From Salipiger bermudensis (lineage in GTDB: Bacteria; Pseudomonadota; Alphaproteobacteria; Rhodobacterales; Rhodobacteraceae), in the NCBI RefSeq assembly GCF_019801965.1, contig NZ_JAHVIA010000004.1, forward strand, positions 372,001 through 436,000: a DNA stretch of 64,000 nucleotides, given 5' to 3'. Positions within the stretch are counted from its first letter, which is position 1, and every line of letters starts with the position of its first letter. Made by a program: the position numbers and the translations under genes. This document shows positions 1 through 64,000 of this stretch, piece after piece. The notes below the pieces were generated by a model. That model was given only the letters and a program-made list of their open reading frames with translations, was not told where the DNA came from and did not search any database.

Positions 1-31
1 GCCGCCGCCCGAGCAGCTCCAGCTCATCTGA
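1..31 (+). CDS. 3' end of an upstream gene, possibly the radical SAM partner of the UdgX fusion
   Basis: Only the last nine codons are in the window. Read from base 2 they give PPPEQLQLI and a TGA at 29-31, which overlaps the ATG of the next gene by one base (TGATG), so the two are likely translationally coupled. Known from the family: UdgX proteins with an N-terminal DUF4130 domain are usually encoded directly after a putative DNA modification/repair radical SAM protein, and those proteins often end in a similar EQL-rich tail. The identity is therefore inferred from position and a few residues only. Confidence 0.4.
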   Translation, partial: PPPEQLQLI

Positions 32-1470
32 TGCGCCGGGTCGTGCTGCCGGAGATCGGCACCTTCGAGGCCTGGCGCGACGAGGCGCGGGCGCTGCTGG
101 GCGCGGGCGTGCCGCCCGAGGAGGTGCTTTGGCATCGCGGCGCGGCGGAGGCCGATCTCTTCGCCGAGGCGCTGCCGCCGGTGACGGGCGGGGCGGTGAC
201 GGTGCCCAAGGGCTTCGTCGATCTCGCACGGCTGGTGGTCTGGCACAGCGATCCCGAGCGCTTTGCCCGGCTCTACGCGCTGCTCTGGGCGCTGGGTCAC
301 AACCGCCGCCTGCTCGAGGATCGCGGCGATCCGCGCATCGACCGGCTGCGGCGGATGGCCAAGGAGGTCAGCCGCGACCGCCACAAGATGACCGCCTTCG
401 TCCGTTTCCGCGAGATCGGCGATCCCGCCGCTCCGCGCCGTCGCTTCGCCGCCTGGTTCGAGCCCACGCATTACATTCTCGAGCTCACCGCACCGTTCTT
501 TGCCAAGCGCTTCGGGGATATGGACTGGTCGATCTTCACGCCGGATCTCACGGCGCATTACGACGGGTTCGAGATCCGCTTCGCCCCCGCCGAGGCGCGG
601 CCCGATCTGCCCGACGATGCCGCCGAGGATCTCTGGCGCACCTATTTCCGCAACATCTTCAACCCCGCGCGGCTCAAGGTGAAGGCGATGCAGGCGGAGA
701 TGCCGAAGAAATACTGGCGCAACATGCCCGAGACGGCGCTGATCCCCGAGATGATCGCTGAGGCCCAGTCGCGGGCGCAGGCGATGGCCGAGGCGGCGCC
801 GACGCTGCCGCCGGTCCGCGCCGAGCGCATCACCGACCGTCTGCGCGCTCCCGAGGCGCCGGCGCCGGTGGGCGACCGCGACGCGCTGCTCTCCGGGCTG
901 GCGGGCTGCCGGCGCTGCCCGCTGTGGCAGAATGCCACCCAGCCGGTGGCGGGCGAGGGCCCGCTCGATGCGGCGCTGATGATCGTCGGCGAGCAGCCCG
1001 GCGACCAGGAGGATCTCGCGGGGCGGCCCTTCGTCGGGCCGGCGGGGCAGCTCTTCGACGCGGTGGCCGAGCGCGCCGGGCTGGCGCGTGACCGGGCCTA
1101 TGTCACCAACGCGGTGAAGCATTTCAAGTTTGCTCCGCGCGGCAAGCGGCGGCTGCACCAGTCTCCGAATTCGGGCGAGATCGCGCATTGCCGCTGGTGG
1201 CTCGACATGGAGCGCCAACTCGTGCGCCCGAAGCTCATCGTCGCCATGGGGGCGAGTGCTGCGGAAAGCCTGACCGGCGACGGCCGCCGCATCGGCACGC
1301 GGCGCGGCGCGCTCGAGAGCGCGCCCGACGGCACGCCGGTGATGCTGACATGGCACCCGTCCTACCTCCTGCGCCTGCCCGAGGGCGCGCGGGGCGCGGC
1401 CGAGGCGGCCTTCGAGGCGGATCTGCGCCGCGCCGCCGCGCTGATCGCCGAGGGCGATCCCGCCGCCTGA
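31..1470 (+). CDS. UdgX-type uracil-DNA glycosylase with N-terminal DUF4130 domain
   Basis: 479-residue fusion. Residues 1-260 match the DUF4130 'putative DNA metabolism protein' type. Residues 285-479 are a family-4-like uracil-DNA glycosylase with the water-activating motif GEQPGDQED (320-328), a cysteine pair CRRCPLW that suits an Fe-S cluster, and a C-terminal HPSYLLRLP loop. KRRLH (372-376) corresponds to the KRRxH loop of UdgX, in which the histidine (here H376) bonds covalently to the abasic site after uracil removal. Cytosolic DNA repair is expected. The start is the ATG overlapping the upstream stop. The UdgX assignment is firm from the motif; what the DUF4130 half does is not known. 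Confidence 0.9.
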
Positions 1471-1528
1471 CACCCCAGGGGCGCAACAGGGGCTTTACCG
1501 GCGCGGCGGGGCAGGGCAGAACAGCGCC

Positions 1529-2473
1529 ATGACCGAGACACACCCCTCCCAAACCCTTCCCGAAACCCGTGGCCGCCTGACCCCGGACCGTGACCTTTCG
1601 TCCCTCACATGGCTGCGCGTCGGCGGGCCTGCGGACCTGCTGTTCCAGCCGGCCGATCTCGAGGACCTGCAGGCGTTCCTGCGCGCATTGCCGCCGGAGC
1701 GGGCGGTCTTTCCGATGGGCGTCGGCTCCAACCTGATCGTGCGCGATGGCGGGCTGCGGGCGGTGGTGATCCGGCTCGGGCGCGGCTTCAACGGCATCGA
1801 GATCGACGGCACCCGCGTGACCGTGGGCGCGGCGATGCTCGACGCGCAGCTTGCCAAGCGGGCGGCGGCGGAAGGCGTCGACCTGACCTTCCTGCGCACC
1901 ATCCCCGGCAGCGTCGGCGGCGCGGTGCGGATGAACGCGGGCTGCTATGGCACCTACGTGGCCGACCACCTGGTCGAGATCCGCGCGGTGACCCGCGAGG
2001 GCGATCTGGTGACGCTCTCGAAGGACGACCTCAGGCTCGCCTATCGCCACAGCGAGCTGCCCGAGGGCTGCGTGATCGTCGAGGCGGTGTTCGAGGGGCT
2101 GCCGGGAGATCCGGCCGAGCTCGAGGCGCGCATGGAGGCGCAGCTGAAGAAGCGCGACGAGACCCAGCCGACCAAGGACCGCACCGCCGGTTCGACCTTC
2201 CGCAACCCGGCGGGCTTCAGCTCCACCGGGCGCGAGGATGACGTGCACGACCTCAAGGCGTGGAAGGTGATCGACGATGCGGGGATGCGTGGGGCAACCC
2301 TAGGTGGCGCCCAGATGTCGCCCAAGCATTCCAACTTCCTGGTGAACACCGGGGAGGCAACGGCGGCCGATCTTGAGGGGCTTGGCGAAGAAGTTCGAAA
2401 AAAGGTTTTCCAACACAGTGGAATAGAGCTACATTGGGAAATCATGCGGGTCGGTGAACCCGCACAGAAATGA
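1529..2473 (+). CDS. murB: UDP-N-acetylenolpyruvoylglucosamine reductase MurB
   Basis: 314 residues. FAD enzyme that reduces UDP-GlcNAc-enolpyruvate with NADPH to UDP-MurNAc, the second committed step of peptidoglycan precursor synthesis in the cytosol. Visible features: LRVGGPADL near residue 30, FAD-binding [12 protein letters not shown], the [15 protein letters not shown] loop, YRHSELP, the active-site region AGSTFRNP and the C-terminal [10 protein letters not shown]...GIELHWEI. Length and motifs are typical of short (type I) MurB. It opens the dcw run murB-ddl-ftsQ-ftsA. The 58 bp to the upstream gene hold no clear terminator. Essential gene, intact here. Confidence 0.97.
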
Positions 2474-2625
2474 CGCCGACAACCGGCGCGTGACAGGCAC
2501 GGCGGCTCGCCGATCAAAGAGCAAGCTGTCGAAAAGAACAGGACGGGTCCGGTTTGCCGGGCAGGTGAGTCCTGAAGCAGAACAAAAGGGGCAGAAAGCC
2601 CCGTGATTTCGAGGCGGTTTTGGGG

Positions 2626-3540
2626 ATGTCGAGCAGGGCAAACCCGAAAGTGGCGGTATTGTTGGGCGGCCCCTCAGCCGAGCGCGAGGTGTCTCTCAGT
2701 TCCGGGCGGGAATGTGCCGCCGCTTTGAGGGCAGAAGGTTACCAGGTCACCGAGGTCGATGCCGGCCGCGATCTGGCGCAGCGTCTCGAGGCGCTCGCGC
2801 CCGATGTCGTGTTCAACGCGCTGCATGGCCGTTGGGGCGAGGACGGCTGCGTGCAGGGGCTGCTGGAGTGGATGGGGATTCCCTACACCCATTCCGGCGT
2901 GCTGGCTTCGGCGGTGGCGATGGACAAGGAACGCTCCAAGGAGGTGTTCCGCGCCGCCGGGCTTCCGGTGGTCGAGAGCCTGCTCGCGAGCAAGGCCGAG
3001 ATCTCGGCACGCCACATGATGGCGCCGCCTTATGTGGTCAAACCCTATAATGAAGGCTCCTCGGTCGGTGTCTACCTCGTGCAGGAGGGGGCCAACACGC
3101 CGCCGCGCATCGCCGAAGACATGCCCGACACGCTGATGGTCGAGACCTACGCGCCGGGCCGCGAGCTCACCACCACGGTGATGGGCGACCGGCCGCTGAC
3201 CGTCACCGACATCATCACCGAGGGCTGGTACGACTACGACGCCAAGTACAAGGAAGGCGGCTCGCGCCACGAGCTGCCTGCCGACGTGCCGTCCGAAATC
3301 TTCGACGCCTGCCTGGACTACGCCCTGCGCGCCCACGTGGCGCTTGGCTGCCGGGGCGTGAGCCGCACCGATTTCCGCTGGGACGAGAGCCGCGGGCTCG
3401 ACGGGCTGATCCTGCTCGAGACCAACACCCAGCCCGGCATGACGCCGACCTCGCTGGTGCCGGAACAGGCCCAGCATTGCGGCATTTCCTTTGGCGCGCT
3501 GATGCGCTGGATGGTGGAGGATGCCTCGTGCAACCGTTGA
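2626..3540 (+). CDS. ddl: D-alanine--D-alanine ligase
   Basis: 304 residues from ATG 2626; a TTG two codons upstream (2620) is the alternative start. ATP-grasp enzyme joining two D-alanines for the peptidoglycan pentapeptide. N-terminal [19 protein letters not shown], central ATP-grasp segment [14 protein letters not shown], and the C-terminal metal-binding part [20 protein letters not shown] are complete. It lies 152 bp after murB; no ORF or repeat is evident in that gap. The 3' end overlaps ftsQ by 13 bp. Confidence 0.97.
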
Positions 3541-4436
3541 GCGCACCGCCCCGGCAGCAGGCGAACCAGCAGGTGAACCGCCCCGATCCGGCGCCGTCGC
3601 GCCTCAAGTATCGGCTTGAGCGGCTGATGCTGACGCCGATGTTCCGTCTCGCGCTGCGGGTCGGCATCCCGGCGGTGATCGGCTTCGGCGCGGCGAGCTG
3701 GTATTTCTCCTATGAGGAGCACCGCACGCAGGTCGTCGATACGGTGGCGCATATCCGCAACCAGATCGAGACCCGGCCCGAGTTCATGGTCAACCTGATG
3801 GCCATCGACGGCGCCAGCAGCGGCGTCTCGGACGACATCCGCGAGATCATCCCGCTCGATTTCCCGATCAGCTCCTTCGACCTCGACCTCGACCACATGC
3901 GCGAGACCATCACCGGGCTCGACGCGGTGAAATCCGCCGAGCTGCGCATCCGGCAGGGCGGGGTGCTGCAGATCGACGTGACCGAGCGGGTGCCGGTGGC
4001 GCTCTGGCGCCATGCCGGAACGCTCGAGCTTCTCGACATGGAAGGCGTGCATGTGGGGCCGATGACGCGGCGCTCGGAGCGGCCCAACCTGCCGGTGATC
4101 GCCGGGCGCGGGGCCGATCGCCATGTGCCGGAGGCGATGGCGCTGATCCGCGCGGCGGCCCCGCTCGAGGCCCGGATGAGGGGCCTGGTGCGCATGGGTG
4201 AGCGCCGCTGGGACGTGGTGCTGGATCGCGGCCAGCGCATCATGCTGCCCGAGACCGGCGCCGTGCGGGCGCTCGAGCGGGCACTGGCGATGGATGCGGC
4301 GGTCGACATGCTGGGGCGCGACATCGCCGCGGTCGACCTGCGTCTGCCGCGCCGCCCGACCCTGCGGATGACGGGTGGTGCAGTTGAACAATATTGGCGG
4401 ATCAAAGCCTTAGAGACCGGAGAACAACAACAATGA
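3528..4436 (+). CDS. ftsQ: cell division protein FtsQ
   Basis: 302 residues. Bitopic inner-membrane divisome protein linking early and late division proteins. The cytoplasmic N-terminus is followed by one membrane segment ([16 protein letters not shown], about residues 45-60), a POTRA domain, and the FtsQ/DivIB domain with [11 protein letters not shown] chose GTG 3528, inside the end of ddl, because a GGAGG lies 7 bp upstream and the product then begins as usual; an in-frame codon at 3477 would read through the ddl active region. The stop overlaps ftsA as ATGA, indicating coupled translation. Confidence 0.95.
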
Positions 4437-5764
4437 TCGAGCTCTATGAATCCCAGCGCGCGATGCGCAACATGCGCAAGGCGGCGATGCAGCGCGGTGT
4501 CGTGGCGATCCTGGACGTGGGCAGCTCCAAGATCGCCTGTCTCGTTCTGCGCTTCGACGGCAACGAGCAGATCCTCGATGACGGCATCGGCTCGCTGGCC
4601 GGGCAGTCGGGCTTCCGGGTGATCGGCGCCGCGACGACCCGCTCGCGCGGGGTCAAGTTCGGCGAGATCGCCGCCATGGGCGAGACCGAGCGCGCCATCC
4701 GCACCGCGGTGCAGGCGGCGCAGAAGATGGCCAATATCCGGGTCGATCACGTCATCGTCTGCTTCTCCGGCGCCGAGCCGCGCAGCTACGGGCTTGCGGG
4801 GCAGGTGGAGGTCGATGGCACGATGGTCTCCGAGCAGGACGTGGCGCGGGTGCTCTCGGCCTGCGACGTGCCCGATTTCGGGGTGGGACGCGAGGTGCTG
4901 CACGCGCAGCCGGTGAACTTCGCGCTCGATCACCGTTCCGGGCTCGACGATCCGCGCGGCCAGATCGGCCGGGCGCTGGCCACCGACATGCACATGCTGA
5001 CGATCAACGCGCAGGCGATCCAGAACATCGCCCATTGCGTCAAGCGCTGCGATCTCGAGCTCGCGGGCCTCGCCTCCTCGGCCTATGCCTCGGGGATCTC
5101 GGCGCTGGTCGAGGACGAGCAGGAGCTCGGCGCGGCCTGCATCGACATGGGCGGCGGCACCACCGGCGTGTCGATCTTCATGAAGAAGCACATGATCTAC
5201 GCCGACACGGTGCCGATGGGCGGCAACCATGTCACCAGCGACATCTCGATGGGTCTGCAGATCCCGATGGCGATGGCCGAGCGCATCAAGACCTTCTACG
5301 GTGGCGTCGTTGCCACCGGCATGGACGATCGCGAGATGATCGAGATCTCCGGCGATACCGGCGACTGGCACCATGACCGGCGGCAGGTCAGCCGCGCCGA
5401 GCTGATCGGCATCATGCGCCCGCGGGTCGAGGAGATCCTCGAGGAGGTGCGCGCCTCGCTCGACGCGGCCGGTTTCGATCACCTGCCGAGCCAGCAGATC
5501 GTGCTGACCGGGGCTGCGAGCCAGATCCCCGGGCTCGACGGTTTGGCGAGCCGCATCCTCGGCTCGCAGGTGCGGCTGGGCCGCCCAATGCGCGTCCATG
5601 GCCTGCCGCAGGCGGCGACGGGTCCGGGCTTTGCCAGCGCGGTGGGGCTCTGCCTCTTCGCGGCGCATCCGCAGGACGAATGGTGGGATTTCGAGATCCC
5701 GGTCGACAAGTACGCCTCCGGCGGCCTCAAGCGCGCCGTGAAGTGGTTCCGCGACAACTGGTGA
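4433..5764 (+). CDS. ftsA: cell division protein FtsA
   Basis: 443 residues from ATG 4433, which overlaps the ftsQ stop (ATGA). Actin-like ATPase that tethers FtsZ polymers to the membrane. Phosphate 1 motif VAILDVGSSKIACLVL, the FtsA-specific 1C region, phosphate 2 ACIDMGGGTTGVSIF, adenosine motif IVLTGAASQIPG, and a C-terminal amphipathic tail GLKRAVKWFRDNW that suits membrane binding. In most Rhodobacteraceae ftsZ follows directly. Here a strong terminator follows and ftsZ lies 4 kb away on the other strand, so the two genes must be transcribed separately. Confidence 0.97.
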   Translation: MIELYESQRAMRNMRKAAMQRGVVAILDVGSSKIACLVLRFDGNEQILDDGIGSLAGQSGFRVIGAATTRSRGVKFGEIAAMGETERAIRTAVQAAQKMANIRVDHVIVCFSGAEPRSYGLAGQVEVDGTMVSEQDVARVLSACDVPDFGVGREVLHAQPVNFALDHRSGLDDPRGQIGRALATDMHMLTINAQAIQNIAHCVKRCDLELAGLASSAYASGISALVEDEQELGAACIDMGGGTTGVSIFMKKHMIYADTVPMGGNHVTSDISMGLQIPMAMAERIKTFYGGVVATGMDDREMIEISGDTGDWHHDRRQVSRAELIGIMRPRVEEILEEVRASLDAAGFDHLPSQQIVLTGAASQIPGLDGLASRILGSQVRLGRPMRVHGLPQAATGPGFASAVGLCLFAAHPQDEWWDFEIPVDKYASGGLKRAVKWFRDNW

Positions 5765-5802
5765 GCCGGGGCAGGGGGCCTCGGACCTTTTGGGGCAGAT
5801 GG

Positions 5803-5834
5803 ACGCCCTCGCAGAACGCTGCGGGGGCGTTTCG
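5803..5834 (+). terminator. intrinsic terminator after ftsA
   Basis: Perfect-length hairpin: ACGCCCTCGCAG (5803-5814), loop AACG, CTGCGGGGGCGT (5819-5830, one G-T wobble), followed by a short T run. It lies 38 bp after the ftsA stop and closes the murB-ftsA operon. Confidence 0.8.
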
Positions 5835-5860
5835 CGTATCTGAGGGGGATCCCTGCCCAA

Positions 5861-6028
5861 GCGCGGAATCAAGGCGAAGCCGCCGCGCCATCGCCTGCCC
5901 GCCCCAACGGGCTGGCGATCTGGTGACGCCGGCGCTCAGTTGTGAGGTCCTTCGGATTTGGCCGGGATCAATCGAGGGATTCCGCACTTAGATCGCCACC
6001 CCGCGGGCAGGCGATGGCGCGGCGTCAC
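5861..6028. repeat. palindromic dispersed repeat, copy A (168 bp)
   Basis: Shares most of its sequence with 60143-60317. The outer arms 5882-5901 and 6004-6023 are a perfect 20-bp inverted repeat. An inner pair, GGGCTGGCGATC (about 5910-5921) and GATCGCCACCCC, is also nearly complementary, so the whole unit can fold as one long hairpin around a loop of about 70 bp. No ORF. It sits exactly at the junction between the convergent ftsA and recN genes. MITE- or REP-like; no family name can be given from sequence alone. Confidence 0.8.
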
Positions 6029-6116
6029 GGTCGTCGCGAAAGAGGGTCGGAGAGTGTCCGCTTCACAACAAATGAGGCCATGGAGGGGGTAGCGGACCGC
6101 CCGCGGTTTCGCGGAA

Positions 6117-7769
6117 TTACCCCGCCAGCAGCGCCCGCGCTGCGGCGCGCGCTTCCTTGGTGACCGTGTCGCCCGAGAGCATGCGGGCAATCTCGTCCTC
6201 GCGGTCGCCGGCATCGAGCGCCGCGACGGTCGACAGCGTGGCGTCGTTCTCCACCCGCTTCTGCACCCGCCAGTGATGCGCGCCGAGTGCCGCGACCTGC
6301 GGCGAGTGCGTCACCACCAGCACCTGCCCGCCCTCGGCCAGCGCCTTCAGGCGGCGGCCCACCGCATCGGCGGTGGCACCGCCGACGCCGCGGTCGATCT
6401 CGTCGAAGATCATCGTGACGCCCCGGTTGCGCTCTTCCGACAGGCACACCTTCAGCGCCAGCAGGAAGCGCGACAGCTCGCCGCCGGAGGCTATCTTGTT
6501 GAGTGGCCCGGCGGGAGCGCCGGGGTTGGTCGCCACGGTGAAGGCCACCGCGTCGCGGCCCTCGGGGCCGGGCTCGCCATCCGCCACCTCGGTGCGGAAC
6601 ACCGCGCGCTCCATCTTGAGCGGCGCCAGCTCGGCCGCCATCGCGGCATCGAGCCGACCGGCGGCCTCGCGGCGCGCAAGGCTCAGCGCCTCGGCGGCGG
6701 CGTCGTATTCGGCATCGGCGGCCGCCACCGCGCGGGTCAGCGCGGCGATGTTCTCGGCGCCGCTTTCCAGCGCCGCCAGACGCCCCGACAGCGTCGCCGC
6801 GAGCTCGGGCAGCTCGTCGGGGGCGATGGCGTGCTTGCGGGCGAGGCCGCGGATGGCGAAGAGCCGTTCCTCGGTCTCCTCGAGATCCTGCGGGTTGAAC
6901 TCCAGCGCATCGAGACAGTCTTCGACCTCGCGGCCGGCCTCGTCGAGCTCGGCCATGGCGCGGGTGAGGGCGGCGATCGCGCCCTCGAGCCGGCCTTCGG
7001 CCTTCTCCGAAGCGCCCTCGAGCCAGCGCAGCGCGTTGGCCATGGTGCCCTCGGCGCCGTCATTGCCGAGCGCCTGCGCGGCGCGCACGATGTCCTCGCG
7101 GATGCGCTCGGCGCTCTGCATCATGCGGCGTTTGGTGTCGAGTTCGGCCTCCTCGCCGGGCATCGGCGCCAGCCGGTCGAGCTCGTCCACCGCGTGGCGC
7201 AGGAAGTCTTCCTCGGCGCGCACCGCCTCGAGCGCCGCCTGCGCAGCCTCGAGCGCCTTGCGGGCCTCGCGCCGTGCGCCCCAGGCCGCACGCGCCGCGC
7301 CAAGCTCGGCGTCAATGGCGGCATAGCTGTCAAGGATGGTGCGGTGGCCCGACGGGTTGAGCAACCCGCGATCGTCATGCTGGCCGTGCAGCTCGACCAG
7401 CGTCTCCGATAGCCGCCGCAGCACCTCGCCGCTGGCGCGGCGGTCGTTGACCCAGCCGGTCTTGCGGCCGTCGGCGGTGTTGACCCGGCGCAGGATCAGC
7501 TCTTCCGAGACCGGCAGCCCGGCCTCTTCCAGCACTGCGCGCGCCGCGTGGCTCGGCGACAGCTCGAACACCGCCGTCACCTCGCCCTGCGCGGCACCGC
7601 TGCGCACCAGCTCGGCGCGGCCGCGCCAGCCCAGCACGAAGCCCAGCGAATCCAGCAGGATCGACTTGCCGGCGCCGGTCTCGCCGGTCAGCACGTTGAG
7701 ACCGGGCTGGAACGCGAGGTCCAGCCGGTCGATGATCAGCATGTCGCGGATCTCAAGCGCTCGAAGCAT
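6117..7769 (-). CDS. recN: DNA repair protein RecN
   Basis: 550 residues. SMC-like ATPase acting early in double-strand break repair. Walker A GETGAGKS at 29-36, long Ala/Glu-rich coiled-coil arms (about 160-370), ABC signature ASGGELSRF, and Walker B MIFDEIDRGVGG. I chose MLRALEIRD (7769) rather than the ATG three codons upstream because the family begins there. It is the distal gene of the minus-strand block ftsZ-lpxC-bamD-recN; 33 bp separate it from bamD. Confidence 0.95.
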   Translation of the reverse strand: MLRALEIRDMLIIDRLDLAFQPGLNVLTGETGAGKSILLDSLGFVLGWRGRAELVRSGAAQGEVTAVFELSPSHAARAVLEEAGLPVSEELILRRVNTADGRKTGWVNDRRASGEVLRRLSETLVELHGQHDDRGLLNPSGHRTILDSYAAIDAELGAARAAWGARREARKALEAAQAALEAVRAEEDFLRHAVDELDRLAPMPGEEAELDTKRRMMQSAERIREDIVRAAQALGNDGAEGTMANALRWLEGASEKAEGRLEGAIAALTRAMAELDEAGREVEDCLDALEFNPQDLEETEERLFAIRGLARKHAIAPDELPELAATLSGRLAALESGAENIAALTRAVAAADAEYDAAAEALSLARREAAGRLDAAMAAELAPLKMERAVFRTEVADGEPGPEGRDAVAFTVATNPGAPAGPLNKIASGGELSRFLLALKVCLSEERNRGVTMIFDEIDRGVGGATADAVGRRLKALAEGGQVLVVTHSPQVAALGAHHWRVQKRVENDATLSTVAALDAGDREDEIARMLSGDTVTKEARAAARALLAG

Positions 7770-7802
7770 GTGATGCAAGGCAGGCCGTCAGCCCGCCATC
7801 CC

Positions 7803-8657
7803 TTATAGCCACTCGCCCTTCACCATCTGGCGATAGGCCTGCGCCAGCCAGTTGTCGCCCTGCGCCTCGAGCGGCAGGCCGCGGTTGGTCAGCAGCTTGT
7901 AGCTGTCGCGGTACCACTCGGAGCCCTGGTAGTTGTAGCCGAGGATCGCGCCGGCGGATTGCGCCTCCTGCACGAGCCCGAGCGAGAGATAGGCCTCGAC
8001 CAGGCGATGCAGCGCCTCGGGGGTGTGGGTGGTGGTCTGGAAGTCCTCTACGACGACGCGGAAGCGGCTGATGGCGGCCCCGAAATGCTTGTCGCGCAGG
8101 TAGTAGCGCCCGATCTCCATTTCCTTGCCGGCGAGGTGATCGAAGGCGAGATCGAATTTCAGGATCGAGCTGCGGGCGTATTCGCTGTCGGGGTAGCGCT
8201 CGATCACCGTGCGCAGCGCCTGCAGCGCCTGGAAGGTCAGGCCCTGGTCGCGGCCGACCTCCTCGATCTGGTCATAGTAGGAGAGGGCGAGGAGATACTG
8301 TGCATAGGCGGCGTCTTCATCGGTCGGGTAGAAATCGATGTAGCGCTGCGCCGAGGAGCGGCTGTTCTCGTAATCCTTCTCGATGTGGAAGGCGTAGGCC
8401 TGCATGATCAGGGCGCGCTTGGACCATTCGGAATAGGGGTAGAGCCGCTCGACCTCGCTGAAGTAGTAAGCGGCTTCCTCGCCATCGCGGCGGTCGAGCT
8501 CGTACTCGCCTCGCTCGTAGATCTGTTGGGCGGAGAAGGTCTCGAGCGGGATGTTGCCGCGGGCGTAGCCCTCGCGCTCCCGCGCTGTGCACCCCGCCAG
8601 CAGAATAGCGGAAAAAGCCACTCCGATCACCAGCTTACGCGATCTTCCGCCTGCCAT
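7803..8657 (-). CDS. bamD: outer membrane assembly lipoprotein BamD (ComL)
   Basis: 284 residues. Lipoprotein of the BAM complex that inserts beta-barrel proteins into the outer membrane. Signal peptide with lipobox ILLAGC (Cys23 acylated), then tetratricopeptide-like repeats, for example AAYYFSEVERLYPYSEWSKRALIMQAY and SSAQRYIDFYP. Length is typical. Gene order lpxC-bamD-recN is standard for the family, but the block as a whole is on the opposite strand to ftsA. Confidence 0.95.
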   Translation of the reverse strand: MAGGRSRKLVIGVAFSAILLAGCTAREREGYARGNIPLETFSAQQIYERGEYELDRRDGEEAAYYFSEVERLYPYSEWSKRALIMQAYAFHIEKDYENSRSSAQRYIDFYPTDEDAAYAQYLLALSYYDQIEEVGRDQGLTFQALQALRTVIERYPDSEYARSSILKFDLAFDHLAGKEMEIGRYYLRDKHFGAAISRFRVVVEDFQTTTHTPEALHRLVEAYLSLGLVQEAQSAGAILGYNYQGSEWYRDSYKLLTNRGLPLEAQGDNWLAQAYRQMVKGEWL

Positions 8658-8771
8658 GCCCGACTAACCTCATGTTCGTTCTTCAGGGCCGCCGGACGGC
8701 CCTTGGCACGGTCCTAGCACAGAAAATTCCGGTGCAAAACGCCTTAACGGCGTTTTGCGTCCGGCCCCCTG

Positions 8772-9701
8772 TCAGGCCACTGCCGGGATCTCGTCGCGCT
8801 CCACCCCGGCGCCGGGAAGGCGTGCCGAGAGGGTGTCGTCGCAGAGGGTGATGCGGTAGGCATCCGGGGTCGAGAACAGCTCGCGCAGGAGCATGTTGGT
8901 CATCGCGTGACCGGCCTTGTGACCCTCGTAATGGCCAATGATCGGGGCGCCGGCGGTGTAGAGATCGCCAAGCGCGTCGAGCATCTTGTGGCGCACCGCC
9001 TCGTCGCCGTGGCGCAGGCCGCCGGGCGAGAGCACCTTGTCGCCATCGACGACGACGGCGTTCTCGTAGGTGCCGCCAAGCGCAAGGCCGTTGGCCTGCA
9101 TCGCCTCGACATCGGATTGCCGGCAGAAGGTGCGGCTGTCGCAGAGCTCGCGCACGAAGGCGCCGTTGGCGAGATCCATGCTGCGCTCCTGGGTGCCGAT
9201 GGCATCATCCTCGAAGGCGATGTGGAAATCCATCGTCAGGCCTTCGCCCGAGCGGGCGGGGGAGAGCCGCGCCCAGCCCTTGTCGGTCAGCACGGAGACC
9301 GGCTTGAGGATCTCGATGGCATAGACCGGGGCGCGCAGGGCGCGGGTGCCGCGCTCGAGGATGGCGCGCACGAAGGGCGCGGCGGAACCGTCCATGATCG
9401 GCACTTCCGGCCCGTCGATCTCGATCAGGGCGTTGTGTACGCCGCAGCCCGAAAGCGCGGCCATCACGTGTTCGATGGTCGAGACCGAGACACCGGCGGC
9501 GTTGACGATGCGGGTGCAGAGCGGGGTCACCTCGACGGCGTCCCAGCGCGCGGGCACCAGCGTGTCGCCCAGCAGGATGTCGGTCCGCTTGAACCAGATG
9601 CCATGCTCGGCGGAGGCCGGGCGGATGGTCATGCGCGCGGGGCGGCCGGAATGCAGGCCAACGCCCTGGAAGGTTACAGCGGATCTCAGAGTGGTTTGCA
9701 C
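8772..9701 (-). CDS. lpxC: UDP-3-O-acyl-N-acetylglucosamine deacetylase LpxC
   Basis: 309 residues. Zinc amidase for the first committed step of lipid A synthesis. Zinc ligands are visible: H78 in STIEHVMAAL, H238 and D242 in HKMLDALGDL; the catalytic H265 lies in GHYEGHKAGHAM. The start is GTG 9701 with GAGG just upstream. An imperfect inverted repeat at 9719-9746 lies 18 bp before the start and could fold in the mRNA leader. The gene is 114 bp from bamD and 230 bp from ftsZ, so a promoter between ftsZ and lpxC is likely. Confidence 0.96.
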   Translation of the reverse strand: MQTTLRSAVTFQGVGLHSGRPARMTIRPASAEHGIWFKRTDILLGDTLVPARWDAVEVTPLCTRIVNAAGVSVSTIEHVMAALSGCGVHNALIEIDGPEVPIMDGSAAPFVRAILERGTRALRAPVYAIEILKPVSVLTDKGWARLSPARSGEGLTMDFHIAFEDDAIGTQERSMDLANGAFVRELCDSRTFCRQSDVEAMQANGLALGGTYENAVVVDGDKVLSPGGLRHGDEAVRHKMLDALGDLYTAGAPIIGHYEGHKAGHAMTNMLLRELFSTPDAYRITLCDDTLSARLPGAGVERDEIPAVA

Positions 9702-9718
9702 GGTCTTACCTCAGTCAT

Positions 9719-9746
9719 AGGAGGCTCCACCCCACTGGAGGCTCCT
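9719..9746 (-). promoter_or_regulatory. inverted repeat in the lpxC mRNA leader
   Basis: AGGAGGCTCC (9719-9728) and GGAGGCTCCT (9737-9746) pair with one mismatch around an 8-base loop, just upstream of the lpxC ribosome-binding site. It lacks a T tract, so it is not a standard terminator. Any role in lpxC expression is inference. Confidence 0.35.
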
Positions 9747-9878
9747 TTGATGGTGGAGATATAGACCGGCCCCTGTCAGCTCAAATCAAGTATTGTAACC
9801 ACCTGAAACATCGCAGTAACGGAATAAGCGGAACATTGCAGGTATCTTTTGCGCGCGCTCCAATGCTTTGAGTGCAAA

Positions 9879-9908
9879 CGAAAAACGCCCCCTCGATGAG
9901 GGGGCGTT
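9879..9908 (-). terminator. intrinsic terminator after ftsZ
   Basis: Perfect 11-bp stem AACGCCCCCTC (9884-9894) / GAGGGGGCGTT (9898-9908) with a 3-base loop. On the minus strand it is followed by TTTTTCG. It lies 24 bp past the ftsZ stop, so ftsZ is probably largely monocistronic. Confidence 0.85.
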
Positions 9909-9931
9909 CCGTCGCGGTAGCTCGCGAAATG

Positions 9932-11602
9932 TCAGTTGGCCTGGCGCCGCAGGAAGGCCGGGATCTCGATCCGGTCCTGATCCTGCTGCTCGTCCTCGTC
10001 GACCACCGGGGCCGGCTGGTGGGCCTGCATCGGCGGCTGCTGGCGGCGCGGGGCGGGGGCGTCGTGGCCGCCCTGACCGCCCTGGGTGTGGCCGTGGCCG
10101 GTCATGCGGTTGATCAGCGAGTTGATCCCGAAGCGCGGCTTGTCGGCCTCCGCGGCGGGGCGCTGCATGCCGGCGGGCTGCTGCGGCTGGGCGGCCGGGC
10201 GCGGCGCCTGAGCCGGCTGCTGGCGGCTGTGCTCGGCCGCGGCGCGCAGGCGCGCCAGGGTCTCGGGCGAGGGGGTGCCGGGGGCCGGGGCCTTGGGCGC
10301 GACGAAGGTGTCGGGCTCGGCGTCGAGCGCATTGGTCTGCGGCTGGAACTGCGCCACCTGCGGACGGTAGGCCGGCGGCGGCAGGTCGTCCTGCGCCTGG
10401 GCGGGCTGCTCGTAGACCGGCTGTTGCGCCGGCTGCTGGTCGAGCGAGCCGAAGAGGGACGGTTCGTCCTCTTCGTATTCCGGCTCGGGGGCGCGGGCGG
10501 CGACCGGCTGCTGTGCGGGGGCCGGCTGCGGTGCCACCGGTGCGGCGGCGACCTCTTCCGGGGCCTCTTCGATCATGTTGGGCTTCAGCGGCTCGGCCAG
10601 CTTGCGGCGCGGCACCGGAACGTCGTGCTGGACGTTGCTGGCGTCAATGCCGGTGGCGACGACGGAGACGCGCATGTTGCCTTCCATCGTGTCGTCGAGG
10701 GTCGAGCCCACGATGATGTTGGCGTCGGCGTCGACTTCCTCGCGGATGCGGTTGGCCGCCTCGTCGAGCTCGAACAGGGTGAGGTCGTGGCCGCCGGTGA
10801 TGTTGATCAGCACGCCCTTGGCGCCCTTGAGCGAGATCTCGTCGAGCAGCGGGTTCGCGATGGCCTTCTCGGCGGCCTGGATCGCGCGCTCTTCGCCATC
10901 GGCCTCGCCGGTGCCCATCATCGCCTTGCCCATCTCGTCCATCACCGAGCGCACGTCGGCGAAGTCGAGGTTGATCAGGCCGGGGCGGACCATCAGGTCG
11001 GAGATGCCCTTGACGCCCTGGTAGAGCACGTTGTCCGCCAGCGCGAAGGCCTCGGTGAAGGTGGTCTTCTCGTTGGCGAGACGGAACAGGTTCTGGTTCG
11101 GGATGATGATCAGCGTGTCGACGACCTTCTGCAGGGCTTCGACGCCCTCCTCGGCCTGACGCATCCGCTTGGCGCCCTCGAACTGGAACGGCTTGGTCAC
11201 GACGCCCACGGTCAGCACGCCGAGCTCACGCGCCGCCTGCGCGATGATCGGGGCCGCGCCGGTGCCGGTGCCGCCGCCCATGCCGGCGGTGATGAAGCAC
11301 ATGTGCGCGCCGGCGAGGTGGTCGACGATCTGCTCGATGCTCTCTTCGGCGGCGGCTGCGCCCACCGAGGCGCGGGCGCCGGCGCCGAGACCCTCGGTCA
11401 CCTTGATGCCGAGCTGGACCTTGGAGGTCGCGAGGCTCTGCTGCAGCGCCTGAGCGTCGGTGTTGGCCGTCACGAAGTCCACGCCCTCGAGCTGCTGGAC
11501 GATCATGTTGTTGACGGCGTTGCCGCCGGCACCGCCTACGCCGAAGACCGTGATCCGGGGCTTCAGCTCTTCCTGTCCTGGCATCGAAAGGTTGAGTGTC
11601 AT
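9932..11602 (-). CDS. ftsZ: cell division protein FtsZ
   Basis: 556 residues. Tubulin-like GTPase forming the division ring. [13 protein letters not shown] near residue 21, tubulin signature GGGTGTG at 109-115, T7-loop region [11 protein letters not shown], then a long low-complexity linker rich in Pro, Gln and Ala (about 340-540), and the conserved C-terminal peptide [10 protein letters not shown] that binds FtsA and other tethers. The long linker is usual in Rhodobacteraceae. I chose MTLNLSMPG (11602), the family start, over an in-frame codon 20 residues upstream. It heads the minus-strand block and has its own terminator. Confidence 0.96.
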
Positions 11603-12002
11603 GTGTTTTGTCCGCCTGCGTTTTTGACTTGTTACACGCCTGTCCTGCGCCTTTACCGGCAATTCTTACCGACATATTAGCAACGGGTCACGTAAAAAAC
11701 GCAAAATGACCACGAAATATGGGGTGAAACCGGCTAATCCGCGCGGGATTTCGCCGACACCCCCAGATTTTGGGGTTTACACGAAAATTAACGCAAAACG
11801 AGAGCGGGCGGCGCGCCATGGGGCGGTCGCTGATCGTCTTGCTTCGGTGCTGTCGGGAGGTCTGCTCGACATCCCCTCATTCCGCCTCTGTGTGCGGTTC
11901 TGTGGATAAGCTAACAAAGCCCCGGGCGGGCGTCATCCCCGAAAATCGCGGGTTCGCGGTTTTCCGCGCTCACGGTTTCGTTGGGACGGTGGCGACGGGG
12001 CG
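11603..12002. other. intergenic region between dnaE2 end and ftsZ start
   Basis: 400 bp without a gene. The part next to ftsZ is comparatively AT-rich (around 11680-11810) and should hold the ftsZ promoter. A CCCCAGATTTTGGGG hairpin lies near 11761. The other side holds the putative dnaE2 terminator. Reading frames here are short and have no coding character. Confidence 0.6.
11941..11964 (-). terminator. putative terminator after dnaE2
   Basis: GAAAATCGCG (11941-11950), loop GGTT, CGCGGTTTTC (11955-11964). In the minus direction the stem is followed by a short run of pyrimidines and lies about 40 bp past the dnaE2 stop. Confidence 0.5.
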
Positions 12003-15000
12003 CTAGTGGAAGTCGCGGCTCGGAAATAGCCGCTTGGCCTGCTCGCGCGGGTGCTTGGCGGCGGGGGCGGGCCGTGCCGGGCGCGGCGCCTCGTCGGCGG
12101 CGGGGCTGGTGATGCCGATGGCATCGTCGAGCGGGTGGCCGAGATCGCCGAGCCGCGACGACAGGTCCTCGATATTTTCGGCGATCAGGTGGGTGACGAT
12201 GCCCTCGCGCTGCAGATGCCCTGTCACCCGCAACAGCCGCCCGCCCATCACCGCGCGGCGGAAGCGCTCGTAGACCTTGGGCCAGACCACCACGTTCGCC
12301 ACCCCGGTCTCGTCCTCCAGCGTCATGAAGATCACCCCCGAGGCGGTGCCCGGCCGCTGCCGGGTGATCACCACGCCACAGACCGAGAGCCGCCGCAGCG
12401 GCGTGCTGGCAAGCTCCGAATGCGGCACGATGTCGGGAAGGTCGGGCCGCAAAAGCTCCATCGGGTGGGCCCGCAGCGACAGCCGCATCGAGACGTAATC
12501 CTCGACCACCTCCTCGCCCAGATGCATCGCCGGCAGCTCGACATCGGGCTCGCGCAGCCCCTCGCCGTCGAGCGGATCGGCAAACAGCGGCAGCGGCGCG
12601 GGCGCGCGGATGGCGCGCACCTGCCAGAGCGCGTCGCGCCGGGTCAGCCCCATGCCGGCGAAGGCATCGGCCTCGGCCAGCCGCTCGAGCACGCCGGGCA
12701 GCAGCCCGGCCCGCAGCCACAGGCTTTCGGGATCGGGATAGCCATTGCCGCGCGCCGCCACGATCCAGCCCGCATCCTCCTCGCGGAAGCCCTTGATCTG
12801 GCGAAACCCAAGCCGCAGCGCCAGCCTGCCGTCGGCGCGGCGCTCGAGCACGTTGTCCCAGGCGCTGTGGTTGACGCAGATCGGCCGCAGCTCGATGCCG
12901 TGATCGCGCAGGTCGCGGACGATCTGCGCCGGGGCGTAGAACCCCATCGGCTGCGAATTCAGCAGCGCGCAGCCGAAGATCGCCGGGTGATGGCATTTCA
13001 GCCAGGACGAGACATAGGTCAGCATGGCGAAGGCGGCGGCGTGGCTCTCGGGGAAGCCGTAATCGGCGAAACCCTCGATCTGGGTGAAGCAGCGCTCGGC
13101 GGCCTCGCGGGTGTAGCCGTTCTTGAGCATGCCGCGGATGAAGCGGTCGCGGTGCTCGCCGATGGTGCCCATGCGCCGGAACGAGGCCAGCGAGCGGCGC
13201 AGCCGGTCGGCCTCTTCGGCAGAGTAGCCGGCGCCGACCACGGCGATCTGCATCGCCTGTTCCTGGAACAGCGGCACGCCGAGGGTCTTGCGGGTGACCT
13301 CCGACAGCGCCGGGCCGAAGGGCTCGGGCCGCTCCAGCCCCTGCCGGCGGCGGATATAGGGCTGCACCATGCCGCCCTGGATCGGGCCGGGGCGGACGAT
13401 GGCGACCTCGATCACCAGGTCGTAGAAGGTGGCGGGCTTCATCCGCGGCAGGAAGTTCATCTGCGCCCGGCTCTCGACCTGGAACACCCCGACTGCGTCG
13501 GCCTTCTGCAGCATCCGGTAGGTCGCCGCGTCTTCCTGCGGCACGGTGTCGAGCGTGTGCGCGAGGCCCTCGTGCTGCTCGAGCAGGGCAAAGGCCTTGC
13601 GGATGCAGGTCAGCATGCCGAGGCTGAGCACGTCGACCTTGAGGATGCCGAGCGCGTCGATGTCGTCCTTGTCCCACTCGATGACGGTGCGGCCCTCCAT
13701 CGCCGCGTTTTCGATCGGGCAGAGCGCGTCGAGCCGGCCCCGGGTGATGATGAAGCCGCCCACGTGCTGGCTCAGGTGGCGCGGGAAGCCGATGATCTCG
13801 CCAATGAGGCCGATGGTCTGCGCCAGCCGCCGGTCGCCGGGATCGAGCCCGAGCTCGCGGATGCGCTCGGGCTCGGCGCCGCCGTTGGACTGGCCCCAGA
13901 TCTGCCCCGAGAGCGCCGCGGTCACGTCCTGGCTGAGCCCCATGACCTTGCCGACCTCGCGGATCGCCGCGCGGCTGCGGAAATGGATCACCGTGGCGCA
14001 GAGCCCGGCGCGGTGGCGGCCGTATTTCTCGTAGATCCACTGGATCACCTCCTCGCGCCGCTCGTGCTCGAAATCGACATCGATATCGGGCGGCTCGCCG
14101 CGGTAGCGCGAGATGAAGCGCTCGAAGACCATGCCGATGAGGTCGGGGCTCACGTCGGTGATGCCGAGCAGGTAGCACAGCACCGAGTTCGCCGCCGAGC
14201 CGCGCCCCTGGCACAGGATGCCGCGCGACCGGGCGAAATCGACGATGTCGTGCACGGTGAGGAAATAGGCGGCGAAGCCCAGCTCCTCGACCACCCGCAG
14301 CTCCTTGGCCATCAGGTCGAAGACCTTGTCGGGCGCGCCCTCGGGATAGCGCCTCTCGAGCCCGGCATGGGCCAGCCGCTCGAGCCGCGCCTGCGGGCTC
14401 TCGTCGCCGGCGATCTCGTCTGGATACTCGTAGCTCAGCTCGCCGAGATCGAAGGCGCAGCGCGCCGCGATCTCCAGCGTGCGGCGCAGGGCGGCGGGGT
14501 GGCGGCGGTAGAGCCGGGCCATGTCGGCGGCCGGCTTGAGCCGGCGCTCGGCATTGGCCAGGGCGCGGGTGCCGATGGCGTCGATGGTGCAGCCCTCGCG
14601 CAGGCAGGTCAGCACATCGGCGAGCTGGCGCCGCGCTGCGCGGTGCATCAGCACGTCGCCCACCGCCACCATCGGCGTGTTCATCCGGAGCGCCAGCCTT
14701 GAGCAGGCGTCGAACCAGGCCTGGTCGGAGCCGTCGTAGCGCGGCGGCGCGCCGAGGAAGACATGCCCCGGAAAGCGCCGCTGCAGCCGCTTGAGGGGGC
14801 CGGTGGCCCGGGACAGGTCTTCGGGGGCCAGATCGCCGGGGGGCAGGGCGATCAGGATCAGGCCGCGGCCATGCTCTTCGAGATCGGCGAGATGCAGCGT
14901 GCAGCGGCCCTTCTCCGCCCGCCGCTTGCCTGAGGTGAGCAGCCGCGACAGGCGCTCATAGGCGGCGCGGTCGGTGGCCAGGGCGAGCCACTCGACGGGC

Positions 15001-15620
15001 TCGTCCTCGAGCACCAGCCGGCAGCCGGTGATCAGCCGCGGCAGCAGCCGGCCGGCGCGCAGGGCGATCTCCCGCGTGCCGGGCTCGGGCTGGCGCGAGG
15101 ACGGATCGGTGCGCTCGGTCGATCGGATGCGCAGCGCCTGCTCGGCCTCGTCGCGCAGGGTCTTCAGCGCCGACCACGCCCGCACCACGCCGGCCAGCGA
15201 GTTGCGGTCGGTGATCGCCAGCGCCGAGAGCCCGAGCTCGGTGGCGCGCGCCACCAGCTCCTCCGGGTGCGAGGCGCCGGTGAGGAAGGTGAAGTTCGAG
15301 GTGATGCAGAGCTCGGCATAGGTGGTGGGGAGGGCGGTGTTCTGGTCGTCGGGGTGTGTCGGGTGGAGGGGGGGATTGGGGGCGCTGCCCCCGTCCGCCG
15401 GAGGCGGACTCCCACGAGGTATTTGCGAACCGGAGAAGAGCGGGGCGTTGGTGTGGGATGGAGAGGGCGGTTGGGGTGTGGGAGGATTTGCGGCGTCGGG
15501 ACGATGGGGGGCGGGAGAGCGGGTGGAGAGGGGGATCGGGGGCGCTGCCCCCGTCCGCCGGGGGCGGACTCCCCCGAGGTATTTTGGAACCAGAGAAGAT
15601 GTGGGGGCGGCGGGGGTCAC
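12003..15620 (-). CDS. dnaE2: error-prone DNA polymerase DnaE2 (ImuC)
   Basis: Alpha-subunit-like C-family polymerase for damage-induced mutagenesis, working with ImuA and ImuB. The conserved protein begins near 15330 with TTYAELCITSNFTFLTGASHPEEL (PHP domain). Catalytic acids lie in PPDIDVDFEHERREE, followed by the finger and helix-hairpin-helix regions, and an OB fold near the end (VVITRQRPGTASGVIF). The start is unusual: no ATG, GTG or TTG is in frame between the conserved core and GTG 15620, which overlaps the imuB stop as GTGA. From there the product is 1205 residues, with about 98 Pro/Ser/Arg-rich residues that read through two copies of a dispersed repeat. The core alone is about 1107 residues, the normal size. 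Function is certain; the start is not. Confidence 0.9.
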   Translation of the reverse strand: MTPAAPTSSLVPKYLGGVRPRRTGAAPPIPLSTRSPAPHRPDAANPPTPQPPSPSHTNAPLFSGSQIPRGSPPPADGGSAPNPPLHPTHPDDQNTALPTTYAELCITSNFTFLTGASHPEELVARATELGLSALAITDRNSLAGVVRAWSALKTLRDEAEQALRIRSTERTDPSSRQPEPGTREIALRAGRLLPRLITGCRLVLEDEPVEWLALATDRAAYERLSRLLTSGKRRAEKGRCTLHLADLEEHGRGLILIALPPGDLAPEDLSRATGPLKRLQRRFPGHVFLGAPPRYDGSDQAWFDACSRLALRMNTPMVAVGDVLMHRAARRQLADVLTCLREGCTIDAIGTRALANAERRLKPAADMARLYRRHPAALRRTLEIAARCAFDLGELSYEYPDEIAGDESPQARLERLAHAGLERRYPEGAPDKVFDLMAKELRVVEELGFAAYFLTVHDIVDFARSRGILCQGRGSAANSVLCYLLGITDVSPDLIGMVFERFISRYRGEPPDIDVDFEHERREEVIQWIYEKYGRHRAGLCATVIHFRSRAAIREVGKVMGLSQDVTAALSGQIWGQSNGGAEPERIRELGLDPGDRRLAQTIGLIGEIIGFPRHLSQHVGGFIITRGRLDALCPIENAAMEGRTVIEWDKDDIDALGILKVDVLSLGMLTCIRKAFALLEQHEGLAHTLDTVPQEDAATYRMLQKADAVGVFQVESRAQMNFLPRMKPATFYDLVIEVAIVRPGPIQGGMVQPYIRRRQGLERPEPFGPALSEVTRKTLGVPLFQEQAMQIAVVGAGYSAEEADRLRRSLASFRRMGTIGEHRDRFIRGMLKNGYTREAAERCFTQIEGFADYGFPESHAAAFAMLTYVSSWLKCHHPAIFGCALLNSQPMGFYAPAQIVRDLRDHGIELRPICVNHSAWDNVLERRADGRLALRLGFRQIKGFREEDAGWIVAARGNGYPDPESLWLRAGLLPGVLERLAEADAFAGMGLTRRDALWQVRAIRAPAPLPLFADPLDGEGLREPDVELPAMHLGEEVVEDYVSMRLSLRAHPMELLRPDLPDIVPHSELASTPLRRLSVCGVVITRQRPGTASGVIFMTLEDETGVANVVVWPKVYERFRRAVMGGRLLRVTGHLQREGIVTHLIAENIEDLSSRLGDLGHPLDDAIGITSPAADEAPRPARPAPAAKHPREQAKRLFPSRDFH
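15371..15438 (+). repeat. dispersed GGTATTT repeat, copy 1
   Basis: GGGGGCGCTGCCCCCG hairpin, then GGAGGCGGACTCC, then GAGGTATTTGCGAACCGGAGAAG. The same unit occurs at 15531-15600 and, shortened, at 48359-48413. This GGTATTTGGAACCAGAGAAG element is common between genes of Rhodobacterales. Here it lies inside the open frame leading into dnaE2. Confidence 0.8.
15531..15600 (+). repeat. dispersed GGTATTT repeat, copy 2
   Basis: GGGGGCGCTGCCCCCG hairpin, GGGGGCGGACTCCCCC palindrome, then GAGGTATTTTGGAACCAGAGAAG. Near-identical to copy 1, in the same orientation, 160 bp away, between the imuB stop and the DnaE2 core. Confidence 0.85.
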
Positions 15621-17113
15621 GGGAATTCTCCGTGCACGAACCAGCCGGGGGCCTGCGGGGTGTGGAACAGCCACAGGCGGCGGCCTTCGCGGGTTTCGAT
15701 CTGCCAGTAGTCGCGGGTGCCGTGGCGCCAGGCCTCGTCGGGCAGCCACCATTCCGGGGCGATGCGCTCGGGGCCGGTGGCGCGGGCGGTGGCGAGCTGC
15801 AGGGCACGCCAGCGGAAGCGGCGCGGCGGGCGCGGGCCCCGGGCGGCGATGGGCTCGGGAGGGAACAGTCGCAGGGGGCGCGGGCGCGGCGCCGGCCAGC
15901 CGCCGGAGGCGGGGGCGGAGAAGGCGGCGGGTGCGACGCTGAAGGCGCGCTCGGGGATGTGGCTGTCGGCGGGCAGCAGGCGGCGGATGTTCTCGAGCCC
16001 GATGCGGGTGCCGATGCGGGTCACCAGATCGTCGAGCGCCGGGCCCTCGGGCGCCGCGCCGCGCGCCGCCACCGGGCCGCCGAGCTGCTGCACCGGCAGA
16101 TCCTCGACCACCAATGCCTCGAGCCGCAGCTGGTCGATGCCGAAGCCGGCCTCGGCGGCCTCCACCCCGCGCCGGAACAGCGGCAGGATGCGGTCTGCTT
16201 CGCGCATCGGGCTAGCCAGCCGCAGCTCGACCCGGGCCGCGCCGCCATCGACCCGGCGCAGGCTCAGCTCGAGCACCCTTGCGCCGGCCTCCCGCGCCAG
16301 CAGCTGCGCGCAGAGCCGCTCGAGCAGGCGCGCGGTGCCGGCCATCACGTCCTCGGTCAGGCCGATGGGCTCGGGCAGGCTCAGCCGGATGCCGTAATGC
16401 GGCGGCTCGGCGTCGGGGGCCACGGGCTCTGGCAAATGCCCCAGCGCCTGGTCGAGGCGGGCCAGTAGGTCGGGGCCGAAGCGCCGGGTCAGCGGCGGGC
16501 GCGGGCGGGCGGCGAGATCGCCGATCGTGCGCAGCCCGAGCCGCTGCAGCGCCGTCACCACCTCCGGTTCGAGCCGCAGCGCCGCCACCGGCAGGGGCGC
16601 GAGCGCCGCCAGCGGATCGCCCGGCGGCGCCACGCCCTCGCCGAAGCGCGCCAGCGCCCAGGCGCCGCCGCGGCTGTCGGCCAGGCCCAGCCGCAGCGCC
16701 AGCCCGGCACGGGCGGCGCGGGCGCGCATGTCGGCCAGCATGGCCGCCTCGCCGCCATGCAGATGGGTGGCGCCGGTGACATCGAGCACCAGCCCGTCGT
16801 CCCCCTCGGCCCCGACCCAGGGGCAATAGCGCGTGGCCCAGCGGCGCAGCGCCGCGAGGAAGCGCGCATCGCGGCCCGGATCGGCCGGCGCGGTGAGCAG
16901 CGCCGGGCAGTAGATCCGCGCATCCGCCAGCGCCATGCCGCGATGCAGCCCCTCGGCCTCGGCCCGCGCGTTGAGGCAGTAGAGCCGCTCGGCATTGGCC
17001 TGTTTCAGCACCAGCGCGAAGGGCGCCTCAACCGGACGCGCGCGCAGAACCCGGTCGCTCTGCAACCGGGGAAACCACATGGAGACGATGCGCCGTGTCC
17101 GTCCAAAGAACAT
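15617..17113 (-). CDS. imuB: ImuB, Y-family-like mutasome protein
   Basis: 498 residues. Related to Y-family polymerases but without their catalytic acids: the first motif reads IVSMWFPRLQSDRV instead of a DxDxFFA type. The family acts as the hub that brings ImuC to the beta clamp and ImuA. A palm-like fold (about 10-150), the helix-hairpin-helix LQRLGLRTIGDLAARP, and a C-terminal RPLRLFPPEPI that resembles the clamp-binding LxLF motif are visible. The start overlaps the end of imuA by 86 bp; the stop overlaps the putative dnaE2 GTG. No Alphaproteobacterial SOS box (GTTC-N7-GTTC) was found by eye before imuA. Confidence 0.92.
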   Translation of the reverse strand: MFFGRTRRIVSMWFPRLQSDRVLRARPVEAPFALVLKQANAERLYCLNARAEAEGLHRGMALADARIYCPALLTAPADPGRDARFLAALRRWATRYCPWVGAEGDDGLVLDVTGATHLHGGEAAMLADMRARAARAGLALRLGLADSRGGAWALARFGEGVAPPGDPLAALAPLPVAALRLEPEVVTALQRLGLRTIGDLAARPRPPLTRRFGPDLLARLDQALGHLPEPVAPDAEPPHYGIRLSLPEPIGLTEDVMAGTARLLERLCAQLLAREAGARVLELSLRRVDGGAARVELRLASPMREADRILPLFRRGVEAAEAGFGIDQLRLEALVVEDLPVQQLGGPVAARGAAPEGPALDDLVTRIGTRIGLENIRRLLPADSHIPERAFSVAPAAFSAPASGGWPAPRPRPLRLFPPEPIAARGPRPPRRFRWRALQLATARATGPERIAPEWWLPDEAWRHGTRDYWQIETREGRRLWLFHTPQAPGWFVHGEFP

Positions 17114-17618
17114 CCCAGGCTCCCAGTGTTCCTGATTTGTTCTTTATAATTTCCCATCGCAGCGCTGTCGAGTCCGCCTCCTCTTCGGCGGCCAGACGCG
17201 GGGCGGCGTGCCAGCGGGTCTCGGCGGCGTTGCTGCCCATGCCCTCGGGAATCAGGCACAGCCCGGTGCTGCCGCCGGTCTTGGCGGCGAGCTGCAGGCG
17301 GCGGCCCTGGCGCAGGTCGAGCGGCCTGGTGATCTCGGTCACCACCAGAGGCACCGCGCCGTCGCGCAGCGCCTCCTCGCTGACCGCCAGCGCATCGGTG
17401 GGCGAGGGCGCCTCGGCGATCAGCAGCCGCGCCGGATCGAAGAGGCGCGCCAGCCCCTGCGGGTTCAGCGCCTCATGGCTCCAGCCCGGGCGCACCCAGA
17501 GCACCGGGCCCGTGCCCTGCGCCGCGAGGATCGCGGCGAAGCTGGTGGCGCCGGGGCCGCAGACCTCGTGGACGCGGGCGGGGCGGAGGGGGTAGCTGTC
17601 GAACAGATTCGCGGGCAT
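17028..17618 (-). CDS. imuA: ImuA-like protein of the mutasome cassette
   Basis: 196 residues from MPANLFDSYPLRPARVHEVCGP (17618); an earlier in-frame ATG adds 12 residues that do not look coding. RecA/SulA-like fold: AAQGTGPVLWVRPGW sits where RecA has Walker A, but the GKT signature is missing, as in many ImuA proteins. The last 86 bp overlap imuB in another frame, as in other Rhodobacteraceae cassettes. It is the first gene of imuA-imuB-dnaE2, expected to be induced by DNA damage. Assignment rests on position and weak family resemblance. Confidence 0.8.
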   Translation of the reverse strand: MPANLFDSYPLRPARVHEVCGPGATSFAAILAAQGTGPVLWVRPGWSHEALNPQGLARLFDPARLLIAEAPSPTDALAVSEEALRDGAVPLVVTEITRPLDLRQGRRLQLAAKTGGSTGLCLIPEGMGSNAAETRWHAAPRLAAEEEADSTALRWEIIKNKSGTLGAWDVLWTDTAHRLHVVSPVAERPGSARASG

Positions 17619-17796
17619 GGGGGCAGGATACAGGGCCGGGCCGGGGTGGGCCAAGATCCTGCATCGCGCGACGCTTGGAAAGCGGGCAGATCTTGCGTGC
17701 GGGCGGTGCCGGATGCATCGCCGCGATTGACGCAGGGCGCGCGCGGTGCGCCACTGTCGCGATGATGAGACGTTCCCTTGCCGGGGCAGGCCGCCG

Positions 17797-18540
17797 ATGA
17801 GCGCGCCACTGCCCTACCGCCTTGGACCCGCGCGCCCGGCGCTGGGGCTCGTCGTGTTGCAATCGGATGAGACCGTCGAGGCCGACATGCGCCGGCTGAT
17901 CCCGCAGCGCGGCAACCTGATGGTGACCCGGGTGCCCTCGGGCGCCGAGGTTACCCCGGAAACGCTGGCCGAGATGGAGGGCCACCTGGGCCGGGCGGCG
18001 GGGCTGTTCCCGCCCTGGGCGCGGTTCTCGGCGGTGGGCTATGCCTGCACCTCGGGCACGGCGCAGATCGGCGCGCCGCATGTGGCGGCGCAGATCCGTT
18101 CGGCGGTGGAGACGGAGGCGGTGACCGAGCCGGTCTCGGCGCTGATCGCCGCCTGCGCGGCGCTCGGAGTGCGCAGGCTGGGGCTGATCTCGCCCTACGT
18201 GGCCGAGGTCTCGGGGCGGCTGCGGGCGGTGCTGGCGGAGGCGCGGATCGAAACGCCGGTCTTTGCCAGCTTCGAGGTGCCCGAGGAGGCGCGGGTGGCG
18301 CGGATCGGGGCGCAAAGCCTGCGCGATGCGGCGCTGCGGCTGGCCGGAGAGGCGCCGCTGGACGGGCTGTTTCTCTCCTGCACCAACCTGTGCACGCTGC
18401 CGGTGATCGATGCGCTGGAGGCCGAGCTCGGGATGCCGGTGCTGTCGAGCAACCAGGTGTTGGCCTGGCACCTGATGCGGCTCGCCGGGATCGCGGCGCC
18501 GAAGCGGGCGCCGGGGCGGCTTTTCACGCAGACGCGGTGA
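17797..18540 (+). CDS. aspartate/glutamate racemase family protein (maleate isomerase-like)
   Basis: 247 residues from ATG 17797. The family includes maleate cis-trans isomerase and arylmalonate decarboxylase, which use one or two cysteines on a pseudo-symmetric fold. Here a cysteine lies in VGYACTSGTAQIG and a second in LSCTNLCTLPVID, as in two-cysteine members. VLQSDETVEADMRRLIP at the N-terminus is typical of the maleate isomerase group. The substrate cannot be told from sequence. It stands alone and overlaps the convergent TrpD2-like gene by 17 bp. Confidence 0.8.
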   Translation: MSAPLPYRLGPARPALGLVVLQSDETVEADMRRLIPQRGNLMVTRVPSGAEVTPETLAEMEGHLGRAAGLFPPWARFSAVGYACTSGTAQIGAPHVAAQIRSAVETEAVTEPVSALIAACAALGVRRLGLISPYVAEVSGRLRAVLAEARIETPVFASFEVPEEARVARIGAQSLRDAALRLAGEAPLDGLFLSCTNLCTLPVIDALEAELGMPVLSSNQVLAWHLMRLAGIAAPKRAPGRLFTQTR

Positions 18541-19486
18541 CCGCGCGGCGGGCCTGCCAGAGCTGGCGGGCGGTCTCGAGCGGCGCGTCCTGACCCAGCG
18601 TGTCGAGCGCCAGCGCGGCGGTGCCGAGCACCACGGCCTCGGCGAAGGGATCCTCGCGCGCACCTGACCAGAGCGCGGTGAGCAGGGCGGGATCGCTCTC
18701 GCCATCATCGAGCCGGCGGGTCTCCTCGGGCAGCATCGCCGGAAAGCTGGTTTCCCACGCCGCGCCGCCGCGCAGGCCGAAGCCGGCGATGGCCTTGGCC
18801 GGGTGGCGCTCGAACTCGCCGCCGCCGCCCTTGATGACGGTGAGCGCGTCGAGCCCGAGGAGCGCGCCCGCATCGGCCTGCAGCAGGCGATAGGGCGGGT
18901 GGAACACGCCCTGGACCGAGGCCGTCGCGCGCGCCGGGTTGAGCATCCGGCAGACGGTGTTGACGCAGGAGCGCAGATGCAGCACGTCGCGCAGGCGCAG
19001 CAGCCGGAAGAGCGCTGGCGAGAGCGTCTCGAGCGGCAGGTAGGCGATGCCGTGGCGCGCCATCAGCGCGGCGGCCTCGGAGGGACCCTCTGCCACCGGG
19101 ATGTCGGCGGCAGCGAGCCCGTTGCGCACCGCCGCGTCGGCGCCGTTCCAGCCATGCATCAGGACAGGATGGCCGGCATCGGCCACCAGCCGCGCCGAGA
19201 GCAGGAACCACGGTAGCCCGCGGGTGCGCCCGGCGGCATAGGACGGCCAGTCGAGCGCCGGGCGGGGCAGGGCCGGCAGGCTCTGCTGCGCAGCTTCGGC
19301 AAAGCCTGCGATCTCGTCGGCGGTCTCGCCCTTCATCCGCATCAGCATCAGCAGCGCGCCGATGGCATGCGGATCGGCCTCGCCCGAGAGCATCAGCCGC
19401 ATCGCATCGAGAGCTTCCTCGCGGCTCAGCGAGCGCGACCGTCCGGGGCCGCGCCCCAGCGTGCGGACATGGGCGCCAAGGCTCAT
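18524..19486 (-). CDS. TrpD2-like glycosyl transferase family protein
   Basis: 320 residues. Anthranilate-phosphoribosyltransferase fold with the N-terminal helical bundle (LSREEALDAMRLMLSGEADPHAIGALLMLMRMKGETADEIAGF) and a phosphoribosyl-like domain (VLMHGWNGADAAVRNGL, HLRSCVNTVCRMLNPARA). It resembles the TrpD2/YbiB group, whose enterobacterial member binds nucleic acid rather than making tryptophan. The ATG overlaps the nasA stop (ATGA), so it is the last gene of the nitrate operon and translationally coupled to nitrate reductase. Why it belongs there is unknown. An open frame extends upstream through nasA, but that part is an antiphase shadow. Confidence 0.8.
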   Translation of the reverse strand: MSLGAHVRTLGRGPGRSRSLSREEALDAMRLMLSGEADPHAIGALLMLMRMKGETADEIAGFAEAAQQSLPALPRPALDWPSYAAGRTRGLPWFLLSARLVADAGHPVLMHGWNGADAAVRNGLAAADIPVAEGPSEAAALMARHGIAYLPLETLSPALFRLLRLRDVLHLRSCVNTVCRMLNPARATASVQGVFHPPYRLLQADAGALLGLDALTVIKGGGGEFERHPAKAIAGFGLRGGAAWETSFPAMLPEETRRLDDGESDPALLTALWSGAREDPFAEAVVLGTAALALDTLGQDAPLETARQLWQARRAVTASA

Positions 19487-22113
19487 TCCGCGGCCACCTT
19501 CGACTGGGTCGCGGCAAGGATCGAGGCCAGCTCGGGGCGGCAGGAGCCGCAATTCGTCCCCGCCTCCAGCGCAGCGCCGATCTGCTCGACGCTGACCAGC
19601 CCCTGCGTCTCGATGGCGGCGACGATGGTGTTGAGCCCGACATTGAAGCAGGAACAGACCAGTGGGCCGGGATCGGGGCGGTCGGCCGGCGGTTGGCCGG
19701 TGAGCGCGTCGGGGGCCTCGGTGCCCGGCAGGGTGGCAAGGAAATCGCGCTTCAGCGCCACCGGTTCGGGGCCCGCAAACAGCGCCGCGATCAGCCGGTC
19801 GCCGTCGTGGAAGGCGATGCGGGCGAGGCCACGGCGGGCGTCGATCAGGGTCTGGCACTCGGCGTCCGGCAGGCCGAAGAGGGCGCGGGCATGGGCCTCC
19901 CAGTCGTCGGGCTGGGCCGCGGCGGCAAGCTCGGCGCGCCAGCCGGCGCGGGTCCGGGCGCGGGCCCAGTAATCGGAGGTGGCGGTGAATTCGGTGGCGG
20001 ACACGGCATAGCCGTACCACGCCGCGTCGAACCGTGCCACCGCCGTCACGCTGGCCTTGCTCTCGGGCTGGCCCGAGACCGGGTCGGTGTTTGCGGCGAC
20101 CAGCGCGTCGATGCGGGCCGAGGGCGCGGTCTCGCCGGTCCAGTGCATCGGCGCGAAGACATCGCCCGGCGCCACCGCGTCGGTCAGGCGTGCGCGCAGG
20201 ATCGCCTTGCCCTGCGGGTTCTCGAGCCGCACCAGATCGGCGGGCGCGATGCCGAGACGACGGGCATCCTCGGGGTGGATCTCGAGGAAGGGCTCGGCGA
20301 GATGGGCGGCCAGCCGCGGCGAGCGCGCGGTGCGCGTCATCGTGTGCCATTGGTCGCGGATGCGCCCGGTGTTGAGCCGGAACGGCAGCTCGACGCAGGG
20401 CTGCGAGGCCGGGGCGCGGTAGCGGATCGGCAGCATCCGGGCCTTGCCGTCGGCGTGGTAGAACTTGCCGTCGGCGAAGAAGCGGCCGCCGTTGCGGCTG
20501 GCGCTGGCGGGCCAGCGGAAGGGCGGCATTGCCATGTAGGCGCTGTCGGTCAGCTCGGCCTTGGAGGAGATGTCGAAATCGCGCCCCAGCTTGCCCGCGA
20601 GCCCCGAAAGGGCGGCGTATTCACGGAAGATCTCGGCCGGGCAGGCGTAGTCAAAGGCGTCGCGCCAGCCCATGCGGCGGCCGACCTCGGCGAGGATCTC
20701 CCAGTCGGGGCGCGCGCTGCCCGGCGCGGGCAGCACGGCGCGCTGGCGGCTGATGGTGCGGTCGGAATTGGTCACCGTGCCCTCCTTTTCGCCCCAGGCT
20801 GAGGCGGGCAGTAGGACATGGGCGAGCCGGGCGGTGTCGGTGGCGGCGGTGATGTCGGAGACCACGACGAAATCGCAGCCCGCGATGGCCTTGGTCACCG
20901 CGTCGGCCTCGGGCATGGTGACGGCGGGGTTGGTGTGGATGATCCACAGCGCCTTGATCCGGCCGTCGCCGGCGGCGCGGAACAGGTCGACCGCCTTGAG
21001 CCCCGGCGCGTCGGCCATGCGCGGACTGTCCCAGAACTCGTGCACCGCGGCGCGGTGGTCGGCATTCTCGATGTCGAGGTGACAGGCCAGCATGTTGGCC
21101 AGCCCGCCGACCTCGCGCCCGCCCATGGCGTTGGGCTGGCCGGTGATCGAGAACGGCCCGCAGCCGGGGGTGCCGATGCGGCCCGTGGCGAGGTGGCAGT
21201 TGAGGATGGCGTTGACCTTGTCGCTGCCCGAGGTCGACTGGTTGACGCCCTGCGAATAGACAGTGACGACCTTCCGGGTGCCGATCCAGAGCTTGTAGAA
21301 CGCGGCAAGCTGCTCTTCCGACAGCCCGGTGACGGTGTCGCGGTCGCTCGAGGCGGCGGTGAGCGCCTCGTTGAAGCCGGTGACGTTCTTCAGGAAGCCC
21401 TTGTCGAGCGCGCCGGCCTCGTGGATCGCGCAGAGCAGCCCGTTGAACAGCGCCGCGTCGGTGCCGGCCTTGAGCGCGAGATGCATGTCGGCGCCGTCGC
21501 AGGAGGCGGTGCGGCGCGGGTCGATGACGACGAGCTTGGTGCCGCGCCTTTTGCGGGCCGCGAGGATGCGCTGGTAGAGCACCGGGTGACACCAGGCGAG
21601 GTTGGAGCCCACCAGCACGATCAGGTCGGCCTCCTCGAGATCCTCGTAGGTGCCGGGCACGGTGTCGGTGCCGAAGGCGCGGCGGTGGCCGGCCACCGAA
21701 GACGCCATGCAGAGCCGCGAATTGGTGTCGATATTGGCGGCGCCGATATAGCCTTTCATCAGCTTGTTGGCGACGTAGTAATCCTCGGTCAGCAACTGGC
21801 CGGAGACGTAGAAGCCGACGCTCTCCGGGCCGTGCTGCGCGATGGTCTCGGAAAAGCGCCGGGCGACGAGATCGAGCGCCTCGTCCCAGCCCGCCTCGCG
21901 GCCGTGGATGCGGGGGGCGAGCAGGCGGCCGTCCAGCCCCACGGTCTCGCCAAGGGCCGAGCCCTTGGAACAGAGCTTGCCGAAATTCGCAGGGTGCTCC
22001 GGGTCGCCCCGGACCTCGAGCCCGCCCTGACCATCGGCCAGCAGGCGCACGCCGCAGCCAACGCCGCAATAGGGGCAGGTCGAACAGATCTCGGGGGCGC
22101 CCTGGTCCTTCAT
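19483..22113 (-). CDS. nasA: assimilatory nitrate reductase, catalytic subunit
   Basis: 876 residues from ATG 22113; GTG 22116 is the alternative. Cytosolic molybdenum enzyme reducing nitrate to nitrite. N-terminal [4Fe-4S] motif CSTCPYCGVGCGV (about 11-23), the molybdopterin oxidoreductase core (NSRLCMASSVAGHRRAFG, NQSTSGSDKVNAILN), the MGD-binding domain (RIRDQWHTMTRTARS) and a C-terminal BFD-like [2Fe-2S] domain (VCSCFNVG...NCGSCRPEL) that receives electrons. No FAD domain, so a separate reductase is needed. It follows nirD with a one-base overlap. Confidence 0.96.
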   Translation of the reverse strand: MKDQGAPEICSTCPYCGVGCGVRLLADGQGGLEVRGDPEHPANFGKLCSKGSALGETVGLDGRLLAPRIHGREAGWDEALDLVARRFSETIAQHGPESVGFYVSGQLLTEDYYVANKLMKGYIGAANIDTNSRLCMASSVAGHRRAFGTDTVPGTYEDLEEADLIVLVGSNLAWCHPVLYQRILAARKRRGTKLVVIDPRRTASCDGADMHLALKAGTDAALFNGLLCAIHEAGALDKGFLKNVTGFNEALTAASSDRDTVTGLSEEQLAAFYKLWIGTRKVVTVYSQGVNQSTSGSDKVNAILNCHLATGRIGTPGCGPFSITGQPNAMGGREVGGLANMLACHLDIENADHRAAVHEFWDSPRMADAPGLKAVDLFRAAGDGRIKALWIIHTNPAVTMPEADAVTKAIAGCDFVVVSDITAATDTARLAHVLLPASAWGEKEGTVTNSDRTISRQRAVLPAPGSARPDWEILAEVGRRMGWRDAFDYACPAEIFREYAALSGLAGKLGRDFDISSKAELTDSAYMAMPPFRWPASASRNGGRFFADGKFYHADGKARMLPIRYRAPASQPCVELPFRLNTGRIRDQWHTMTRTARSPRLAAHLAEPFLEIHPEDARRLGIAPADLVRLENPQGKAILRARLTDAVAPGDVFAPMHWTGETAPSARIDALVAANTDPVSGQPESKASVTAVARFDAAWYGYAVSATEFTATSDYWARARTRAGWRAELAAAAQPDDWEAHARALFGLPDAECQTLIDARRGLARIAFHDGDRLIAALFAGPEPVALKRDFLATLPGTEAPDALTGQPPADRPDPGPLVCSCFNVGLNTIVAAIETQGLVSVEQIGAALEAGTNCGSCRPELASILAATQSKVAAE

Positions 22114-22445
22114 CACGCCGCACTCCGCGTCGAGACCGCCTCGCCGTCGAGCAGGATGCGCCCGTCCTCGAGCCGCACCGGGTAGGTGGTGATGCGGCCC
22201 TCGTCGGCGCCCTGCGCCTCGCCGGTGTTGAGGTCGAAGACCCAGTTGTGCAGCGGGCAGGTGACCTTCTGGCCATGCACGATGCCCTCCGACAGCGGCC
22301 CCTGCCTGTGCGGGCAGGTATTGGAGGCGGCGAAGACCTCGGCCTCGTCGGTGCGGAAGATCGCCACGCAGCCGACCTCCGTCTTGACCAGCCGGGCGCC
22401 GCGCAGCGGCACGTCGTCGATATGTCCGATGTCGATCCAGCTCAT
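22113..22445 (-). CDS. nirD: nitrite reductase small subunit NirD
   Basis: 110 residues. Rieske-type subunit of assimilatory NADH nitrite reductase. The Rieske ligands CPH (in NTCPHRQGPLSEG) and CPLH (in KVTCPLHNWVF) are both intact, so it can hold a [2Fe-2S] cluster, unlike many NirD proteins. It lies between nirB and nasA. The 103 bp before it hold two hairpins. Confidence 0.94.
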   Translation of the reverse strand: MSWIDIGHIDDVPLRGARLVKTEVGCVAIFRTDEAEVFAASNTCPHRQGPLSEGIVHGQKVTCPLHNWVFDLNTGEAQGADEGRITTYPVRLEDGRILLDGEAVSTRSAA

Positions 22446-22473
22446 GTCCCTGGCTCCGCTTGGGGGGTGGGGT

Positions 22474-22532
22474 GGCAGCCCCGGAGGGCCCGGGACTGCC
22501 GGTCTTGGGGATGCTCCGGGGTGGGCCCGGAG
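22474..22532 (-). promoter_or_regulatory. two hairpins between nirB and nirD
   Basis: Plus-strand 22474-22500 folds as GGCAG-CCCGG / CCGGG-CTGCC with a mismatch, and 22514-22532 as CTCCGGG / CCCGGAG. No T tract. They may stabilise or process the polycistronic mRNA; their role is inferred only. Confidence 0.4.
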
Positions 22533-22548
22533 CCGGAGGCGGCGGCGA

Positions 22549-24981
22549 TCACTCCGCCGCTTTCAGGGTGAGATCGGCCAGAGGCTGGAAGCGGCGCGCC
22601 GCCTCCGGCTCGGCCCGTTCGGCCCAGGGATCCTTCTGGTAGACGCTCTGCGAGATGTCGAAGCGTTCGACCAGAGCCTGGCGCTCGGCATCGTCGGCAA
22701 GCACCTCCTTGACCCAGTCGAGCCCGACCTTGGCGACCCACTTGTAGGGCCGGTCGAGATACTTGGCGTGCTCGCGGTAGAGCTGGATGAAGGCGGTGGT
22801 CCATTCGATGGCCTCCTCCTCGGTCCGCACGTCGACGAGGCGCTCGGTCTCCTTCACGTCCATGCCGGCGGCACCGGCGACGCTGACCTGATAGCCGCTG
22901 TCGACGCAGATGATGCCGACATCCTTGCAGGTCGCCTCGGCGCAGTTGCGCGGGCAGCCCGAGACCGCCAGCTTGACCTTGTGCGGCGTCCACGAACCCC
23001 AGAGCTTCTTCTCGAGCTTGATGCCGAGCCCGGTGCTGTCCTGCGTGCCGAAGCGGCACCAGTCGGAGCCCACGCAGGTCTTCACCGTGCGCAGACCCTT
23101 GGTATAGGCGTGGCCCGAGACCATGCCGGCCTCGTTAAGATCGTACCAGATCGCCGGCAGGTCTTCCTTCTTGACGCCGAGCAGGTCGATGCGCTGGCCG
23201 CCGGTGACCTTGACGGTGGCGCCGTATTTCTCCGCCGCCTGCGCAATGGCGATGAGCTCCTGCGGGGAGGTCATGCCGCCCCACATGCGCGGCATCACGC
23301 TATAGGTGCCGTCCTTCTGGATATTGGCGTGGTTGCGCTCGTTGACGAAGCGGCTCTGCGGATCGTCGGTATAGTCGAGCGGCCAGTCCGCCAGCAGGTA
23401 GAAGTTGATCGCCGGACGGCAGACATGGCAGCCGTTGCGGCTCTTCCAGCCGAGCTCCTGCCAGACCGCCTCCTGCGATTTCAGTTCCTGCGCCTTGATC
23501 AGGCGGCGCACGTCCTCATGGGGCAGATCGGTGCAGCCGCAGACCGGCTGCGCCGTGGGCAGCACGAACTCGTCGCCCAGCGTGACCGACAGCACCTGCT
23601 CGACGAGCCCGGTGCAGGTGCCGCAGGAAGCGCTGGCCTTGGTGGTGGCCTTGATCGCGCCGAGATCGGTCGCGCCGGCCTCGATGGCGGCCACGATATC
23701 GCCCTTGCATACGCCGTTGCAGCCGCAGATCTCCGCCTCAGGCGGCAATGCTGCAACGGCTGACAGAGGGTCCACGGAGGCCCCCCCCTGGTAGGACGGC
23801 CCGAAGATCAGCGTCTCGCGCATCTCCGAGATGTCGGTGCCGTCCTTGATCAGCCCGAAGAACCAGTTGCCGTCGGCGGTGTCGCCGTACATCACCGCGC
23901 CAACAAGCTTGTCCTCCTCGATGACGAGGCGCTTGTAGATACCGCGGGCGGGATCGCGGTAGACGATGTCCTCGCGGCCCGGGCCGTCTGCGAAATCGCC
24001 CGCAGAGAACAGGTCGCAGCCGGTGACCTTGAGCTTGGTCGAGAGCTCGCGCATGGCGAAGGTCTCTTCCTGCCCGAGCAGGGTCTTGGCGAGCACCTTG
24101 GCCTGATCGTAGAGCGGGGCGACGAGGCCGAAGAGGTTGCCCTCGAACTCGACGCATTCACCCACGGCGTAGACGTCGGGCGTCTCGGTGCGCATCTGCG
24201 CGTCGACCTTGATGGCGCGGCCGCAGGCGATGCCGCTGTTCTGCGCCAGCTTCACCGCCGGGCGGATGCCCACCGCCATGCAGACGATGTCGCAGGGCAG
24301 CTCGGTGCCATCGGCGAGGTTGACCTGCTCGGCCTTGCCATTGCCGACGATCTCCTTGGTCGAGGCTTCGAGCAGCACGGTGATGCCGCGGCGCTCGAGA
24401 TCCTTCTTCAGCAGGTAGCCCGCCGCCGGATCGAGCTGGCGCTCCATCAGGTGCGAGGCGATGTGCAGCACGGTCACCTCCATGCCGCGCAGGCGCAGCG
24501 CCGCCGCCGCCTCGAGCCCGAGCAGGCCGCCGCCGATGACCACCGCCCTGGCGCCCGGCTTGGCCGCGGCCTCGGTCATTGCGGTGGTGTCTTCGAGATC
24601 GCGGAAGGCGACGACGCCGGGCAGATCGTGTCCGGGGCAGGGGATGATGAAGGCCGAGGAGCCGGTGCCGAAGACCAGCTTGTCATAGGCCACTTCGCCC
24701 TTCTCGCCGACCACCACCTTGCGCGCGGTATCGACGCTCAGGACCTTTTCGCCGAAGCGGCAGGTGACCTTGTTGGTGGCGTACCAGTCGTCGTCGTGGG
24801 TGACGATTTCCTCAAAGCTCTTTTCGCCCGAAAGCACCGGCGAGAGCATGATGCGGTTGTAGTTGCCGCGCGGCTCGGCGTTGAAGAGCGTGATCTCGAA
24901 GGCGCCGGGATCGGCGTCGATGAGCTGTTCGAGCAGCCGGCCTGAGGCCATGCCTGCTCCGATGACGACGAGTTTCTGCAT
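22549..24981 (-). CDS. nirB: assimilatory nitrite reductase large subunit NirB
   Basis: 810 residues. Reduces nitrite to ammonium with NADH in the cytosol. Order: FAD domain (VIGAGMASGRLLEQL), NAD domain (VVIGGGLLGLEAA), two BFD-like [2Fe-2S] segments (CGCNGVCKGDIV...CGTCTGL and CGCTDLPHEDV...CHVCRP), the ferredoxin-like half, then the siroheme/[4Fe-4S] ligands C-x5-C (CVGSDWC) and C-x3-C (SGCPRNCAEA). All cofactor motifs are intact. A GGAGG lies before the ATG, and 14 bp separate it from the GAF gene upstream. Confidence 0.96.
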   Translation of the reverse strand: MQKLVVIGAGMASGRLLEQLIDADPGAFEITLFNAEPRGNYNRIMLSPVLSGEKSFEEIVTHDDDWYATNKVTCRFGEKVLSVDTARKVVVGEKGEVAYDKLVFGTGSSAFIIPCPGHDLPGVVAFRDLEDTTAMTEAAAKPGARAVVIGGGLLGLEAAAALRLRGMEVTVLHIASHLMERQLDPAAGYLLKKDLERRGITVLLEASTKEIVGNGKAEQVNLADGTELPCDIVCMAVGIRPAVKLAQNSGIACGRAIKVDAQMRTETPDVYAVGECVEFEGNLFGLVAPLYDQAKVLAKTLLGQEETFAMRELSTKLKVTGCDLFSAGDFADGPGREDIVYRDPARGIYKRLVIEEDKLVGAVMYGDTADGNWFFGLIKDGTDISEMRETLIFGPSYQGGASVDPLSAVAALPPEAEICGCNGVCKGDIVAAIEAGATDLGAIKATTKASASCGTCTGLVEQVLSVTLGDEFVLPTAQPVCGCTDLPHEDVRRLIKAQELKSQEAVWQELGWKSRNGCHVCRPAINFYLLADWPLDYTDDPQSRFVNERNHANIQKDGTYSVMPRMWGGMTSPQELIAIAQAAEKYGATVKVTGGQRIDLLGVKKEDLPAIWYDLNEAGMVSGHAYTKGLRTVKTCVGSDWCRFGTQDSTGLGIKLEKKLWGSWTPHKVKLAVSGCPRNCAEATCKDVGIICVDSGYQVSVAGAAGMDVKETERLVDVRTEEEAIEWTTAFIQLYREHAKYLDRPYKWVAKVGLDWVKEVLADDAERQALVERFDISQSVYQKDPWAERAEPEAARRFQPLADLTLKAAE

Positions 24982-24995
24982 CTCTGTGCCTCCTC

Positions 24996-25937
24996 TCAGA
25001 CGTACCAGGCGACGATGTGGGCGATCTCGCCCGCGTCGTAGATCGGCAGGGCGACGAGGGTGTCGTAGCCCTCGGTCAGGCCCGGCTTGCCGGTGACGAT
25101 CAGCGGCAGGCCGGTGGCGAGCACCTTGCCGATATTGCCCTGATTGATGTGCACCCGGCGCGGCGGCTCTTCGTTGTCATCGGTCCAGAGCGGGCCCTCG
25201 CGCTCGCAGATGCCGTCGGTGCGCACGGCGGCCACCTCGCGGCCGACCTTCACCGGGCGCGAGTCCCAGATCTCGAAGCGGCGGGCGATCGGCGTGCCGC
25301 GTGCCGAGAGCAGGGTGAGCACGAAGGTCTTGTCCTGCGGCACCGGGATCGGCAGGCCAAGGCCGGTGGTGAGCCCGGCCTTGCCGGCGCTGTCGGCGCG
25401 GATGAAGCGGTAGCCCGAGCCCAGATCGCGGAACAGCATCGGCGTGTTGGCCGACCAGACGCCGCCCGGCAGGCCCTGTCCGCGCGGGAAATGCGTGTGC
25501 TGGGAGACCCACTCGAAATGCCGCGCGGCGCCGTAGTAGCCATCGTCGAGCATCAGGAAGCCGTCGGCCTCGTGCCAAACCTCGATGGCACCGGTGCGGT
25601 TCTCGTCATCGCCGCAGAGCACCACGAGAACTGCCTTGAGCTTGGCGTCGTTGAACACCGGGATCGCCACGGCCGAGGTCAGACCGGCCTCGGCGGCAGC
25701 CTCGATGCGCTTGAAATACGAGCCGTCGAAGCCCTTGAGCACCACCGGGCGCTCCTCGGCCCAGGCCTTGCCCGGCAGGCCCTCGCCCTTGCCGAAGCTC
25801 ATCGCGCGGGTGGCCTCCTCGAAGGCGGAAAGCTCGCCGTAATTGCCCGTGGCGAGGACCAGGCGGTCCCCCTCGGGCACCCAGATCTCGGTGACCTGAA
25901 TGAAGGTCTTCACGGCGGCGTCAAGAACGGTGTCCAT
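24996..25937 (-). CDS. protein with two GAF-like domains inside the nitrate assimilation operon
   Basis: 313 residues, no signal peptide or membrane segment. Two related halves are visible: 1-150 (MSFGKGEGLPGKAWAEERPVV...AGLTSAVAIPVF) and 140-235 (THFPRGQGLPGGVWSANTPML...AGLTTGLGLPIP), both with the 'G-GLPG-W' and 'AGL--G-G-PI' pattern of GAF sensor domains. A C-terminal segment (INQGNIGKVLATGLPLIV...YDTLVALPIY) may be a third copy. There is no kinase, cyclase, HTH or ANTAR output domain, so it may act by protein contact. It lies between the nitrate transporter ATPase and nirB in the same operon. The ligand (nitrate, nitrite, NO or redox) is unknown. Confidence 0.75.
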   Translation of the reverse strand: MDTVLDAAVKTFIQVTEIWVPEGDRLVLATGNYGELSAFEEATRAMSFGKGEGLPGKAWAEERPVVLKGFDGSYFKRIEAAAEAGLTSAVAIPVFNDAKLKAVLVVLCGDDENRTGAIEVWHEADGFLMLDDGYYGAARHFEWVSQHTHFPRGQGLPGGVWSANTPMLFRDLGSGYRFIRADSAGKAGLTTGLGLPIPVPQDKTFVLTLLSARGTPIARRFEIWDSRPVKVGREVAAVRTDGICEREGPLWTDDNEEPPRRVHINQGNIGKVLATGLPLIVTGKPGLTEGYDTLVALPIYDAGEIAHIVAWYV

Positions 25938-26004
25938 GATCGTGCCCCTTGTGCTCTAGGGTTGCATCTGTCGCGCTCCGGCATCAGGCCGGGGCGCCTG
26001 CCTT

Positions 26005-27699
26005 TCAGGCGGCTTTCTTCTTCGCAGGCTTGGGCTCGGACTTTCCGTGCTTGCCGTGCTCGTACTCCTCGAGGAAGTTCAGCACCTGCTCGCGGTAGAG
26101 GTAGTAATCCGGGTGCTCGAGCAGCGCCTTGCGGGTGCGCGGGCGGGGCAGGTCGACATCGACGATCTTGCCGATGGTGGCCTGCGGGCCGTTGGTCATC
26201 ATCACCACGCGGTCGGCCAGCAGGATCGCCTCGTCGACATCGTGGGTGACGCAGATCGCGGTCACCTTGGTGCGCGACCAGACCTCCATCAGCACCTCCT
26301 GCAGCTCCCAGCGGGTCAGGCTGTCGAGCATGCCGAAGGGCTCGTCGAGCAGCAGCAGCTTGGGCGAGAGGGCGAAGGCGCGGGCGATGCCGACGCGCTG
26401 CTTCATGCCGTTCGACATCTCCGCCGCGCCCTTGTCCATCGCATCGGCGAGGCCGACGCGCTCGAGATAGTATTCGACCACCTCCTGGCGCTCGGCCTGG
26501 GAGGCCTTGGGATAGACCTTGTCGACGCCGATGGCGCAGTTCTCGCGGGCGGTGAGCCAGGGAAAGAGGTTGGGCGACTGGAACACCACCGCGCGCTCGG
26601 GATCGGCGCCCTCGACATGGCGGCCATCGAGACGGATGCCGCCCTTGGAGATGCTGTTGAGGCCGGCGGCCATGGTCAGCACGGTGGACTTGCCGCAGCC
26701 CGAATGGCCGATCAGCGAGATGAACTCGCCCTTGTTGACCTTGAGGTTGAAGTCCTCGACCACGGTGAGCGGGCCCTTGGGGGTGGGGTAGATCTTGTGC
26801 AGCTGCGAGAAGTCGAGGAAGCGCTCCTCGATCATGCCTTCCTGCGCCTTGGCGACCGCCGCCGGCACATCCGCCGCGATGCCGTGGATCGGGGTCACGT
26901 CGGGCAGGTTGCGGCTGCCCTCGGTCTTGGCCTCGATGCCCACGTCCATCAGGTAGGTGGTGACCTCGGCGCGCAGGCGCTTGAAGGTCTCGTCATGGTT
27001 CATCTCGCCGCGATCGCGCGGGCGCGGGATGGTCACCGGGAACTCGGTGCCGAGCGTGCCGTCGGGGTTCAGCGCGATGATGCGGTCGGCCAGCATGATG
27101 GCCTCGTCGACATCGTTGGTGATCAGCACGCAGGTCTTCTTGTCCTGCTCCCAGATCTGCTCGATCTCGTCGGCGAGATTGGCACGGGTCAACGCGTCGA
27201 GCGCCGAGAGCGGCTCGTCGAGCAGCAGCACCTCGGGGCTCATTGCCAGCGCCCGGGCGACGTTGACGCGCTGGCGCATGCCGCCCGAGAGCTCCGCCGG
27301 GCGGCGGGTGGTGGCATGGGAGAGGCCGACCATCTTGACGTATTTGGCGACGGTGGCTTCCTTCTCGGCCTTCGGCATCTTCGGGAAGACACTGTCGAGC
27401 GCGAGCTGGACGTTGCCGTTGACCGTGAGCCACGGCATCAGCGAGTAGTTCTGGAAGATCACGCCGCGCTCGGGGCCGGGGCCCTCGATCTCGGCGCCCT
27501 TGAAGGTGACCTTTCCCTTGGTGGGCTTTTCCAGCCCGGCCATCAGGTTGATCAGCGTGGTCTTGCCGGTGCCCGAGAAGCCGAGGAGCACGAGGAACTC
27601 GCCTTCCCGGACTTCGAGATCGATGCCCTTCAGCACGTCGGTCTTGTGGGTGCCTTCGCCGAAGCTCTTCGAGACGTTTTCGAACTTGAGAATGCTCAT
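26005..27699 (-). CDS. nitrate ABC transporter, tandem ATP-binding protein (NrtC/NrtD-like)
   Basis: 564 residues from MSILKFENVSKSFGEG (27699). Two complete ABC ATPase domains in one chain. First half: Walker A GFSGTGKTT, signature LSGGMRQRV, Walker B VLLLDEPLSALD. Second half: GHSGCGKST, signature MSNGMKQRV, LLLLDEPFGMLD. A linker of about 50 residues joins them. In cyanobacteria these are separate NrtC and NrtD; there is no NrtA-like solute-binding domain fused here. The highly charged Lys-rich C-terminus (HGKHGKSEPKPAKKKAA) is of unknown use. It powers uptake through the NrtB permease encoded upstream. Confidence 0.92.
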   Translation of the reverse strand: MSILKFENVSKSFGEGTHKTDVLKGIDLEVREGEFLVLLGFSGTGKTTLINLMAGLEKPTKGKVTFKGAEIEGPGPERGVIFQNYSLMPWLTVNGNVQLALDSVFPKMPKAEKEATVAKYVKMVGLSHATTRRPAELSGGMRQRVNVARALAMSPEVLLLDEPLSALDALTRANLADEIEQIWEQDKKTCVLITNDVDEAIMLADRIIALNPDGTLGTEFPVTIPRPRDRGEMNHDETFKRLRAEVTTYLMDVGIEAKTEGSRNLPDVTPIHGIAADVPAAVAKAQEGMIEERFLDFSQLHKIYPTPKGPLTVVEDFNLKVNKGEFISLIGHSGCGKSTVLTMAAGLNSISKGGIRLDGRHVEGADPERAVVFQSPNLFPWLTARENCAIGVDKVYPKASQAERQEVVEYYLERVGLADAMDKGAAEMSNGMKQRVGIARAFALSPKLLLLDEPFGMLDSLTRWELQEVLMEVWSRTKVTAICVTHDVDEAILLADRVVMMTNGPQATIGKIVDVDLPRPRTRKALLEHPDYYLYREQVLNFLEEYEHGKHGKSEPKPAKKKAA

Positions 27700-27763
27700 G
27701 AATTTGTCCTTTCGCGCTATCGCTTCGCTACTTGAGCGCTCGCGGTCTCCTGACGGGCCCGGT

Positions 27764-28846
27764 TCAGCGGTTGTTCGAGAAGGTGAAGAGCGACTGCAGG
27801 GCAAACATCACGCGATCGAGCAGGAAGCCGATGATGCCGATGGTGAAGACCGCGACCATGATCTTGGCGAGCGACGAGGAGGAGCCGTTCTGGAACTCGT
27901 CCCAGACGAACTTGCCGAGGCCGGGGTTCTGGGCCAGCATCTCGGCGGCGATCAGCACCATCCAGCCAACCCCGAGCGACAGGCGCAGGCCGGTGAAGAT
28001 CAGCGGCAGCGCCGAGGGCAGCACCAGCTTGGTGATCTTGGTCCAGGTGTTCATCTTGAGCACCTTGGAGACATTGACGAGATCCTTGTCGATCGAGGCC
28101 ACGCCAAGCGCAGTGTTGATGAGCGTCGGCCACAGCGAGCACAGCGTCACGGTGATCGCCGAGATCAGGAAGGACTTGGAGAACAGGCCATCGTTGGTGG
28201 CCACCGCGGCGGAGATGATCATCGTCACGATCGGCAGCCAGGCCAGCGGCGAGACCGGCTTGAAGATCTGCACCAGCGGGTTGATGGCGGAATTGGCGTA
28301 GGGCGAGAGGCCGGCGAGGATGCCCAGAGGGATCGCCACGCAGGAGCCGATCAAGAAGCCAAAGAACACCGTCTTGATCGAGGTCCAGATCTGCTCGTAG
28401 TAGCTCGGCGCGCCGGTATAGGCGACGTCCTTGACCTGGTCGGCCTTGCCTGCGGCGATGAGCTTCTCGTTGCGCGCCGCCACCATGGTCTCGAACTTGG
28501 CCTTCTTGGCGGCCTTGGCCTGCGCGTCCTCGTGCAGGTTGACCGCCTCTTCCCAGACCTGCGCCGGGCCGGGGACCGCCCCGAGCGAGGTCTGGACCTT
28601 GGGCGCCAGCGTGCCCCAGAGCAGCAGGAAGCCCGCGATGGCCAGCAGCGGCACGCCGAGCAGCAGCCAGATGTCCTTCATCTGGGCCTTGGGATTGTCG
28701 CCGGCGGCGGCTTTCAGGATCGGGGTGATCCAGGCGAGGCCGAGGACGCGGAACCACGCGTCGGCCTTGTTGATGCGGGTGAACAGGCGCGCCCGGCGGG
28801 CCTCGCGCTCGGCTTCACGGGCGTATTCGGGATCGACGGTTGTCAT
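27764..28846 (-). CDS. nrtB: nitrate ABC transporter permease NrtB
   Basis: 360 residues from ATG 28846, preceded by a GGACT ribosome-binding site. Inner-membrane permease: a charged cytoplasmic N-terminus, a first hydrophobic segment (WLLLGVPLLAIAGFLLLW), a soluble spacer of about 80 residues, then at least five more segments with the binding-protein-dependent signature (WMVLIAAEMLAQNPGLG). The spacer (LHEDAQAKAAKKAKF...) makes it longer than cyanobacterial NrtB, as is usual in Alphaproteobacteria. It lies between nrtA and the ATPase. Confidence 0.93.
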   Translation of the reverse strand: MTTVDPEYAREAEREARRARLFTRINKADAWFRVLGLAWITPILKAAAGDNPKAQMKDIWLLLGVPLLAIAGFLLLWGTLAPKVQTSLGAVPGPAQVWEEAVNLHEDAQAKAAKKAKFETMVAARNEKLIAAGKADQVKDVAYTGAPSYYEQIWTSIKTVFFGFLIGSCVAIPLGILAGLSPYANSAINPLVQIFKPVSPLAWLPIVTMIISAAVATNDGLFSKSFLISAITVTLCSLWPTLINTALGVASIDKDLVNVSKVLKMNTWTKITKLVLPSALPLIFTGLRLSLGVGWMVLIAAEMLAQNPGLGKFVWDEFQNGSSSSLAKIMVAVFTIGIIGFLLDRVMFALQSLFTFSNNR

Positions 28847-29044
28847 CTGAGGAGTCCTCGGCGGTTGGATGGATCGGTCTGGTGAGCGGCGCTCGCGCCG
28901 GGGGCGCATCGCCCCACCCACCGTCCCGCAGCCTGTCTGGGAGTCTGTCTCGGGAGGAGGGGACGGAGGCATCCGGAAGATGCATCCGCCAGTCATGTAC
29001 CGTGTCCTCAGGGTGCGCCCGGCGGGCACAACCCCGAAGAGAAA

Positions 29045-30406
29045 TCAGCCCTGGATCTCGTTTCCGACGACCTTCTGCTCACCTTTCAGGCCGATCGGCA
29101 GGCTTTCGAGGTAGGCGTTGGGGGTGCGGCCATCGTAGGGGATGCCGTCGATGATGTCGGCGGCCGGGGTCGCTTCCTTGTAGCCGTCGCTGTCCCAGGG
29201 GAAGTCGGCCTCGTTGGCGAGACCCTCGTCGACCAGCGCGCGGGCGGCCTCGAGGTAGATCTCCGGCTTGTAGACCGACTTGGCGACCTCGTCGTACCAC
29301 GCGTCCGACTTGGCCTCGGGGATCTGGCCCCAGCGGCGCATCTGGGTCAGGTACCAGACCGCGTCGGAGTAGAACGGGTAGGTGGCGTTGTAGCGGAAGA
29401 ACACGTTGAAGTCGGGAACCTCGCGCTTGTCGCCCTTCTCGTACTCGAAAGTGCCGGTCATCGAGTTGGCGATCACCTCGGCATCGGCGCCCACATATTC
29501 CGGCTGCGACAGCATCTCGACCGCTTCCATGCGGTTGGCGTTGTCGTTCTCGTCGAGCCAGATGGCGGCACGGATCAGCGCCTTGACCACGGCTTTGGTG
29601 GTGTTGGGGTTCTCTTCCGCGAACTCGGCAGTGATGCCGAAGACCTTCTCTGGGTTGTTCTTCCACAGCTCGTAATCGGTGATCACCGGAACGCCGATGC
29701 CCTTGAACACCGCGGCCTGGTTCCACGGCTCACCGACGCAGTAGCCGTAGATCGTGCCAGCCTCGAGGGTGGCGGGCATCTGCGGCGGCGGGGTGACGGA
29801 GAGCAGCACGTCGGCGCCGATCTGGCCGGTGACGTTCTCGGGCGAGTAGTAGCCCGGCTCGAGACCACCGGCAGCAAGCCAGTAGCGCAGCTCGTAGTTG
29901 TGGGTCGAGACCGGGAACACCATGCCCATGTTGAAGGGCTTGCCCTCGGAGCGGTACTTCTCGACCACCGGCGCCAGCGCGGAGGCGCTGATCGGGTGCT
30001 GCGGCAGGCCGTCGGCATTGGTCGGGATGTTGGGCTTCATCTCTTCCCAGACCGCGTTCGACACGGTGATGCCGTTGCCGTTCAGGTCCATCGAGAAGGG
30101 GGTGATGATATGCGCCTCGGTGCCGTAGCCGATGGTGGCGGCCAGCGGCTGGCCGGCAAGCATGTGGGCGCCGTCGAGCTGGCCGCCGATCACGCCGTCG
30201 AGCAGAACCTTCCAGTTGGCCTGTGCCTCGAGGGTCACGAACAGGCCCTCGTCGAGAAAATAGCCCTGCTCATAGGCCACGGCCAGCGGCGCCATGTCGG
30301 TCAGCTTGATGAAGCCGAAGGTCAGTTCGTCCTTTTCGAGATCCTGCGCGAGCAGGGGAGAGGAGAGCGCCGTGGTGGCGGTCAGTGCGAGGAGAAGGTT
30401 CTTCAT
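29045..30406 (-). CDS. nrtA: nitrate ABC transporter substrate-binding protein NrtA
   Basis: 453 residues with a Sec signal peptide ([21 protein letters not shown]). CmpA/NrtA family: [42 protein letters not shown] and [17 protein letters not shown] mark the nitrate-binding lobes. It shares this fold with the cytosolic sensor NasS encoded just upstream. It is the first structural gene after the nas leader and should be the main target of NasT antitermination. Confidence 0.95.
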
Positions 30407-30451
30407 TCGTCCGTTCCGTCCCTTGGTGGTGCCCGGTGTAACCTCCGGGCG

Positions 30452-30540
30452 AAAAACAAAAAAGCCGCTCGACCGATCGCGACTCTGGAGGAGGTCGCGG
30501 CAGTCGAGCGGCTTTGCTCGGATATCCCAAACATTGGGAA
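30452..30540 (-). promoter_or_regulatory. nas operon leader: terminator hairpin with nested stem-loop, NasT target
   Basis: On the minus strand, AAAGCCGCTCGAC (30515-30503) pairs perfectly with GTCGAGCGGCTTT (30473-30461), followed by a T-rich run, so this is an intrinsic terminator 55 bp before nrtA. Nested between the arms is CGCGAC / GTCGCG (30499-30478). Upstream, TCCCAA / TTGGGA (about 30538-30524) forms a short hairpin with an AATGTT apex. Known: ANTAR proteins such as NasT bind pairs of small hairpins and prevent termination. The match to that layout is inferred; the terminator itself is clear. Confidence 0.75.
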
Positions 30541-30687
30541 AAATTTCGGGAGCGGCGCGCCATTGCGCTGCTCGTGGACCTTCTATGCCGGTGACTCGGC
30601 ACGGCGATCAATGGAAAAGGTCATGCATGGGTCATCTTTGACCGGCTGGTCGAGTTTTCGATGCTGCATCTGCACAAAAAATCCGCG

Positions 30688-31863
30688 TCAGTGCTTCGAC
30701 GGCTCGAAAATACGGCCATCGAAGAACGAATCCGGCCCGAGAAAGAGCCGCCCCGAGACCGAGGCCACGGCGGTCTGCTCCGACAGCGCCCCCTCCATCT
30801 TCGACGACGCGCCAGGCAGATCGGCCCGGGTCGGCGCCAGCGCCTCGCGGTAGAGATCGCTGCGGAACACCGCGCGGGCGGCCCTGGCGGCGGAGGGCCG
30901 GTCGAGCCCGGTGCGGGCGGCGAGCTGCAGGCCGATCCATTCCGCCTGGCTGCGCCACGGGAAGCTGGCGGCGCCGTGGTGGAACTCGACAAAGCCCGGC
31001 ACGTGCCTTTCCTCGCCCTGCGACGAGATCACCAGCCGGCCGTTGAGCGCGCGGTCGAGGATCTCGGCCGGCAGGTCGAGATATTTCTTGCGGCTGAGCA
31101 GCTCGGCGGCGAGCGTCGGTGAGCCGGGCTCGGCCAGCCAGCGCCCGGCACGCCAGACCGCGCGGATCAGCCGGCCCAGCAGGTCGGGCTCGGCGCCGGC
31201 CCAGTCGCTGCGCACGGCGAGCACCTTCTCGGGCGCGAAGCGCCAGATCGCGTTGCAGGGCAGCAGGAGCGTGCCGACGCCATTCTCCACCGCGATCGAC
31301 CCCCAGGGCTCGCCGACGCAGAAGGCGTCGATTTCCCCGGCCTGCATGGCATCGGCCATCAGCGAGGGCGGCACGGTGCGGATGTCGACGCTCTGCGGCG
31401 CCGGCAGACCCAGCGCCGAGAGCCAGTAGTAGAGCAGCTCCGCGTGCATCGAGAACGGGAAGGGCACGCCCAGCCGCAGCGGCTGCTCGGCCACGGCGAT
31501 CAGCGCCTCGCCGGCGGCGCGGGCATCGTTGAAGGCGAAGTCATGGCCATGGTCGCGCAGCCGGGCAGCCAGCGCATTGCTCACCCCGATGACATTGCCG
31601 TTCACCCCCAGCACCGAGACCGCCGAGAGCGGCGTGCCGGTGCCGCCGAGCCCCAGCGCCGACGCCACCGGGACCGGCGAGAGCATGTGCGCGGCCTCGA
31701 CCCGACCAAAGCTCAGCATGTCGCGCACCGAGGACCACGACGGCGCCCGGCGCAGCTCGAGCGCGATGCTTTCCTCGGCGGCGAAGCCCATCTCATGCGC
31801 CACGATCAGCGGCGCGGCATCGATCAGGGGCAGGAAGCCCACGGACAGGGTGGCTGCGATCAT
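30688..31863 (-). CDS. nasS: NasS, nitrate/nitrite-sensing partner of NasT
   Basis: 391 residues, no signal peptide, so cytosolic. Homologous to NrtA (LIDAAPLIVAHEMGFAAEESIALEL, VEAAHMLSPVPVASALG, CVGEPWGSIAVENGVG). Known role: without nitrate or nitrite NasS holds NasT; ligand binding frees NasT to act on the leader RNA. It starts with ATG overlapping the nasT stop (ATGA) and ends 281 bp before nrtA, on the promoter side of the leader terminator. Confidence 0.9.
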   Translation of the reverse strand: MIAATLSVGFLPLIDAAPLIVAHEMGFAAEESIALELRRAPSWSSVRDMLSFGRVEAAHMLSPVPVASALGLGGTGTPLSAVSVLGVNGNVIGVSNALAARLRDHGHDFAFNDARAAGEALIAVAEQPLRLGVPFPFSMHAELLYYWLSALGLPAPQSVDIRTVPPSLMADAMQAGEIDAFCVGEPWGSIAVENGVGTLLLPCNAIWRFAPEKVLAVRSDWAGAEPDLLGRLIRAVWRAGRWLAEPGSPTLAAELLSRKKYLDLPAEILDRALNGRLVISSQGEERHVPGFVEFHHGAASFPWRSQAEWIGLQLAARTGLDRPSAARAARAVFRSDLYREALAPTRADLPGASSKMEGALSEQTAVASVSGRLFLGPDSFFDGRIFEPSKH

Positions 31864-32444
31864 CCCAGCAGCCCCGCCGCCGTCACCAGCGCCGCGGCGA
31901 CCTCGGCCACGCGCTTGCCCTGGTCCATCGCGGTCTTGCGCAGCAGCGCATAGGCCTCGTCTTCATCGACCCCGCGCGCCTTCATCAACATGCCCTTGGC
32001 GCGGTCGATCATCTTGCGCTCCTCGAGCGCGCGCTTGGTCTCGGCGAGCTCGGTGCGCATGCGCTGGAACATGCGGAAGCGCGCGATGGCCGCATCCATG
32101 ATCGGCTTGACCCGCTGCGGCTTCATGCCGTCGACCACGTAGGCCGAGACGCCCGCCTCGATGGCGGTGTCGGTCAGCCCCTCGCCGTCGCGGTCGACGA
32201 ACATCGCCACGGGCCGGTCGAGCGGGCCGGAGGCCAGAGCCAGCTCCTCGAGCGTGTCGCGCGACGGGCTTTCGACGTCGATCAAGACCACGTCCGGGCT
32301 CAGCGCCTGGATCTTGCGGGCAAGCCCGGTGGGCTCGGAGATGACGTGAATCTCGTAGTTGCCGGCGTCGCGCAGGCTGTCCACGATCAGAAGGGCGCGG
32401 TCGCGGTCGGGCTCGACGACGACGATGGAGAGGGAGGCACTCAT
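31860..32444 (-). CDS. nasT: NasT, ANTAR-domain RNA-binding antiterminator
   Basis: 194 residues. Receiver-like N-terminal domain with D56 in the usual phosphoacceptor place (PDVVLIDVES), then a coiled helix and the ANTAR RNA-binding domain (about 130-190: ALEERKMIDRAKGMLMKARGVDEDEAYALLRKTAM). It binds paired hairpins in nitrate-assimilation leaders and blocks termination. First gene of the whole minus-strand operon; a promoter is expected in the 191 bp shared with the divergent LLM gene. Confidence 0.93.
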   Translation of the reverse strand: MSASLSIVVVEPDRDRALLIVDSLRDAGNYEIHVISEPTGLARKIQALSPDVVLIDVESPSRDTLEELALASGPLDRPVAMFVDRDGEGLTDTAIEAGVSAYVVDGMKPQRVKPIMDAAIARFRMFQRMRTELAETKRALEERKMIDRAKGMLMKARGVDEDEAYALLRKTAMDQGKRVAEVAAALVTAAGLLG

Positions 32445-32635
32445 GGGCTCAGGAACAGCAGCAGCGGGCCGGGAAGTAAAGCGCGCTTTTGGTGCGGGTG
32501 CCGCTCAAATTGGCGCCGTGCCCATTTGCTGGGCAGACCTGACCTGCACATGCCCTGTGCGGGGGCGCGGCTTCCGGTCGATGCGGCGCGGGTTATGTTG
32601 CGAGGCAATTCGGACGCGCGGACAGGAACGCAGAG

Positions 32636-33658
32636 ATGGAACTCGGACTCTACACGTTTGGCGATATCGGCACCAACCCGGTGACCGGTGAAAAGGTCGA
32701 TGCGCGCAAGCGGCTCAACGACCTGATCGAGGAGATCCGCCTTGCCGACGAGGTGGGGCTCGACATCTTCGGCCTCGGCGAACACCACCGCCCGAACTAT
32801 GCGATCTCCTCGCCCGCCACGGTGCTGGCCGCCGCTGCCTCGGTGACAAAGAATATCCGCTTGAGCTCGGCCGTCTCGGTGCTGAGCTCGGACGATCCGA
32901 TCCGGGTGTTCCAGCAATTCGCCACGCTCGACAACCTCTCCGGCGGACGCGCCGAGCTGATGGTGGGGCGCGGCAGCTTCATCGAGAGCTTCCCGCTCTT
33001 CGGCTACGATCTCGACGATTACGGCGAGCTGTTCGAGGAAAAGCTCGCCATGATGCTGGCGATCAACGAGCGCGAAAAGCTCAACTGGCCGGGGACAACC
33101 CATACGCCGAAGGTTTCGGGGCTCGGGGTCTATCCCCGCCCCGTGGAGGAGGCGCTGCCGATCTGGATCGCCGCGGGCGGCACGCCGCAGAGCATGGTGC
33201 GCGCCGGCGCGCTGGGCACGCCGCTGGCGCTGGCGATCATCGGCGGAGAGCCGCGCCGTTTCGCGCCTTTGGCCGATCTCTATCGCCGCGCCGCCGAGCA
33301 GGCGGGCAATGCCGACAAGGCCCGTGTCTCGCTCAACGTGCATGGCTTCGTGGGCGAGGATGGCAAGGCGGCGGACCTGTTCTACCCGGCGCAGAAGGCG
33401 GTGATGGACCAGCTTGGCCGCGAGCGCGGCTGGGGGCCGCAAAGCCGGGCGCAGTATGACGCCTCCTGCGGCCCGGAAGGCGCGATGTTCGTCGGCTCGC
33501 CCAACCAGGTCGCCGACAAGATCCTCGGCCTGCGCGAGGATCTGGGCTTCGACCGGGTCACCATTCAGATGGCAATCGGGGTGATCGATCACGCCGAGAT
33601 GCTGAAGGCGATCGAGGTGCTCGGCACCAAGGTGGCGCCGCTGCTGCGGCAGGGCTGA
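32636..33658 (+). CDS. LLM-class flavin-dependent oxidoreductase
   Basis: 340 residues. Bacterial luciferase-like TIM barrel: MELGLYTFGDIGTNPVTG, then LADEVGLDIFGLGEHHRPNYAISSPATVLAAAA, VLSSDDPIRVFQQFATLDNLSGGRAELMVGRGSFIESFPLFG and IWIAAGGTPQSMVRAGALG, all typical. This subgroup is broad and many members have no known substrate; FMN or F420 use cannot be told apart by eye, though FMN is expected in this organism. It stands alone, divergent from nasT. Confidence 0.85.
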   Translation: MELGLYTFGDIGTNPVTGEKVDARKRLNDLIEEIRLADEVGLDIFGLGEHHRPNYAISSPATVLAAAASVTKNIRLSSAVSVLSSDDPIRVFQQFATLDNLSGGRAELMVGRGSFIESFPLFGYDLDDYGELFEEKLAMMLAINEREKLNWPGTTHTPKVSGLGVYPRPVEEALPIWIAAGGTPQSMVRAGALGTPLALAIIGGEPRRFAPLADLYRRAAEQAGNADKARVSLNVHGFVGEDGKAADLFYPAQKAVMDQLGRERGWGPQSRAQYDASCGPEGAMFVGSPNQVADKILGLREDLGFDRVTIQMAIGVIDHAEMLKAIEVLGTKVAPLLRQG

Positions 33659-33803
33659 GGCAGGTCCACGCCCGACGCCGCATTTCGCGGCTCTGTTCGC
33701 GGAGACGCGGTGTTGCTCGCGGGGCCGGGAACACCCAAGAGCGGCGAGCGCGATGCGCGGGGACGTCTCCGGCCCCGCAGCGCTGCGACGCGATCACCGC
33801 GCC

Positions 33804-34865
33804 TCAGTCGCCCCAGGTCTTGCGCAGCACCCGCATCCAGTTGCGCCAGCAGAGCTTCTCCATCAGCGCATCATCGATACCGTGCGAGCGCATCGCCGCA
33901 CGCAGGGCCGGCAGGCCGGCGCAATCGGCGATGCCGTCGGGCACCAGCGCGCCGTCGAAATCAGAGCCCAAGCCGACCCGGTCCTCGCCGAGGATGCCGA
34001 TCAGGTGGTCGATGTGGCGCATCATCTGCTCGAGCGGCACGTCGCTCTTCATCTGGCCGTCGCTGCGCAGGAAGGCGGAGGCGAAGTTGATCCCCACCAT
34101 GCCATCGCTCTCGGCGATCATCGCGAGCTGCCGGTCGGTGAGGTTGCGGCTGTGCGGCGTCACCGCCCAGGCGTTGGAGTGGGTCGCCACCAGAGGCGCA
34201 TCGCTGATCGCCGCGACATCGGCGACGCCCTTCTCGTTCAGGTGGCTGAGATCGACCATGATCTTCAGCGCGTTGCACTCGCGGATCAGCCGCTTGCCGT
34301 GATCGGTGAGGCCGGGCCCGGTGTCGGGGCCGGAGGGGAAGGCGAAGGGCACGCCGTGGCCGAAGATCGTCGGCCGCGACCAGACCGGCCCGAGCGAGCG
34401 CAGCCCGCGCGCGTGCAACGCGTGCAGCCGTTCGAGCCCGGGATCGATGCCCTCGGCGCCCTCGACATGCATGATCGCCGCCATGGTCGGGCCAAAAAGC
34501 GCCTCCTCGAGCGCGTCCACCGTGCGGCAGAGCGTGACGGCGCCGGCGCGCTCCAGCGCCTCCAGCGCGGCGACCCCCTGAAGCGTCACCTCGCGGCCTT
34601 CCTCCTCCGGCACCATCAGCGGCATCGGCAGATCGTATTCCGGCTTGATCATGTCGTCGGGGTTGGCGCCGGGCTCGGGCGGGGAGGGCACGAAGATCGC
34701 GAAGAAGCCGCCGCCAAGCCCGCCAGCCTGCGCCCGCGGCAGATCGATATGGCCGTCGGGCAGCCCCGCCGTCACGCCCTCCGGGGTGACATCGCCGCGC
34801 AGCAGGCGCAGCACGAGGTCGTTGTGGCCGTCGAAGATCGGGGGCGTCTTGGGGGCGTCGGTCAT
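33804..34865 (-). CDS. membrane dipeptidase family (peptidase M19) protein
   Basis: 353 residues. Zinc dipeptidase of the renal dipeptidase type. Metal-binding motifs: FDGHNDLVLRLL (HxD), EGAEG (bridging Glu region), SHLNEKG, ATHSNAWAVTPHSRNLTD (two His) and GLGSDFDGALVPDGI. No signal peptide, so it is probably cytosolic. The preferred dipeptide, possibly a D-amino acid one, is unknown. The upstream permease gene on the same strand (97 bp away) may supply its substrate. Confidence 0.88.
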   Translation of the reverse strand: MTDAPKTPPIFDGHNDLVLRLLRGDVTPEGVTAGLPDGHIDLPRAQAGGLGGGFFAIFVPSPPEPGANPDDMIKPEYDLPMPLMVPEEEGREVTLQGVAALEALERAGAVTLCRTVDALEEALFGPTMAAIMHVEGAEGIDPGLERLHALHARGLRSLGPVWSRPTIFGHGVPFAFPSGPDTGPGLTDHGKRLIRECNALKIMVDLSHLNEKGVADVAAISDAPLVATHSNAWAVTPHSRNLTDRQLAMIAESDGMVGINFASAFLRSDGQMKSDVPLEQMMRHIDHLIGILGEDRVGLGSDFDGALVPDGIADCAGLPALRAAMRSHGIDDALMEKLCWRNWMRVLRKTWGD

Positions 34866-34961
34866 GCGGGGAGGGGCTCCGGTCTGGGATCAGGCCGAGA
34901 TGACACCGGATGCCCGCGGGGTGCAAGCGCAGGGCCGACCTACGATCGCTGGAAACCGTTG

Positions 34962-36383
34962 TCAGCCCAGCAGATAGGCGTAGGCCAGCACCCAGAGCGG
35001 CAGCACCACGAGGCAGACCAGCATGTAGCCGCCATTCCAGCGCAGCCCCACATGGCGCGCGCTGACATTGCCGAAGGAGCCCACCAGCAGGGTGGTGGCG
35101 GTGAAGGGCGAGCTGATGCCGCCGAGCGCCCAGCCGGCGGTGATCGCGGTGACCAGCGCCACTGGCGAGACCTCGAGCTGCTCCGGTGTCGGCAGCAGCG
35201 GCGCGATCAGCGTCACCGCGAGGATCGGGTTCATCGCGAATTGCCCGGCGAGCGGGATGATCCAGACCAGCGCCGCCAGCACCAGCCAGTGCGGCAGGTC
35301 TTCCGGGTGGAAGCCCGAGGCCTTGACGATGGGTGCCAGCAGCGGCGCGCCGACGGTGCCGATATAGCCCGCCATCATCAGCAGCAGCACCTCGCTGCGA
35401 TAGCCCGGCATGTCGTGGAAGGCATAGGTCCTGAGCCGCGCGCCCAGCGGTGCGCCACCGCCGCGCGCCTGCAGCGCCGTCCAGCACAGGGCCATGACCG
35501 GCACGATCAGCAGCACCAGCCCGATCACCCGGATCCCGGTCAGCGCCCCCATGACCAGCACGCTGGTCACGAGGATCGCGAGGAGCCCGAGCAGCGGCAG
35601 CATCAGCGCCCAGCTGCCATCGGGCTTGCCGCGCGGGCGCGGCGGGTGCGAGAGGCGGGGCTTGAAGATCGTGTCGAGCCCCCAGCCGAGCCCGGTCATG
35701 ATCAGCGCCGTGCCGAGTGCCGGCAGCACCACGGTCTCCCAGCTGGTGCCGGGGATCAGCGCCGTCGAGATTGCGATGGCGAAGGACAGCGGCGACCACG
35801 GCAGCGAGGTCACGAAGCCGCGCTGGATCGCCAGCAGCATGCGGCGGCGGCGGTGGTTGCGGATCTCCTCGTCGGGCTCTTCCTGTGCTGCGGCGGTGGC
35901 GAGGCTGCCGAGCAGCGCGATGGCGCCGTAATTGAGCAGCAGCGCGAAGGCGGTGCCGCCGGTGGTGAGCGCGAGATAGCGCCGACCGGGTGGCTGTTCG
36001 GCGAGGAAGGTGCCGCTGGCGCGGATCGCCGCCGAGGGCTCGGCGGCGCTGCGAAGCGTGGCGAGCGCGGTGAAGAAGGCGGCGATGAACGAGGCCTGGT
36101 GGAACGCCCGGGCGACGGTGCCTTGCCAATCGCCGCCCGCCCAGACCAGCGCCGCGGTCAGCGCCATCGCGGCGAAGACGAAGGCCTTGCGGTTGATCTT
36201 CACCCGCAGGAACAGCACCACCACCAGCGCGACCATCAGCGCGTCGACCAGCGGCTCCTGGAAGGTAGTGCCCAACCATTCCCGGATGATGACGAGGCCG
36301 GTGACGAGGATCAGCAGCAGGCCAGCGAAGCGGTCGAGGCGGTGGGGGGCAGGGGCCGAGCTGTGCTCCTGGGGATGTTGCAT
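34962..36383 (-). CDS. multi-pass membrane protein, ion-transporter-superfamily-like permease
   Basis: 473 residues from MQHPQEHSSAPAPHRL (36383); an ATG 26 codons upstream is less likely. At least ten hydrophobic segments (LLLILVTGLVII, ALMVALVVVLFL, MALTAALVWAG and others), with a large cytosolic loop HRRRR near the middle. PLAGQFAMNPILAVTLIAPLLP and WALGGISSPFTATTLLVGSFGN look like the paired reentrant loops of ArsB/NhaD/DASS-type permeases. The substrate is not known. It precedes the M19 dipeptidase on the same strand and is divergent from phnC. Confidence 0.65.
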   Translation of the reverse strand: MQHPQEHSSAPAPHRLDRFAGLLLILVTGLVIIREWLGTTFQEPLVDALMVALVVVLFLRVKINRKAFVFAAMALTAALVWAGGDWQGTVARAFHQASFIAAFFTALATLRSAAEPSAAIRASGTFLAEQPPGRRYLALTTGGTAFALLLNYGAIALLGSLATAAAQEEPDEEIRNHRRRRMLLAIQRGFVTSLPWSPLSFAIAISTALIPGTSWETVVLPALGTALIMTGLGWGLDTIFKPRLSHPPRPRGKPDGSWALMLPLLGLLAILVTSVLVMGALTGIRVIGLVLLIVPVMALCWTALQARGGGAPLGARLRTYAFHDMPGYRSEVLLLMMAGYIGTVGAPLLAPIVKASGFHPEDLPHWLVLAALVWIIPLAGQFAMNPILAVTLIAPLLPTPEQLEVSPVALVTAITAGWALGGISSPFTATTLLVGSFGNVSARHVGLRWNGGYMLVCLVVLPLWVLAYAYLLG

Positions 36384-36553
36384 GAGGCGGTCCGGGGCCT
36401 TCTGTCCTGCGTCGGTGGTCTTGCGTCGGGCGGGGCTCCGGGCGGCGCGGGTCTGGCGCATGCCCTCGGGGAAGCCTGAGCGTCATGTAGACCGGTTGCG
36501 GCAAAAATCGCAATTGCCGTGCCATGCGTTCCCCGCCGCCCCGCCATGCTCGC

Positions 36554-36571
36554 CTGTCATGAAAGCTTCAT
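36554..36571 (+). promoter_or_regulatory. candidate Pho box before phnC
   Basis: CTGTCATGAAAGCTTCAT: the first heptamer matches the Pho box consensus exactly, the spacer is four bases as expected, and the second heptamer matches in its last four positions. It lies 91 bp before phnC. PhoB control of phosphonate uptake is usual, so the site is plausible but rests on one good half. Confidence 0.45.
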
Positions 36572-36661
36572 CGCCGGGTGATCTTTCCGTGATCCAACCG
36601 TCACGAAGCCGATACGCCCCGCGCCGTAAGACGCCCCCGGAACAGGACATCCGGGGGACAC

Positions 36662-37480
36662 ATGCTCGTCGTAGACCAGCTGACCAAGCGTTTCGGCGCG
36701 AACACTGCCGTGGACAACGCGAGCTTCACGGTCGACCGACCGATGATGATCGGCATCATCGGCCGCTCGGGCGCGGGCAAGTCGACCTTCCTGCGCATGA
36801 TGAACCGCCTGACCGACGCCAGCGCGGGCGAGCTACGCTTCGAGGGCCGCAACGTGCTGACGCTGAAGGGCGCCGAGAAGCGCGCCTGGCAATCCGATTG
36901 CGCGATGATCTTCCAGCAGTTCAACCTCGTGCCGCGCATGGACGTGGTCTCCAACGTGCTGCACGGCACGCTGGCGAAGCGCCCGGCGCTGTCGACGGTG
37001 TTCAACCTCTACCCGCGCGACGACATCCACCGCGCCATCGACATCCTCGAGCGGCTGGGCATCGCCGATCATGCGGCCAAGCGCGCCGAGGCGCTCTCGG
37101 GCGGGCAGCAGCAGCGCGTCGCCATCGCGCGCGCCCTGATGCAGGATCCCAAGGTGATCCTCGCCGACGAGCCCATCGCCTCGCTCGACCCGATGAACGC
37201 GCAGGTGGTGATGGAGGCGCTGCGCCGCATCCATGACGAGGATGGCCGCATGGTCATCGCCAACCTGCACACGCTCGACACCGCGCGGCGCTATTGCGAC
37301 CGGGTGATCGGGATGCGCGACGGGCGCATCGTCTTCGACGGCACGCCCGACCAGCTCACCACCGGCGTCGCCCGCGACATCTATGGCGCGGGGGCGGATT
37401 TCTCCGAAGACGCCACCTCCACCGAAATCCGCGAGCCCGTGGCCGTGACGGAGATCCGTCAGGCCGAGGTCGCGGTCTAA
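36662..37480 (+). CDS. phnC: phosphonate ABC transporter ATP-binding protein PhnC
   Basis: 272 residues. ABC ATPase energising phosphonate uptake at the inner membrane. Walker [11 protein letters not shown]-loop [13 protein letters not shown], signature LSGGQQQRV, Walker [14 protein letters not shown], switch His in NLHTLD. The NVLHGTL segment is typical of PhnC. First gene of phnCDE1E2. An upstream Pho-box-like site suggests phosphate control. Confidence 0.95.
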
Positions 37481-37537
37481 GAGCTTCCAACGGGCCCACG
37501 GGACGGGCCTTTCAATCCGAAAAAGGGGAAGAACATC

Positions 37538-38437
37538 ATGAAAAAGCTCATCGCGGCCGCCCTGGCCACCACCGCGCTCTGCTCCGCTGCCTCGGCACAG
37601 GAGATCTCCGAATTCCGTCTCGGCATCCTCGGCGGCGAGAACGCCCAGGACCGTCTGGCCTCCAACCAGTGCTACGCAGAGAAGATCGCCGCGGCGCTCG
37701 GCGTCGAGGTGAAGATCTTCACCCCGGCCGACTACAACGGCGTCATGCAGGGCCTGCTCGGCGGCACCATCGACGCGGCGTGGATGGGCGCTTCCTCCTA
37801 TGCCGGCACCTTCATCGCCGACCCGGAAGCGGTCGAGCCGGTGCTGGTCAAGCAGAACGAGGACGGCTCGATCGGCTATTACTCGATCGGCTTCGCCCGC
37901 GCCGACAGCGGCATCACCTCGCTCGACGACCTGCAGGGCAAGGAGTTCGGCTTCGGTGATCCCAACTCGACCTCGGGCTACCTGATCCCCTCGATCGAGA
38001 TCGCCGATGCCGGCTACTCGATGCAGCCCGGCGACTACTTCTCCGACGTGGTGTTCACCGGCGGCCATGAGCAGACCATCGTCGCGGTCAACAACGGCGA
38101 CGTCGACGCCGGCGTGACCTGGGCCGACGGCCAGGGCGCCTGGGAAGACGGCTACAATTCCGGCGCCCTGCGCCGCGCCACCGATGCCGGCCTCGTCGAC
38201 ATGAACGACCTGGTGCAGATCTGGCAGTCCAACGTCATCCCCGAGGGGCCGTTCGTGCTGCGCAAGGCGCTGCCGCAGGACGTCAAGGACGCCGTCACCG
38301 AGCTGACCGCGAACCTCTGGGAAGAAGATCCCGATTGCGCCTATGGCGTGGCGGCGGGCGACGCCAAGGATTTCATCCCGGTGACCCACAAGGAATACGA
38401 GTCGATCGTCTCGGCCCGCCGTTCCAAGATCAACTGA
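37538..38437 (+). CDS. phnD: phosphonate ABC transporter substrate-binding protein PhnD
   Basis: 299 residues. Periplasmic binding protein with a Sec signal (MKKLIAAALATTALCSAASAQ). The mature part FRLGILGGENAQDRLASNQCYAEKIAAALGVEVKIF, AAWMGASSYAG and FGDPNSTSGYLIPS carries the family's ligand-binding loops. A strong ribosome-binding site (AAAAGGGGAAG) precedes the ATG. A terminator just after the gene probably lets PhnD be made in excess of the permeases. Confidence 0.95.
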   Translation: MKKLIAAALATTALCSAASAQEISEFRLGILGGENAQDRLASNQCYAEKIAAALGVEVKIFTPADYNGVMQGLLGGTIDAAWMGASSYAGTFIADPEAVEPVLVKQNEDGSIGYYSIGFARADSGITSLDDLQGKEFGFGDPNSTSGYLIPSIEIADAGYSMQPGDYFSDVVFTGGHEQTIVAVNNGDVDAGVTWADGQGAWEDGYNSGALRRATDAGLVDMNDLVQIWQSNVIPEGPFVLRKALPQDVKDAVTELTANLWEEDPDCAYGVAAGDAKDFIPVTHKEYESIVSARRSKIN

Positions 38438-38452
38438 TCCTCTGATCGGTTC

Positions 38453-38480
38453 CGGGCCCGCGTCATCGCGGGCCCGTTTT
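38453..38480 (+). terminator. intrinsic terminator between phnD and phnE1
   Basis: CGGGCCCGCG (38453-38462), loop TCAT, CGCGGGCCCG (38467-38476), then TTTT. It lies 15 bp past phnD and inside the phnCDE operon, so partial read-through is implied. This is a common way to set binding-protein to permease ratios. Confidence 0.85.
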
Positions 38481-38582
38481 CCATTCCCCCCCGAACTTGG
38501 CCCCCGACATGGCTGTGCCGCCCGCTTTCGGCGCGAGGGCCGCGGCGCGGTGACGGCCATCCGTCAGGCAGGACACGACCCC

Positions 38583-39443
38583 ATGATGCACACCGACCCT
38601 CCCTTCGACACCCGCGCGCATTACATGGCGCTGATGGCGCGCAAACGCCTCTATGGCGGGATCGTGCTGGCGATCTTCGTGGCGCTCATGGTGTCGGGCT
38701 TCATGCTCGCCAACGACCGCAACGCGGGTGGCTTCTGGGACGGTCTGCCGCAGATCTTCGATTTCCCCGCCGCGGTGCTGGCCGACACGCTCCCCAAGCT
38801 CGACCGGCTGCCGGGGCACCTCCTGCGCTACTTCCCGTCGCTCATGGAGACCATCAACATCGCCGCCGTCTCGACCCTGATCGGCGCCGGGCTGGCGATG
38901 CTTCTGTCGCTGCTCTCGACCCGCGGGCTGGCGCGCTGGCCGCGGCTGATCCCGCTTTTCCGCCGCATCATGGACATCATGCGCGCCGTGCCGGAGATCG
39001 TCATCGCGCTGGTGCTGATCTTCGTGCTGGGCGGCGGCCCGGTGCCGGCGATGATCGCCATCGCCTTCCACACCGCCGGCGCGCTGGGCAAGCTGTTCTC
39101 CGAGGTCAACGAGAATGCCGATCTGAAGCCCGTCGAGGGGCTGCAATCGGTCGGCGGGACCTGGTTCCAGCGCATGTGGCTCGGCGTCGTGCCGCAGGTG
39201 GCGCCGAACTATTTCAGCTACGCGCTGCTGCGCTTCGAGATCAACATCCGCGCCTCCGCCATCCTCGGCTTCGTCGGCGCCGGCGGCATCGGCTACGACC
39301 TGCGCAACGCCATGGCCTGGGGGCAGGGGCGCTTCGACGAGGCCGCCGCGATCTTCCTGCTGCTGTTCCTGACCATCGTCGTGTTCGACCAGCTCTCGAG
39401 CCATGTCCGCAACGCGATGATCGCGAAGAAAGGAGGCCACTGA
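38583..39443 (+). CDS. phnE: phosphonate ABC transporter permease PhnE (first)
   Basis: 286 residues from ATG 38583 (AGGA about 9 bp upstream); a GTG at 38550 is in frame but less likely. Membrane segments YGGIVLAIFVALMVSGFML, INIAAVSTLIGAGLAMLLSLL, EIVIALVLIFVLGGGPVPAMIAIAFH and a C-terminal one. The EAA-like loop reads VEGLQSVGGTWFQRMWLGVVPQVAPNY. The stop overlaps the second permease by one base (TGATG). Confidence 0.93.
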   Translation: MMHTDPPFDTRAHYMALMARKRLYGGIVLAIFVALMVSGFMLANDRNAGGFWDGLPQIFDFPAAVLADTLPKLDRLPGHLLRYFPSLMETINIAAVSTLIGAGLAMLLSLLSTRGLARWPRLIPLFRRIMDIMRAVPEIVIALVLIFVLGGGPVPAMIAIAFHTAGALGKLFSEVNENADLKPVEGLQSVGGTWFQRMWLGVVPQVAPNYFSYALLRFEINIRASAILGFVGAGGIGYDLRNAMAWGQGRFDEAAAIFLLLFLTIVVFDQLSSHVRNAMIAKKGGH

Positions 39444-40762
39444 TGGCCCAAGCCGCGTCCCAAGCCGCGCTCTACGCCTCGACCGAACGCCTGTTCGCCC
39501 GCAAGAAGATGTTTGCCTTCGCGCTGCCGGCGCTGGTGCTGGTCTATCTCGGCTATGTGGTCTTCGCCTTCGACATTCCCGGCCTCGCCGAGCGCGCCCG
39601 CATGGACAATGCCCGCACGCTGCTCTCGGATGTCTGGAGCTACAAGACCCACGTCACACAGGACAATCGCTCGGGCGAGCTGGTGGTCGCCATCGAGGGC
39701 GAGCGCCGCGGCACCTACGCCCCCGGCACCGAGCCCGAGTGGGTCTCGGTCGATCCCGCCGGCACGGTGGTGGATCTCGGCGACGGTCATTCTGTCCGCT
39801 TCCTGCCCGGCGGTGGCTTTGCCTATGACGTGCCCGGTTTCGGGCTGGTCGAGGCGCGTATGCAGGGCCGCGCGGTGGTCTCGAACCTCGAGGGCGAGGC
39901 GCTGCCCGACTGGGTCTCGGCCTCGCGCACGCGCTTTCAGGTCGAGACCTCGCATGGCCGCGTCTCGCTGACCCGCAACCGCACCGAGCTGTTCCGCTAC
40001 TTCCCGGGCTGGGAGCTGTTCTTCTTCACCATCGAGAGCCCGTATCACGGCCACGGCCTCCTCGAGATCGCCTTCGGCCCCCGGATCGACTCGGAGCGCG
40101 GCAACTTCGCGGGCGCGTGGGAGGATTTCTGGGGCAACGGCATGTGGCGCCACGGCGATGTCGCCTGGGCGCTTTTCGAGACCATCCTGATGGCCTTCCT
40201 CGGCACCTTCGGCGCCGCCATCGTGGCGCTGCCGCTGGCCTTCCTGTCGGCGAGGAACTTCGCGCCGCTGATGGCCCTGCGCTTCGCCATGCGCCGGGTG
40301 TTCGATTTCCTGCGCGGGGTCGACGGGCTGATCTGGACCATCGTGCTTAGCCGCGCCTTCGGGCCGGGGCCGATGACCGGCGCGCTGGCGATCCTGCTCA
40401 CCGACACCGGCTCCTTCGGCAAGCTGTTTTCCGAGGCGCTGGAAAACGTCGACGGCAAGCAGATCGAGGGGGTCGCCTCGACCGGTGCCCGCCCGGTGCT
40501 GCGCTACCGCTTTGGGGTGATCCCGCAGATCACGCCCGTCCTGATCTCGCAGGTGCTGTATTTCTTCGAGAGCAACACGCGCTCGGCAACCATCATCGGC
40601 GCCATCACCGGCGGCGGCATCGGCCTTTTGCTGACGCAGGCGATGATCACCCAGAAGGACTGGGAGGAGGTGAGCTACTACATCGTGCTGATCGTACTGA
40701 TGGTGATGGCGATGGACAGCCTCTCGGGCTGGCTGCGCCGCAAGCTGATCCGGGGCGCCTGA
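39443..40762 (+). CDS. phnE: phosphonate ABC transporter permease PhnE (second, long form)
   Basis: 439 residues. The C-terminal 260 residues are a normal PhnE permease, with EAA-like loop IEGVASTGARPVLRYRFGVIPQITP. The N-terminal part has one membrane segment (KKMFAFALPALVLVYLGYVVFAF) followed by about 150 residues that should face the periplasm, rich in beta-strand (SGELVVAIEGERRGTYAPGTEP). This insertion is seen in other Alphaproteobacteria; its purpose is unknown. It begins one base inside the phnE1 stop. Confidence 0.92.
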   Translation: MAQAASQAALYASTERLFARKKMFAFALPALVLVYLGYVVFAFDIPGLAERARMDNARTLLSDVWSYKTHVTQDNRSGELVVAIEGERRGTYAPGTEPEWVSVDPAGTVVDLGDGHSVRFLPGGGFAYDVPGFGLVEARMQGRAVVSNLEGEALPDWVSASRTRFQVETSHGRVSLTRNRTELFRYFPGWELFFFTIESPYHGHGLLEIAFGPRIDSERGNFAGAWEDFWGNGMWRHGDVAWALFETILMAFLGTFGAAIVALPLAFLSARNFAPLMALRFAMRRVFDFLRGVDGLIWTIVLSRAFGPGPMTGALAILLTDTGSFGKLFSEALENVDGKQIEGVASTGARPVLRYRFGVIPQITPVLISQVLYFFESNTRSATIIGAITGGGIGLLLTQAMITQKDWEEVSYYIVLIVLMVMAMDSLSGWLRRKLIRGA

Positions 40763-40763
40763 G

Positions 40764-41375
40764 ATGGCGCGCCTCTCTGACGAGCCTTTTATCCATCCTG
40801 ACTGCGAGCTGACGGAGTGCCGCTTCGGGCGCTTCGTCGAGATCGGGCGGGGCTCCAGGCTCGCTCACGTGGAAATGGGCGATTACAGCTATTGCGACCG
40901 CTACGCCGATATCGCCAATGCCAGCGTCGGCAAGTTTGCCAACATCGCCAGTTTCTCGCGCATCGGGCCCACGGATCACCCGATGCAGCAGGCCTCGCTG
41001 CACCATTTCCTCTACCGCTCCGACGATTACTGGGACGAGGCTGACCGCGATGCGGCGTTTTTTGCGCATCGCCTGTCGCGCCGCGCGCAGATCGGGCACG
41101 ACAGCTGGATCGGCCACAACGCCGTGGTGCGCCCTGAGGTGAGCGTCGGGCACGGCGCGGTGGTGGCGGCGGGCGCGGTGGTGACGAAGGATGTGGCGCC
41201 CTACATGATCGTTGCCGGCGTCCCGGCGGTGCCGCTGCGCGCGCGCTTTGCCGCCCCGGTGGCCGAGCGGCTGATGGCGCTGGCGTGGTGGGACTGGGAT
41301 CACGCCACCCTGCGCGACAGGCTCGGGGATTTCCGCAGCCTGCCGATCGAGGCGTTTCTCGAAAAATACGAGTGA
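40764..41375 (+). CDS. hexapeptide-repeat acyltransferase of phosphonate loci
   Basis: 203 residues. Left-handed beta-helix of the xenobiotic acetyltransferase type: IGRGSRLAHVEMGDYSYCDRYADIANASVGKFANIASFSRIGP, then IGHDSWIGHNAVVRPEVSVGHGAVVAAGAVVTKDVAPYMIVAGVPA. A histidine (TDHPMQQASLHHF) sits where the catalytic His usually is. This transferase subgroup is regularly found in C-P lyase loci and may acetylate aminoalkylphosphonates, as PhnO does elsewhere; that is inference. It begins one base after the phnE2 stop. Confidence 0.85.
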   Translation: MARLSDEPFIHPDCELTECRFGRFVEIGRGSRLAHVEMGDYSYCDRYADIANASVGKFANIASFSRIGPTDHPMQQASLHHFLYRSDDYWDEADRDAAFFAHRLSRRAQIGHDSWIGHNAVVRPEVSVGHGAVVAAGAVVTKDVAPYMIVAGVPAVPLRARFAAPVAERLMALAWWDWDHATLRDRLGDFRSLPIEAFLEKYE

Positions 41376-41523
41376 TCTCAGTCTGGCGACGCGATCGCCC
41401 TGAATTTGTGCCAGTCCCGCGGGCCTCGGGAACGGGGCAGGATCGCGGCGTTATCGCCGGTGTTCGCAGGCAAGCCATCGTGGTAAGCCCGAAGCGATAC
41501 ACCCAAAGGATCGGAGATCCGAG

Positions 41524-42417
41524 ATGACTGCGCTCACCGAAGACGGCAAGAAACTGGTCTCCGAGGCGGCGATCCGCCACGGCGTCTCGACCGAGACTGC
41601 CGAGGCCATGCTGATGGCGCTGGTTGCCGGCAACGGCACGCAGGCGCAGTTCAACATCGCCGAGCTCGGTGGCATGGGACAATGGTCGCAGGGCGGCATG
41701 ACCATGGTCGGCGATATGTTCAACAACGCGCTGAAGGCGCGGGTCGATGCGCTCTGCACCGATCTCGCCAATATCCTCATGGTCGGCAACCTGTTCCGGA
41801 AAGTGGAGATGCCGGCCGCGACGGGCACACAGAGCCAGTCGCAATCTCAGGGCGGCGGCATGGGCTCGAGCCTGTTCATCAAGGGCGGGCTGGTGGGCGC
41901 GTCCTGGCCGGAGGAGCTCGGCGCGCCGTCCTCGACCGGCAGCCAGAACAACCTGCGCTACGCGGTGTTCCCGCAGATCCGGCGGCTGGCGATCGATTTC
42001 GGCGGTCGGATCGAGGTCTACGACACCGGCGATCACCAGATCTCGGGGGTGTCGCAGCAGCAGAGCGGCGACCAGTCGCTGACCTTCACCAGCCAGCACG
42101 GGCTGGTCTCGCTGCGCGATCTGCCGCGCGTCGGTGAGGCGACGCCGGACGCGTCCGAGACGCCTGCCGCTCTTGCGCCCGAGCCCGTCTCGGAGCCCGC
42201 ACCCGCGGCCGTCGCGCCTGAAACCGTGCCGACGCCCGAGCCGGTCAGCGACACCGCCGCCGCTGCGGCCGAGCCTGCCGCAGCCTCCGAGAAGGGCCCG
42301 TCAGGGGCCGACGAGGTCATCGCGCTGATCCGCAAGCTGGGCGATCTGAAAGAGGCGGGCCTGCTCACGGAAGACGAGTTCGCCGCCAAGAAGCGCGAGC
42401 TGCTCGACCGGCTCTGA
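41524..42417 (+). CDS. SHOCT-domain protein of unknown function
   Basis: 297 residues, no signal peptide or membrane segment. N-terminal part (1-90) is helical: LTEDGKKLVSEAAIRHGVSTETAEAMLMALVAGNGTQAQFNIAELGGMGQWSQGGMTMVGDMFN. A Gln/Ser-rich stretch follows (TGTQSQSQSQGGG), then a beta-rich middle, an Ala/Pro/Glu linker (about 205-260), and a C-terminal SHOCT motif (VIALIRKLGDLKEAGLLTEDEFAAKKRELLDRL). SHOCT motifs often mediate oligomerisation. It lies inside the phosphonate region, but nothing in the sequence ties it to phosphonates, and 148 bp separate it from the transferase gene. Confidence 0.8.
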   Translation: MTALTEDGKKLVSEAAIRHGVSTETAEAMLMALVAGNGTQAQFNIAELGGMGQWSQGGMTMVGDMFNNALKARVDALCTDLANILMVGNLFRKVEMPAATGTQSQSQSQGGGMGSSLFIKGGLVGASWPEELGAPSSTGSQNNLRYAVFPQIRRLAIDFGGRIEVYDTGDHQISGVSQQQSGDQSLTFTSQHGLVSLRDLPRVGEATPDASETPAALAPEPVSEPAPAAVAPETVPTPEPVSDTAAAAAEPAAASEKGPSGADEVIALIRKLGDLKEAGLLTEDEFAAKKRELLDRL

Positions 42418-42501
42418 TACGCCGTCCACAGTGTCGAGCGGCGCGGCCGAGCGCCTTACGGCGTCGGTGCGGCATCTTACCTTGGCTTCGAGTTCGCGCG
42501 C

Positions 42502-43683
42502 CTATTCCGCCGCCAGCCGCGCGCCGCGCATGGTGCCGATCAGCCGCGCCCCGGCCTCGCCCGAGAGATAGGCCAGCCGGCCGCCGCTCACCGTGGCCTC
42601 GATCTCGCGGGTGGCCGCGTTGACCACCACGAAATCCGCCCGCTTGCCGCGCTCCAGCGTGCCGCGATCGGCGAGCCCCATGATCTCCGCCGGCACCCGG
42701 CTGATCATCTCCCACGCGCCCGGCAGGTCGCGCACCTTGCGATCGACCAGCACCCAGGCGGCCTGCGCGAGGCAGGGGTAGTGGTAATCCGAGACAAGTG
42801 CGTCGCAGAGCCCGCGCGCCACGAGGTTCAGCGCCGAGACATTGCCCGATTGCGAGCCGCCCCGCACCACGTTGGGCGCACCCATCAGAACGGGATCGTT
42901 GCAGGCCCGCGCCAGCTTGGCAGCGGCGGCGGTGGTCGGGAACTCGGCGATGCGGGCGCCGATGATGCGGTAATATTCCCGCGTCTCGCCATCCGGATCG
43001 TCATGGCTGCCATAGCGCAGATCCATCGCGTCGAAGGCCTCGGCCAGCGCGCAGAGATGTCGCGGCACATCGCGGCCGCGCGCCTTGGCCTGCTGCAGCA
43101 CGACGAGGAATTCGGCCAGCGTGCGCCCGCCGCGCTCGGCCCATTGCGTCACCTTGTGCGGCGCGCTGTCGGCGAGCTCGAGGGTCTCGGGCAGGTGGTT
43201 GTTGAAGATGACGTAGTCGATGCCGAAGCGCCGGATCGCCGCCAGCATCCGCTCGCGGGTTTCGGGCATGTGGGTCTCGCAGCGCAGCTGCAGCCGCAGG
43301 TCGGTGAGGGCGCGCGGCCGGTAAGCCTCGAGCGCCGCCATCACCGCTTCGGCGAAATCCGGGCCGCGCATGCCGCCCTCCCAGCTCCAGCACTGCGCCA
43401 GCCACGCGGTGGTGACGCCATGCGCCGCCGCCTCGCGGTCGGTCGAGCGCAGCCCGGCGGCGATCGGGAAGGGAGCGGAGGGGCGCGGCGCGATGTGGCG
43501 CTCGAAGGCATCGCCATGCAGGTCGATGATGCCCGGCAGGATCAGGTAGCCCGACATGTCGACCTCGGGCAGAGGGCCCTTGGTGATCACGCCATCCTCG
43601 ATCACCAGCGACCGCTTCTGCAGTTCGCCATCGCGCAGGATGGTCGCGCCGACGAGGCGCAGGGGTGGAAGCAGTGCCGTCAT
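42502..43683 (-). CDS. PhnM-family amidohydrolase (first copy, HGD type)
   Basis: 393 residues from ATG 43683. Amidohydrolase barrel of the PhnM type, which removes diphosphate from alpha-D-ribose 1-methylphosphonate 5-triphosphate. Metal site GIIDLHGDAFERHI, then YVIFNNHLPET, GSHDDPDGE, VLMGAPNVVRGGSQSGNVSA and SDYHYP. The other copy in this window (50375) has HTDNLERH instead of HGDAFERH. It is transcribed against the phn operon, after phnF on the same strand. Whether it is a second diphosphatase or works on another phosphonate intermediate is open. Confidence 0.85.
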   Translation of the reverse strand: MTALLPPLRLVGATILRDGELQKRSLVIEDGVITKGPLPEVDMSGYLILPGIIDLHGDAFERHIAPRPSAPFPIAAGLRSTDREAAAHGVTTAWLAQCWSWEGGMRGPDFAEAVMAALEAYRPRALTDLRLQLRCETHMPETRERMLAAIRRFGIDYVIFNNHLPETLELADSAPHKVTQWAERGGRTLAEFLVVLQQAKARGRDVPRHLCALAEAFDAMDLRYGSHDDPDGETREYYRIIGARIAEFPTTAAAAKLARACNDPVLMGAPNVVRGGSQSGNVSALNLVARGLCDALVSDYHYPCLAQAAWVLVDRKVRDLPGAWEMISRVPAEIMGLADRGTLERGKRADFVVVNAATREIEATVSGGRLAYLSGEAGARLIGTMRGARLAAE

Positions 43684-43730
43684 GCGTGTGTCCGCTCGAG
43701 GTTTTCCACCGCTTCTAGCCCGCGAAAATG

Positions 43731-44486
43731 TCAGGGCGATGACGGTTGCGCGCCTGTCTGCGCCTGCGCGCTGCCATCCTCTGACGAAACCGTGAGGGCC
43801 ACGCGATCCCCGGCGAACCATGTCAGCCCGTATTCCACCGGCTGGCCTGCGGGATCGACATTCACCCCCTCGGCGCGCAGCAGCGGCGCGCCCTCGCGCA
43901 TCGCCAGGTGCAGCGCCTGCGTCGGCGTCGCGGCCTCGGCGGTGAGCCGGGTGTGGGCGCGGGTGTAATCCTCGATGCCGTTGGCCTTCAGCGCCTGCGT
44001 GACCGAGGAAACCTCGGTCAGCGTCGCGGCGAGGCCGGGAAAGCGGGCGGCGGGAAAGCAACTGATGAAATGCGCCACCGGCATCGCCTCGGCAAGCGAC
44101 AGCCCCTCGTAGACGATGACCTCCGCCCCCTCGGGCAGCGCCAGCGCCGTGGCCTCGGCGCGGTCGGCGGGGCGGGTCTCGATGCGCAGCACGCGCTTTT
44201 CCGGCAGCCGCCCCGAGGCGCGCAGGTTCTGGGAGAAGCGCACGCGCTCGCCGATGGGGTAATCGAGCGGCGCGGCCTTCACGAACACCCCCGCGCCGCG
44301 CCGGCTGTGCACCAGGTCGCGCGCGGCGAGATCGGCCAGCGCCCGGCGCGCGGTGTGGCGATTGACCCCGAAGCGCAATGAGAGCTCGGCCTCGGTCGGC
44401 AGCTTGTCCCCGGCGCGGTAGAGGCCCCGGGCGATCTCGCCCTCGAGCTCGGCGGCGATGGATCTCCAGATCGGGCTGCGGGCCAT
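43731..44486 (-). CDS. phnF: GntR-family phosphonate regulator PhnF
   Basis: 251 residues. N-terminal winged helix (PIWRSIAAELEGEIARGLYRAGDKLPTEAELSLRFGVNRHTARRALADLAARDLVHSRRGAGVFV) and a C-terminal UTRA ligand-binding domain (about 95-240). Divergent from phnG, with an inverted repeat between them, so it probably represses the phnGHIJKLN operon and itself. Confidence 0.92.
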   Translation of the reverse strand: MARSPIWRSIAAELEGEIARGLYRAGDKLPTEAELSLRFGVNRHTARRALADLAARDLVHSRRGAGVFVKAAPLDYPIGERVRFSQNLRASGRLPEKRVLRIETRPADRAEATALALPEGAEVIVYEGLSLAEAMPVAHFISCFPAARFPGLAATLTEVSSVTQALKANGIEDYTRAHTRLTAEAATPTQALHLAMREGAPLLRAEGVNVDPAGQPVEYGLTWFAGDRVALTVSSEDGSAQAQTGAQPSSP

Positions 44487-44553
44487 GGCGGCGGTCCTGT
44501 CATCGAAACTTCACGCAAGTCCGCTTGCGCATTCGGGCGACTCGGCCCATGAT

Positions 44554-44581
44554 TTGTCTAGTTGTATAGAGACCTAGACAA
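44554..44581. promoter_or_regulatory. candidate PhnF operator between phnF and phnG
   Basis: Perfect 8-bp inverted repeat TTGTCTAG (44554-44561) and CTAGACAA (44574-44581), separated by 12 bp holding TTGTATAGAGAC. It lies 18 bp before phnG and 67 bp before phnF. Known: HutC/FadR-type GntR repressors bind short AT-containing inverted repeats in shared promoters. The role here is inferred from position. Confidence 0.6.
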
Positions 44582-44599
44582 GTCGGCAAGGTTGTCCAG

Positions 44600-45055
44600 A
44601 TGAATGTGACGGAAGTCGGAATCGAGGCGCGACAGCGCTGGATGGGGCTGCTGGCCCGGGCGCCCTCGGCGCGGCTGGCGGCGCTCTTCGAGGCGGCGGG
44701 CGAGGCCCCGGCGCATGACTGGCTGCGGGTGCCCGAGACCGGCGGCGTGATGCTGCGCGGACGCGCGGGCGGCACCGGCGCGGCCTTCAACATGGGCGAG
44801 ATGACGGTGACGCGCTGCGCGCTGCGTCTGGAGAGCGGCGAGGTCGGGCATGGCTATGTGCAGGGCCGCGACAAGGCCCATGCGGAGCGCGCCGCGCTCG
44901 TGGATGCGCTGATGCAGGGGCCGCGGGCCAGCGCCATGCGCGCCGCGGTGATCGAGCCGCTGGCCGAGGCCGAGGCGGCGTCGCGCCGCGAGCGGGCGGC
45001 GAAGGCGGCGGCCACCAAGGTCGAGTTCTTCACCATGGTTCGGGGAGAGGATTGA
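44600..45055 (+). CDS. phnG: C-P lyase core subunit PhnG
   Basis: 151 residues. Part of the PhnGHIJ complex; with PhnI it forms ribose 1-phosphonate triphosphate from ATP and phosphonate. RQRWMGLLARAPSARLAALFE at the start, PETGGVMLRGRAGGTGAAFNMGEMTVTRCALRL in the middle, and GHGYVQGRDKAHAERAALVDALMQ are typical. First gene of the operon, just behind the PhnF site. Its stop overlaps phnH as TGATG. Confidence 0.95.
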   Translation: MNVTEVGIEARQRWMGLLARAPSARLAALFEAAGEAPAHDWLRVPETGGVMLRGRAGGTGAAFNMGEMTVTRCALRLESGEVGHGYVQGRDKAHAERAALVDALMQGPRASAMRAAVIEPLAEAEAASRRERAAKAAATKVEFFTMVRGED

Positions 45056-45624
45056 TGCGCGACGACGCACTGAGCGGCGGCTTCGCCGACACCCCGGTCG
45101 AGGCCGCGCGGGCCTTCCGCGCCGCGCTCGAGGCGATGGCCCGGCCGGGCAGCATTCACGCGGTTTCGGGCGCTGCGGCCCCGGAGCCGCTGAGCGTGGC
45201 GGCGGCGGTGCTGCTGCTGACGCTCTGCGACCGCGAAACCCCGCTCTACCTCGCGCCGGGCCACGATACGGAGGCCCTGCGCAACTGGCTGGCCTTCCAC
45301 GTCGGCGCGCCGCTGGTCGGGCCGAGGGAGGCGATGTTTGCCATCGGGGGGTGGGACGCGCTCGCCCCGCATGACGCCTATGCCATCGGCACGGCGGAGT
45401 ATCCCGACCGCTCGGTGACGCTGATCGTCGAGAGGACGGAGCTGAGCAATGCTGGCACCCGGCTGACCGGGCCGGGGATCGAGACCGAGGCGCATCTGTC
45501 GCTGCCCGAGACCGAGGCCTTCCAGCGCAATGCAAGGCGCTTCCCGCTCGGCTGGGATTGCTATTTCACCTGCGGAGACCGCCTCGCGGCGCTGCCCCGC
45601 ACCACCAGAACGGAGGCGCTCTGA
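45055..45624 (+). CDS. phnH: C-P lyase core subunit PhnH
   Basis: 189 residues from ATG 45055; a TTG one codon earlier is possible. PhnH forms a dimer in the C-P lyase core and is required for methylphosphonate use. GGFADTPVEAARAFRAALEAMARPGSIHAV at the start and AAAVLLLTLCDRETPLYLAPG are the family blocks. Overlaps phnG and phnI by one base at each end, so the core subunits are translationally coupled. Confidence 0.95.
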   Translation: MRDDALSGGFADTPVEAARAFRAALEAMARPGSIHAVSGAAAPEPLSVAAAVLLLTLCDRETPLYLAPGHDTEALRNWLAFHVGAPLVGPREAMFAIGGWDALAPHDAYAIGTAEYPDRSVTLIVERTELSNAGTRLTGPGIETEAHLSLPETEAFQRNARRFPLGWDCYFTCGDRLAALPRTTRTEAL

Positions 45625-46709
45625 TGTATGTGGCTGTCAAGGGCGGCGAGCGCGCCATCGACGCGGCGCATGAGTGGCTCGCCGAGGAGCGCCGGGGCGA
45701 CCCGAAGGTGCCCGAGTTGTCGCTCGCGCAGATCCGCGAGCAGATGAGCCTCGCGGTGAACCGGGTGATGGCGGAGGGCTCGCTCTACGATCCCGATCTC
45801 GCGGCACTGGCGATCAAGCAGGCGCGCGGCGACCTGATCGAGGCGATCTTCCTGATCCGCGCCTATCGCACGACGTTGCCGCGCATTGGCCACTCGCGCC
45901 CTGTCGAGACCTCCGACATGCGCTGCGACCGCCGCATCAGCGCGACCTTCAAGGACGCGCCGGGCGGGCAGGTGCTTGGCCCGACCTTCGACTACACCCA
46001 CCGGCTGCTCGATTTCGAACTCGCCGCCGAGGGCGCGGCGCCGGTGGCACAGACGGGCGAACCGCAGCAGGCGTCGACCCCGCGCATCACCGATTTTCTC
46101 AATCGCGACGGGCTGATACAGGACGAAGCTCACGGCGACGCGACCCCGCCAGACATGACCCGCCAGCCGATGGAATACCCCGCCGACCGGCCGCTGCGCC
46201 TGCAGGCGCTGACCCGGGGCGACGAGGGGTTCGTGCTTGGCATGGCCTATTCGACCCAGCGTGGCTACGGCCGCAACCACCCCTTCGTGGGCGAGCTGCG
46301 CATCGGCGCGGTCGAGGTCGAGATGGAGATCCCCGAGCTCGGCTTCGACATCTGCATCGGCGAGGTCACCCTCACCGAATGCGAGACGGTGAACCAGTTC
46401 ATGGGCTCGAAGACCGAGCCGGCGCAGTTCACCCGCGGCTACGGGCTGGTCTTCGGCCAGACCGAGCGCAAGGCAATCTCGATGGCGCTGGTCGACCGGG
46501 CGCTGCGCTGGCAGGAGCTTGGCGAGGAGAATGTCGGCGCCCCGGCGCAGGACGAGGAATTCGTGCTCGCCCATTCCGACAACATCCAGGCCACCGGCTT
46601 TCTCGAACATATCAAGCTGCCGCATTACGTCGATTTCCAGTCGGAGCTCGAGCTGGTGCGGAAGATGCGCAGGGGCGCGCAGGGCAGCATGAAGGAGGCG
46701 GCGGAATGA
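45624..46709 (+). CDS. phnI: C-P lyase core subunit PhnI
   Basis: 361 residues from MYVAVKGGERAIDAAHEWL (45624), the family start; the longer frame upstream is a shadow of phnH. Nucleosidase-like subunit that transfers phosphonate to the ribose of ATP. Motifs IREQMSLAVNRVMAEGSLYDPDLAALAIKQARGD, FDYTHRLLDFEL and LGMAYSTQRGYGRNHPFVGELRIG are present. The stop overlaps phnJ as ATGA. Confidence 0.96.
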   Translation: MYVAVKGGERAIDAAHEWLAEERRGDPKVPELSLAQIREQMSLAVNRVMAEGSLYDPDLAALAIKQARGDLIEAIFLIRAYRTTLPRIGHSRPVETSDMRCDRRISATFKDAPGGQVLGPTFDYTHRLLDFELAAEGAAPVAQTGEPQQASTPRITDFLNRDGLIQDEAHGDATPPDMTRQPMEYPADRPLRLQALTRGDEGFVLGMAYSTQRGYGRNHPFVGELRIGAVEVEMEIPELGFDICIGEVTLTECETVNQFMGSKTEPAQFTRGYGLVFGQTERKAISMALVDRALRWQELGEENVGAPAQDEEFVLAHSDNIQATGFLEHIKLPHYVDFQSELELVRKMRRGAQGSMKEAAE

Positions 46710-47584
46710 CCGCGATGCAGCACGACCCGGCCTACAATTTCGCCTATCTCGACGAGCAGACCAAGCGGATGATCCGCCGCGCGCTGCTGAAGGCGCTGGC
46801 GATCCCCGGCTACCAGGTGCCCTTCGCCTCGCGCGAGATGCCGATGCCCTATGGCTGGGGCACCGGCGGGGTGCAGGTCACCGCCGCCTGCCTGACGCCC
46901 GAGGACCGGCTCAAGGTCATCGACCAGGGCGCCGACGACACCACCAACGCGGTCTCGATCCGGAAGTTCTTCGAGCGCACGGCGGGGGTCGAGACCACCG
47001 AGCACACCGTGCAGGCCAGCGTGATCCAGACCCGGCACCGCATCCCCGAGGCGCCGCTCACCGAGGGGCAGATCCTGGTCTACCAGGTGCCGATCCCAGA
47101 GCCGCTGCGCTTTCTCGAGCCGCGCGAGACCGAGACCCGCAAGATGCACGCGCTCGAGGAATACGGGCTGATCTATGTGAAGCTTTACGAGGACATCGCC
47201 CATAACGGCGCGATCTCGACCGCCTATGCCTACCCGGTGAAGGTCGAGGGGCGCTACGTGATGGATCCCTCGCCGATCCCCAAGTTCGACAACCCCAAGC
47301 TCGAGAGCGCGGCGATCCAGCTTTTCGGGGCCGGGCGCGAACAGCGGATCTACGCGATCCCGCCCTATACTCAGGTGGTCAGCCTCGATTTCGAGGACCA
47401 CCCGTTCGAGCCCAGCAAGGCGGATCACGATTGCGATCTCTGCGGCTGCGGCACCAGCTACCTCGACGAGGTGATCACCGACGACGCGGGCGGGCGCATG
47501 TTCGTCTGCTCGGACACCGATTTCTGCGCCGCGCGACAGGCCGAGGGCCATCGCGGGCGGCTTTCCGGGGAGGACGCGGCATGA
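46706..47584 (+). CDS. phnJ: carbon-phosphorus lyase PhnJ (radical SAM)
   Basis: 292 residues. Cleaves the C-P bond of ribose 1-phosphonate 5-phosphate using SAM and a [4Fe-4S] cluster. Cysteines C243 and C246 (CDLCGCG), C268 and C274 (VCSDTDFC) match the cluster ligands and catalytic cysteine of the Escherichia coli enzyme with a shift of two. N-terminal AYLDEQTKRMIRRALLKALAIPGYQVPFASREMPMPYGWGTGG is nearly invariant in the family. Overlaps both neighbours by four bases (ATGA). Confidence 0.97.
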   Translation: MTAMQHDPAYNFAYLDEQTKRMIRRALLKALAIPGYQVPFASREMPMPYGWGTGGVQVTAACLTPEDRLKVIDQGADDTTNAVSIRKFFERTAGVETTEHTVQASVIQTRHRIPEAPLTEGQILVYQVPIPEPLRFLEPRETETRKMHALEEYGLIYVKLYEDIAHNGAISTAYAYPVKVEGRYVMDPSPIPKFDNPKLESAAIQLFGAGREQRIYAIPPYTQVVSLDFEDHPFEPSKADHDCDLCGCGTSYLDEVITDDAGGRMFVCSDTDFCAARQAEGHRGRLSGEDAA

Positions 47585-48351
47585 CGCCCCTGTTGCAGGT
47601 CAGGGATCTGACCAAGCGCTACGGTGCCCGGCTGGGCTGTGGCGATGTGAGTTTCGATCTCTACCCCGGCGAGGTGATGGGGATCGTGGGCGAGAGCGGC
47701 TCGGGCAAGTCGACGCTGCTGAACTGCCTCGCGGGGCATCTGGCGCCCGATGAGGGACAGGTGATCTTCGACACCCGCGCCGAGGGGCCGGTCGATACGC
47801 TGCGGATGTCGGAGCCGGCGCGGCGGATGCTCGGGCGCACCGACTGGGCCTTCGTGCACCAGAACGCCCGCGACGGGCTGCGCATGGGGGTGAGCGCCGG
47901 GGCCAATGTGGGCGAGCGGCTGATGGCCGTGGGGGCACGACACTACGGCGACATCCGCGAACAGGCGGTGGACTGGCTAGGCCGGGTCGAGATTGCTGAG
48001 GACCGTGTCGACGACCGGCCGCGCGCCTTCTCGGGCGGCATGCAGCAGCGGCTGCAGATCGCGCGCAACCTCGTCACCGGGCCGCGGCTGGTCTTCATGG
48101 ACGAACCCACGGGCGGGCTCGATGTCTCGGTGCAGGCGCGGCTTCTGGACCTGCTGCGCGGGCTGGTGCGGGAGATGGGGCTGTCGGCGATCATCGTGAC
48201 CCATGACCTGGCGGTGGTGCGGCTGCTGGCGGACCGGTTGATGGTGATGAAGTCGGGGGCCGTGGTGGAGACCGGGCTCACCGACCAGGTGCTGGACGAT
48301 CCGCAGCATGGCTACACGCAGCTTCTCGTCTCCAGCGTTCTGCAGGTTTGA
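47581..48351 (+). CDS. phnK: C-P lyase ATP-binding protein PhnK
   Basis: 256 residues from ATG 47581 overlapping the phnJ stop. ABC-type ATPase that docks on the PhnGHIJ core rather than on a permease. Walker [10 protein letters not shown], signature [12 protein letters not shown], Walker [14 protein letters not shown], switch His in VTHDLAV. Followed by a repeat and a 70-bp gap before phnL. Confidence 0.95.
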
Positions 48352-48358
48352 GGCGCCG

Positions 48359-48413
48359 GACCGGGGGCTGTCTGCCCCCGGACCCCCGAAGGTATTTGGA
48401 AACCAGAGAAGGA
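48359..48413 (+). repeat. dispersed GGTATTT repeat, copy 3, inside the phn operon
   Basis: CCGGGGGCTGTCTGCCCCCGG hairpin, ACCCCCG, then AAGGTATTTGGAAACCAGAGAAGGA. Shortened relative of the two copies at 15.4-15.6 kb. It separates phnK from phnL and its last bases (GAGAAGGA) may serve in the phnL ribosome-binding region. Confidence 0.8.
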
Positions 48414-48421
48414 CAGGGCGG

Positions 48422-49114
48422 ATGGAAGCGATGATCCGGGTTTCGGACGTGTCGAAGAGTTTCGTGCTGCACAACCAGGGCGGCGCGGTGATCCCGGTGA
48501 TGGCGGGGGCTGAGCTGTCTGTGCAGCCGGGCGAATGCGTGGCGCTGGTGGGCGATTCCGGTGCCGGCAAGTCGACGCTGATGCGGATGCTCTATGGCAA
48601 TTATCTCAGCAATGGCGGGTCGATCTGCGTGGGCGGGCTCGACGTGGCGCGGGCCGAGCCGCGGGAGATCCTCGCGATGCGGCGCGAGGTGCTCGGCTAT
48701 GTCAGCCAGTTCCTGCGCGTGGTGCCGCGGGTGCCGACGCTGGAGGTGGTGGCCGAGCCGGTCTTGGCGGCGGGCGGACGCCGCGAGGCGGGCGAGGCGC
48801 GGGCGCGGGATCTGCTGGCGCGGCTCAACGTGCCGGAGCGGCTGTGGTCGCTGTCGCCGACCACGTTTTCGGGCGGCGAGCAGCAGCGGGTGAACATCGC
48901 GCGCGGCTTTGCGCATGACTTCCCGGCGATGCTCCTCGACGAGCCCACCGCCTCGCTCGACGCCACCAACCGCGCCGTGGTGCTCGAACTGATCGAGGAG
49001 GCCAAGGCGCGCGGCGCGGCGATCGTGGGGATCTTTCACGACGCCGAGGCGCGGGCGCAGGTCTGCGACCGGGAGATCGACGTGAGCCGCTTCACCCCGG
49101 AGCGCGCGGCGTGA
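48422..49114 (+). CDS. phnL: C-P lyase ATP-binding protein PhnL
   Basis: 230 residues from ATG 48422 (a second ATG lies three codons on). ABC ATPase working with PhnK on the core complex. Walker [10 protein letters not shown], signature [16 protein letters not shown], Walker [13 protein letters not shown], switch His in [41 protein letters not shown] is characteristic of PhnL. The stop overlaps phnN as GTGA. Confidence 0.95.
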
Positions 49115-49653
49115 GCCGGCGTTTCTTCGCCGTGGTCGGGCCCTCCGGGGTGGGCAAGGACACGCTGATGGAAGCGCTGGCGGCGCGCGTGCCGGGGCTG
49201 CACCTGGTGCGCCGCGTGATCACCCGGCCCGAAAGCGCCGGTGGCGAGGCGTTCGAGGGGGTGAGCGAGGCGGATTTCGAGGCGCGCGTGGCGACGGGCG
49301 ATTTTGCGCTGCACTGGCGGGCGCATGGGCTGCGCTACGGCGTGCCGGCCTCGGTGGACGCGGTGCTGGCGGAGGGGCGGCCGGCGCTGTGCAATCTTTC
49401 AAGGGCGGTTTTGCCCGAGGCCGCCGAGCGCTTCGCGGCGATGCGGGTTCTGCATGTCACCGCGCGGCCCGAGGTGCTGGCGAGGCGGCTCGCGGGGCGC
49501 GGGCGCGAGAGCGAAGACGAGATCGCGACGCGGCTGGCCCGGGCGGGTTTCCCGCTGCCGGGCGGGCTCGACGTGGTCGAGATCGACAACTCCGGCGCGC
49601 TGGAGGCGGCGGTCGCGGCCGCGCTCGCGGCGCTTCAGCCGGTGAGGGCGTAG
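49111..49653 (+). CDS. phnN: ribose 1,5-bisphosphokinase PhnN
   Basis: 180 residues starting at GTG 49111 inside the phnL stop. Guanylate-kinase-like P-loop enzyme ([16 protein letters not shown]) that turns ribose 1,5-bisphosphate from C-P lyase into [50 protein letters not shown] and [15 protein letters not shown] are family blocks. It is the last plus-strand gene before the convergent DUF1045 gene, which it overlaps by 19 bp. Confidence 0.94.
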
Positions 49654-50318
49654 CGGTGCAGCAGGTGGAAGCGGCCGGCCGCGTCCTCGCCGAAGAGGCA
49701 GAGCGCGTCGAGCCGGAACGGGCGCGGCGCGAGCGGTGCGAGCACCGGGGCGAGGGCGGCCATGGTCGGCTCCATATGCTCGCGCGGCAGGCGGCCTGTG
49801 AGCGTCAGGTGGAAGCGGAAGTCGTCCATCACGTAAGGGTAGCCCCAGCGCAGAAGGTTCTCTTCCTGTGTGGGCGTGAGGCTTGCCTTGCGGCGGCGGG
49901 CGAGCTCGTCTTCGGAGGGCGGGGCGCGGTGCGGATCGAGCGCGCGCACGGTTTCGGCGGCGATCTCGGCAAGACCGGTGGTGTCGCCCTCGGGGGTGAG
50001 CGCGAGGAAGCTGCCGAGGCGGGTGAGCGCGAGGCCCGGCATCTCGGCAGGCCGCAGCATGGCGGCGAGGGCGGCGAGATCGGCCTCGAGCGCGGCACGG
50101 CTGCCGCTGAGGCGGAAGGGCGGCTTCAAGGTGCCGTGGAAGCCGTATTTGCGCGGCGTGGCGGTGATCTCGGAAACCGGCAGCGGCAGGCCCGGAACCT
50201 CCGGGTGCTCGCGTGCGCTGCCCGCGCTCGCATCCCAGCCCAGCCACTGGGCGGTGAAATCGGCGAACGGCCCCGGTTCGGGGGCGTAGTAGACGGCGTA
50301 ACGGCTGTAATGTGTCAT
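49635..50318 (-). CDS. DUF1045 2H-phosphoesterase-like protein of phosphonate loci
   Basis: 227 residues from MTHYSRYAVYYAPEPGPFADF (50318); an ATG four codons upstream is the alternative. Two HxT motifs, FHGTLKPPF and FHLTLTGRL, mark the 2H phosphoesterase fold, whose members often open cyclic phosphates. The family is tied to C-P lyase operons. Known alternatives to PhnP for opening the cyclic ribose phosphate are few, and no phnP is seen in this window, so this gene may fill that step; that is inference. Convergent with phnN, divergent from phnM. Confidence 0.85.
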   Translation of the reverse strand: MTHYSRYAVYYAPEPGPFADFTAQWLGWDASAGSAREHPEVPGLPLPVSEITATPRKYGFHGTLKPPFRLSGSRAALEADLAALAAMLRPAEMPGLALTRLGSFLALTPEGDTTGLAEIAAETVRALDPHRAPPSEDELARRRKASLTPTQEENLLRWGYPYVMDDFRFHLTLTGRLPREHMEPTMAALAPVLAPLAPRPFRLDALCLFGEDAAGRFHLLHRYALTG

Positions 50319-50374
50319 GGGCGCGGGCATAGGCCGGTCTTGTCACGGAATCATGACGACAGAAAGGGCAGAGC

Positions 50375-51550
50375 ATGGGCGAGATGAGCCTGGGCCATAT
50401 TCAGGCCAGCGGCGAGATGGTGCTCGCGAACGCGCGGATCGTTCTCGAGCGCGAGGTGATGCGCGGCAGCGTGCTGGTGCGCGACGGGCGCATCGCGGCG
50501 GTGGAGCCGGGCGCGGTGGCGCCCGCGGGTGCGATCGACTGCGGCGGTGATCTGCTGATCCCCGGGCTGATCGAGCTGCACACCGACAATCTCGAGCGCC
50601 ACATCCAGCCGCGCCCCAAGGTCGACTGGCCGCACGCGGCGGCGATCCAGGCGCATGACGGCGAGCTGGCCTCGGTGGGGATCACCACGGTGTTCGACGC
50701 CATGCGGGTGGGCTCGGTGATCTCGGGCGGGCGCACGGATTACCGCAAGTATGCCCGCGCGCTGGCGACCGAGCTGATGCAGGCGCGGGCCAAGGGCATG
50801 CTGCGGATCAGCCATTTCCTGCATCTGCGGGCCGAGGTCTGCTCGGAGACGCTGCTGGAGGAACTCGAGGAATTTGGCGAGGCCGACCGGGTGGGGATCC
50901 TGTCGATCATGGACCACACGCCGGGGCAGCGGCAGTTCCGCGACCTCTCGAAGCTGAAGGAGTACGTCTGCGGCAAGCACGGGCTCTCGGAGGCGGGCTT
51001 TGCCGATCACGTGGCCAACCTCACCGCGATCCACGACCGGCTGGGCGCGGCGCATGAGGCCGGGGCCGTGGTGGCGGCGCGGCGTCTGGGGGCTGTGCTG
51101 GCGAGCCATGACGACACCACCGCGGAGCACGTTGCGGTGAGCGCCGGGCACGGCGCGCGGCTGGCGGAGTTCCCGACCACGGTGGAGGCGGCGGAGGCCT
51201 GCCACGCCCATGGCATCGCGGTGATGATGGGCGCGCCCAACCTGATCAGGGGCGGCTCGCATTCCGGCAACGTGGCGGCGGCGGAGCTGGCCGAGCGCGG
51301 CTGCCTCGACATCCTGTCTTCGGATTACGTGCCCTCGGCGCTGATGACCTCGGCCTTCCAGCTGGCCGAGATCTGGGACGACCTGCCGCGCGCCATCGCC
51401 ACGGTGACGGCGGCCCCGGCGCGGGCCACCGGGCTCGACGATCGCGGGGTGATCGCGGAGGGCCTGCTGGCCGACCTTGTGCGGGTGGCGCATATCGAGG
51501 GCGTGCCGGTCATTCGCGGCGTCTGGAGCCACGGCCGCCAGGTGGGGTGA
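50375..51550 (+). CDS. phnM: alpha-D-ribose 1-methylphosphonate 5-triphosphate diphosphatase PhnM (HTD type)
   Basis: 391 residues. Amidohydrolase removing diphosphate from the ribose phosphonate triphosphate before PhnJ acts. Metal ligands in IPGLIELHTDNLERHIQPRP, SIMDHTPGQRQFRD, SHDDTTAEHV, VMMGAPNLIRGGSHSGNVAA and SSDYVPSALM. This is the canonical PhnM of the two in the window. Transcribed alone after the divergent DUF1045 gene; followed by tandem hairpin repeats that probably end transcription. Confidence 0.93.
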   Translation: MGEMSLGHIQASGEMVLANARIVLEREVMRGSVLVRDGRIAAVEPGAVAPAGAIDCGGDLLIPGLIELHTDNLERHIQPRPKVDWPHAAAIQAHDGELASVGITTVFDAMRVGSVISGGRTDYRKYARALATELMQARAKGMLRISHFLHLRAEVCSETLLEELEEFGEADRVGILSIMDHTPGQRQFRDLSKLKEYVCGKHGLSEAGFADHVANLTAIHDRLGAAHEAGAVVAARRLGAVLASHDDTTAEHVAVSAGHGARLAEFPTTVEAAEACHAHGIAVMMGAPNLIRGGSHSGNVAAAELAERGCLDILSSDYVPSALMTSAFQLAEIWDDLPRAIATVTAAPARATGLDDRGVIAEGLLADLVRVAHIEGVPVIRGVWSHGRQVG

Positions 51551-51680
51551 GCCGGCTTCCCGGAAACGCTCCGGGGGAGCGTTTCGCCGGCTCACGGGCG
51601 GAGCCCCGGGGTCGGGCCGGCTTCCCGGAAACGCTACGGGGGAGCGTTTCGCCGGCGAACGGGCGGAGCCCCGGGATGGA
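51551..51680. repeat. tandem 65-bp hairpin repeat after phnM
   Basis: Two units, 51551-51615 and 51616-51680, differ at only a few bases, and a decayed third start (GCTGGCTCCCCCGGAAGCG) follows. Each unit carries AAACGCTCC-GGG-GGAGCGTTT (second unit with one mismatch) and a GGCGGAGCCCCGGG block. It begins directly after the phnM stop codon, so it may act as a terminator or an mRNA-protecting hairpin. Confidence 0.85.
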
Positions 51681-51990
51681 GCTGGCTCCCCCGGAAGCGT
51701 TCTGGCATTTGTGGTTGGCACAGGCATAAGGGGTGACAGCTCGCGGCGCCCCGCGGGCAGGCTCCGGCGTGGCTTGCTCGAGAGAGGCGACGCCTAAGGG
51801 GCATCCACAGCACTTGGCTGCGCCGGTCATTGCCCAGCCACGCCGGGAACTGACGTCCCGCCTCCGGCTCGTCCAGGCGATCACGACCACGTGATCGCTT
51901 TTCCTGAAACTCCCCCGAAACACCCTTCGTGGCTGTTGGCATACCCGGTCCGGTTGGGGAGCGGGGAGAGCCAATATGGAGGAGTTAAAC
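51681..51990. other. intergenic region before the fasciclin gene
   Basis: 310 bp with no gene. The region contains a GATCACGACCACGTGATC palindrome near 51879-51896, which may be a regulator site. The strong GGAGGAG ribosome-binding site of the fasciclin gene is at 51978-51984. Short frames on both strands have no coding character. Confidence 0.5.
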
Positions 51991-52545
51991 ATGACCATTC
52001 TCAAGAGCACCATCGTCGCATCCGCCCTTGCTCTTGCCGCCGCTCCGGCGCTGGCGCAGGACAACCCGATGGTCGGCGGCGCGCCGATGTATGCCGACAA
52101 GAACATCGTCGAAAACGCCGTGAACTCGGCCGATCACGAGACCCTCGTGGCCGCGGTCAAGCAGGCCGGCCTCGTCGATACGCTGATGGGCGAGGGCCCG
52201 TTCACCGTCTTCGCGCCGACCGACGCCGCCTTCGACAAGATCTCCGACGACAGCCTGTCGCAGCTGATGATGGATCAGCACAAGGACCAGCTGGCGCAGA
52301 TCCTGACCTGCCACGTGGTCGCGGCCAATGCCATGTCCGACGCGATTGCCGGCATGATCGCCGATGACGGTGGCATGCACCCGGTGCCGACGGTCGGCGG
52401 CTGCACGCTGCAGGCCAAGATGGAGGGCGGCACGATCACCCTGACCGACGAGCAGGGCCGCAAGGCGAACGTGACGATCGCCGATGTGCGCCAGTCGAAC
52501 GGCGTGATCCACGTCATCGACCGGGTTCTCCTGCCGGCGATGTAA
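51991..52545 (+). CDS. secreted fasciclin-domain protein
   Basis: 184 residues from ATG 51991, with GGAGGAG 6 bp upstream. Sec signal (MTILKSTIVASALALAAAPALAQ), then one fasciclin (FAS1) domain: NSADHETLVAAVKQAGLVDTLMGEGPFTVFAPTDAAFDKI, the H1-like block, and the C-terminal SNGVIHVIDRVLLPAM. FAS1 proteins are adhesion-type or surface proteins; the bacterial single-domain ones are secreted or periplasmic and of uncertain use. Monocistronic. Confidence 0.9.
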   Translation: MTILKSTIVASALALAAAPALAQDNPMVGGAPMYADKNIVENAVNSADHETLVAAVKQAGLVDTLMGEGPFTVFAPTDAAFDKISDDSLSQLMMDQHKDQLAQILTCHVVAANAMSDAIAGMIADDGGMHPVPTVGGCTLQAKMEGGTITLTDEQGRKANVTIADVRQSNGVIHVIDRVLLPAM

Positions 52546-52552
52546 GAACCCC

Positions 52553-52585
52553 CTGTCGCCCGGTCCTTTTCCCGACAGACCGGGC
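52553..52585 (+). terminator. hairpin after the fasciclin gene
   Basis: GCCCGGTC (52558-52565) pairs with GACCGGGC (52578-52585). An alternative, CTGTCG with CGACAG, overlaps it, so two folds exclude each other. The T run is in the loop, not after the stem, so strength is uncertain. Confidence 0.45.
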
Positions 52586-52817
52586 GGCGGCCCCTCCGGG
52601 CCGTGAGCAGACGGCGCGGAGGGGCATCTATCTTCGAACCGGCCGGCGGCTGCCGGTCACCGTGACCGCCCGGCGCTCTCGCGTGCGGGCGGCTCTGCGC
52701 GAGGGCCCGTCGTGTCCCCCCATGGTACGGGATCCTCGCGCAGTGTTGTCCGGGCGTGGCTGGACCGGCCAGCCCGGAGGGATCATCTTGATGGGGGAGA
52801 CGCCGAGGAGGACAGAC

Positions 52818-53282
52818 ATGACCCGCAGAGGATTTCTTGCCACCAGCGCCGCGATGCTCGGACTGGGCAGCGCTGCAACCGGCGCGGAGCATTTCGAGAT
52901 CACCCGCAGCAAGGCCGAATGGCGCGCCATGCTCAGCGATCTCGAGTACAAGGTGATGCGCGAGGAGGCCACGGAGCGCGCCTTCACCTCGCCGCTGAAC
53001 GACGAGAAGCGCGCCGGCACCTTTACCTGCAAGGGCTGCGACCTGCCGCTCTATGCCTCGGAGACGAAGTATGACAGCGGCACAGGCTGGCCCTCCTTCT
53101 ACGAGGCGCTGCCGAATGCCATCGGCACCAAGGCCGACCGCTCGCTCTTCATGACCCGCACCGAATGCCATTGCCGCCGCTGCGGCTCGCATCTCGGGCA
53201 CATCTTCGACGACGGCCCGCCGCCGACCGGCAAGCGGCACTGCATCAACGGCGTCTCGCTGAGCTTTCGCCCGGCGGCATGA
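52818..53282 (+). CDS. msrB: peptide-methionine (R)-S-oxide reductase MsrB with Tat signal
   Basis: 154 residues from ATG 52818 (GAGGAGGACA upstream). It starts MTRRGFLATSAAMLGLGSAATGA, a twin-arginine signal, so the enzyme should act in the periplasm. Zinc ligands C71, C74, C119, C122; the reducing cysteine is C142 in KRHCINGVSLSF. It repairs methionine-R-sulfoxide. A longer frame upstream lacks a ribosome-binding site. No msrA is nearby. Confidence 0.92.
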   Translation: MTRRGFLATSAAMLGLGSAATGAEHFEITRSKAEWRAMLSDLEYKVMREEATERAFTSPLNDEKRAGTFTCKGCDLPLYASETKYDSGTGWPSFYEALPNAIGTKADRSLFMTRTECHCRRCGSHLGHIFDDGPPPTGKRHCINGVSLSFRPAA

Positions 53283-53587
53283 GCGCGGATTGAGATCCTT
53301 GGGGGAGGGGGCCGGAAGGCCTGTGCGTCCAGGGGATTGACGCACAGGCCTGGCCGGTCCGTGAGTGCCCGGGTCAGGGAAACCCCGGGAACCATGCGAC
53401 GGAAAATACCATCGACACCTTTTTCGTAGCACAACCTTTTGGTGTGTGTCTATCGAGTCGTTGGCGTTTTTGTAGAACTTCTTTCTAACAGCCCGATTTT
53501 TCACCCGGGCGAAGCTGCGCCGCGATTTCAAGCACTTCCGTGGGCGCGACCGGGCGGCAAGGGAGGCTGCCGCCCAAGGCGTTTGGT
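53283..53587. other. intergenic region between msrB and the J-domain gene
   Basis: 305 bp between convergent genes. Holds the 53318-53350 hairpin. The stretch 53400-53510 is markedly AT-rich for this genome (TTTTTCG, GGCGTTTTTGTAGAACTTCTTTC), suggesting a promoter or small RNA gene, but nothing definite is visible. Confidence 0.4.
53318..53350. terminator. strong hairpin after msrB
   Basis: Perfect 12-bp inverted repeat GGCCTGTGCGTC (53318-53329) and GACGCACAGGCC (53339-53350) with a 9-base loop, 36 bp past the msrB stop. No T tract on either side, so it could be a processing site or operator instead. Confidence 0.5.
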
Positions 53588-54217
53588 CTACTTGAAGTTG
53601 CGGCTGTCCTTGATCTGGTCCCAGGCCCAGACAACTTCCTGAAGCTGCTCTTCCTGGCTGCGATCGCCGCCGTTCATATCGGGGTGCAGCACCTTGATGA
53701 GCTTCTTGTAGGCCTTGCGGACATCGGCCTTGGTCTCGGCGCGCTCGACCTCGAGGATCTCCAGCGCGCGCTTCTCGGTGGGCGGCAGGCGACGGCCGCC
53801 GCCGGTGGCCGCGGCGCGGCCCGGGTTGCGCGTGGCGTTGTCGCCCAGAACCTGGTGCGGGTCCTCGATGCCAAGCCGCGCCCAGGCGCGGGCCTCGGGA
53901 TCGCGGTAATCCTTGGTCTTGCGCTCCCACACCTTGTCGGAGCTCTGCTGGGCGTTCATCTCGGCTTCGGTCTTGCCGTCGAAGAAGCTCCATTGCGCGT
54001 TGTATTCGCGCACGTGGTCCTTGCAGAACCAGTAATACTCGTCGAGCACGTCCGGCGCCTTGGGGGCGCGGAACTTGCCCGGCTCCTGGCAGCCTTCGTG
54101 CTCGCACAGGCGGGTGGAGGTCTCTTGTTCGCCGGACATGCCGCGGCGTCCGCGCGGATTCTTCTTTTTCGAAGTCTTCACCGACATATCGAAACCGAAG
54201 GGGTCAGGTCTGCTCAT
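53588..54217 (-). CDS. J-domain (DnaJ-type) protein with N-terminal zinc-like motif
   Basis: 209 residues from ATG 54217. The J domain is at the C-terminus (ALEILEVERAETKADVRKAYKKLIKVLHPDMNGGDRSQEEQLQEVVWAWDQI) with HPD at 178-180, so it should stimulate an Hsp70. The N-terminal half has C38, C43, C65 and H68 (LCEHEGC, WFCKDH), a possible metal site. The basic start TSKKKNPRGRRG is typical of this Rhodobacterales group. No G/F or DnaJ zinc-finger domain. It is divergent from bolA. Confidence 0.88.
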   Translation of the reverse strand: MSRPDPFGFDMSVKTSKKKNPRGRRGMSGEQETSTRLCEHEGCQEPGKFRAPKAPDVLDEYYWFCKDHVREYNAQWSFFDGKTEAEMNAQQSSDKVWERKTKDYRDPEARAWARLGIEDPHQVLGDNATRNPGRAAATGGGRRLPPTEKRALEILEVERAETKADVRKAYKKLIKVLHPDMNGGDRSQEEQLQEVVWAWDQIKDSRNFK

Positions 54218-54291
54218 GGTCTCACCTTTTCGACTCGGACGAGGGAGTTTAGACAATCCCTGACCAGATTGAAGAGGGCAGGAGTCGAAAT

Positions 54292-54549
54292 TTGTCACGG
54301 TCGGCGGAAATCGAAACACGGCTGCGCGAGGCGTTCACGCCCAGCGAGCTGGAAGTACGGAACGACAGCGGTCGTCACGCGGGGCACGCGGGCGATGACG
54401 GCAGCGGAGAGAGCCATTTCCACGTGCGCCTGCGGGCGCCGGAACTGGCCGGCAAGAGCCGCATCGCCCGGCACCGCGCGGTGCATGCGGCGCTGGGCGC
54501 CGAGCTCACGACAGCGATCCACGCGCTGTCGCTCGATCTCGACGGCTGA
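54292..54549 (+). CDS. BolA-family protein
   Basis: 85 residues starting at TTG 54292; GGAG lies 8 bp upstream and no in-frame ATG is nearby. BolA fold: IETRLREAFTPSELEVRNDSGRHAGH, then SHFHVRLRAPELAGKSRIARHRAVHAAL. The SHFHV segment and conserved His are those that bind a [2Fe-2S] cluster with a monothiol glutaredoxin. Likely function is Fe-S trafficking or regulation. Divergent from the J-domain gene with 74 bp between them, as in related genomes. Confidence 0.88.
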   Translation: MSRSAEIETRLREAFTPSELEVRNDSGRHAGHAGDDGSGESHFHVRLRAPELAGKSRIARHRAVHAALGAELTTAIHALSLDLDG

Positions 54550-54558
54550 GGCCGGGCG

Positions 54559-55059
54559 CTAGTCCTGCCGCATGCGCGCGGCCCGCTCGGCGAGCGCGCT
54601 GTTTGGGCCGTCGAGCGAGGTCTCGTCGTCCTCGTCCTCCGGGGCTGGGGGCTCTGTGGTCGGGGCCTCGTCCTGCGCGTCGTCCTGCGCGGTCTGCTCC
54701 GCACCGGGGGAGGCCAGCTCCGCCGCCGAAGCGAGCTTGCGGCCTTCGAGCTCGGGATCGCTCTCCGGGCTGGCATCCGCGGTCGCGGGCGGCGCGACCG
54801 GGGCAGGGGCCTCGATCGTCGTACTGTCGGCGGGCCGGCGGAACACCAGCAGGTTGCGCCAGATCGTCTGGCTCGAGGTGAGGCCGCTGCGCTCCTCGCT
54901 GGGCAGGAGCTCGGCGCGCTGGAATTCCCAGCCCTCCGCCGCCATCTCGTTCATCAACCGCTCGATGGCGAGGGCGAAGCGGTCTTCTGCCGCCTTCACG
55001 CCGCGGATCTTCTCGCCCTTCGCCGGGGCGGGAACGACCTTGTATTGAAACTGTGTCAT
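54559..55059 (-). CDS. DUF4177 domain protein
   Basis: 166 residues. The first 75 residues form the small DUF4177-type domain (FQYKVVPAPAKGEKIRGVK...LMNEMAAEGWEFQRAELLPSEERSGL...NLLVFRR). The rest is an acidic Ala/Pro/Glu-rich tail that looks disordered (ASPESDPELEG, DDAQDEAPTTEPPAPEDEDDE). Function is unknown. Convergent with bolA, 9 bp away. A hairpin with T tract lies 70 bp upstream of its start. Confidence 0.8.
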   Translation of the reverse strand: MTQFQYKVVPAPAKGEKIRGVKAAEDRFALAIERLMNEMAAEGWEFQRAELLPSEERSGLTSSQTIWRNLLVFRRPADSTTIEAPAPVAPPATADASPESDPELEGRKLASAAELASPGAEQTAQDDAQDEAPTTEPPAPEDEDDETSLDGPNSALAERAARMRQD

Positions 55060-55120
55060 GGAAAGCCTGTATGTCTGCGTCGCGCCATCCTAGCAACGCG
55101 GGCGGCGGGCGTCACCCGCA

Positions 55121-55157
55121 ACAAAATAGCCGGGAGACCCCTGCGGACCTCCCGGCT
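55121..55157 (-). terminator. terminator-like hairpin upstream of the DUF4177 gene
   Basis: AGCCGGGAG (55128-55136) and CTCCCGGCT (55149-55157), perfect 9-bp stem. In the minus direction it is followed by ATTTTGTT. No minus-strand protein gene ends here, so it may terminate a small RNA from about 55160-55300 or attenuate the DUF4177 gene. Confidence 0.6.
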
Positions 55158-55480
55158 GTCATGGTAAAATCCCTGTAGCGGCCGAGGCCACTTCAATCGG
55201 TTGATTGCCACTGCCGATCTATGCTGACAGCGGAGCCGAGCGTCTCACGGACCCGGTAAATGAATAACTACCAACTCCGGGAAAGTTTCCAAAATTTCTG
55301 CACATTTAGGCCATCTTTTTGAGAAAGGTCCGGGGCTCTCCGCGAAACTGTTTCCGCGACCGGGATAAAGCCGAATCTTCTGCCGAGATTTTGGACGGAA
55401 CGCCGGGGAATCGCGGCGGCGCGCCGATGTGCTCTTGGTGAACGGGCCCGATGCGGCACCAGATCCGATCCGACATGTGA
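55158..55480. other. intergenic region between DUF4177 and amtB genes
   Basis: 323 bp bracketed by two minus-strand terminators. No credible protein frame. The part around 55260-55310 is AT-rich for this genome and could hold a promoter for a small minus-strand RNA. Otherwise I see nothing in it. Confidence 0.4.
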
Positions 55481-55510
55481 AAGGGGGCGAGCCTCGCGGC
55501 CCGCCCCCTT
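55479..55510 (-). terminator. intrinsic terminator of the amtB transcript
   Basis: AAGGGGGCG (55481-55489) and CGCCCCCTT (55502-55510), with GCC/GGC able to extend inside the loop. On the minus strand TTTC follows. It lies 27 bp past the small membrane protein gene. Confidence 0.75.
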
Positions 55511-55537
55511 CCTGGTTCTCACAGACTATAAGGGACG

Positions 55538-55702
55538 TCAGTGATTGTTGTAGGCGTGCTTCTCGTGCACCGCGGCGATGATGATGGTCCCGGCGGTGAT
55601 CGCAACGGCGAGCAGCAGGAAGAGCATCATGATCGCGGGCTTGTCGGCAAAGGTGAAGTACGCTTCGGCGCCCTCCCAGCTTTCGATCGGAGAAGTGTTC
55701 AT
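55538..55702 (-). CDS. 54-residue membrane protein downstream of amtB
   Basis: Translates as MNTSPIESWEGAEAYFTFADK, then one hydrophobic helix (PAIMMLFLLLAVAITAGTIIIAAV, about 22-45) and a basic/polar tail HEKHAYNNH. AAGGA lies about 8 bp before the ATG. It starts 15 bp after the amtB stop and ends before the operon terminator, so it is co-transcribed with amtB. I do not recognise a named family. A small subunit or regulator of the ammonium transporter is a reasonable guess, from position only. Confidence 0.75.
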   Translation of the reverse strand: MNTSPIESWEGAEAYFTFADKPAIMMLFLLLAVAITAGTIIIAAVHEKHAYNNH

Positions 55703-55717
55703 CTTTGAGATCCTTTC

Positions 55718-57073
55718 TTACTCGGCCGGAGTGCCGGCGGCGGCGGGGGTCGCGGTGTTGACCGGGCCCGGGGTGTAGCTTTCCGGGTAGGCCGAGACCG
55801 GCACCTTGACGATGTCGAGGCCCTTTTCCTGGATGTGATCCGGCACCCGCAGCAGGCCGAAGACCTTGAGGATGTAGGACACCACGTAGCCCGGAACGAA
55901 GCCCAGCACGGCCATGGTCGCGGCGCCGACGATCTGGCCCCAGAGCGAGACCGGCGGCATGCCGTCGACATTGGGGTAGCCGGCGGCGAAGATACCGCAG
56001 GAAACCACGCCGATCAGGCCGCCGATGCCGTGCACCGGGAAGGCGCCGACGGCGTCGTCGATGCCCATCTTTTCGAGCCAGACGGCGACCATCGGGACGA
56101 CGAAGCCGCCGAAGGTGCCGAGCACGAAGGCCACCGGCGGGTAGTAGACGTCGAGGCCGGAGGCCGCGGCGAAGATGCCGATCAGGGCGCCGGACATCAT
56201 CCAGAACGGATCGCGGGTCTTGACCCAGGCGCCGATGATGCCGCCTGCCATGCCCATCAAGGTGTTGAAGGCAAAGGCCGAGAGCGTTGCGGGCTGGCCG
56301 TAGATGTTGATCCACTGCTCACCGGGCATGTAGATGATGCAGCCGCCGAGGAAGCCGAAGAAGCCCACGATGATCAGCATCAGGCCGGTGATGGTGAAGG
56401 GGATGTTGTGCGCGAGGATCGCGTTGGGCGAGCCGTCGGCGTTGAACTTGCCGACGCGCGGGCCGAGGTTGATCAGCACGCCGAGCGCGAAGAAGCCCGC
56501 GACCATGTGCACGACGCCGGCAGCGCCCACGTCATGGTAGCCGAACTTGACGGTCAGCCAGCCGGTCGGGTGCCAGCCCCATGCGCCGCCGAGGATCCAC
56601 ACGACCGAGCCCAGCAGGATGGCGAGGATCAGGAAGCCCGCGGTCTGGATGCGCTCGATCACGGCGCCCGAGAAGATCGAGGCGGTGGTCGCGGCAAACA
56701 GCGTGAAGGCCGCCCAGAAGATGCCGGTGGCGTTGTCGGCGAGGTTCGGGCCCATCGACATGTCCCACGGCAGGCCGGCTGCGCCGTCCGCGGCCGGGAT
56801 CAGGCCGTTGTAGAAGGCGAGGTAGATGTACCAGCCGAAGAAATAGAAGGTCGGCACCATGAAGGCGAAGGCGAGGATGTTCTTGATCCCCGAGGCCAGC
56901 ACGTTCTTCACCCGGCTCGCACCCATCTCGTAGGCGAGGAAGCCGGCGTGAATGGCGATCATCAGTGCCGTACACCACCAGTAGAAGATTTCCGAGTTGA
57001 TCGTGCCCGACATCGCGGAGGCGCTCTCCAGAGCCGCCAACCGCTCTGTCAGCGCGGCAAGTTCCTGTTCCAT
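55718..57073 (-). CDS. amtB: ammonium transporter Amt
   Basis: 451 residues from MEQELAALTERLAALESASA (57073). The first 20 residues form a short helix, perhaps a coiled coil, ahead of the first membrane segment; there is no signal peptide. About eleven membrane segments follow. Family signatures: YWWCTALMIAIHAGFLAYEMGASRVKNV, DVGAAGVVHMVAGFFALGVLINLGPR, HGIGGLIGVVSCGIF. The twin pore histidines lie in VVHMV and PVHGIGG. It moves ammonium (or methylammonium) across the inner membrane. No glnK/glnB gene accompanies it here; instead a 54-residue membrane protein does. Divergent from the glutamine-synthetase-like gene. Confidence 0.94.
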   Translation of the reverse strand: MEQELAALTERLAALESASAMSGTINSEIFYWWCTALMIAIHAGFLAYEMGASRVKNVLASGIKNILAFAFMVPTFYFFGWYIYLAFYNGLIPAADGAAGLPWDMSMGPNLADNATGIFWAAFTLFAATTASIFSGAVIERIQTAGFLILAILLGSVVWILGGAWGWHPTGWLTVKFGYHDVGAAGVVHMVAGFFALGVLINLGPRVGKFNADGSPNAILAHNIPFTITGLMLIIVGFFGFLGGCIIYMPGEQWINIYGQPATLSAFAFNTLMGMAGGIIGAWVKTRDPFWMMSGALIGIFAAASGLDVYYPPVAFVLGTFGGFVVPMVAVWLEKMGIDDAVGAFPVHGIGGLIGVVSCGIFAAGYPNVDGMPPVSLWGQIVGAATMAVLGFVPGYVVSYILKVFGLLRVPDHIQEKGLDIVKVPVSAYPESYTPGPVNTATPAAAGTPAE

Positions 57074-57388
57074 TGTCCTTGGTTCCCCATTGCGGATGTT
57101 ATTGTCAGGGCTTTCTCGCCCCTGCACTCAGAGTGAATAAAGTTTCCTGACGGCAAAACGCGGCGGAGACCCGATCCCGGGGAATACCGATGTTTGTCTA
57201 TTCCGAGGCGCTTTTCGCCAATAGGTGCCTATGGCTTGTGCAGGCTGAGAACGGTGACTGCCATTTAGGCGGGCGATTCCACCGTTGAGAATAAAAATTT
57301 CCCCTGAGTAATAAGTTTCGCTGGACAGACGCCGAGTCGGTCGGGCTGTCTTGAGCTCGAAAAACACAAAACCGCAGGGATGGACTTC
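57074..57388. other. shared promoter region of amtB and the GS-like gene
   Basis: 315 bp between divergent genes. The section 57280-57330 is AT-rich (AATAAAAATTTCCCCTGAGTAATAAG) and probably holds the promoter of the GS-like gene. I found no clear sigma-54 or NtrC site by eye. Confidence 0.45.
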
Positions 57389-58858
57389 ATGGATATCGAA
57401 CGCTTCGTCGAGGAACCGGGACGCGACGAGAAGATCAAGGCGGTGCGCGAGAAGATCGACGCGCTGGGCATCGAGTACCTCTACCTCCAGTTCGTGTCGG
57501 TCACCGGCAAGATCATGGGCAAGGGCATTCCCGCCGATCACTGGGAGAGCGTCGCCAAGAAGGGCTTCCAGCTGGTCTACGGCGCCACGGTGAACCTGTT
57601 CACCAACCGCGCCGGCGAGTACATGGGCTATGGCCCGGAGGCCGCCGAACTGGTCGGCATCCCCGAGCCCGAGACCTTCATGCAGCTGCCCTGGGCGCCC
57701 GAGATCGGCCGCATGTACTGCACACTGTTCCGCAACCGCGAGGAAAAGGTCGATCCCGGCGCCTACCTGACCGCCGATTGCCGCGGCAACCTGCGCCGCA
57801 TGCACGAGGCCTTCCAGAAGAAGCACGGGCTGCAGCTGCGCATGGGCACCGAGCCCGAGATGATGTGGCTGAAATACGATGAGAACGGCAAGCCGACCGA
57901 CGGCATGTCGAAGCCCTACTGCTACCATATCGACCAGTTTGAATCGCTGCGCCCGGTGTCGATGCAGGTGATCCGCTACGCCCGCAAGATGGGCCTCGAC
58001 ATGATCCAGGGCGATCACGAGGACGCGCCGGGCCAGCTCGAGCTGAACTGGACCTTCGACGACGTGCTGCGCAACGCCGACCGCCTGACCACCTATCGCC
58101 AGCTCTGCGCCCAGGTGGCGCGCGAGAACGGCATCTTCGCCTGCTTCATGACCAAGCCCTTCATGGGGGTCTCGGCGAGCGGGTGCCACCACAACATGTC
58201 GCTCTGGACCGCGGGCGAAGACGTGTTCAAGCGCACCGGCAACGATCCCGAGAACCTGCCGGGCAGCCCGGAGAACTACATGTATGTCTCGGGCGGCGAC
58301 AACACCTTCATGCCCGATACCGACGATCCGCAGATGCCCGGCAAGACCGGCCTCAAGGCGATCGGCGGGGTGGTGCATCACCTGCAGGCGCTGACCGCCA
58401 TCGGCGCCTCGACGGTCAACTCCTACCGCCGGCTCTGGGATACCGGATTCTGGGCGCCGGTGTTCTCCGACTGGGGCTTCCAGAACCGCACCACCGGCCT
58501 GCGGGTCTCGGCGCCGGGCCGCTTCGAGTACCGCTCGGTCGACTCGATGGTGAACCCCTATCTCATGGGCTCGGCGCTCTTGGCGGCGATGGATGACGGG
58601 CTCGACAACGATCTCGATCCGGGCGCGCCGGAAGAGCGCAACATCTACGACGCCATGGCGCAGGGCAAGAAGGTCAAGAAACTGCCGATGTCGCTTGGCG
58701 AGGCGCTGGCGCATCTGGAAAACGACGAGGTCGTGCAGCGCGGGCTTCCGGGCGAGATGTATCGCCTGTACCATGAGTACAAGTCGGACGAGTGGGCGCG
58801 CTTCATGTCCACCGTCACCGATTGGGACAAGGACACCTACATGGAGTGCCTGCCATGA
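57389..58858 (+). CDS. glutamine-synthetase-family amide ligase, possibly gamma-glutamylation of an amine
   Basis: 489 residues from ATG 57389 (AGGGA 8 bp upstream); an in-frame ATG three codons earlier (57380) has no site. Beta-grasp N-terminus (LGIEYLYLQFVSVTGKIMGKGIP) and full catalytic domain: metal ligands in GTEPEMMW, GDHEDAPGQLELN, SASGCHHNMSLW, and the nucleotide/glutamate-binding GRFEYRSVDSMVNPYLMGS. These are conserved, so it should be an active ATP-dependent ligase. No adenylylation Tyr loop of classic GlnA is evident. Family members of this kind join glutamate to amines. It is coupled to the P450 gene by an ATGA overlap and lies opposite amtB. Substrate unknown; GmaS-like function is possible but not shown. 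Confidence 0.8.
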   Translation: MDIERFVEEPGRDEKIKAVREKIDALGIEYLYLQFVSVTGKIMGKGIPADHWESVAKKGFQLVYGATVNLFTNRAGEYMGYGPEAAELVGIPEPETFMQLPWAPEIGRMYCTLFRNREEKVDPGAYLTADCRGNLRRMHEAFQKKHGLQLRMGTEPEMMWLKYDENGKPTDGMSKPYCYHIDQFESLRPVSMQVIRYARKMGLDMIQGDHEDAPGQLELNWTFDDVLRNADRLTTYRQLCAQVARENGIFACFMTKPFMGVSASGCHHNMSLWTAGEDVFKRTGNDPENLPGSPENYMYVSGGDNTFMPDTDDPQMPGKTGLKAIGGVVHHLQALTAIGASTVNSYRRLWDTGFWAPVFSDWGFQNRTTGLRVSAPGRFEYRSVDSMVNPYLMGSALLAAMDDGLDNDLDPGAPEERNIYDAMAQGKKVKKLPMSLGEALAHLENDEVVQRGLPGEMYRLYHEYKSDEWARFMSTVTDWDKDTYMECLP

Positions 58859-60057
58859 GCCTCGAGGCCCAGTTTCCCGACGCGCCCTTTCTCGACGTCG
58901 CGAACCCGGCCTTCTCGCTCCGGTCCGAACCGGTGCGGGAGGCCCGCGCCAAGAGCTGGTATGCCCGCACGCCCTATGGGCTCGCGGTGCTGCGCCATCA
59001 GGAGATGGGCCAGCTGCTCACCCACAAGGCGCTGATCCAGGGCAGCCACGCCTGGCCGGCGCTGAACGGGGTGACCGAGGGGGTGTTTGCCGACTGGTGG
59101 AACAAGTCGATCCTCGTCACCGAGGGCGACGACCACTGGCGCCTTCGCAAGCTGGTGAACCCGGCCTTCTCGCCCAAGGTGGTGAAGGCGCTGATGCCCG
59201 AGTTCGAGCGCATCGCCAACGATCTGGCGGATCAGTTCATCGCCAAGGGCGGCTGCGATTTCATGGCCGAGTTCGCCGATCCCTATGCCGCGCGGGTGCT
59301 CTGCCTGCTGCTCGGCCTGCCGGAGAGCGAGGCGCCGTTCATCCTGCGCACCTCGGCCACGATGGGGCTGGCGCTGGGGGTCAACTTCCCCAATCTCGTC
59401 GATGAGATCGAGGCGGCGACGGTGGAGCTCGGCGACTATATCAGCGAGGTGCTGAAGACGCGCGAGAGCAACCCGGGCGATGACATCCTGTCGATCATGG
59501 TGCAGGCGCGCGAAGAGGGCGACCGGCTGAGCCACGAAGAGCTCTGGAACCTCGCGCTGATGCTGGCCTTCGCCGGCGTCGACACCACGCGCAACCAGCT
59601 CGGGCTCGGCATGTCGATGTTTGCCGCGCATCCGGAGCAATGGGAGGCGCTGGCCGCGGATCCCTCGCTCGACATGGCGGCGGCGACCGAGGTCATGCGG
59701 ATGCGCCCGACGATCACCTGGGTGTCGCGCGAGGCGATCGAGGATTTCGAGTATGGCGGCATCACCATCCCCAAGGGCACGGTGCTGCATCTCTACTCCG
59801 AGAGCGCCGGCACCGACCCGCTGGTGATGGCCGACGCGCCGTTCGACATCACCGCCAAGCGGGCACGCAATTTCGGCTTCGGCGGCGGGGTGCACCATTG
59901 CCTGGGCAACCTCGTGGCGCGCAACGACATGGCGGTGGCCTACCGGGTGCTCTCGGCCCGCATGGGCGCGCCGGTGGTGGGCGAGGGCGCGACCTGGCTT
60001 GCCGACAGCGGCAACACCGGGCCGATCGCGCTGCCGATCACGTTCGCGGCGCGGTAG
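58855..60057 (+). CDS. cytochrome P450
   Basis: 400 residues from ATG 58855, overlapping the ligase stop (ATGA). Soluble bacterial class I P450. I-helix oxygen-activation motif AFAGVDTTRNQ (about 238-248), ExxR at E279-R282, heme loop FGFGGGVHHCLGNLVAR with ligand C349. No ferredoxin or reductase gene lies in the visible part, so electrons must come from elsewhere. The tight coupling to the GS-like ligase suggests it oxidises the glutamylated product or the same amine substrate; that is inference. Confidence 0.9.
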   Translation: MSLEAQFPDAPFLDVANPAFSLRSEPVREARAKSWYARTPYGLAVLRHQEMGQLLTHKALIQGSHAWPALNGVTEGVFADWWNKSILVTEGDDHWRLRKLVNPAFSPKVVKALMPEFERIANDLADQFIAKGGCDFMAEFADPYAARVLCLLLGLPESEAPFILRTSATMGLALGVNFPNLVDEIEAATVELGDYISEVLKTRESNPGDDILSIMVQAREEGDRLSHEELWNLALMLAFAGVDTTRNQLGLGMSMFAAHPEQWEALAADPSLDMAAATEVMRMRPTITWVSREAIEDFEYGGITIPKGTVLHLYSESAGTDPLVMADAPFDITAKRARNFGFGGGVHHCLGNLVARNDMAVAYRVLSARMGAPVVGEGATWLADSGNTGPIALPITFAAR

Positions 60058-60377
60058 GGGCTGGTTAGGATCCTGCTTTGGAGGGGCTCGCCAGTGGCGG
60101 GCCCTTTTCGCATTCCAGGCTCCCCGTTCGATCCCCGCTTTGGCGCGGAATCAAGGCCGCAGGCCGCCGCGCCCATCGCCGGCCCGCCCCCCGGGCTGGC
60201 GATTTGGTGAGGTCAGCGCTGCATTGCGAGGTCCTTCGGACGTGAGCCAGATAAATCGAGAGGCTCAAGGCGCTGGATCGCCATCCCGCGGGCCGGCGAC
60301 GGGCGCGGCGGCGTCACCTGTGCGAACGTCGGCCTGTCCGGGGCGGCGAGGCAGCCGCCGGAGAAACGCAGCCCAAC
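60058..60377. other. non-coding stretch after the P450 gene
   Basis: 320 bp without a gene, largely the palindromic repeat copy B. Just after the P450 stop, GGGGCTCGCCAGTGGCGGGCCC (about 60081-60102) followed by TTTTCG can form a terminator for the ligase-P450 operon. Confidence 0.55.
60143..60317. repeat. palindromic dispersed repeat, copy B (175 bp)
   Basis: Aligns end to end with copy A at 5861-6028: GCGCGGAATCAAGGC start, GAGGTCCTTCGGA in the centre, GTCAC end. Outer arms 60163-60187 and 60288-60312 pair over 25 bp with one mismatch. Where copy A has CCTGCCCG/CGGGCAGG, copy B has CCGGCCCG/CGGGCCGG: both arms changed together, so pairing is kept. It lies between the convergent P450 and GMC genes. 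Confidence 0.8.
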
Positions 60378-60461
60378 TCACAGCCCCGCCGCGATCTTCT
60401 CCGCTCCCAGCGCCCCGATCAGGATCGAAGGCGCGTTGGTGTTGCCGCCGACGATGCGCGG
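60378..60461 (-). pseudogene. remnant of a second GMC oxidoreductase gene (last 27 codons)
   Basis: Reads PRIVGGNTNAPSILIGALG and on to AEKIAAGL and a stop, identical in protein to the end of the intact GMC gene whose stop is 149 bp away. At DNA level the two differ at four codons, each silent (GGC/GGT, CCT/CCG, GCG/GCA, CTG/TTG). Upstream of the first Pro the similarity stops abruptly. The remnant directly follows repeat copy B. Confidence 0.85.
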
Positions 60462-60526
60462 CGGCCTTCGGCCTTGTCCCGCGCCTGCTGAGGTCTGGTC
60501 GTGGCGGCTCTGGCAATGAACCCAGC

Positions 60527-62068
60527 TCACAACCCCGCCGCGATCTTCTCCGCTCCCAGTGCCCCGATCAGGATCGACGGCGCGTTGGTGTTGCCACCGA
60601 CGATGCGCGGCATCACCGAGGCATCCGCCACCGACAGCCCCGCCACGCCATGCACCCCCATCGTCGCGGGGTCGACCACCGAAAGCGCATCCGTTCCCAT
60701 CTTGGCCGTGCCCACCGGGTGATAGATCGAATCCGCCGTCGCGCGCACCACCGCGTCCAGCGCGGCATCGCTCGTCACAGCCGGCCCCGGGCGCAGCTCC
60801 TCGCCGGTAAACGCTGCCATCGCAGGTTGCTTGCAGAGGTCGCGCAGCATCTTCAGCCCCTCGCGCAGCGCCACGCGGTCGGTCTCTTCCGCAAGGTAGT
60901 TCGGGTCGATCAGAGGCCGCTCGCGCGGGTTGTTCGAGGCGATGGTCAGCCGGCCCCGGCTCTCGGGCTGCAGCTGGGTCACGTCGATGGCGAAGCCGTG
61001 GCCGCGGTCGTCCGCCGTCGCGCCGTCGAAGGCCAGCGCGTTGATGAAATGCAGCTGCGTGTCCGGCGCGCCGTCGCCTTCGCCAAGACGCAGGAACGCC
61101 CCGGCCTCGAGCCCCTGCTGGGTGCCCACGCCCTTGCCGGTGAACAGCCATTGCGCTCCTACCGCGAGGTTGTTGGGAAACTTGGCATGATCCCAGAGCG
61201 ACAGCGGCTCGGTCATGCGGTGCTTGACCTTGACCTCGAGATGATCGTGCAGGTTCTCGCCCACGCCCGGAAGATCGGCGCGCAGCGGGATGCCCAGCGG
61301 GCGCAGCTGCGCCGCCGGCCCGATGCCCGCGTGCAGCAGCAGGTGCGGCGTGCCGATGGCGCCGGCGCAGAGCACCACGTGGCCGGCAGACAGTGTCTCC
61401 TCGCCAGAGGGCGTCATCACCAGCAGCCCGTCGATGCGGGCGCCGTCTCCGGTCAGGCGCAGCACCTCGACGCCGGTCTTGACCTCGAGATTGGCGCGCC
61501 CTTTTGTGAGCCCCAGATAGGCGCGGGCGGTGCTGTGGCGCTTGCCGTCCTTGACGTTGACCCGGAACAGTCCGAAGCCCTCTGCCTGGCCCTCGACGGC
61601 CTGGTGCACCGGATAGCCCATCTGCCCGCCGGCCTCGACGAAGGCATCGTAGGAGGGGCCGCTCTCGGGGATCGCCGGGGCCATCACCCGCGTCACCTCG
61701 TCGAGCACCGGCTTGACCTCGGCCCAGGACCAGCCGTCGCAGCCTGAGGCTGCCCAGTGATCGTAATCCGAGGCGTGGCCGGTGACCCAGACCATGGCGT
61801 TGATCGAGGACGAGCCGCCCAGCACACGCCCACGCGGGACGTAAAGCCTGCGGCCATCCATATGGGCCTGCGGCACGGTCTCGAAATGCCAGTTGAAGTG
61901 AGGCGAGGCGATGGCCTTGGCGACGCCCGCGGGCATCGAGATGAACGGGTGGCGCCCGGGCGGGCCGGCCTCGAGCAGCAGCACCCGGCAGGCAGGATCG
62001 CGCGACAGGCGCTCGGCCACGGCGCAGCCGGCGCTGCCGGCACCGACGACGATGACATCCCAGCTCAT
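60527..62068 (-). CDS. GMC-family oxidoreductase (choline dehydrogenase-like)
   Basis: 513 residues. FAD-dependent alcohol oxidase/dehydrogenase. Rossmann motif VIVVGAGSAGCAVAERLS (6-23), GMC signature 1 PRGRVLGGSSSINAMVWVTGH, signature 2 GAIGTPHLLLHAGIGP, and C-terminal HPVGTAKMG...VADASVMPRIVGGNTNAP with the catalytic His region. It resembles BetA but the substrate is not certain; a hydroxylated amine or alcohol would fit the neighbours. The ATG overlaps the stop of the MetX-like gene (ATGA). A short remnant of a paralogue lies just downstream. Confidence 0.9.
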   Translation of the reverse strand: MSWDVIVVGAGSAGCAVAERLSRDPACRVLLLEAGPPGRHPFISMPAGVAKAIASPHFNWHFETVPQAHMDGRRLYVPRGRVLGGSSSINAMVWVTGHASDYDHWAASGCDGWSWAEVKPVLDEVTRVMAPAIPESGPSYDAFVEAGGQMGYPVHQAVEGQAEGFGLFRVNVKDGKRHSTARAYLGLTKGRANLEVKTGVEVLRLTGDGARIDGLLVMTPSGEETLSAGHVVLCAGAIGTPHLLLHAGIGPAAQLRPLGIPLRADLPGVGENLHDHLEVKVKHRMTEPLSLWDHAKFPNNLAVGAQWLFTGKGVGTQQGLEAGAFLRLGEGDGAPDTQLHFINALAFDGATADDRGHGFAIDVTQLQPESRGRLTIASNNPRERPLIDPNYLAEETDRVALREGLKMLRDLCKQPAMAAFTGEELRPGPAVTSDAALDAVVRATADSIYHPVGTAKMGTDALSVVDPATMGVHGVAGLSVADASVMPRIVGGNTNAPSILIGALGAEKIAAGL

Positions 62069-63084
62069 GCCAGCAGCTCGCGCAGGGCGGTGTCGATCAT
62101 GTCGGTGTCGGGCTGGTTGCGCCCGCCGCCGGCATAATGTCCCCAGACCGAGTCGATCACCCGCAGCTCGGCATTGGGCATCAGGGCCACCTCGCGGGCG
62201 TTGTCCTCGGGCGGGAAGTAGAAATCCGTGCGGCAGGGCAGCACGATGGATTTCGCGGTGATCGCCTTCAGCGCCGCCTCGCGGTCGCCATTATAGAGCG
62301 GGTTGGCCGAGATGTCGCAGGCCTGCCACGTGGCGATGAGCGAGAGCATGTCATTGGCGTCGAGCCCGTAATACATCGCGTCCCAGACGTTCTTGAGGTA
62401 GTCCTCGACGCTCACGTAGCCCATGCCGCGCCACAGCTCCTCGCGGAACCATTCCTGGCTCAGCACCCAGCCGGCCCAGACCCGGCCCTTGGCGGTCAGC
62501 CCACGCCACGGCGGCTCTTTATAGCGCCCCTGCATCCACGCCGGATCGGTGATCAGCGCGTGCTTCACCCCCTCGAGGAAGACATAGGTGTGGCCGGCGG
62601 TGATCGCCTGCCCGCAGAAGCAGGCCATCGCTTCGACCCGGTCGGGGAACAGCGCCGCCCAGTGATAGGCCTGCTGCCCGCCCATCGACCAGCCGCAGGC
62701 GAGCCGTACCTTGGTGATGCCGAACACCTCGCGCAGCAGCCGCTCCTGCAGCATGACGTTGTCATACTGGGTGATGCGCGGGAAATCCGGCCCGGCCAGC
62801 GGGACGGGCGTGTTGGACGGCGAGGAGGAGACGCCGTTGCCCAGCATGTTGGGCACGATGATGAAGTACTTCTCCGGATCGAGCGCCATGCCGGGCCCGA
62901 TCAGGAATTCATTGTCCGCATGGCTGCCGCCGTAGCGCGTGGGATAGACGACGACGTTGTCGAGCGCCGCGTTGAGCCGGCCAAAGGTGGCATAGGCGAG
63001 CTTCGCCTCGGGCAGGGTGATGCCGCATTGCAGATGCACCGGGCCTGCCTCGAAGATCTCGTAAGGGGTCAGTTCCGCGCTCAT
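62065..63084 (-). CDS. MetX-like alpha/beta hydrolase
   Basis: 339 residues from ATG 63084 (MSAELTPYEIFEAG). Fold and blocks of the homoserine acetyltransferase family: LPEAKLAYATFG, NVVVYPTRYGGSH, IIVPNMLGNGVSSSPSN, nucleophile elbow GWSMGGQQAYHWA, and a late His in WGHYAGGG. True MetX has LTGTSASAHV-like and GGSMGG segments; here the oxyanion and elbow regions differ, so this is probably a hydrolase or acyltransferase for another substrate. Translationally coupled to the GMC gene and divergent from the FMO gene. Confidence 0.8.
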   Translation of the reverse strand: MSAELTPYEIFEAGPVHLQCGITLPEAKLAYATFGRLNAALDNVVVYPTRYGGSHADNEFLIGPGMALDPEKYFIIVPNMLGNGVSSSPSNTPVPLAGPDFPRITQYDNVMLQERLLREVFGITKVRLACGWSMGGQQAYHWAALFPDRVEAMACFCGQAITAGHTYVFLEGVKHALITDPAWMQGRYKEPPWRGLTAKGRVWAGWVLSQEWFREELWRGMGYVSVEDYLKNVWDAMYYGLDANDMLSLIATWQACDISANPLYNGDREAALKAITAKSIVLPCRTDFYFPPEDNAREVALMPNAELRVIDSVWGHYAGGGRNQPDTDMIDTALRELLA

Positions 63085-63329
63085 GCTCTCGCCTCCGTGC
63101 CGTGCCGCTTCACGCGGCCTGATGTGGTGTCCCGCGTCACCGAACCACGCCGGCACCGGGCTCCGGCGCAGCGTGAGAGGGTGGCTCCGGAGGCTGCCTC
63201 ATCCTTGGGCAGAGCGCCTCCGGTCCCGGTCAAATTCCCATCCGTCCGCTCAACCCACAAGAAAATTTGTTGCGCGAGAGTGAATATTTGGAACCATGAG
63301 GAAAACTTGCCCAAAGGGAGAACAGGGAC
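63085..63329. promoter_or_regulatory. shared promoter region of the MetX-like and FMO genes
   Basis: 245 bp between divergent genes. AT-rich around 63245-63310 with an imperfect palindrome CAAGAAAATTTGTTG (about 63260-63274), a possible operator or promoter. AAAGGGAGAACAGGG before the FMO ATG is its ribosome-binding site. Confidence 0.4.
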
Positions 63330-64000
63330 ATGAAGATTTGCGTGATCGGCGCCGGCCCGTCGGGTCTGGCCCAGCTTCGGGCCTTCCAGTCCGCCAAGGA
63401 AAAGGGCGAGGCGATTCCCGAGATCGTCTGCTACGAGAAGCAGCCCGACTGGGGCGGGCTCTGGCGCTATGACTGGCGCACCGGCGTCGACGAATACGGC
63501 AACCCGGTGCATGGCTCGATGTATCGCTACCTGTGGTCGAACGGGCCGAAGGAGGGCCTCGAATTCGCCGATTATTCCTTTGACGAGCATTTCGGCAAGC
63601 CGATCGCCAGCTACCCGCCGCGCGCCGTGCTGTTCGATTATATCGAGGGCCGGGTGAAGAAGGCCGGGGTGCGCGACTGGATCCAGTTCTCCACCGTGGT
63701 GCGCGATGTTTCCTATGATGAGGCCTCGGGCAAGTTCACCGTCGTGGCGCGCAATGGCGAGACCGACAGCGAGAGCCGAGAGGAGTTCGACCACGTCATC
63801 GTCGCCTCGGGCCACTTCTCCTTCCCCAACGTGCCCTATTACCCCGGCTTCGAGAGCTTCAACGGCCGCATCCTGCACGCCCATGATTTCCGTGATGCGC
63901 GCGAGTTCGAGGGCAAGGACATCCTCATCCTCGGCACCTCCTACTCGGCCGAGGATATCGGCTCGCAATGCTGGAAATACGGTTGCGCCTCGGTGACCGT
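63330..64000 (+). CDS. tmm: trimethylamine-monooxygenase-type flavin monooxygenase (5' part)
   Basis: Open from ATG 63330 to the window end, 223 codons; the C-terminal half is missing. FAD motif [46 protein letters not shown], the FMO fingerprint [11 protein letters not shown], and NADP motif [13 protein letters not shown]. The sequence follows bacterial trimethylamine monooxygenase closely, and N71 matches the conserved active-site Asn of that enzyme. It should oxidise trimethylamine to the N-oxide with NADPH and O2 in the cytosol. A paralogue with another amine or sulfide substrate is possible. Divergent from the MetX-like/GMC pair. Confidence 0.75.

Follow-up and report, generated by a model that had tools for sequence, protein, structure and literature searches.

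A GmaS-like ligase in a trimethylamine gene cluster as a candidate enzyme of an aerobic dimethylamine pathway

Genes of the locus

The window, by which we mean the whole stretch of 64,000 nucleotides that was analysed, ends with a compact group of genes, the positions of which were taken from the list of open reading frames and from tblastn:

55538-55702, minus strand: 54-aa membrane protein downstream of amt, recognised from the sequence and its translation
55718-57127 (likely ATG 57073), minus strand: amt, Amt-type transporter (PF00909, 205 bits)
57380-58858, plus strand: GS-X, a GS-family, GmaS-like ligase (Gln-synt_C, 270 bits)
58855-60057, plus strand: P450 (67 bits; motifs AGVDT, ExxR and FGGGVHHCLG)
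60527-62068, minus strand: GMC oxidoreductase (GMC_oxred N and C)
62065-63156 (likely ATG 63081), minus strand: MetX-like alpha/beta hydrolase (PRK07581, 487 bits; cut-off 332)
63330-64000 within the window, plus strand: tmm, an FMO (NF058570), complete as L002:9330-10679

All of these genes had been listed in a sequence-only reading of the window, and the family matches agree with it. An ATGA overlap couples the GS-X gene to the P450 gene, and another couples the MetX-like gene to the GMC gene. The FMO, which had been described as Tmm-type, is a true trimethylamine monooxygenase, with 824 bits on NF058570 against a cut-off of 675. The same reading let the cluster end at position 64000, but the tmm gene passes the window end and opens a run of trimethylamine (TMA) genes that continues through the next 25 kb with tdm (NF053776, 1172 bits; cut-off 1100), mgs-type genes, gmaS, a mgd (soxA-type) gene and purU. 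A gene for a DAO-GcvT fusion (L002:13918-16353) adjoins tdm and lies between tdm and mgsA. The presence of tmm together with the downstream tdm, gmaS and mgs/mgd-type genes indicates a single TMA cluster.

The MetX-like hydrolase scored 143 bits on the homoserine O-acetyltransferase MetX model TIGR01392 (cut-off 500), and the GMC oxidoreductase 457 bits on the choline dehydrogenase BetA model TIGR01810 (cut-off 732.1), so that both lie below the respective thresholds. No redox partner of the P450 was found within the window, and the genes that were read in its surroundings include no ferredoxin or reductase; in G495, a 2Fe-2S ferredoxin is located near the GS-P450 pair. The cluster lacks dmmDABC, the genes of the known dimethylamine monooxygenase that follows Tdm, and the source genome gave no match to DmmA (NF041259). 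Its lone DUF3445 gene (C8:211968) was excluded as a hidden Dmm, as it has no dmm neighbours. In several genomes with dmm, an amt gene resembling that of the window adjoins dmmDABC.

The GS-X ligase

GS-X scored 320 bits on the GmaS/type III GS model TIGR03105, below the cut-off of 469.6, whereas the genome's own GmaS-type gene reached 665.7 bits. It is approximately 29% identical to GmaS (tblastn) and forms a separate group. The alignment with the GmaS of the same genome showed that GS-X keeps the residues Lys30, Tyr147, Gln175, Asp177, Glu179, Glu186, Asn188 and the flap Trp, for which amine-site and catalytic roles are described in the available part of PMC7948447; an indel blocks the numbering of Arg312 and Trp300, and the Trp was taken from the aligned block. 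In the alignments to the genome's own GmaS and to 8ool, the flap reads GFWAP where GlnA has GFEAP, and the Asp50 region is not conserved, i.e., GS-X lacks the ammonium-binding flap Glu and the Asp50 loop of an ordinary GlnA. These features, together with the scores below the cut-off, exclude an ordinary glutamine synthetase, the finding by which the sequence-only reading would have been refuted. A second GmaS is unlikely because a true GmaS-type gene is already present in the genome.

We propose that GS-X is a gamma-glutamyl-dimethylamide synthetase. An activity table for GmaS, in the portion of the source that was accessible, includes trimethylamine beside dimethylamine (DMA); since trimethylamine is unable to form an amide, the DMA turnover in this table lends weak support.

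Distribution and neighbours of GS-X

In the family set, which comprised 149 genomes from 148 genera, tdm was found over the cut-off in 35 genomes. Eighteen of these carry dmmA, 15 carry GS-X, none carries both and two carry neither, while among the 114 tdm-negative genomes GS-X was absent and dmmA was present once. The lack of overlap would have P = 4e-8 if genera were independent, and genera are not independent samples. The dmmA counts are based on the NF041259 family. G046, whose GS homologue (51%) is of another type, was left out of the GS-X count; G063, G073, G125 and G145, each with a Tdm-like protein under the cut-off, were scored tdm-negative; G096, with a dmmA match under the cut-off, was scored dmm-negative; and G102, in which GS-X is broken by a contig end, was scored as having it. 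As for the two genomes with neither gene, in G033 (74% complete) a contig begins inside a GS-X operon of the type with Mgs-like subunits described below (Mgs-type), and in G021 (79% complete) the contig is 6 kb long. The distance between GS-X and tdm was 7-22 kb in 13 of the 15 genomes, namely those with both genes on one contig.

In the genus set of 20 genomes, where GS-X was read around P450 matches only, the full-length GS-P450 pair occurred in 6/6 genomes with tdm and without dmm and in 0/3 with both tdm and dmm. One genome with both, G510, has kept the P450, and its GS-X, GMC and MetX genes are fragmentary. Among 29 genomes reached via GS-X loci, which partly overlap the other sets (e.g., G662 with G497), tdm was over the cut-off in 27 and dmmA in none; GS-X without such a tdm was seen in the other two, G677 and G689. 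GS-X was also present in assemblies named SAR116, Hyphomicrobiales and Granulosicoccaceae. That GS-X would stand in for Dmm is well supported by these comparative genomics results, and the way in which it substitutes for dmm from genus to genus suggests a single substrate, dimethylamine.

The same distribution might arise if the TMA cluster were inherited in two versions, of which GS-X and dmm are markers, with GS-X in a side role (e.g., ammonium or methylamine handling) and DMA oxidised by an unrecognised enzyme. Such clusters are passed on and exchanged as whole blocks, and the survey of DMA enzymes covered dmm. We nevertheless regard this explanation as very unlikely, as no other non-standard gene is common to all the clusters of Mgs type and P450 type that were read (a class-I amidotransferase occurs in some of them), and as the source genome already has a true GmaS-type ligase.

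GS-X was found in two settings. In 72 of the 80 named loci it stands beside Mgs-like subunits, commonly in the order GS-X, MgsA-, MgsB- and MgsC-like, with a DAO-type enzyme in part of these loci; in seven it is accompanied by P450, GMC and MetX-like genes, and one locus was not placed. The window-type P450, GMC and MetX genes occurred in 7/7 P450-type loci and in 0/72 Mgs-type loci, the latter absence being read within approximately 10 kb on both sides in 40 loci and within less than 10 kb in 11. A P450 acting alone as a direct DMA monooxygenase in place of Dmm was dropped as an explanation, because dmmA is also absent from 23 Mgs-type GS-X genomes (G668-G690), which makes GS-X, and not the P450, the common factor.

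The sequence-only reading had named a lack of linkage between the ligase-P450 and GMC/MetX-like pairs as a refutation, and the two pairs proved to be conserved together. The four genes occur together in 13 genomes, in two arrangements and each as one near-full-length match, and their grouping is not due to chance. Salipiger bermudensis HTCC2601 (L020) has all four. They are not inseparable: G495 and G083 have the GS-P450 pair without GMC-MetX nearby (in G495 also far from tdm), and G620, which has no tdm over the cut-off, carries the MetX-GMC pair on a 6.3-kb contig. The MetX-like gene was rejected as a marker of the system, as it gave 28 non-own matches in 394 genomes, and the seven neighbourhoods read around its weaker matches (47-59%), each of approximately 18-19 kb, had no GS, P450 or GMC match.

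The P450 of the window and those of the other GS-X/P450 loci tested fall into one clade (support 100/99). In the GS-X tree, the partners of this clade occupy two or three places that are set apart by Mgs-type rows. The tree had 56 rows; Mgs-type rows were thinned (the first twelve, then every third), and short matches and rows below 60% identity were left out save for three outgroup rows. G083 forms a long branch, and without it there are two rather than three such places. Against the reading proposed here stand P450s of another clade near some Mgs-type GS-X genes (L034, L045, L096, G072 and G079) and GS-P450 associations outside GS-X, as more distant P450 relatives (approximately 50%) accompany other GS-like genes in the dmm-carrying genomes G046, G245 and G505.

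These data bear on a variant in which GS-X glutamylates dimethylamine, the ordinary MgsABC then gives N,N-dimethylglutamate and the DAO-GcvT fusion demethylates it, with the P450, GMC and hydrolase serving another purpose. The fusion does lie between tdm and mgsA both here and in several P450-type relatives, and the common Mgs-type loci employ Mgs-like subunits and, in part, a DAO-type enzyme. The ATGA coupling of the P450 to GS-X, a P450 clade that follows GS-X into separate lineages and a 21-kb stretch (L025) with the P450 but no fusion orthologue argue against it, and we consider it unlikely.

A different substrate was also weighed: the module could degrade another secondary or cyclic amine, such as pyrrolidine or piperidine, as the MorA/PipA P450s do, and owe its site in the TMA cluster to shared regulation or transport. 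P450 relatives of approximately 50-54% identity with GS-like genes occur in several Rhodobacterales genomes and on Gordonia pGKT2, where a P450 that is 53% identical to that of the window is followed by a GS-like stretch. The pGKT2 enzyme is presumably a CYP151, a family for which the usual threshold is an identity above approximately 40% with an authenticated member, and the P450 of the window may belong to it. Operons of P450, ferredoxin and glnA have been published, as seen in the accessible part of PMC10516948. This explanation, which leaves the GS-X/dmmA non-overlap in the 35 tdm-carrying genomes and the 0/114 in the tdm-negative ones without a reason, seems to us distinctly improbable.

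Proposed pathway and known systems

Gene content, linkage, the distribution complementary to dmm and the conserved residues support, in our reading, a route via the glutamylation of DMA. Its first two steps belong to known enzymes, identified here by curated models: Tmm converts TMA to TMAO, and Tdm converts TMAO to dimethylamine and formaldehyde. GS-X would then form gamma-glutamyl-dimethylamide from dimethylamine, glutamate and ATP, and the P450 would hydroxylate one N-methyl group of this neutral compound; free dimethylamine should be a poor substrate for a P450 owing to its charge, which is lost on glutamylation. The least certain step follows: the N-hydroxymethyl amide may split into gamma-glutamylmethylamide and formaldehyde, or the GMC oxidoreductase may oxidise it to an N-formyl compound from which the MetX-like hydrolase frees formate. 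Gamma-glutamylmethylamide, the normal product of GmaS, would pass to MgsABC and Mgd, which are encoded downstream. We think it quite probable that GS-X and the P450, by making and N-demethylating gamma-glutamyl-dimethylamide, replace the DmmABC step. At most other GS-X loci, the P450 branch would give way to MgsABC-like paralogues, joined in some loci by a DAO-type dehydrogenase, which would yield N,N-dimethylglutamate and then N-methylglutamate.

The idea put forward from the window, that an amine is first glutamylated and then processed oxidatively by the P450, the GMC oxidoreductase and the hydrolase, survives in its core, and the N-oxidised-amine branch turned out to be ordinary, Tmm and Tdm being known TMA/TMAO enzymes. 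Beyond the view from the window lie the missing dmmDABC, the occurrence of GS-X in its place and the fact that GS-X mostly stands without the P450, beside Mgs-like subunits. The gene set was thought to be undescribed, and this still appears so: no dimethylamine glutamylation or P450 pathway was found in the searched portions of the literature, where "dimethylglutamate" and "glutamyldimethylamide" had 0 occurrences in most related papers. An undescribed aerobic dimethylamine pathway via gamma-glutamyl-dimethylamide, with a P450 N-demethylase and a duplicated N-alkylglutamate synthase as interchangeable branches, is on the genomic evidence reasonably likely.

Dimethylamine is a climate-active, aerosol-forming amine. 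DmmABC was identified in marine bacteria in 2017; according to the accessible sections of that paper, a bottleneck was inferred because tmm, tdm and gmaS are all more common than dmm, and neither SAR11 nor the CHAB-I-5 lineage was found to have dmm (PMC5520151). If our proposal is true, part of this supposed bottleneck arises from looking only for dmm, the GS-X route takes the place of DmmABC in 15 of the 35 sampled tdm-carrying genera of the source family, and estimates of bacterial dimethylamine consumption could change. For many Rhodobacterales, GS-X offers a candidate answer, testable by a one-gene deletion, to how TMA degraders without dmm dispose of the dimethylamine that they form. It may serve in metagenomes as a marker of a dimethylamine sink that could so far have been hidden, and it suggests a role for the pairing of P450 and GS-like genes found in several groups of bacteria.

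The closest known system is the N-methylglutamate pathway for monomethylamine (GmaS/MgsABC/MgdABCD), in which a GS-family ligase also gamma-glutamylates a methylated amine; the amine-site residues are shared, and GS-X commonly precedes MgsA-, MgsB- and MgsC-like subunits. It differs in that GS-X sits in the genome besides GmaS, is coupled to a P450 rather than to Mgs in the window and has dimethylamine as its proposed substrate. In isopropylamine (Ipu) degradation, the amine is glutamylated ahead of the oxygenase, and the GoaS pathway likewise places gamma-glutamylation before oxidation. The same order is reported for the aniline and naphthylamine pathways (AtdA1 and NpaA1) in the available part of PMC11335346. 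Glutamylation before oxidation is what we propose here; those pathways use other ligases and oxygenases, and the genes here are tied to TMA catabolism. The MorA/PipA systems likewise have a P450 gene adjoining a GS-like (glnA-like) gene, but there ferredoxin/reductase genes adjoin as well, which is not the case here, and their substrates are cyclic secondary amines. DmmDABC occupies the step proposed for GS-X and lies in the same TMA cluster, often beside amt, yet with different genes and chemistry, since Dmm acts on free DMA, as given in the accessible sections of PMC5520151.

Window genes and the surrounding trimethylamine cluster

The gene list of the sequence-only reading, which had proposed an amine-handling cluster, was borne out in the window (C4:372001-436000 of genome G000): an amt gene with a 54-aa membrane protein, a GS-family ligase (GS-X), a P450, a MetX-like hydrolase, a GMC oxidoreductase and an FMO were found, and the ATGA couplings of ligase to P450 and of hydrolase to GMC oxidoreductase were both confirmed.

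57380-58858, + strand: GS-X, proposed gamma-glutamyl-dimethylamide synthetase
60372-60462 and 60521-60611 (span 60372-60611): 91-bp direct repeat (94.5%); the 3' end of the GMC gene is duplicated immediately downstream of it

According to the curated model, the FMO is Tmm (824 bits, cut-off 675), and tdm follows tmm past the window end (1172 bits, cut-off 1100). Beyond tdm in this 4.83 Mb genome (G000) are genes for a choline-kinase-like protein, a DAO-GcvT fusion, an iron alcohol dehydrogenase and an XRE-cupin regulator, the first three lying between tdm and mgsA (13040-17582 of L002, the stretch that runs past the window). Further along come an MgsA-like amidotransferase gene, more genes of mgs type, one of gmaS type (666 bits against a cut-off of 470), one of soxA (mgd) type (1318 against 1164) and purU; the mgs and mgd names are assigned from position and similarity. 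Because tmm, tdm, mgs-type, gmaS-type and mgd genes extend beyond the window, its gene set is one edge of a cluster leading from trimethylamine (TMA) to N-methylglutamate. No dmmA, the marker of the known step from dimethylamine to methylamine, was found in the whole genome.

GS-X matched four GS-type NCBIfam models and fell under the cut-off of each, the best being TIGR03105 (320 against 469.6). Alignment with the GmaS and GlnA of G000 showed that GS-X keeps the GmaS amine-site residues Lys30, Tyr147, Gln175, Asp177, Glu179, Glu186 and Asn188 and has Trp in place of the GlnA flap Glu. According to the available part of PMC7948447, GmaS has Trp300 at this flap position and Asp177 and Glu186 as catalytic residues, and dimethylamine is a poor substrate (Km 16.07 x 10^3, unit taken as micromolar). 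Trimethylamine is tabulated there as a substrate too, so activity in that assay does not prove that an amide is formed.

Distribution of GS-X and dmmA

Among 20 genomes of the genus, tdm exceeded its cut-off in nine. Three of these carry dmmA (G496, G505, G510), and all six remaining tdm-positive, dmm-negative genomes have a full-length GS-P450 pair. The amt and dmm loci of the dmm-positive genomes were inspected. G496 has no P450 match, G505 only a P450 of another type (50%) and G510 a retained P450 with fragmentary GS-X, GMC and MetX genes (L160), dmmA being elsewhere in the genome. The 11 tdm-negative genomes lack dmmA (0/11), and only G285 has the P450; its tmm, tdm and module are all fragmentary (L162). 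The fragmentary module copies in G510 and G285 may be assembly errors.

The wider set of 149 family genomes (148 genera) was searched for GS-X, dmmA and tdm. The 35 tdm-positive genomes comprised 18 with dmmA, 15 with GS-X, none with both and two with neither (G033 and G021); the chance of zero overlap with fixed margins is 4e-8, which is overstated because the genera are related. In G033 the contig begins inside an Mgs-type operon adjoining tmm-tmoXW-tdm, so GS-X was probably lost at the contig end. GS-X was absent from all 114 tdm-negative genomes, one of which has dmmA (G086). A Tdm-like protein at about 1007-1091 bits, below the curated cut-off of 1100, occurs in G063, G073, G125, G145 and others, sometimes beside a true tdm.

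Where they share a contig, GS-X and tdm are 7-22 kb apart (13 of 15 genomes) and dmmA and tdm 3.5-23 kb (14 of 18). In 28 stretches inspected, the TMA clusters hold either dmm genes or a GS-X operon, and the dmm stretches, from 11 of the 18 tdm- and dmm-positive genomes, gave no GS-X match. A third set of 29 genomes, reached through GS-X loci from the best 80 of 590 matches and partly overlapping the other sets (G662 and G497 share coordinates), had tdm over the cut-off in 27 (exceptions G677 and G689) and dmmA in none. There is good genome-level support for Dmm being replaced by GS-X.

Neighbourhoods and phylogeny of GS-X

A scan of GTDB contigs, from which the best 80 of 590 matches were kept, yielded 80 GS-X loci (identity 74-99%). 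In 72 of these 80, the neighbour of GS-X is an MgsA-like class-II amidotransferase (Mgs-type loci). A glutamate-synthase-like (MgsC-like) subunit comes after it in 68 of the 72 when no flank limit is set, and in 61/61 of those whose downstream flank is 3.5 kb or longer; a dehydrogenase of the DAO type searched for lies within 12 kb in 32. Window-type P450, GMC or MetX genes were absent within 12 kb from all 72, about 10 kb on both sides being available in 40. In seven of the 80 the P450 follows GS-X, with GMC and MetX-like genes in 7/7 (P450-type loci); one setting was unreadable at a contig end. A class-I amidotransferase, possibly a gamma-glutamyl hydrolase, lies within 12 kb of GS-X in 37/72 Mgs-type and 4/7 P450-type loci. 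In the window, the MetX-tmm gap is too small for such a gene, and the best match in G000 is 35% (C5:235696). Near it are two more GS-like genes (L193 5215-8660, contig C5), which look like a polyamine glutamylation cluster. The Mgs-type operon also repeatedly carries a nitrilase-family hydrolase and two short proteins, of 137 and 194 aa, that hit nothing in Pfam at 1e-5 (L037 14810-16657).

GS-X, P450, GMC and MetX-like genes, each with one near-full-length match, occur together in 13 genomes (G000, G497, G506, G508, G470, G558, G573 and those of loci L021-L024, L025 and L039), with a divergent arrangement in L025 and L039; the G497 module is the same locus as L020 of S. bermudensis. Three observations count against the unity of the module: G495 and G083 have GS-P450 with no GMC-MetX nearby; the copies in G510 and G285 are fragmentary; and in G620, where no tdm exceeds the cut-off, a MetX-GMC pair has flavodoxin-like and pyridine-nucleotide oxidoreductase genes as neighbours on a contig of 6.3 kb.

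The GS-X tree, of 56 rows, has P450-type rows at three positions interspersed with Mgs-type ones, and branches with good support require three or more changes; as one position is the long branch of G083, two separate positions is the safer count. The P450 tree, of 31 rows, puts the nine from P450-type loci in a single clade (100/99), and seven P450s from near Mgs-type operons group on a separate branch. Thus, different GS-X lineages share a single P450 lineage, which is what would be expected if the P450 acts on the GS-X product. P450s of a second clade (39-44% to the window P450) are found close to some Mgs-type operons or adjoining tdm:

L034 16949-18181: second-clade P450
L208 353-1513: second-clade P450
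L210 1502-2650: second-clade P450

A separate recurrent cluster, probably for another amine pathway, combines a P450 (50-54%) with two GS-like genes (L116, L115, L175-L180, L163). Most examples also carry a gene for an ABC transporter, and some a class-I amidotransferase, a 2Fe-2S ferredoxin or an aldehyde dehydrogenase; the cluster occurs in dmm-positive genomes too. On Gordonia pGKT2 (L114 8001-10512), a P450 (53%) and then a GS-like stretch precede an FAD oxidoreductase and another P450, which we take to be the RDX/xpl region. In Streptomyces plasmids (L118, L119), a P450 (46%), ferredoxin and reductase sit within an ectA/ectB/ectoine-synthase cluster that also encodes adenylation and carrier proteins; this resembles a cluster for an unusual natural product of the ectoine type.

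Proposed route and known systems

Both cluster types share a single non-standard gene, GS-X, and it is therefore most parsimonious to suppose that GS-X takes dimethylamine, the Tdm product. GS-X would glutamylate it to a neutral amide, the sort of compound that a P450 could N-demethylate, and the P450 would yield gamma-glutamylmethylamide, the substrate of the MgsABC encoded downstream; no redox partners for the P450 were found within the window. N-hydroxymethyl amides are fairly stable, which would leave a role for the other two enzymes: the GMC enzyme would oxidise the N-hydroxymethyl to an N-formyl amide, from which the hydrolase would release formate. This last role is the least supported; the chemistry of the route as a whole is inferred and testable.

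In the known systems, R. pomeroyi needs dmm for dimethylamine use, dmm is absent from SAR11 and CHAB-I-5, and a bottleneck was proposed; the available part of that text mentions neither 'alternative' nor 'glutamine synthetase' (PMC5520151). The TMA cluster was described with Dmm as the dimethylamine step, with no mention of 'P450' or 'glutamine synthetase' in the part available (PMC13390433, 2026). No description of a dimethylamine glutamylation pathway was found in the literature searched, subscription papers lying mostly outside it. As far as the accessible portions of these sources go, P450-ferredoxin-glnA operons and piperidine/morpholine P450s are known (PMC10516948, PMC9477822), and GS-like enzymes glutamylate organic amines (PMC11335346).
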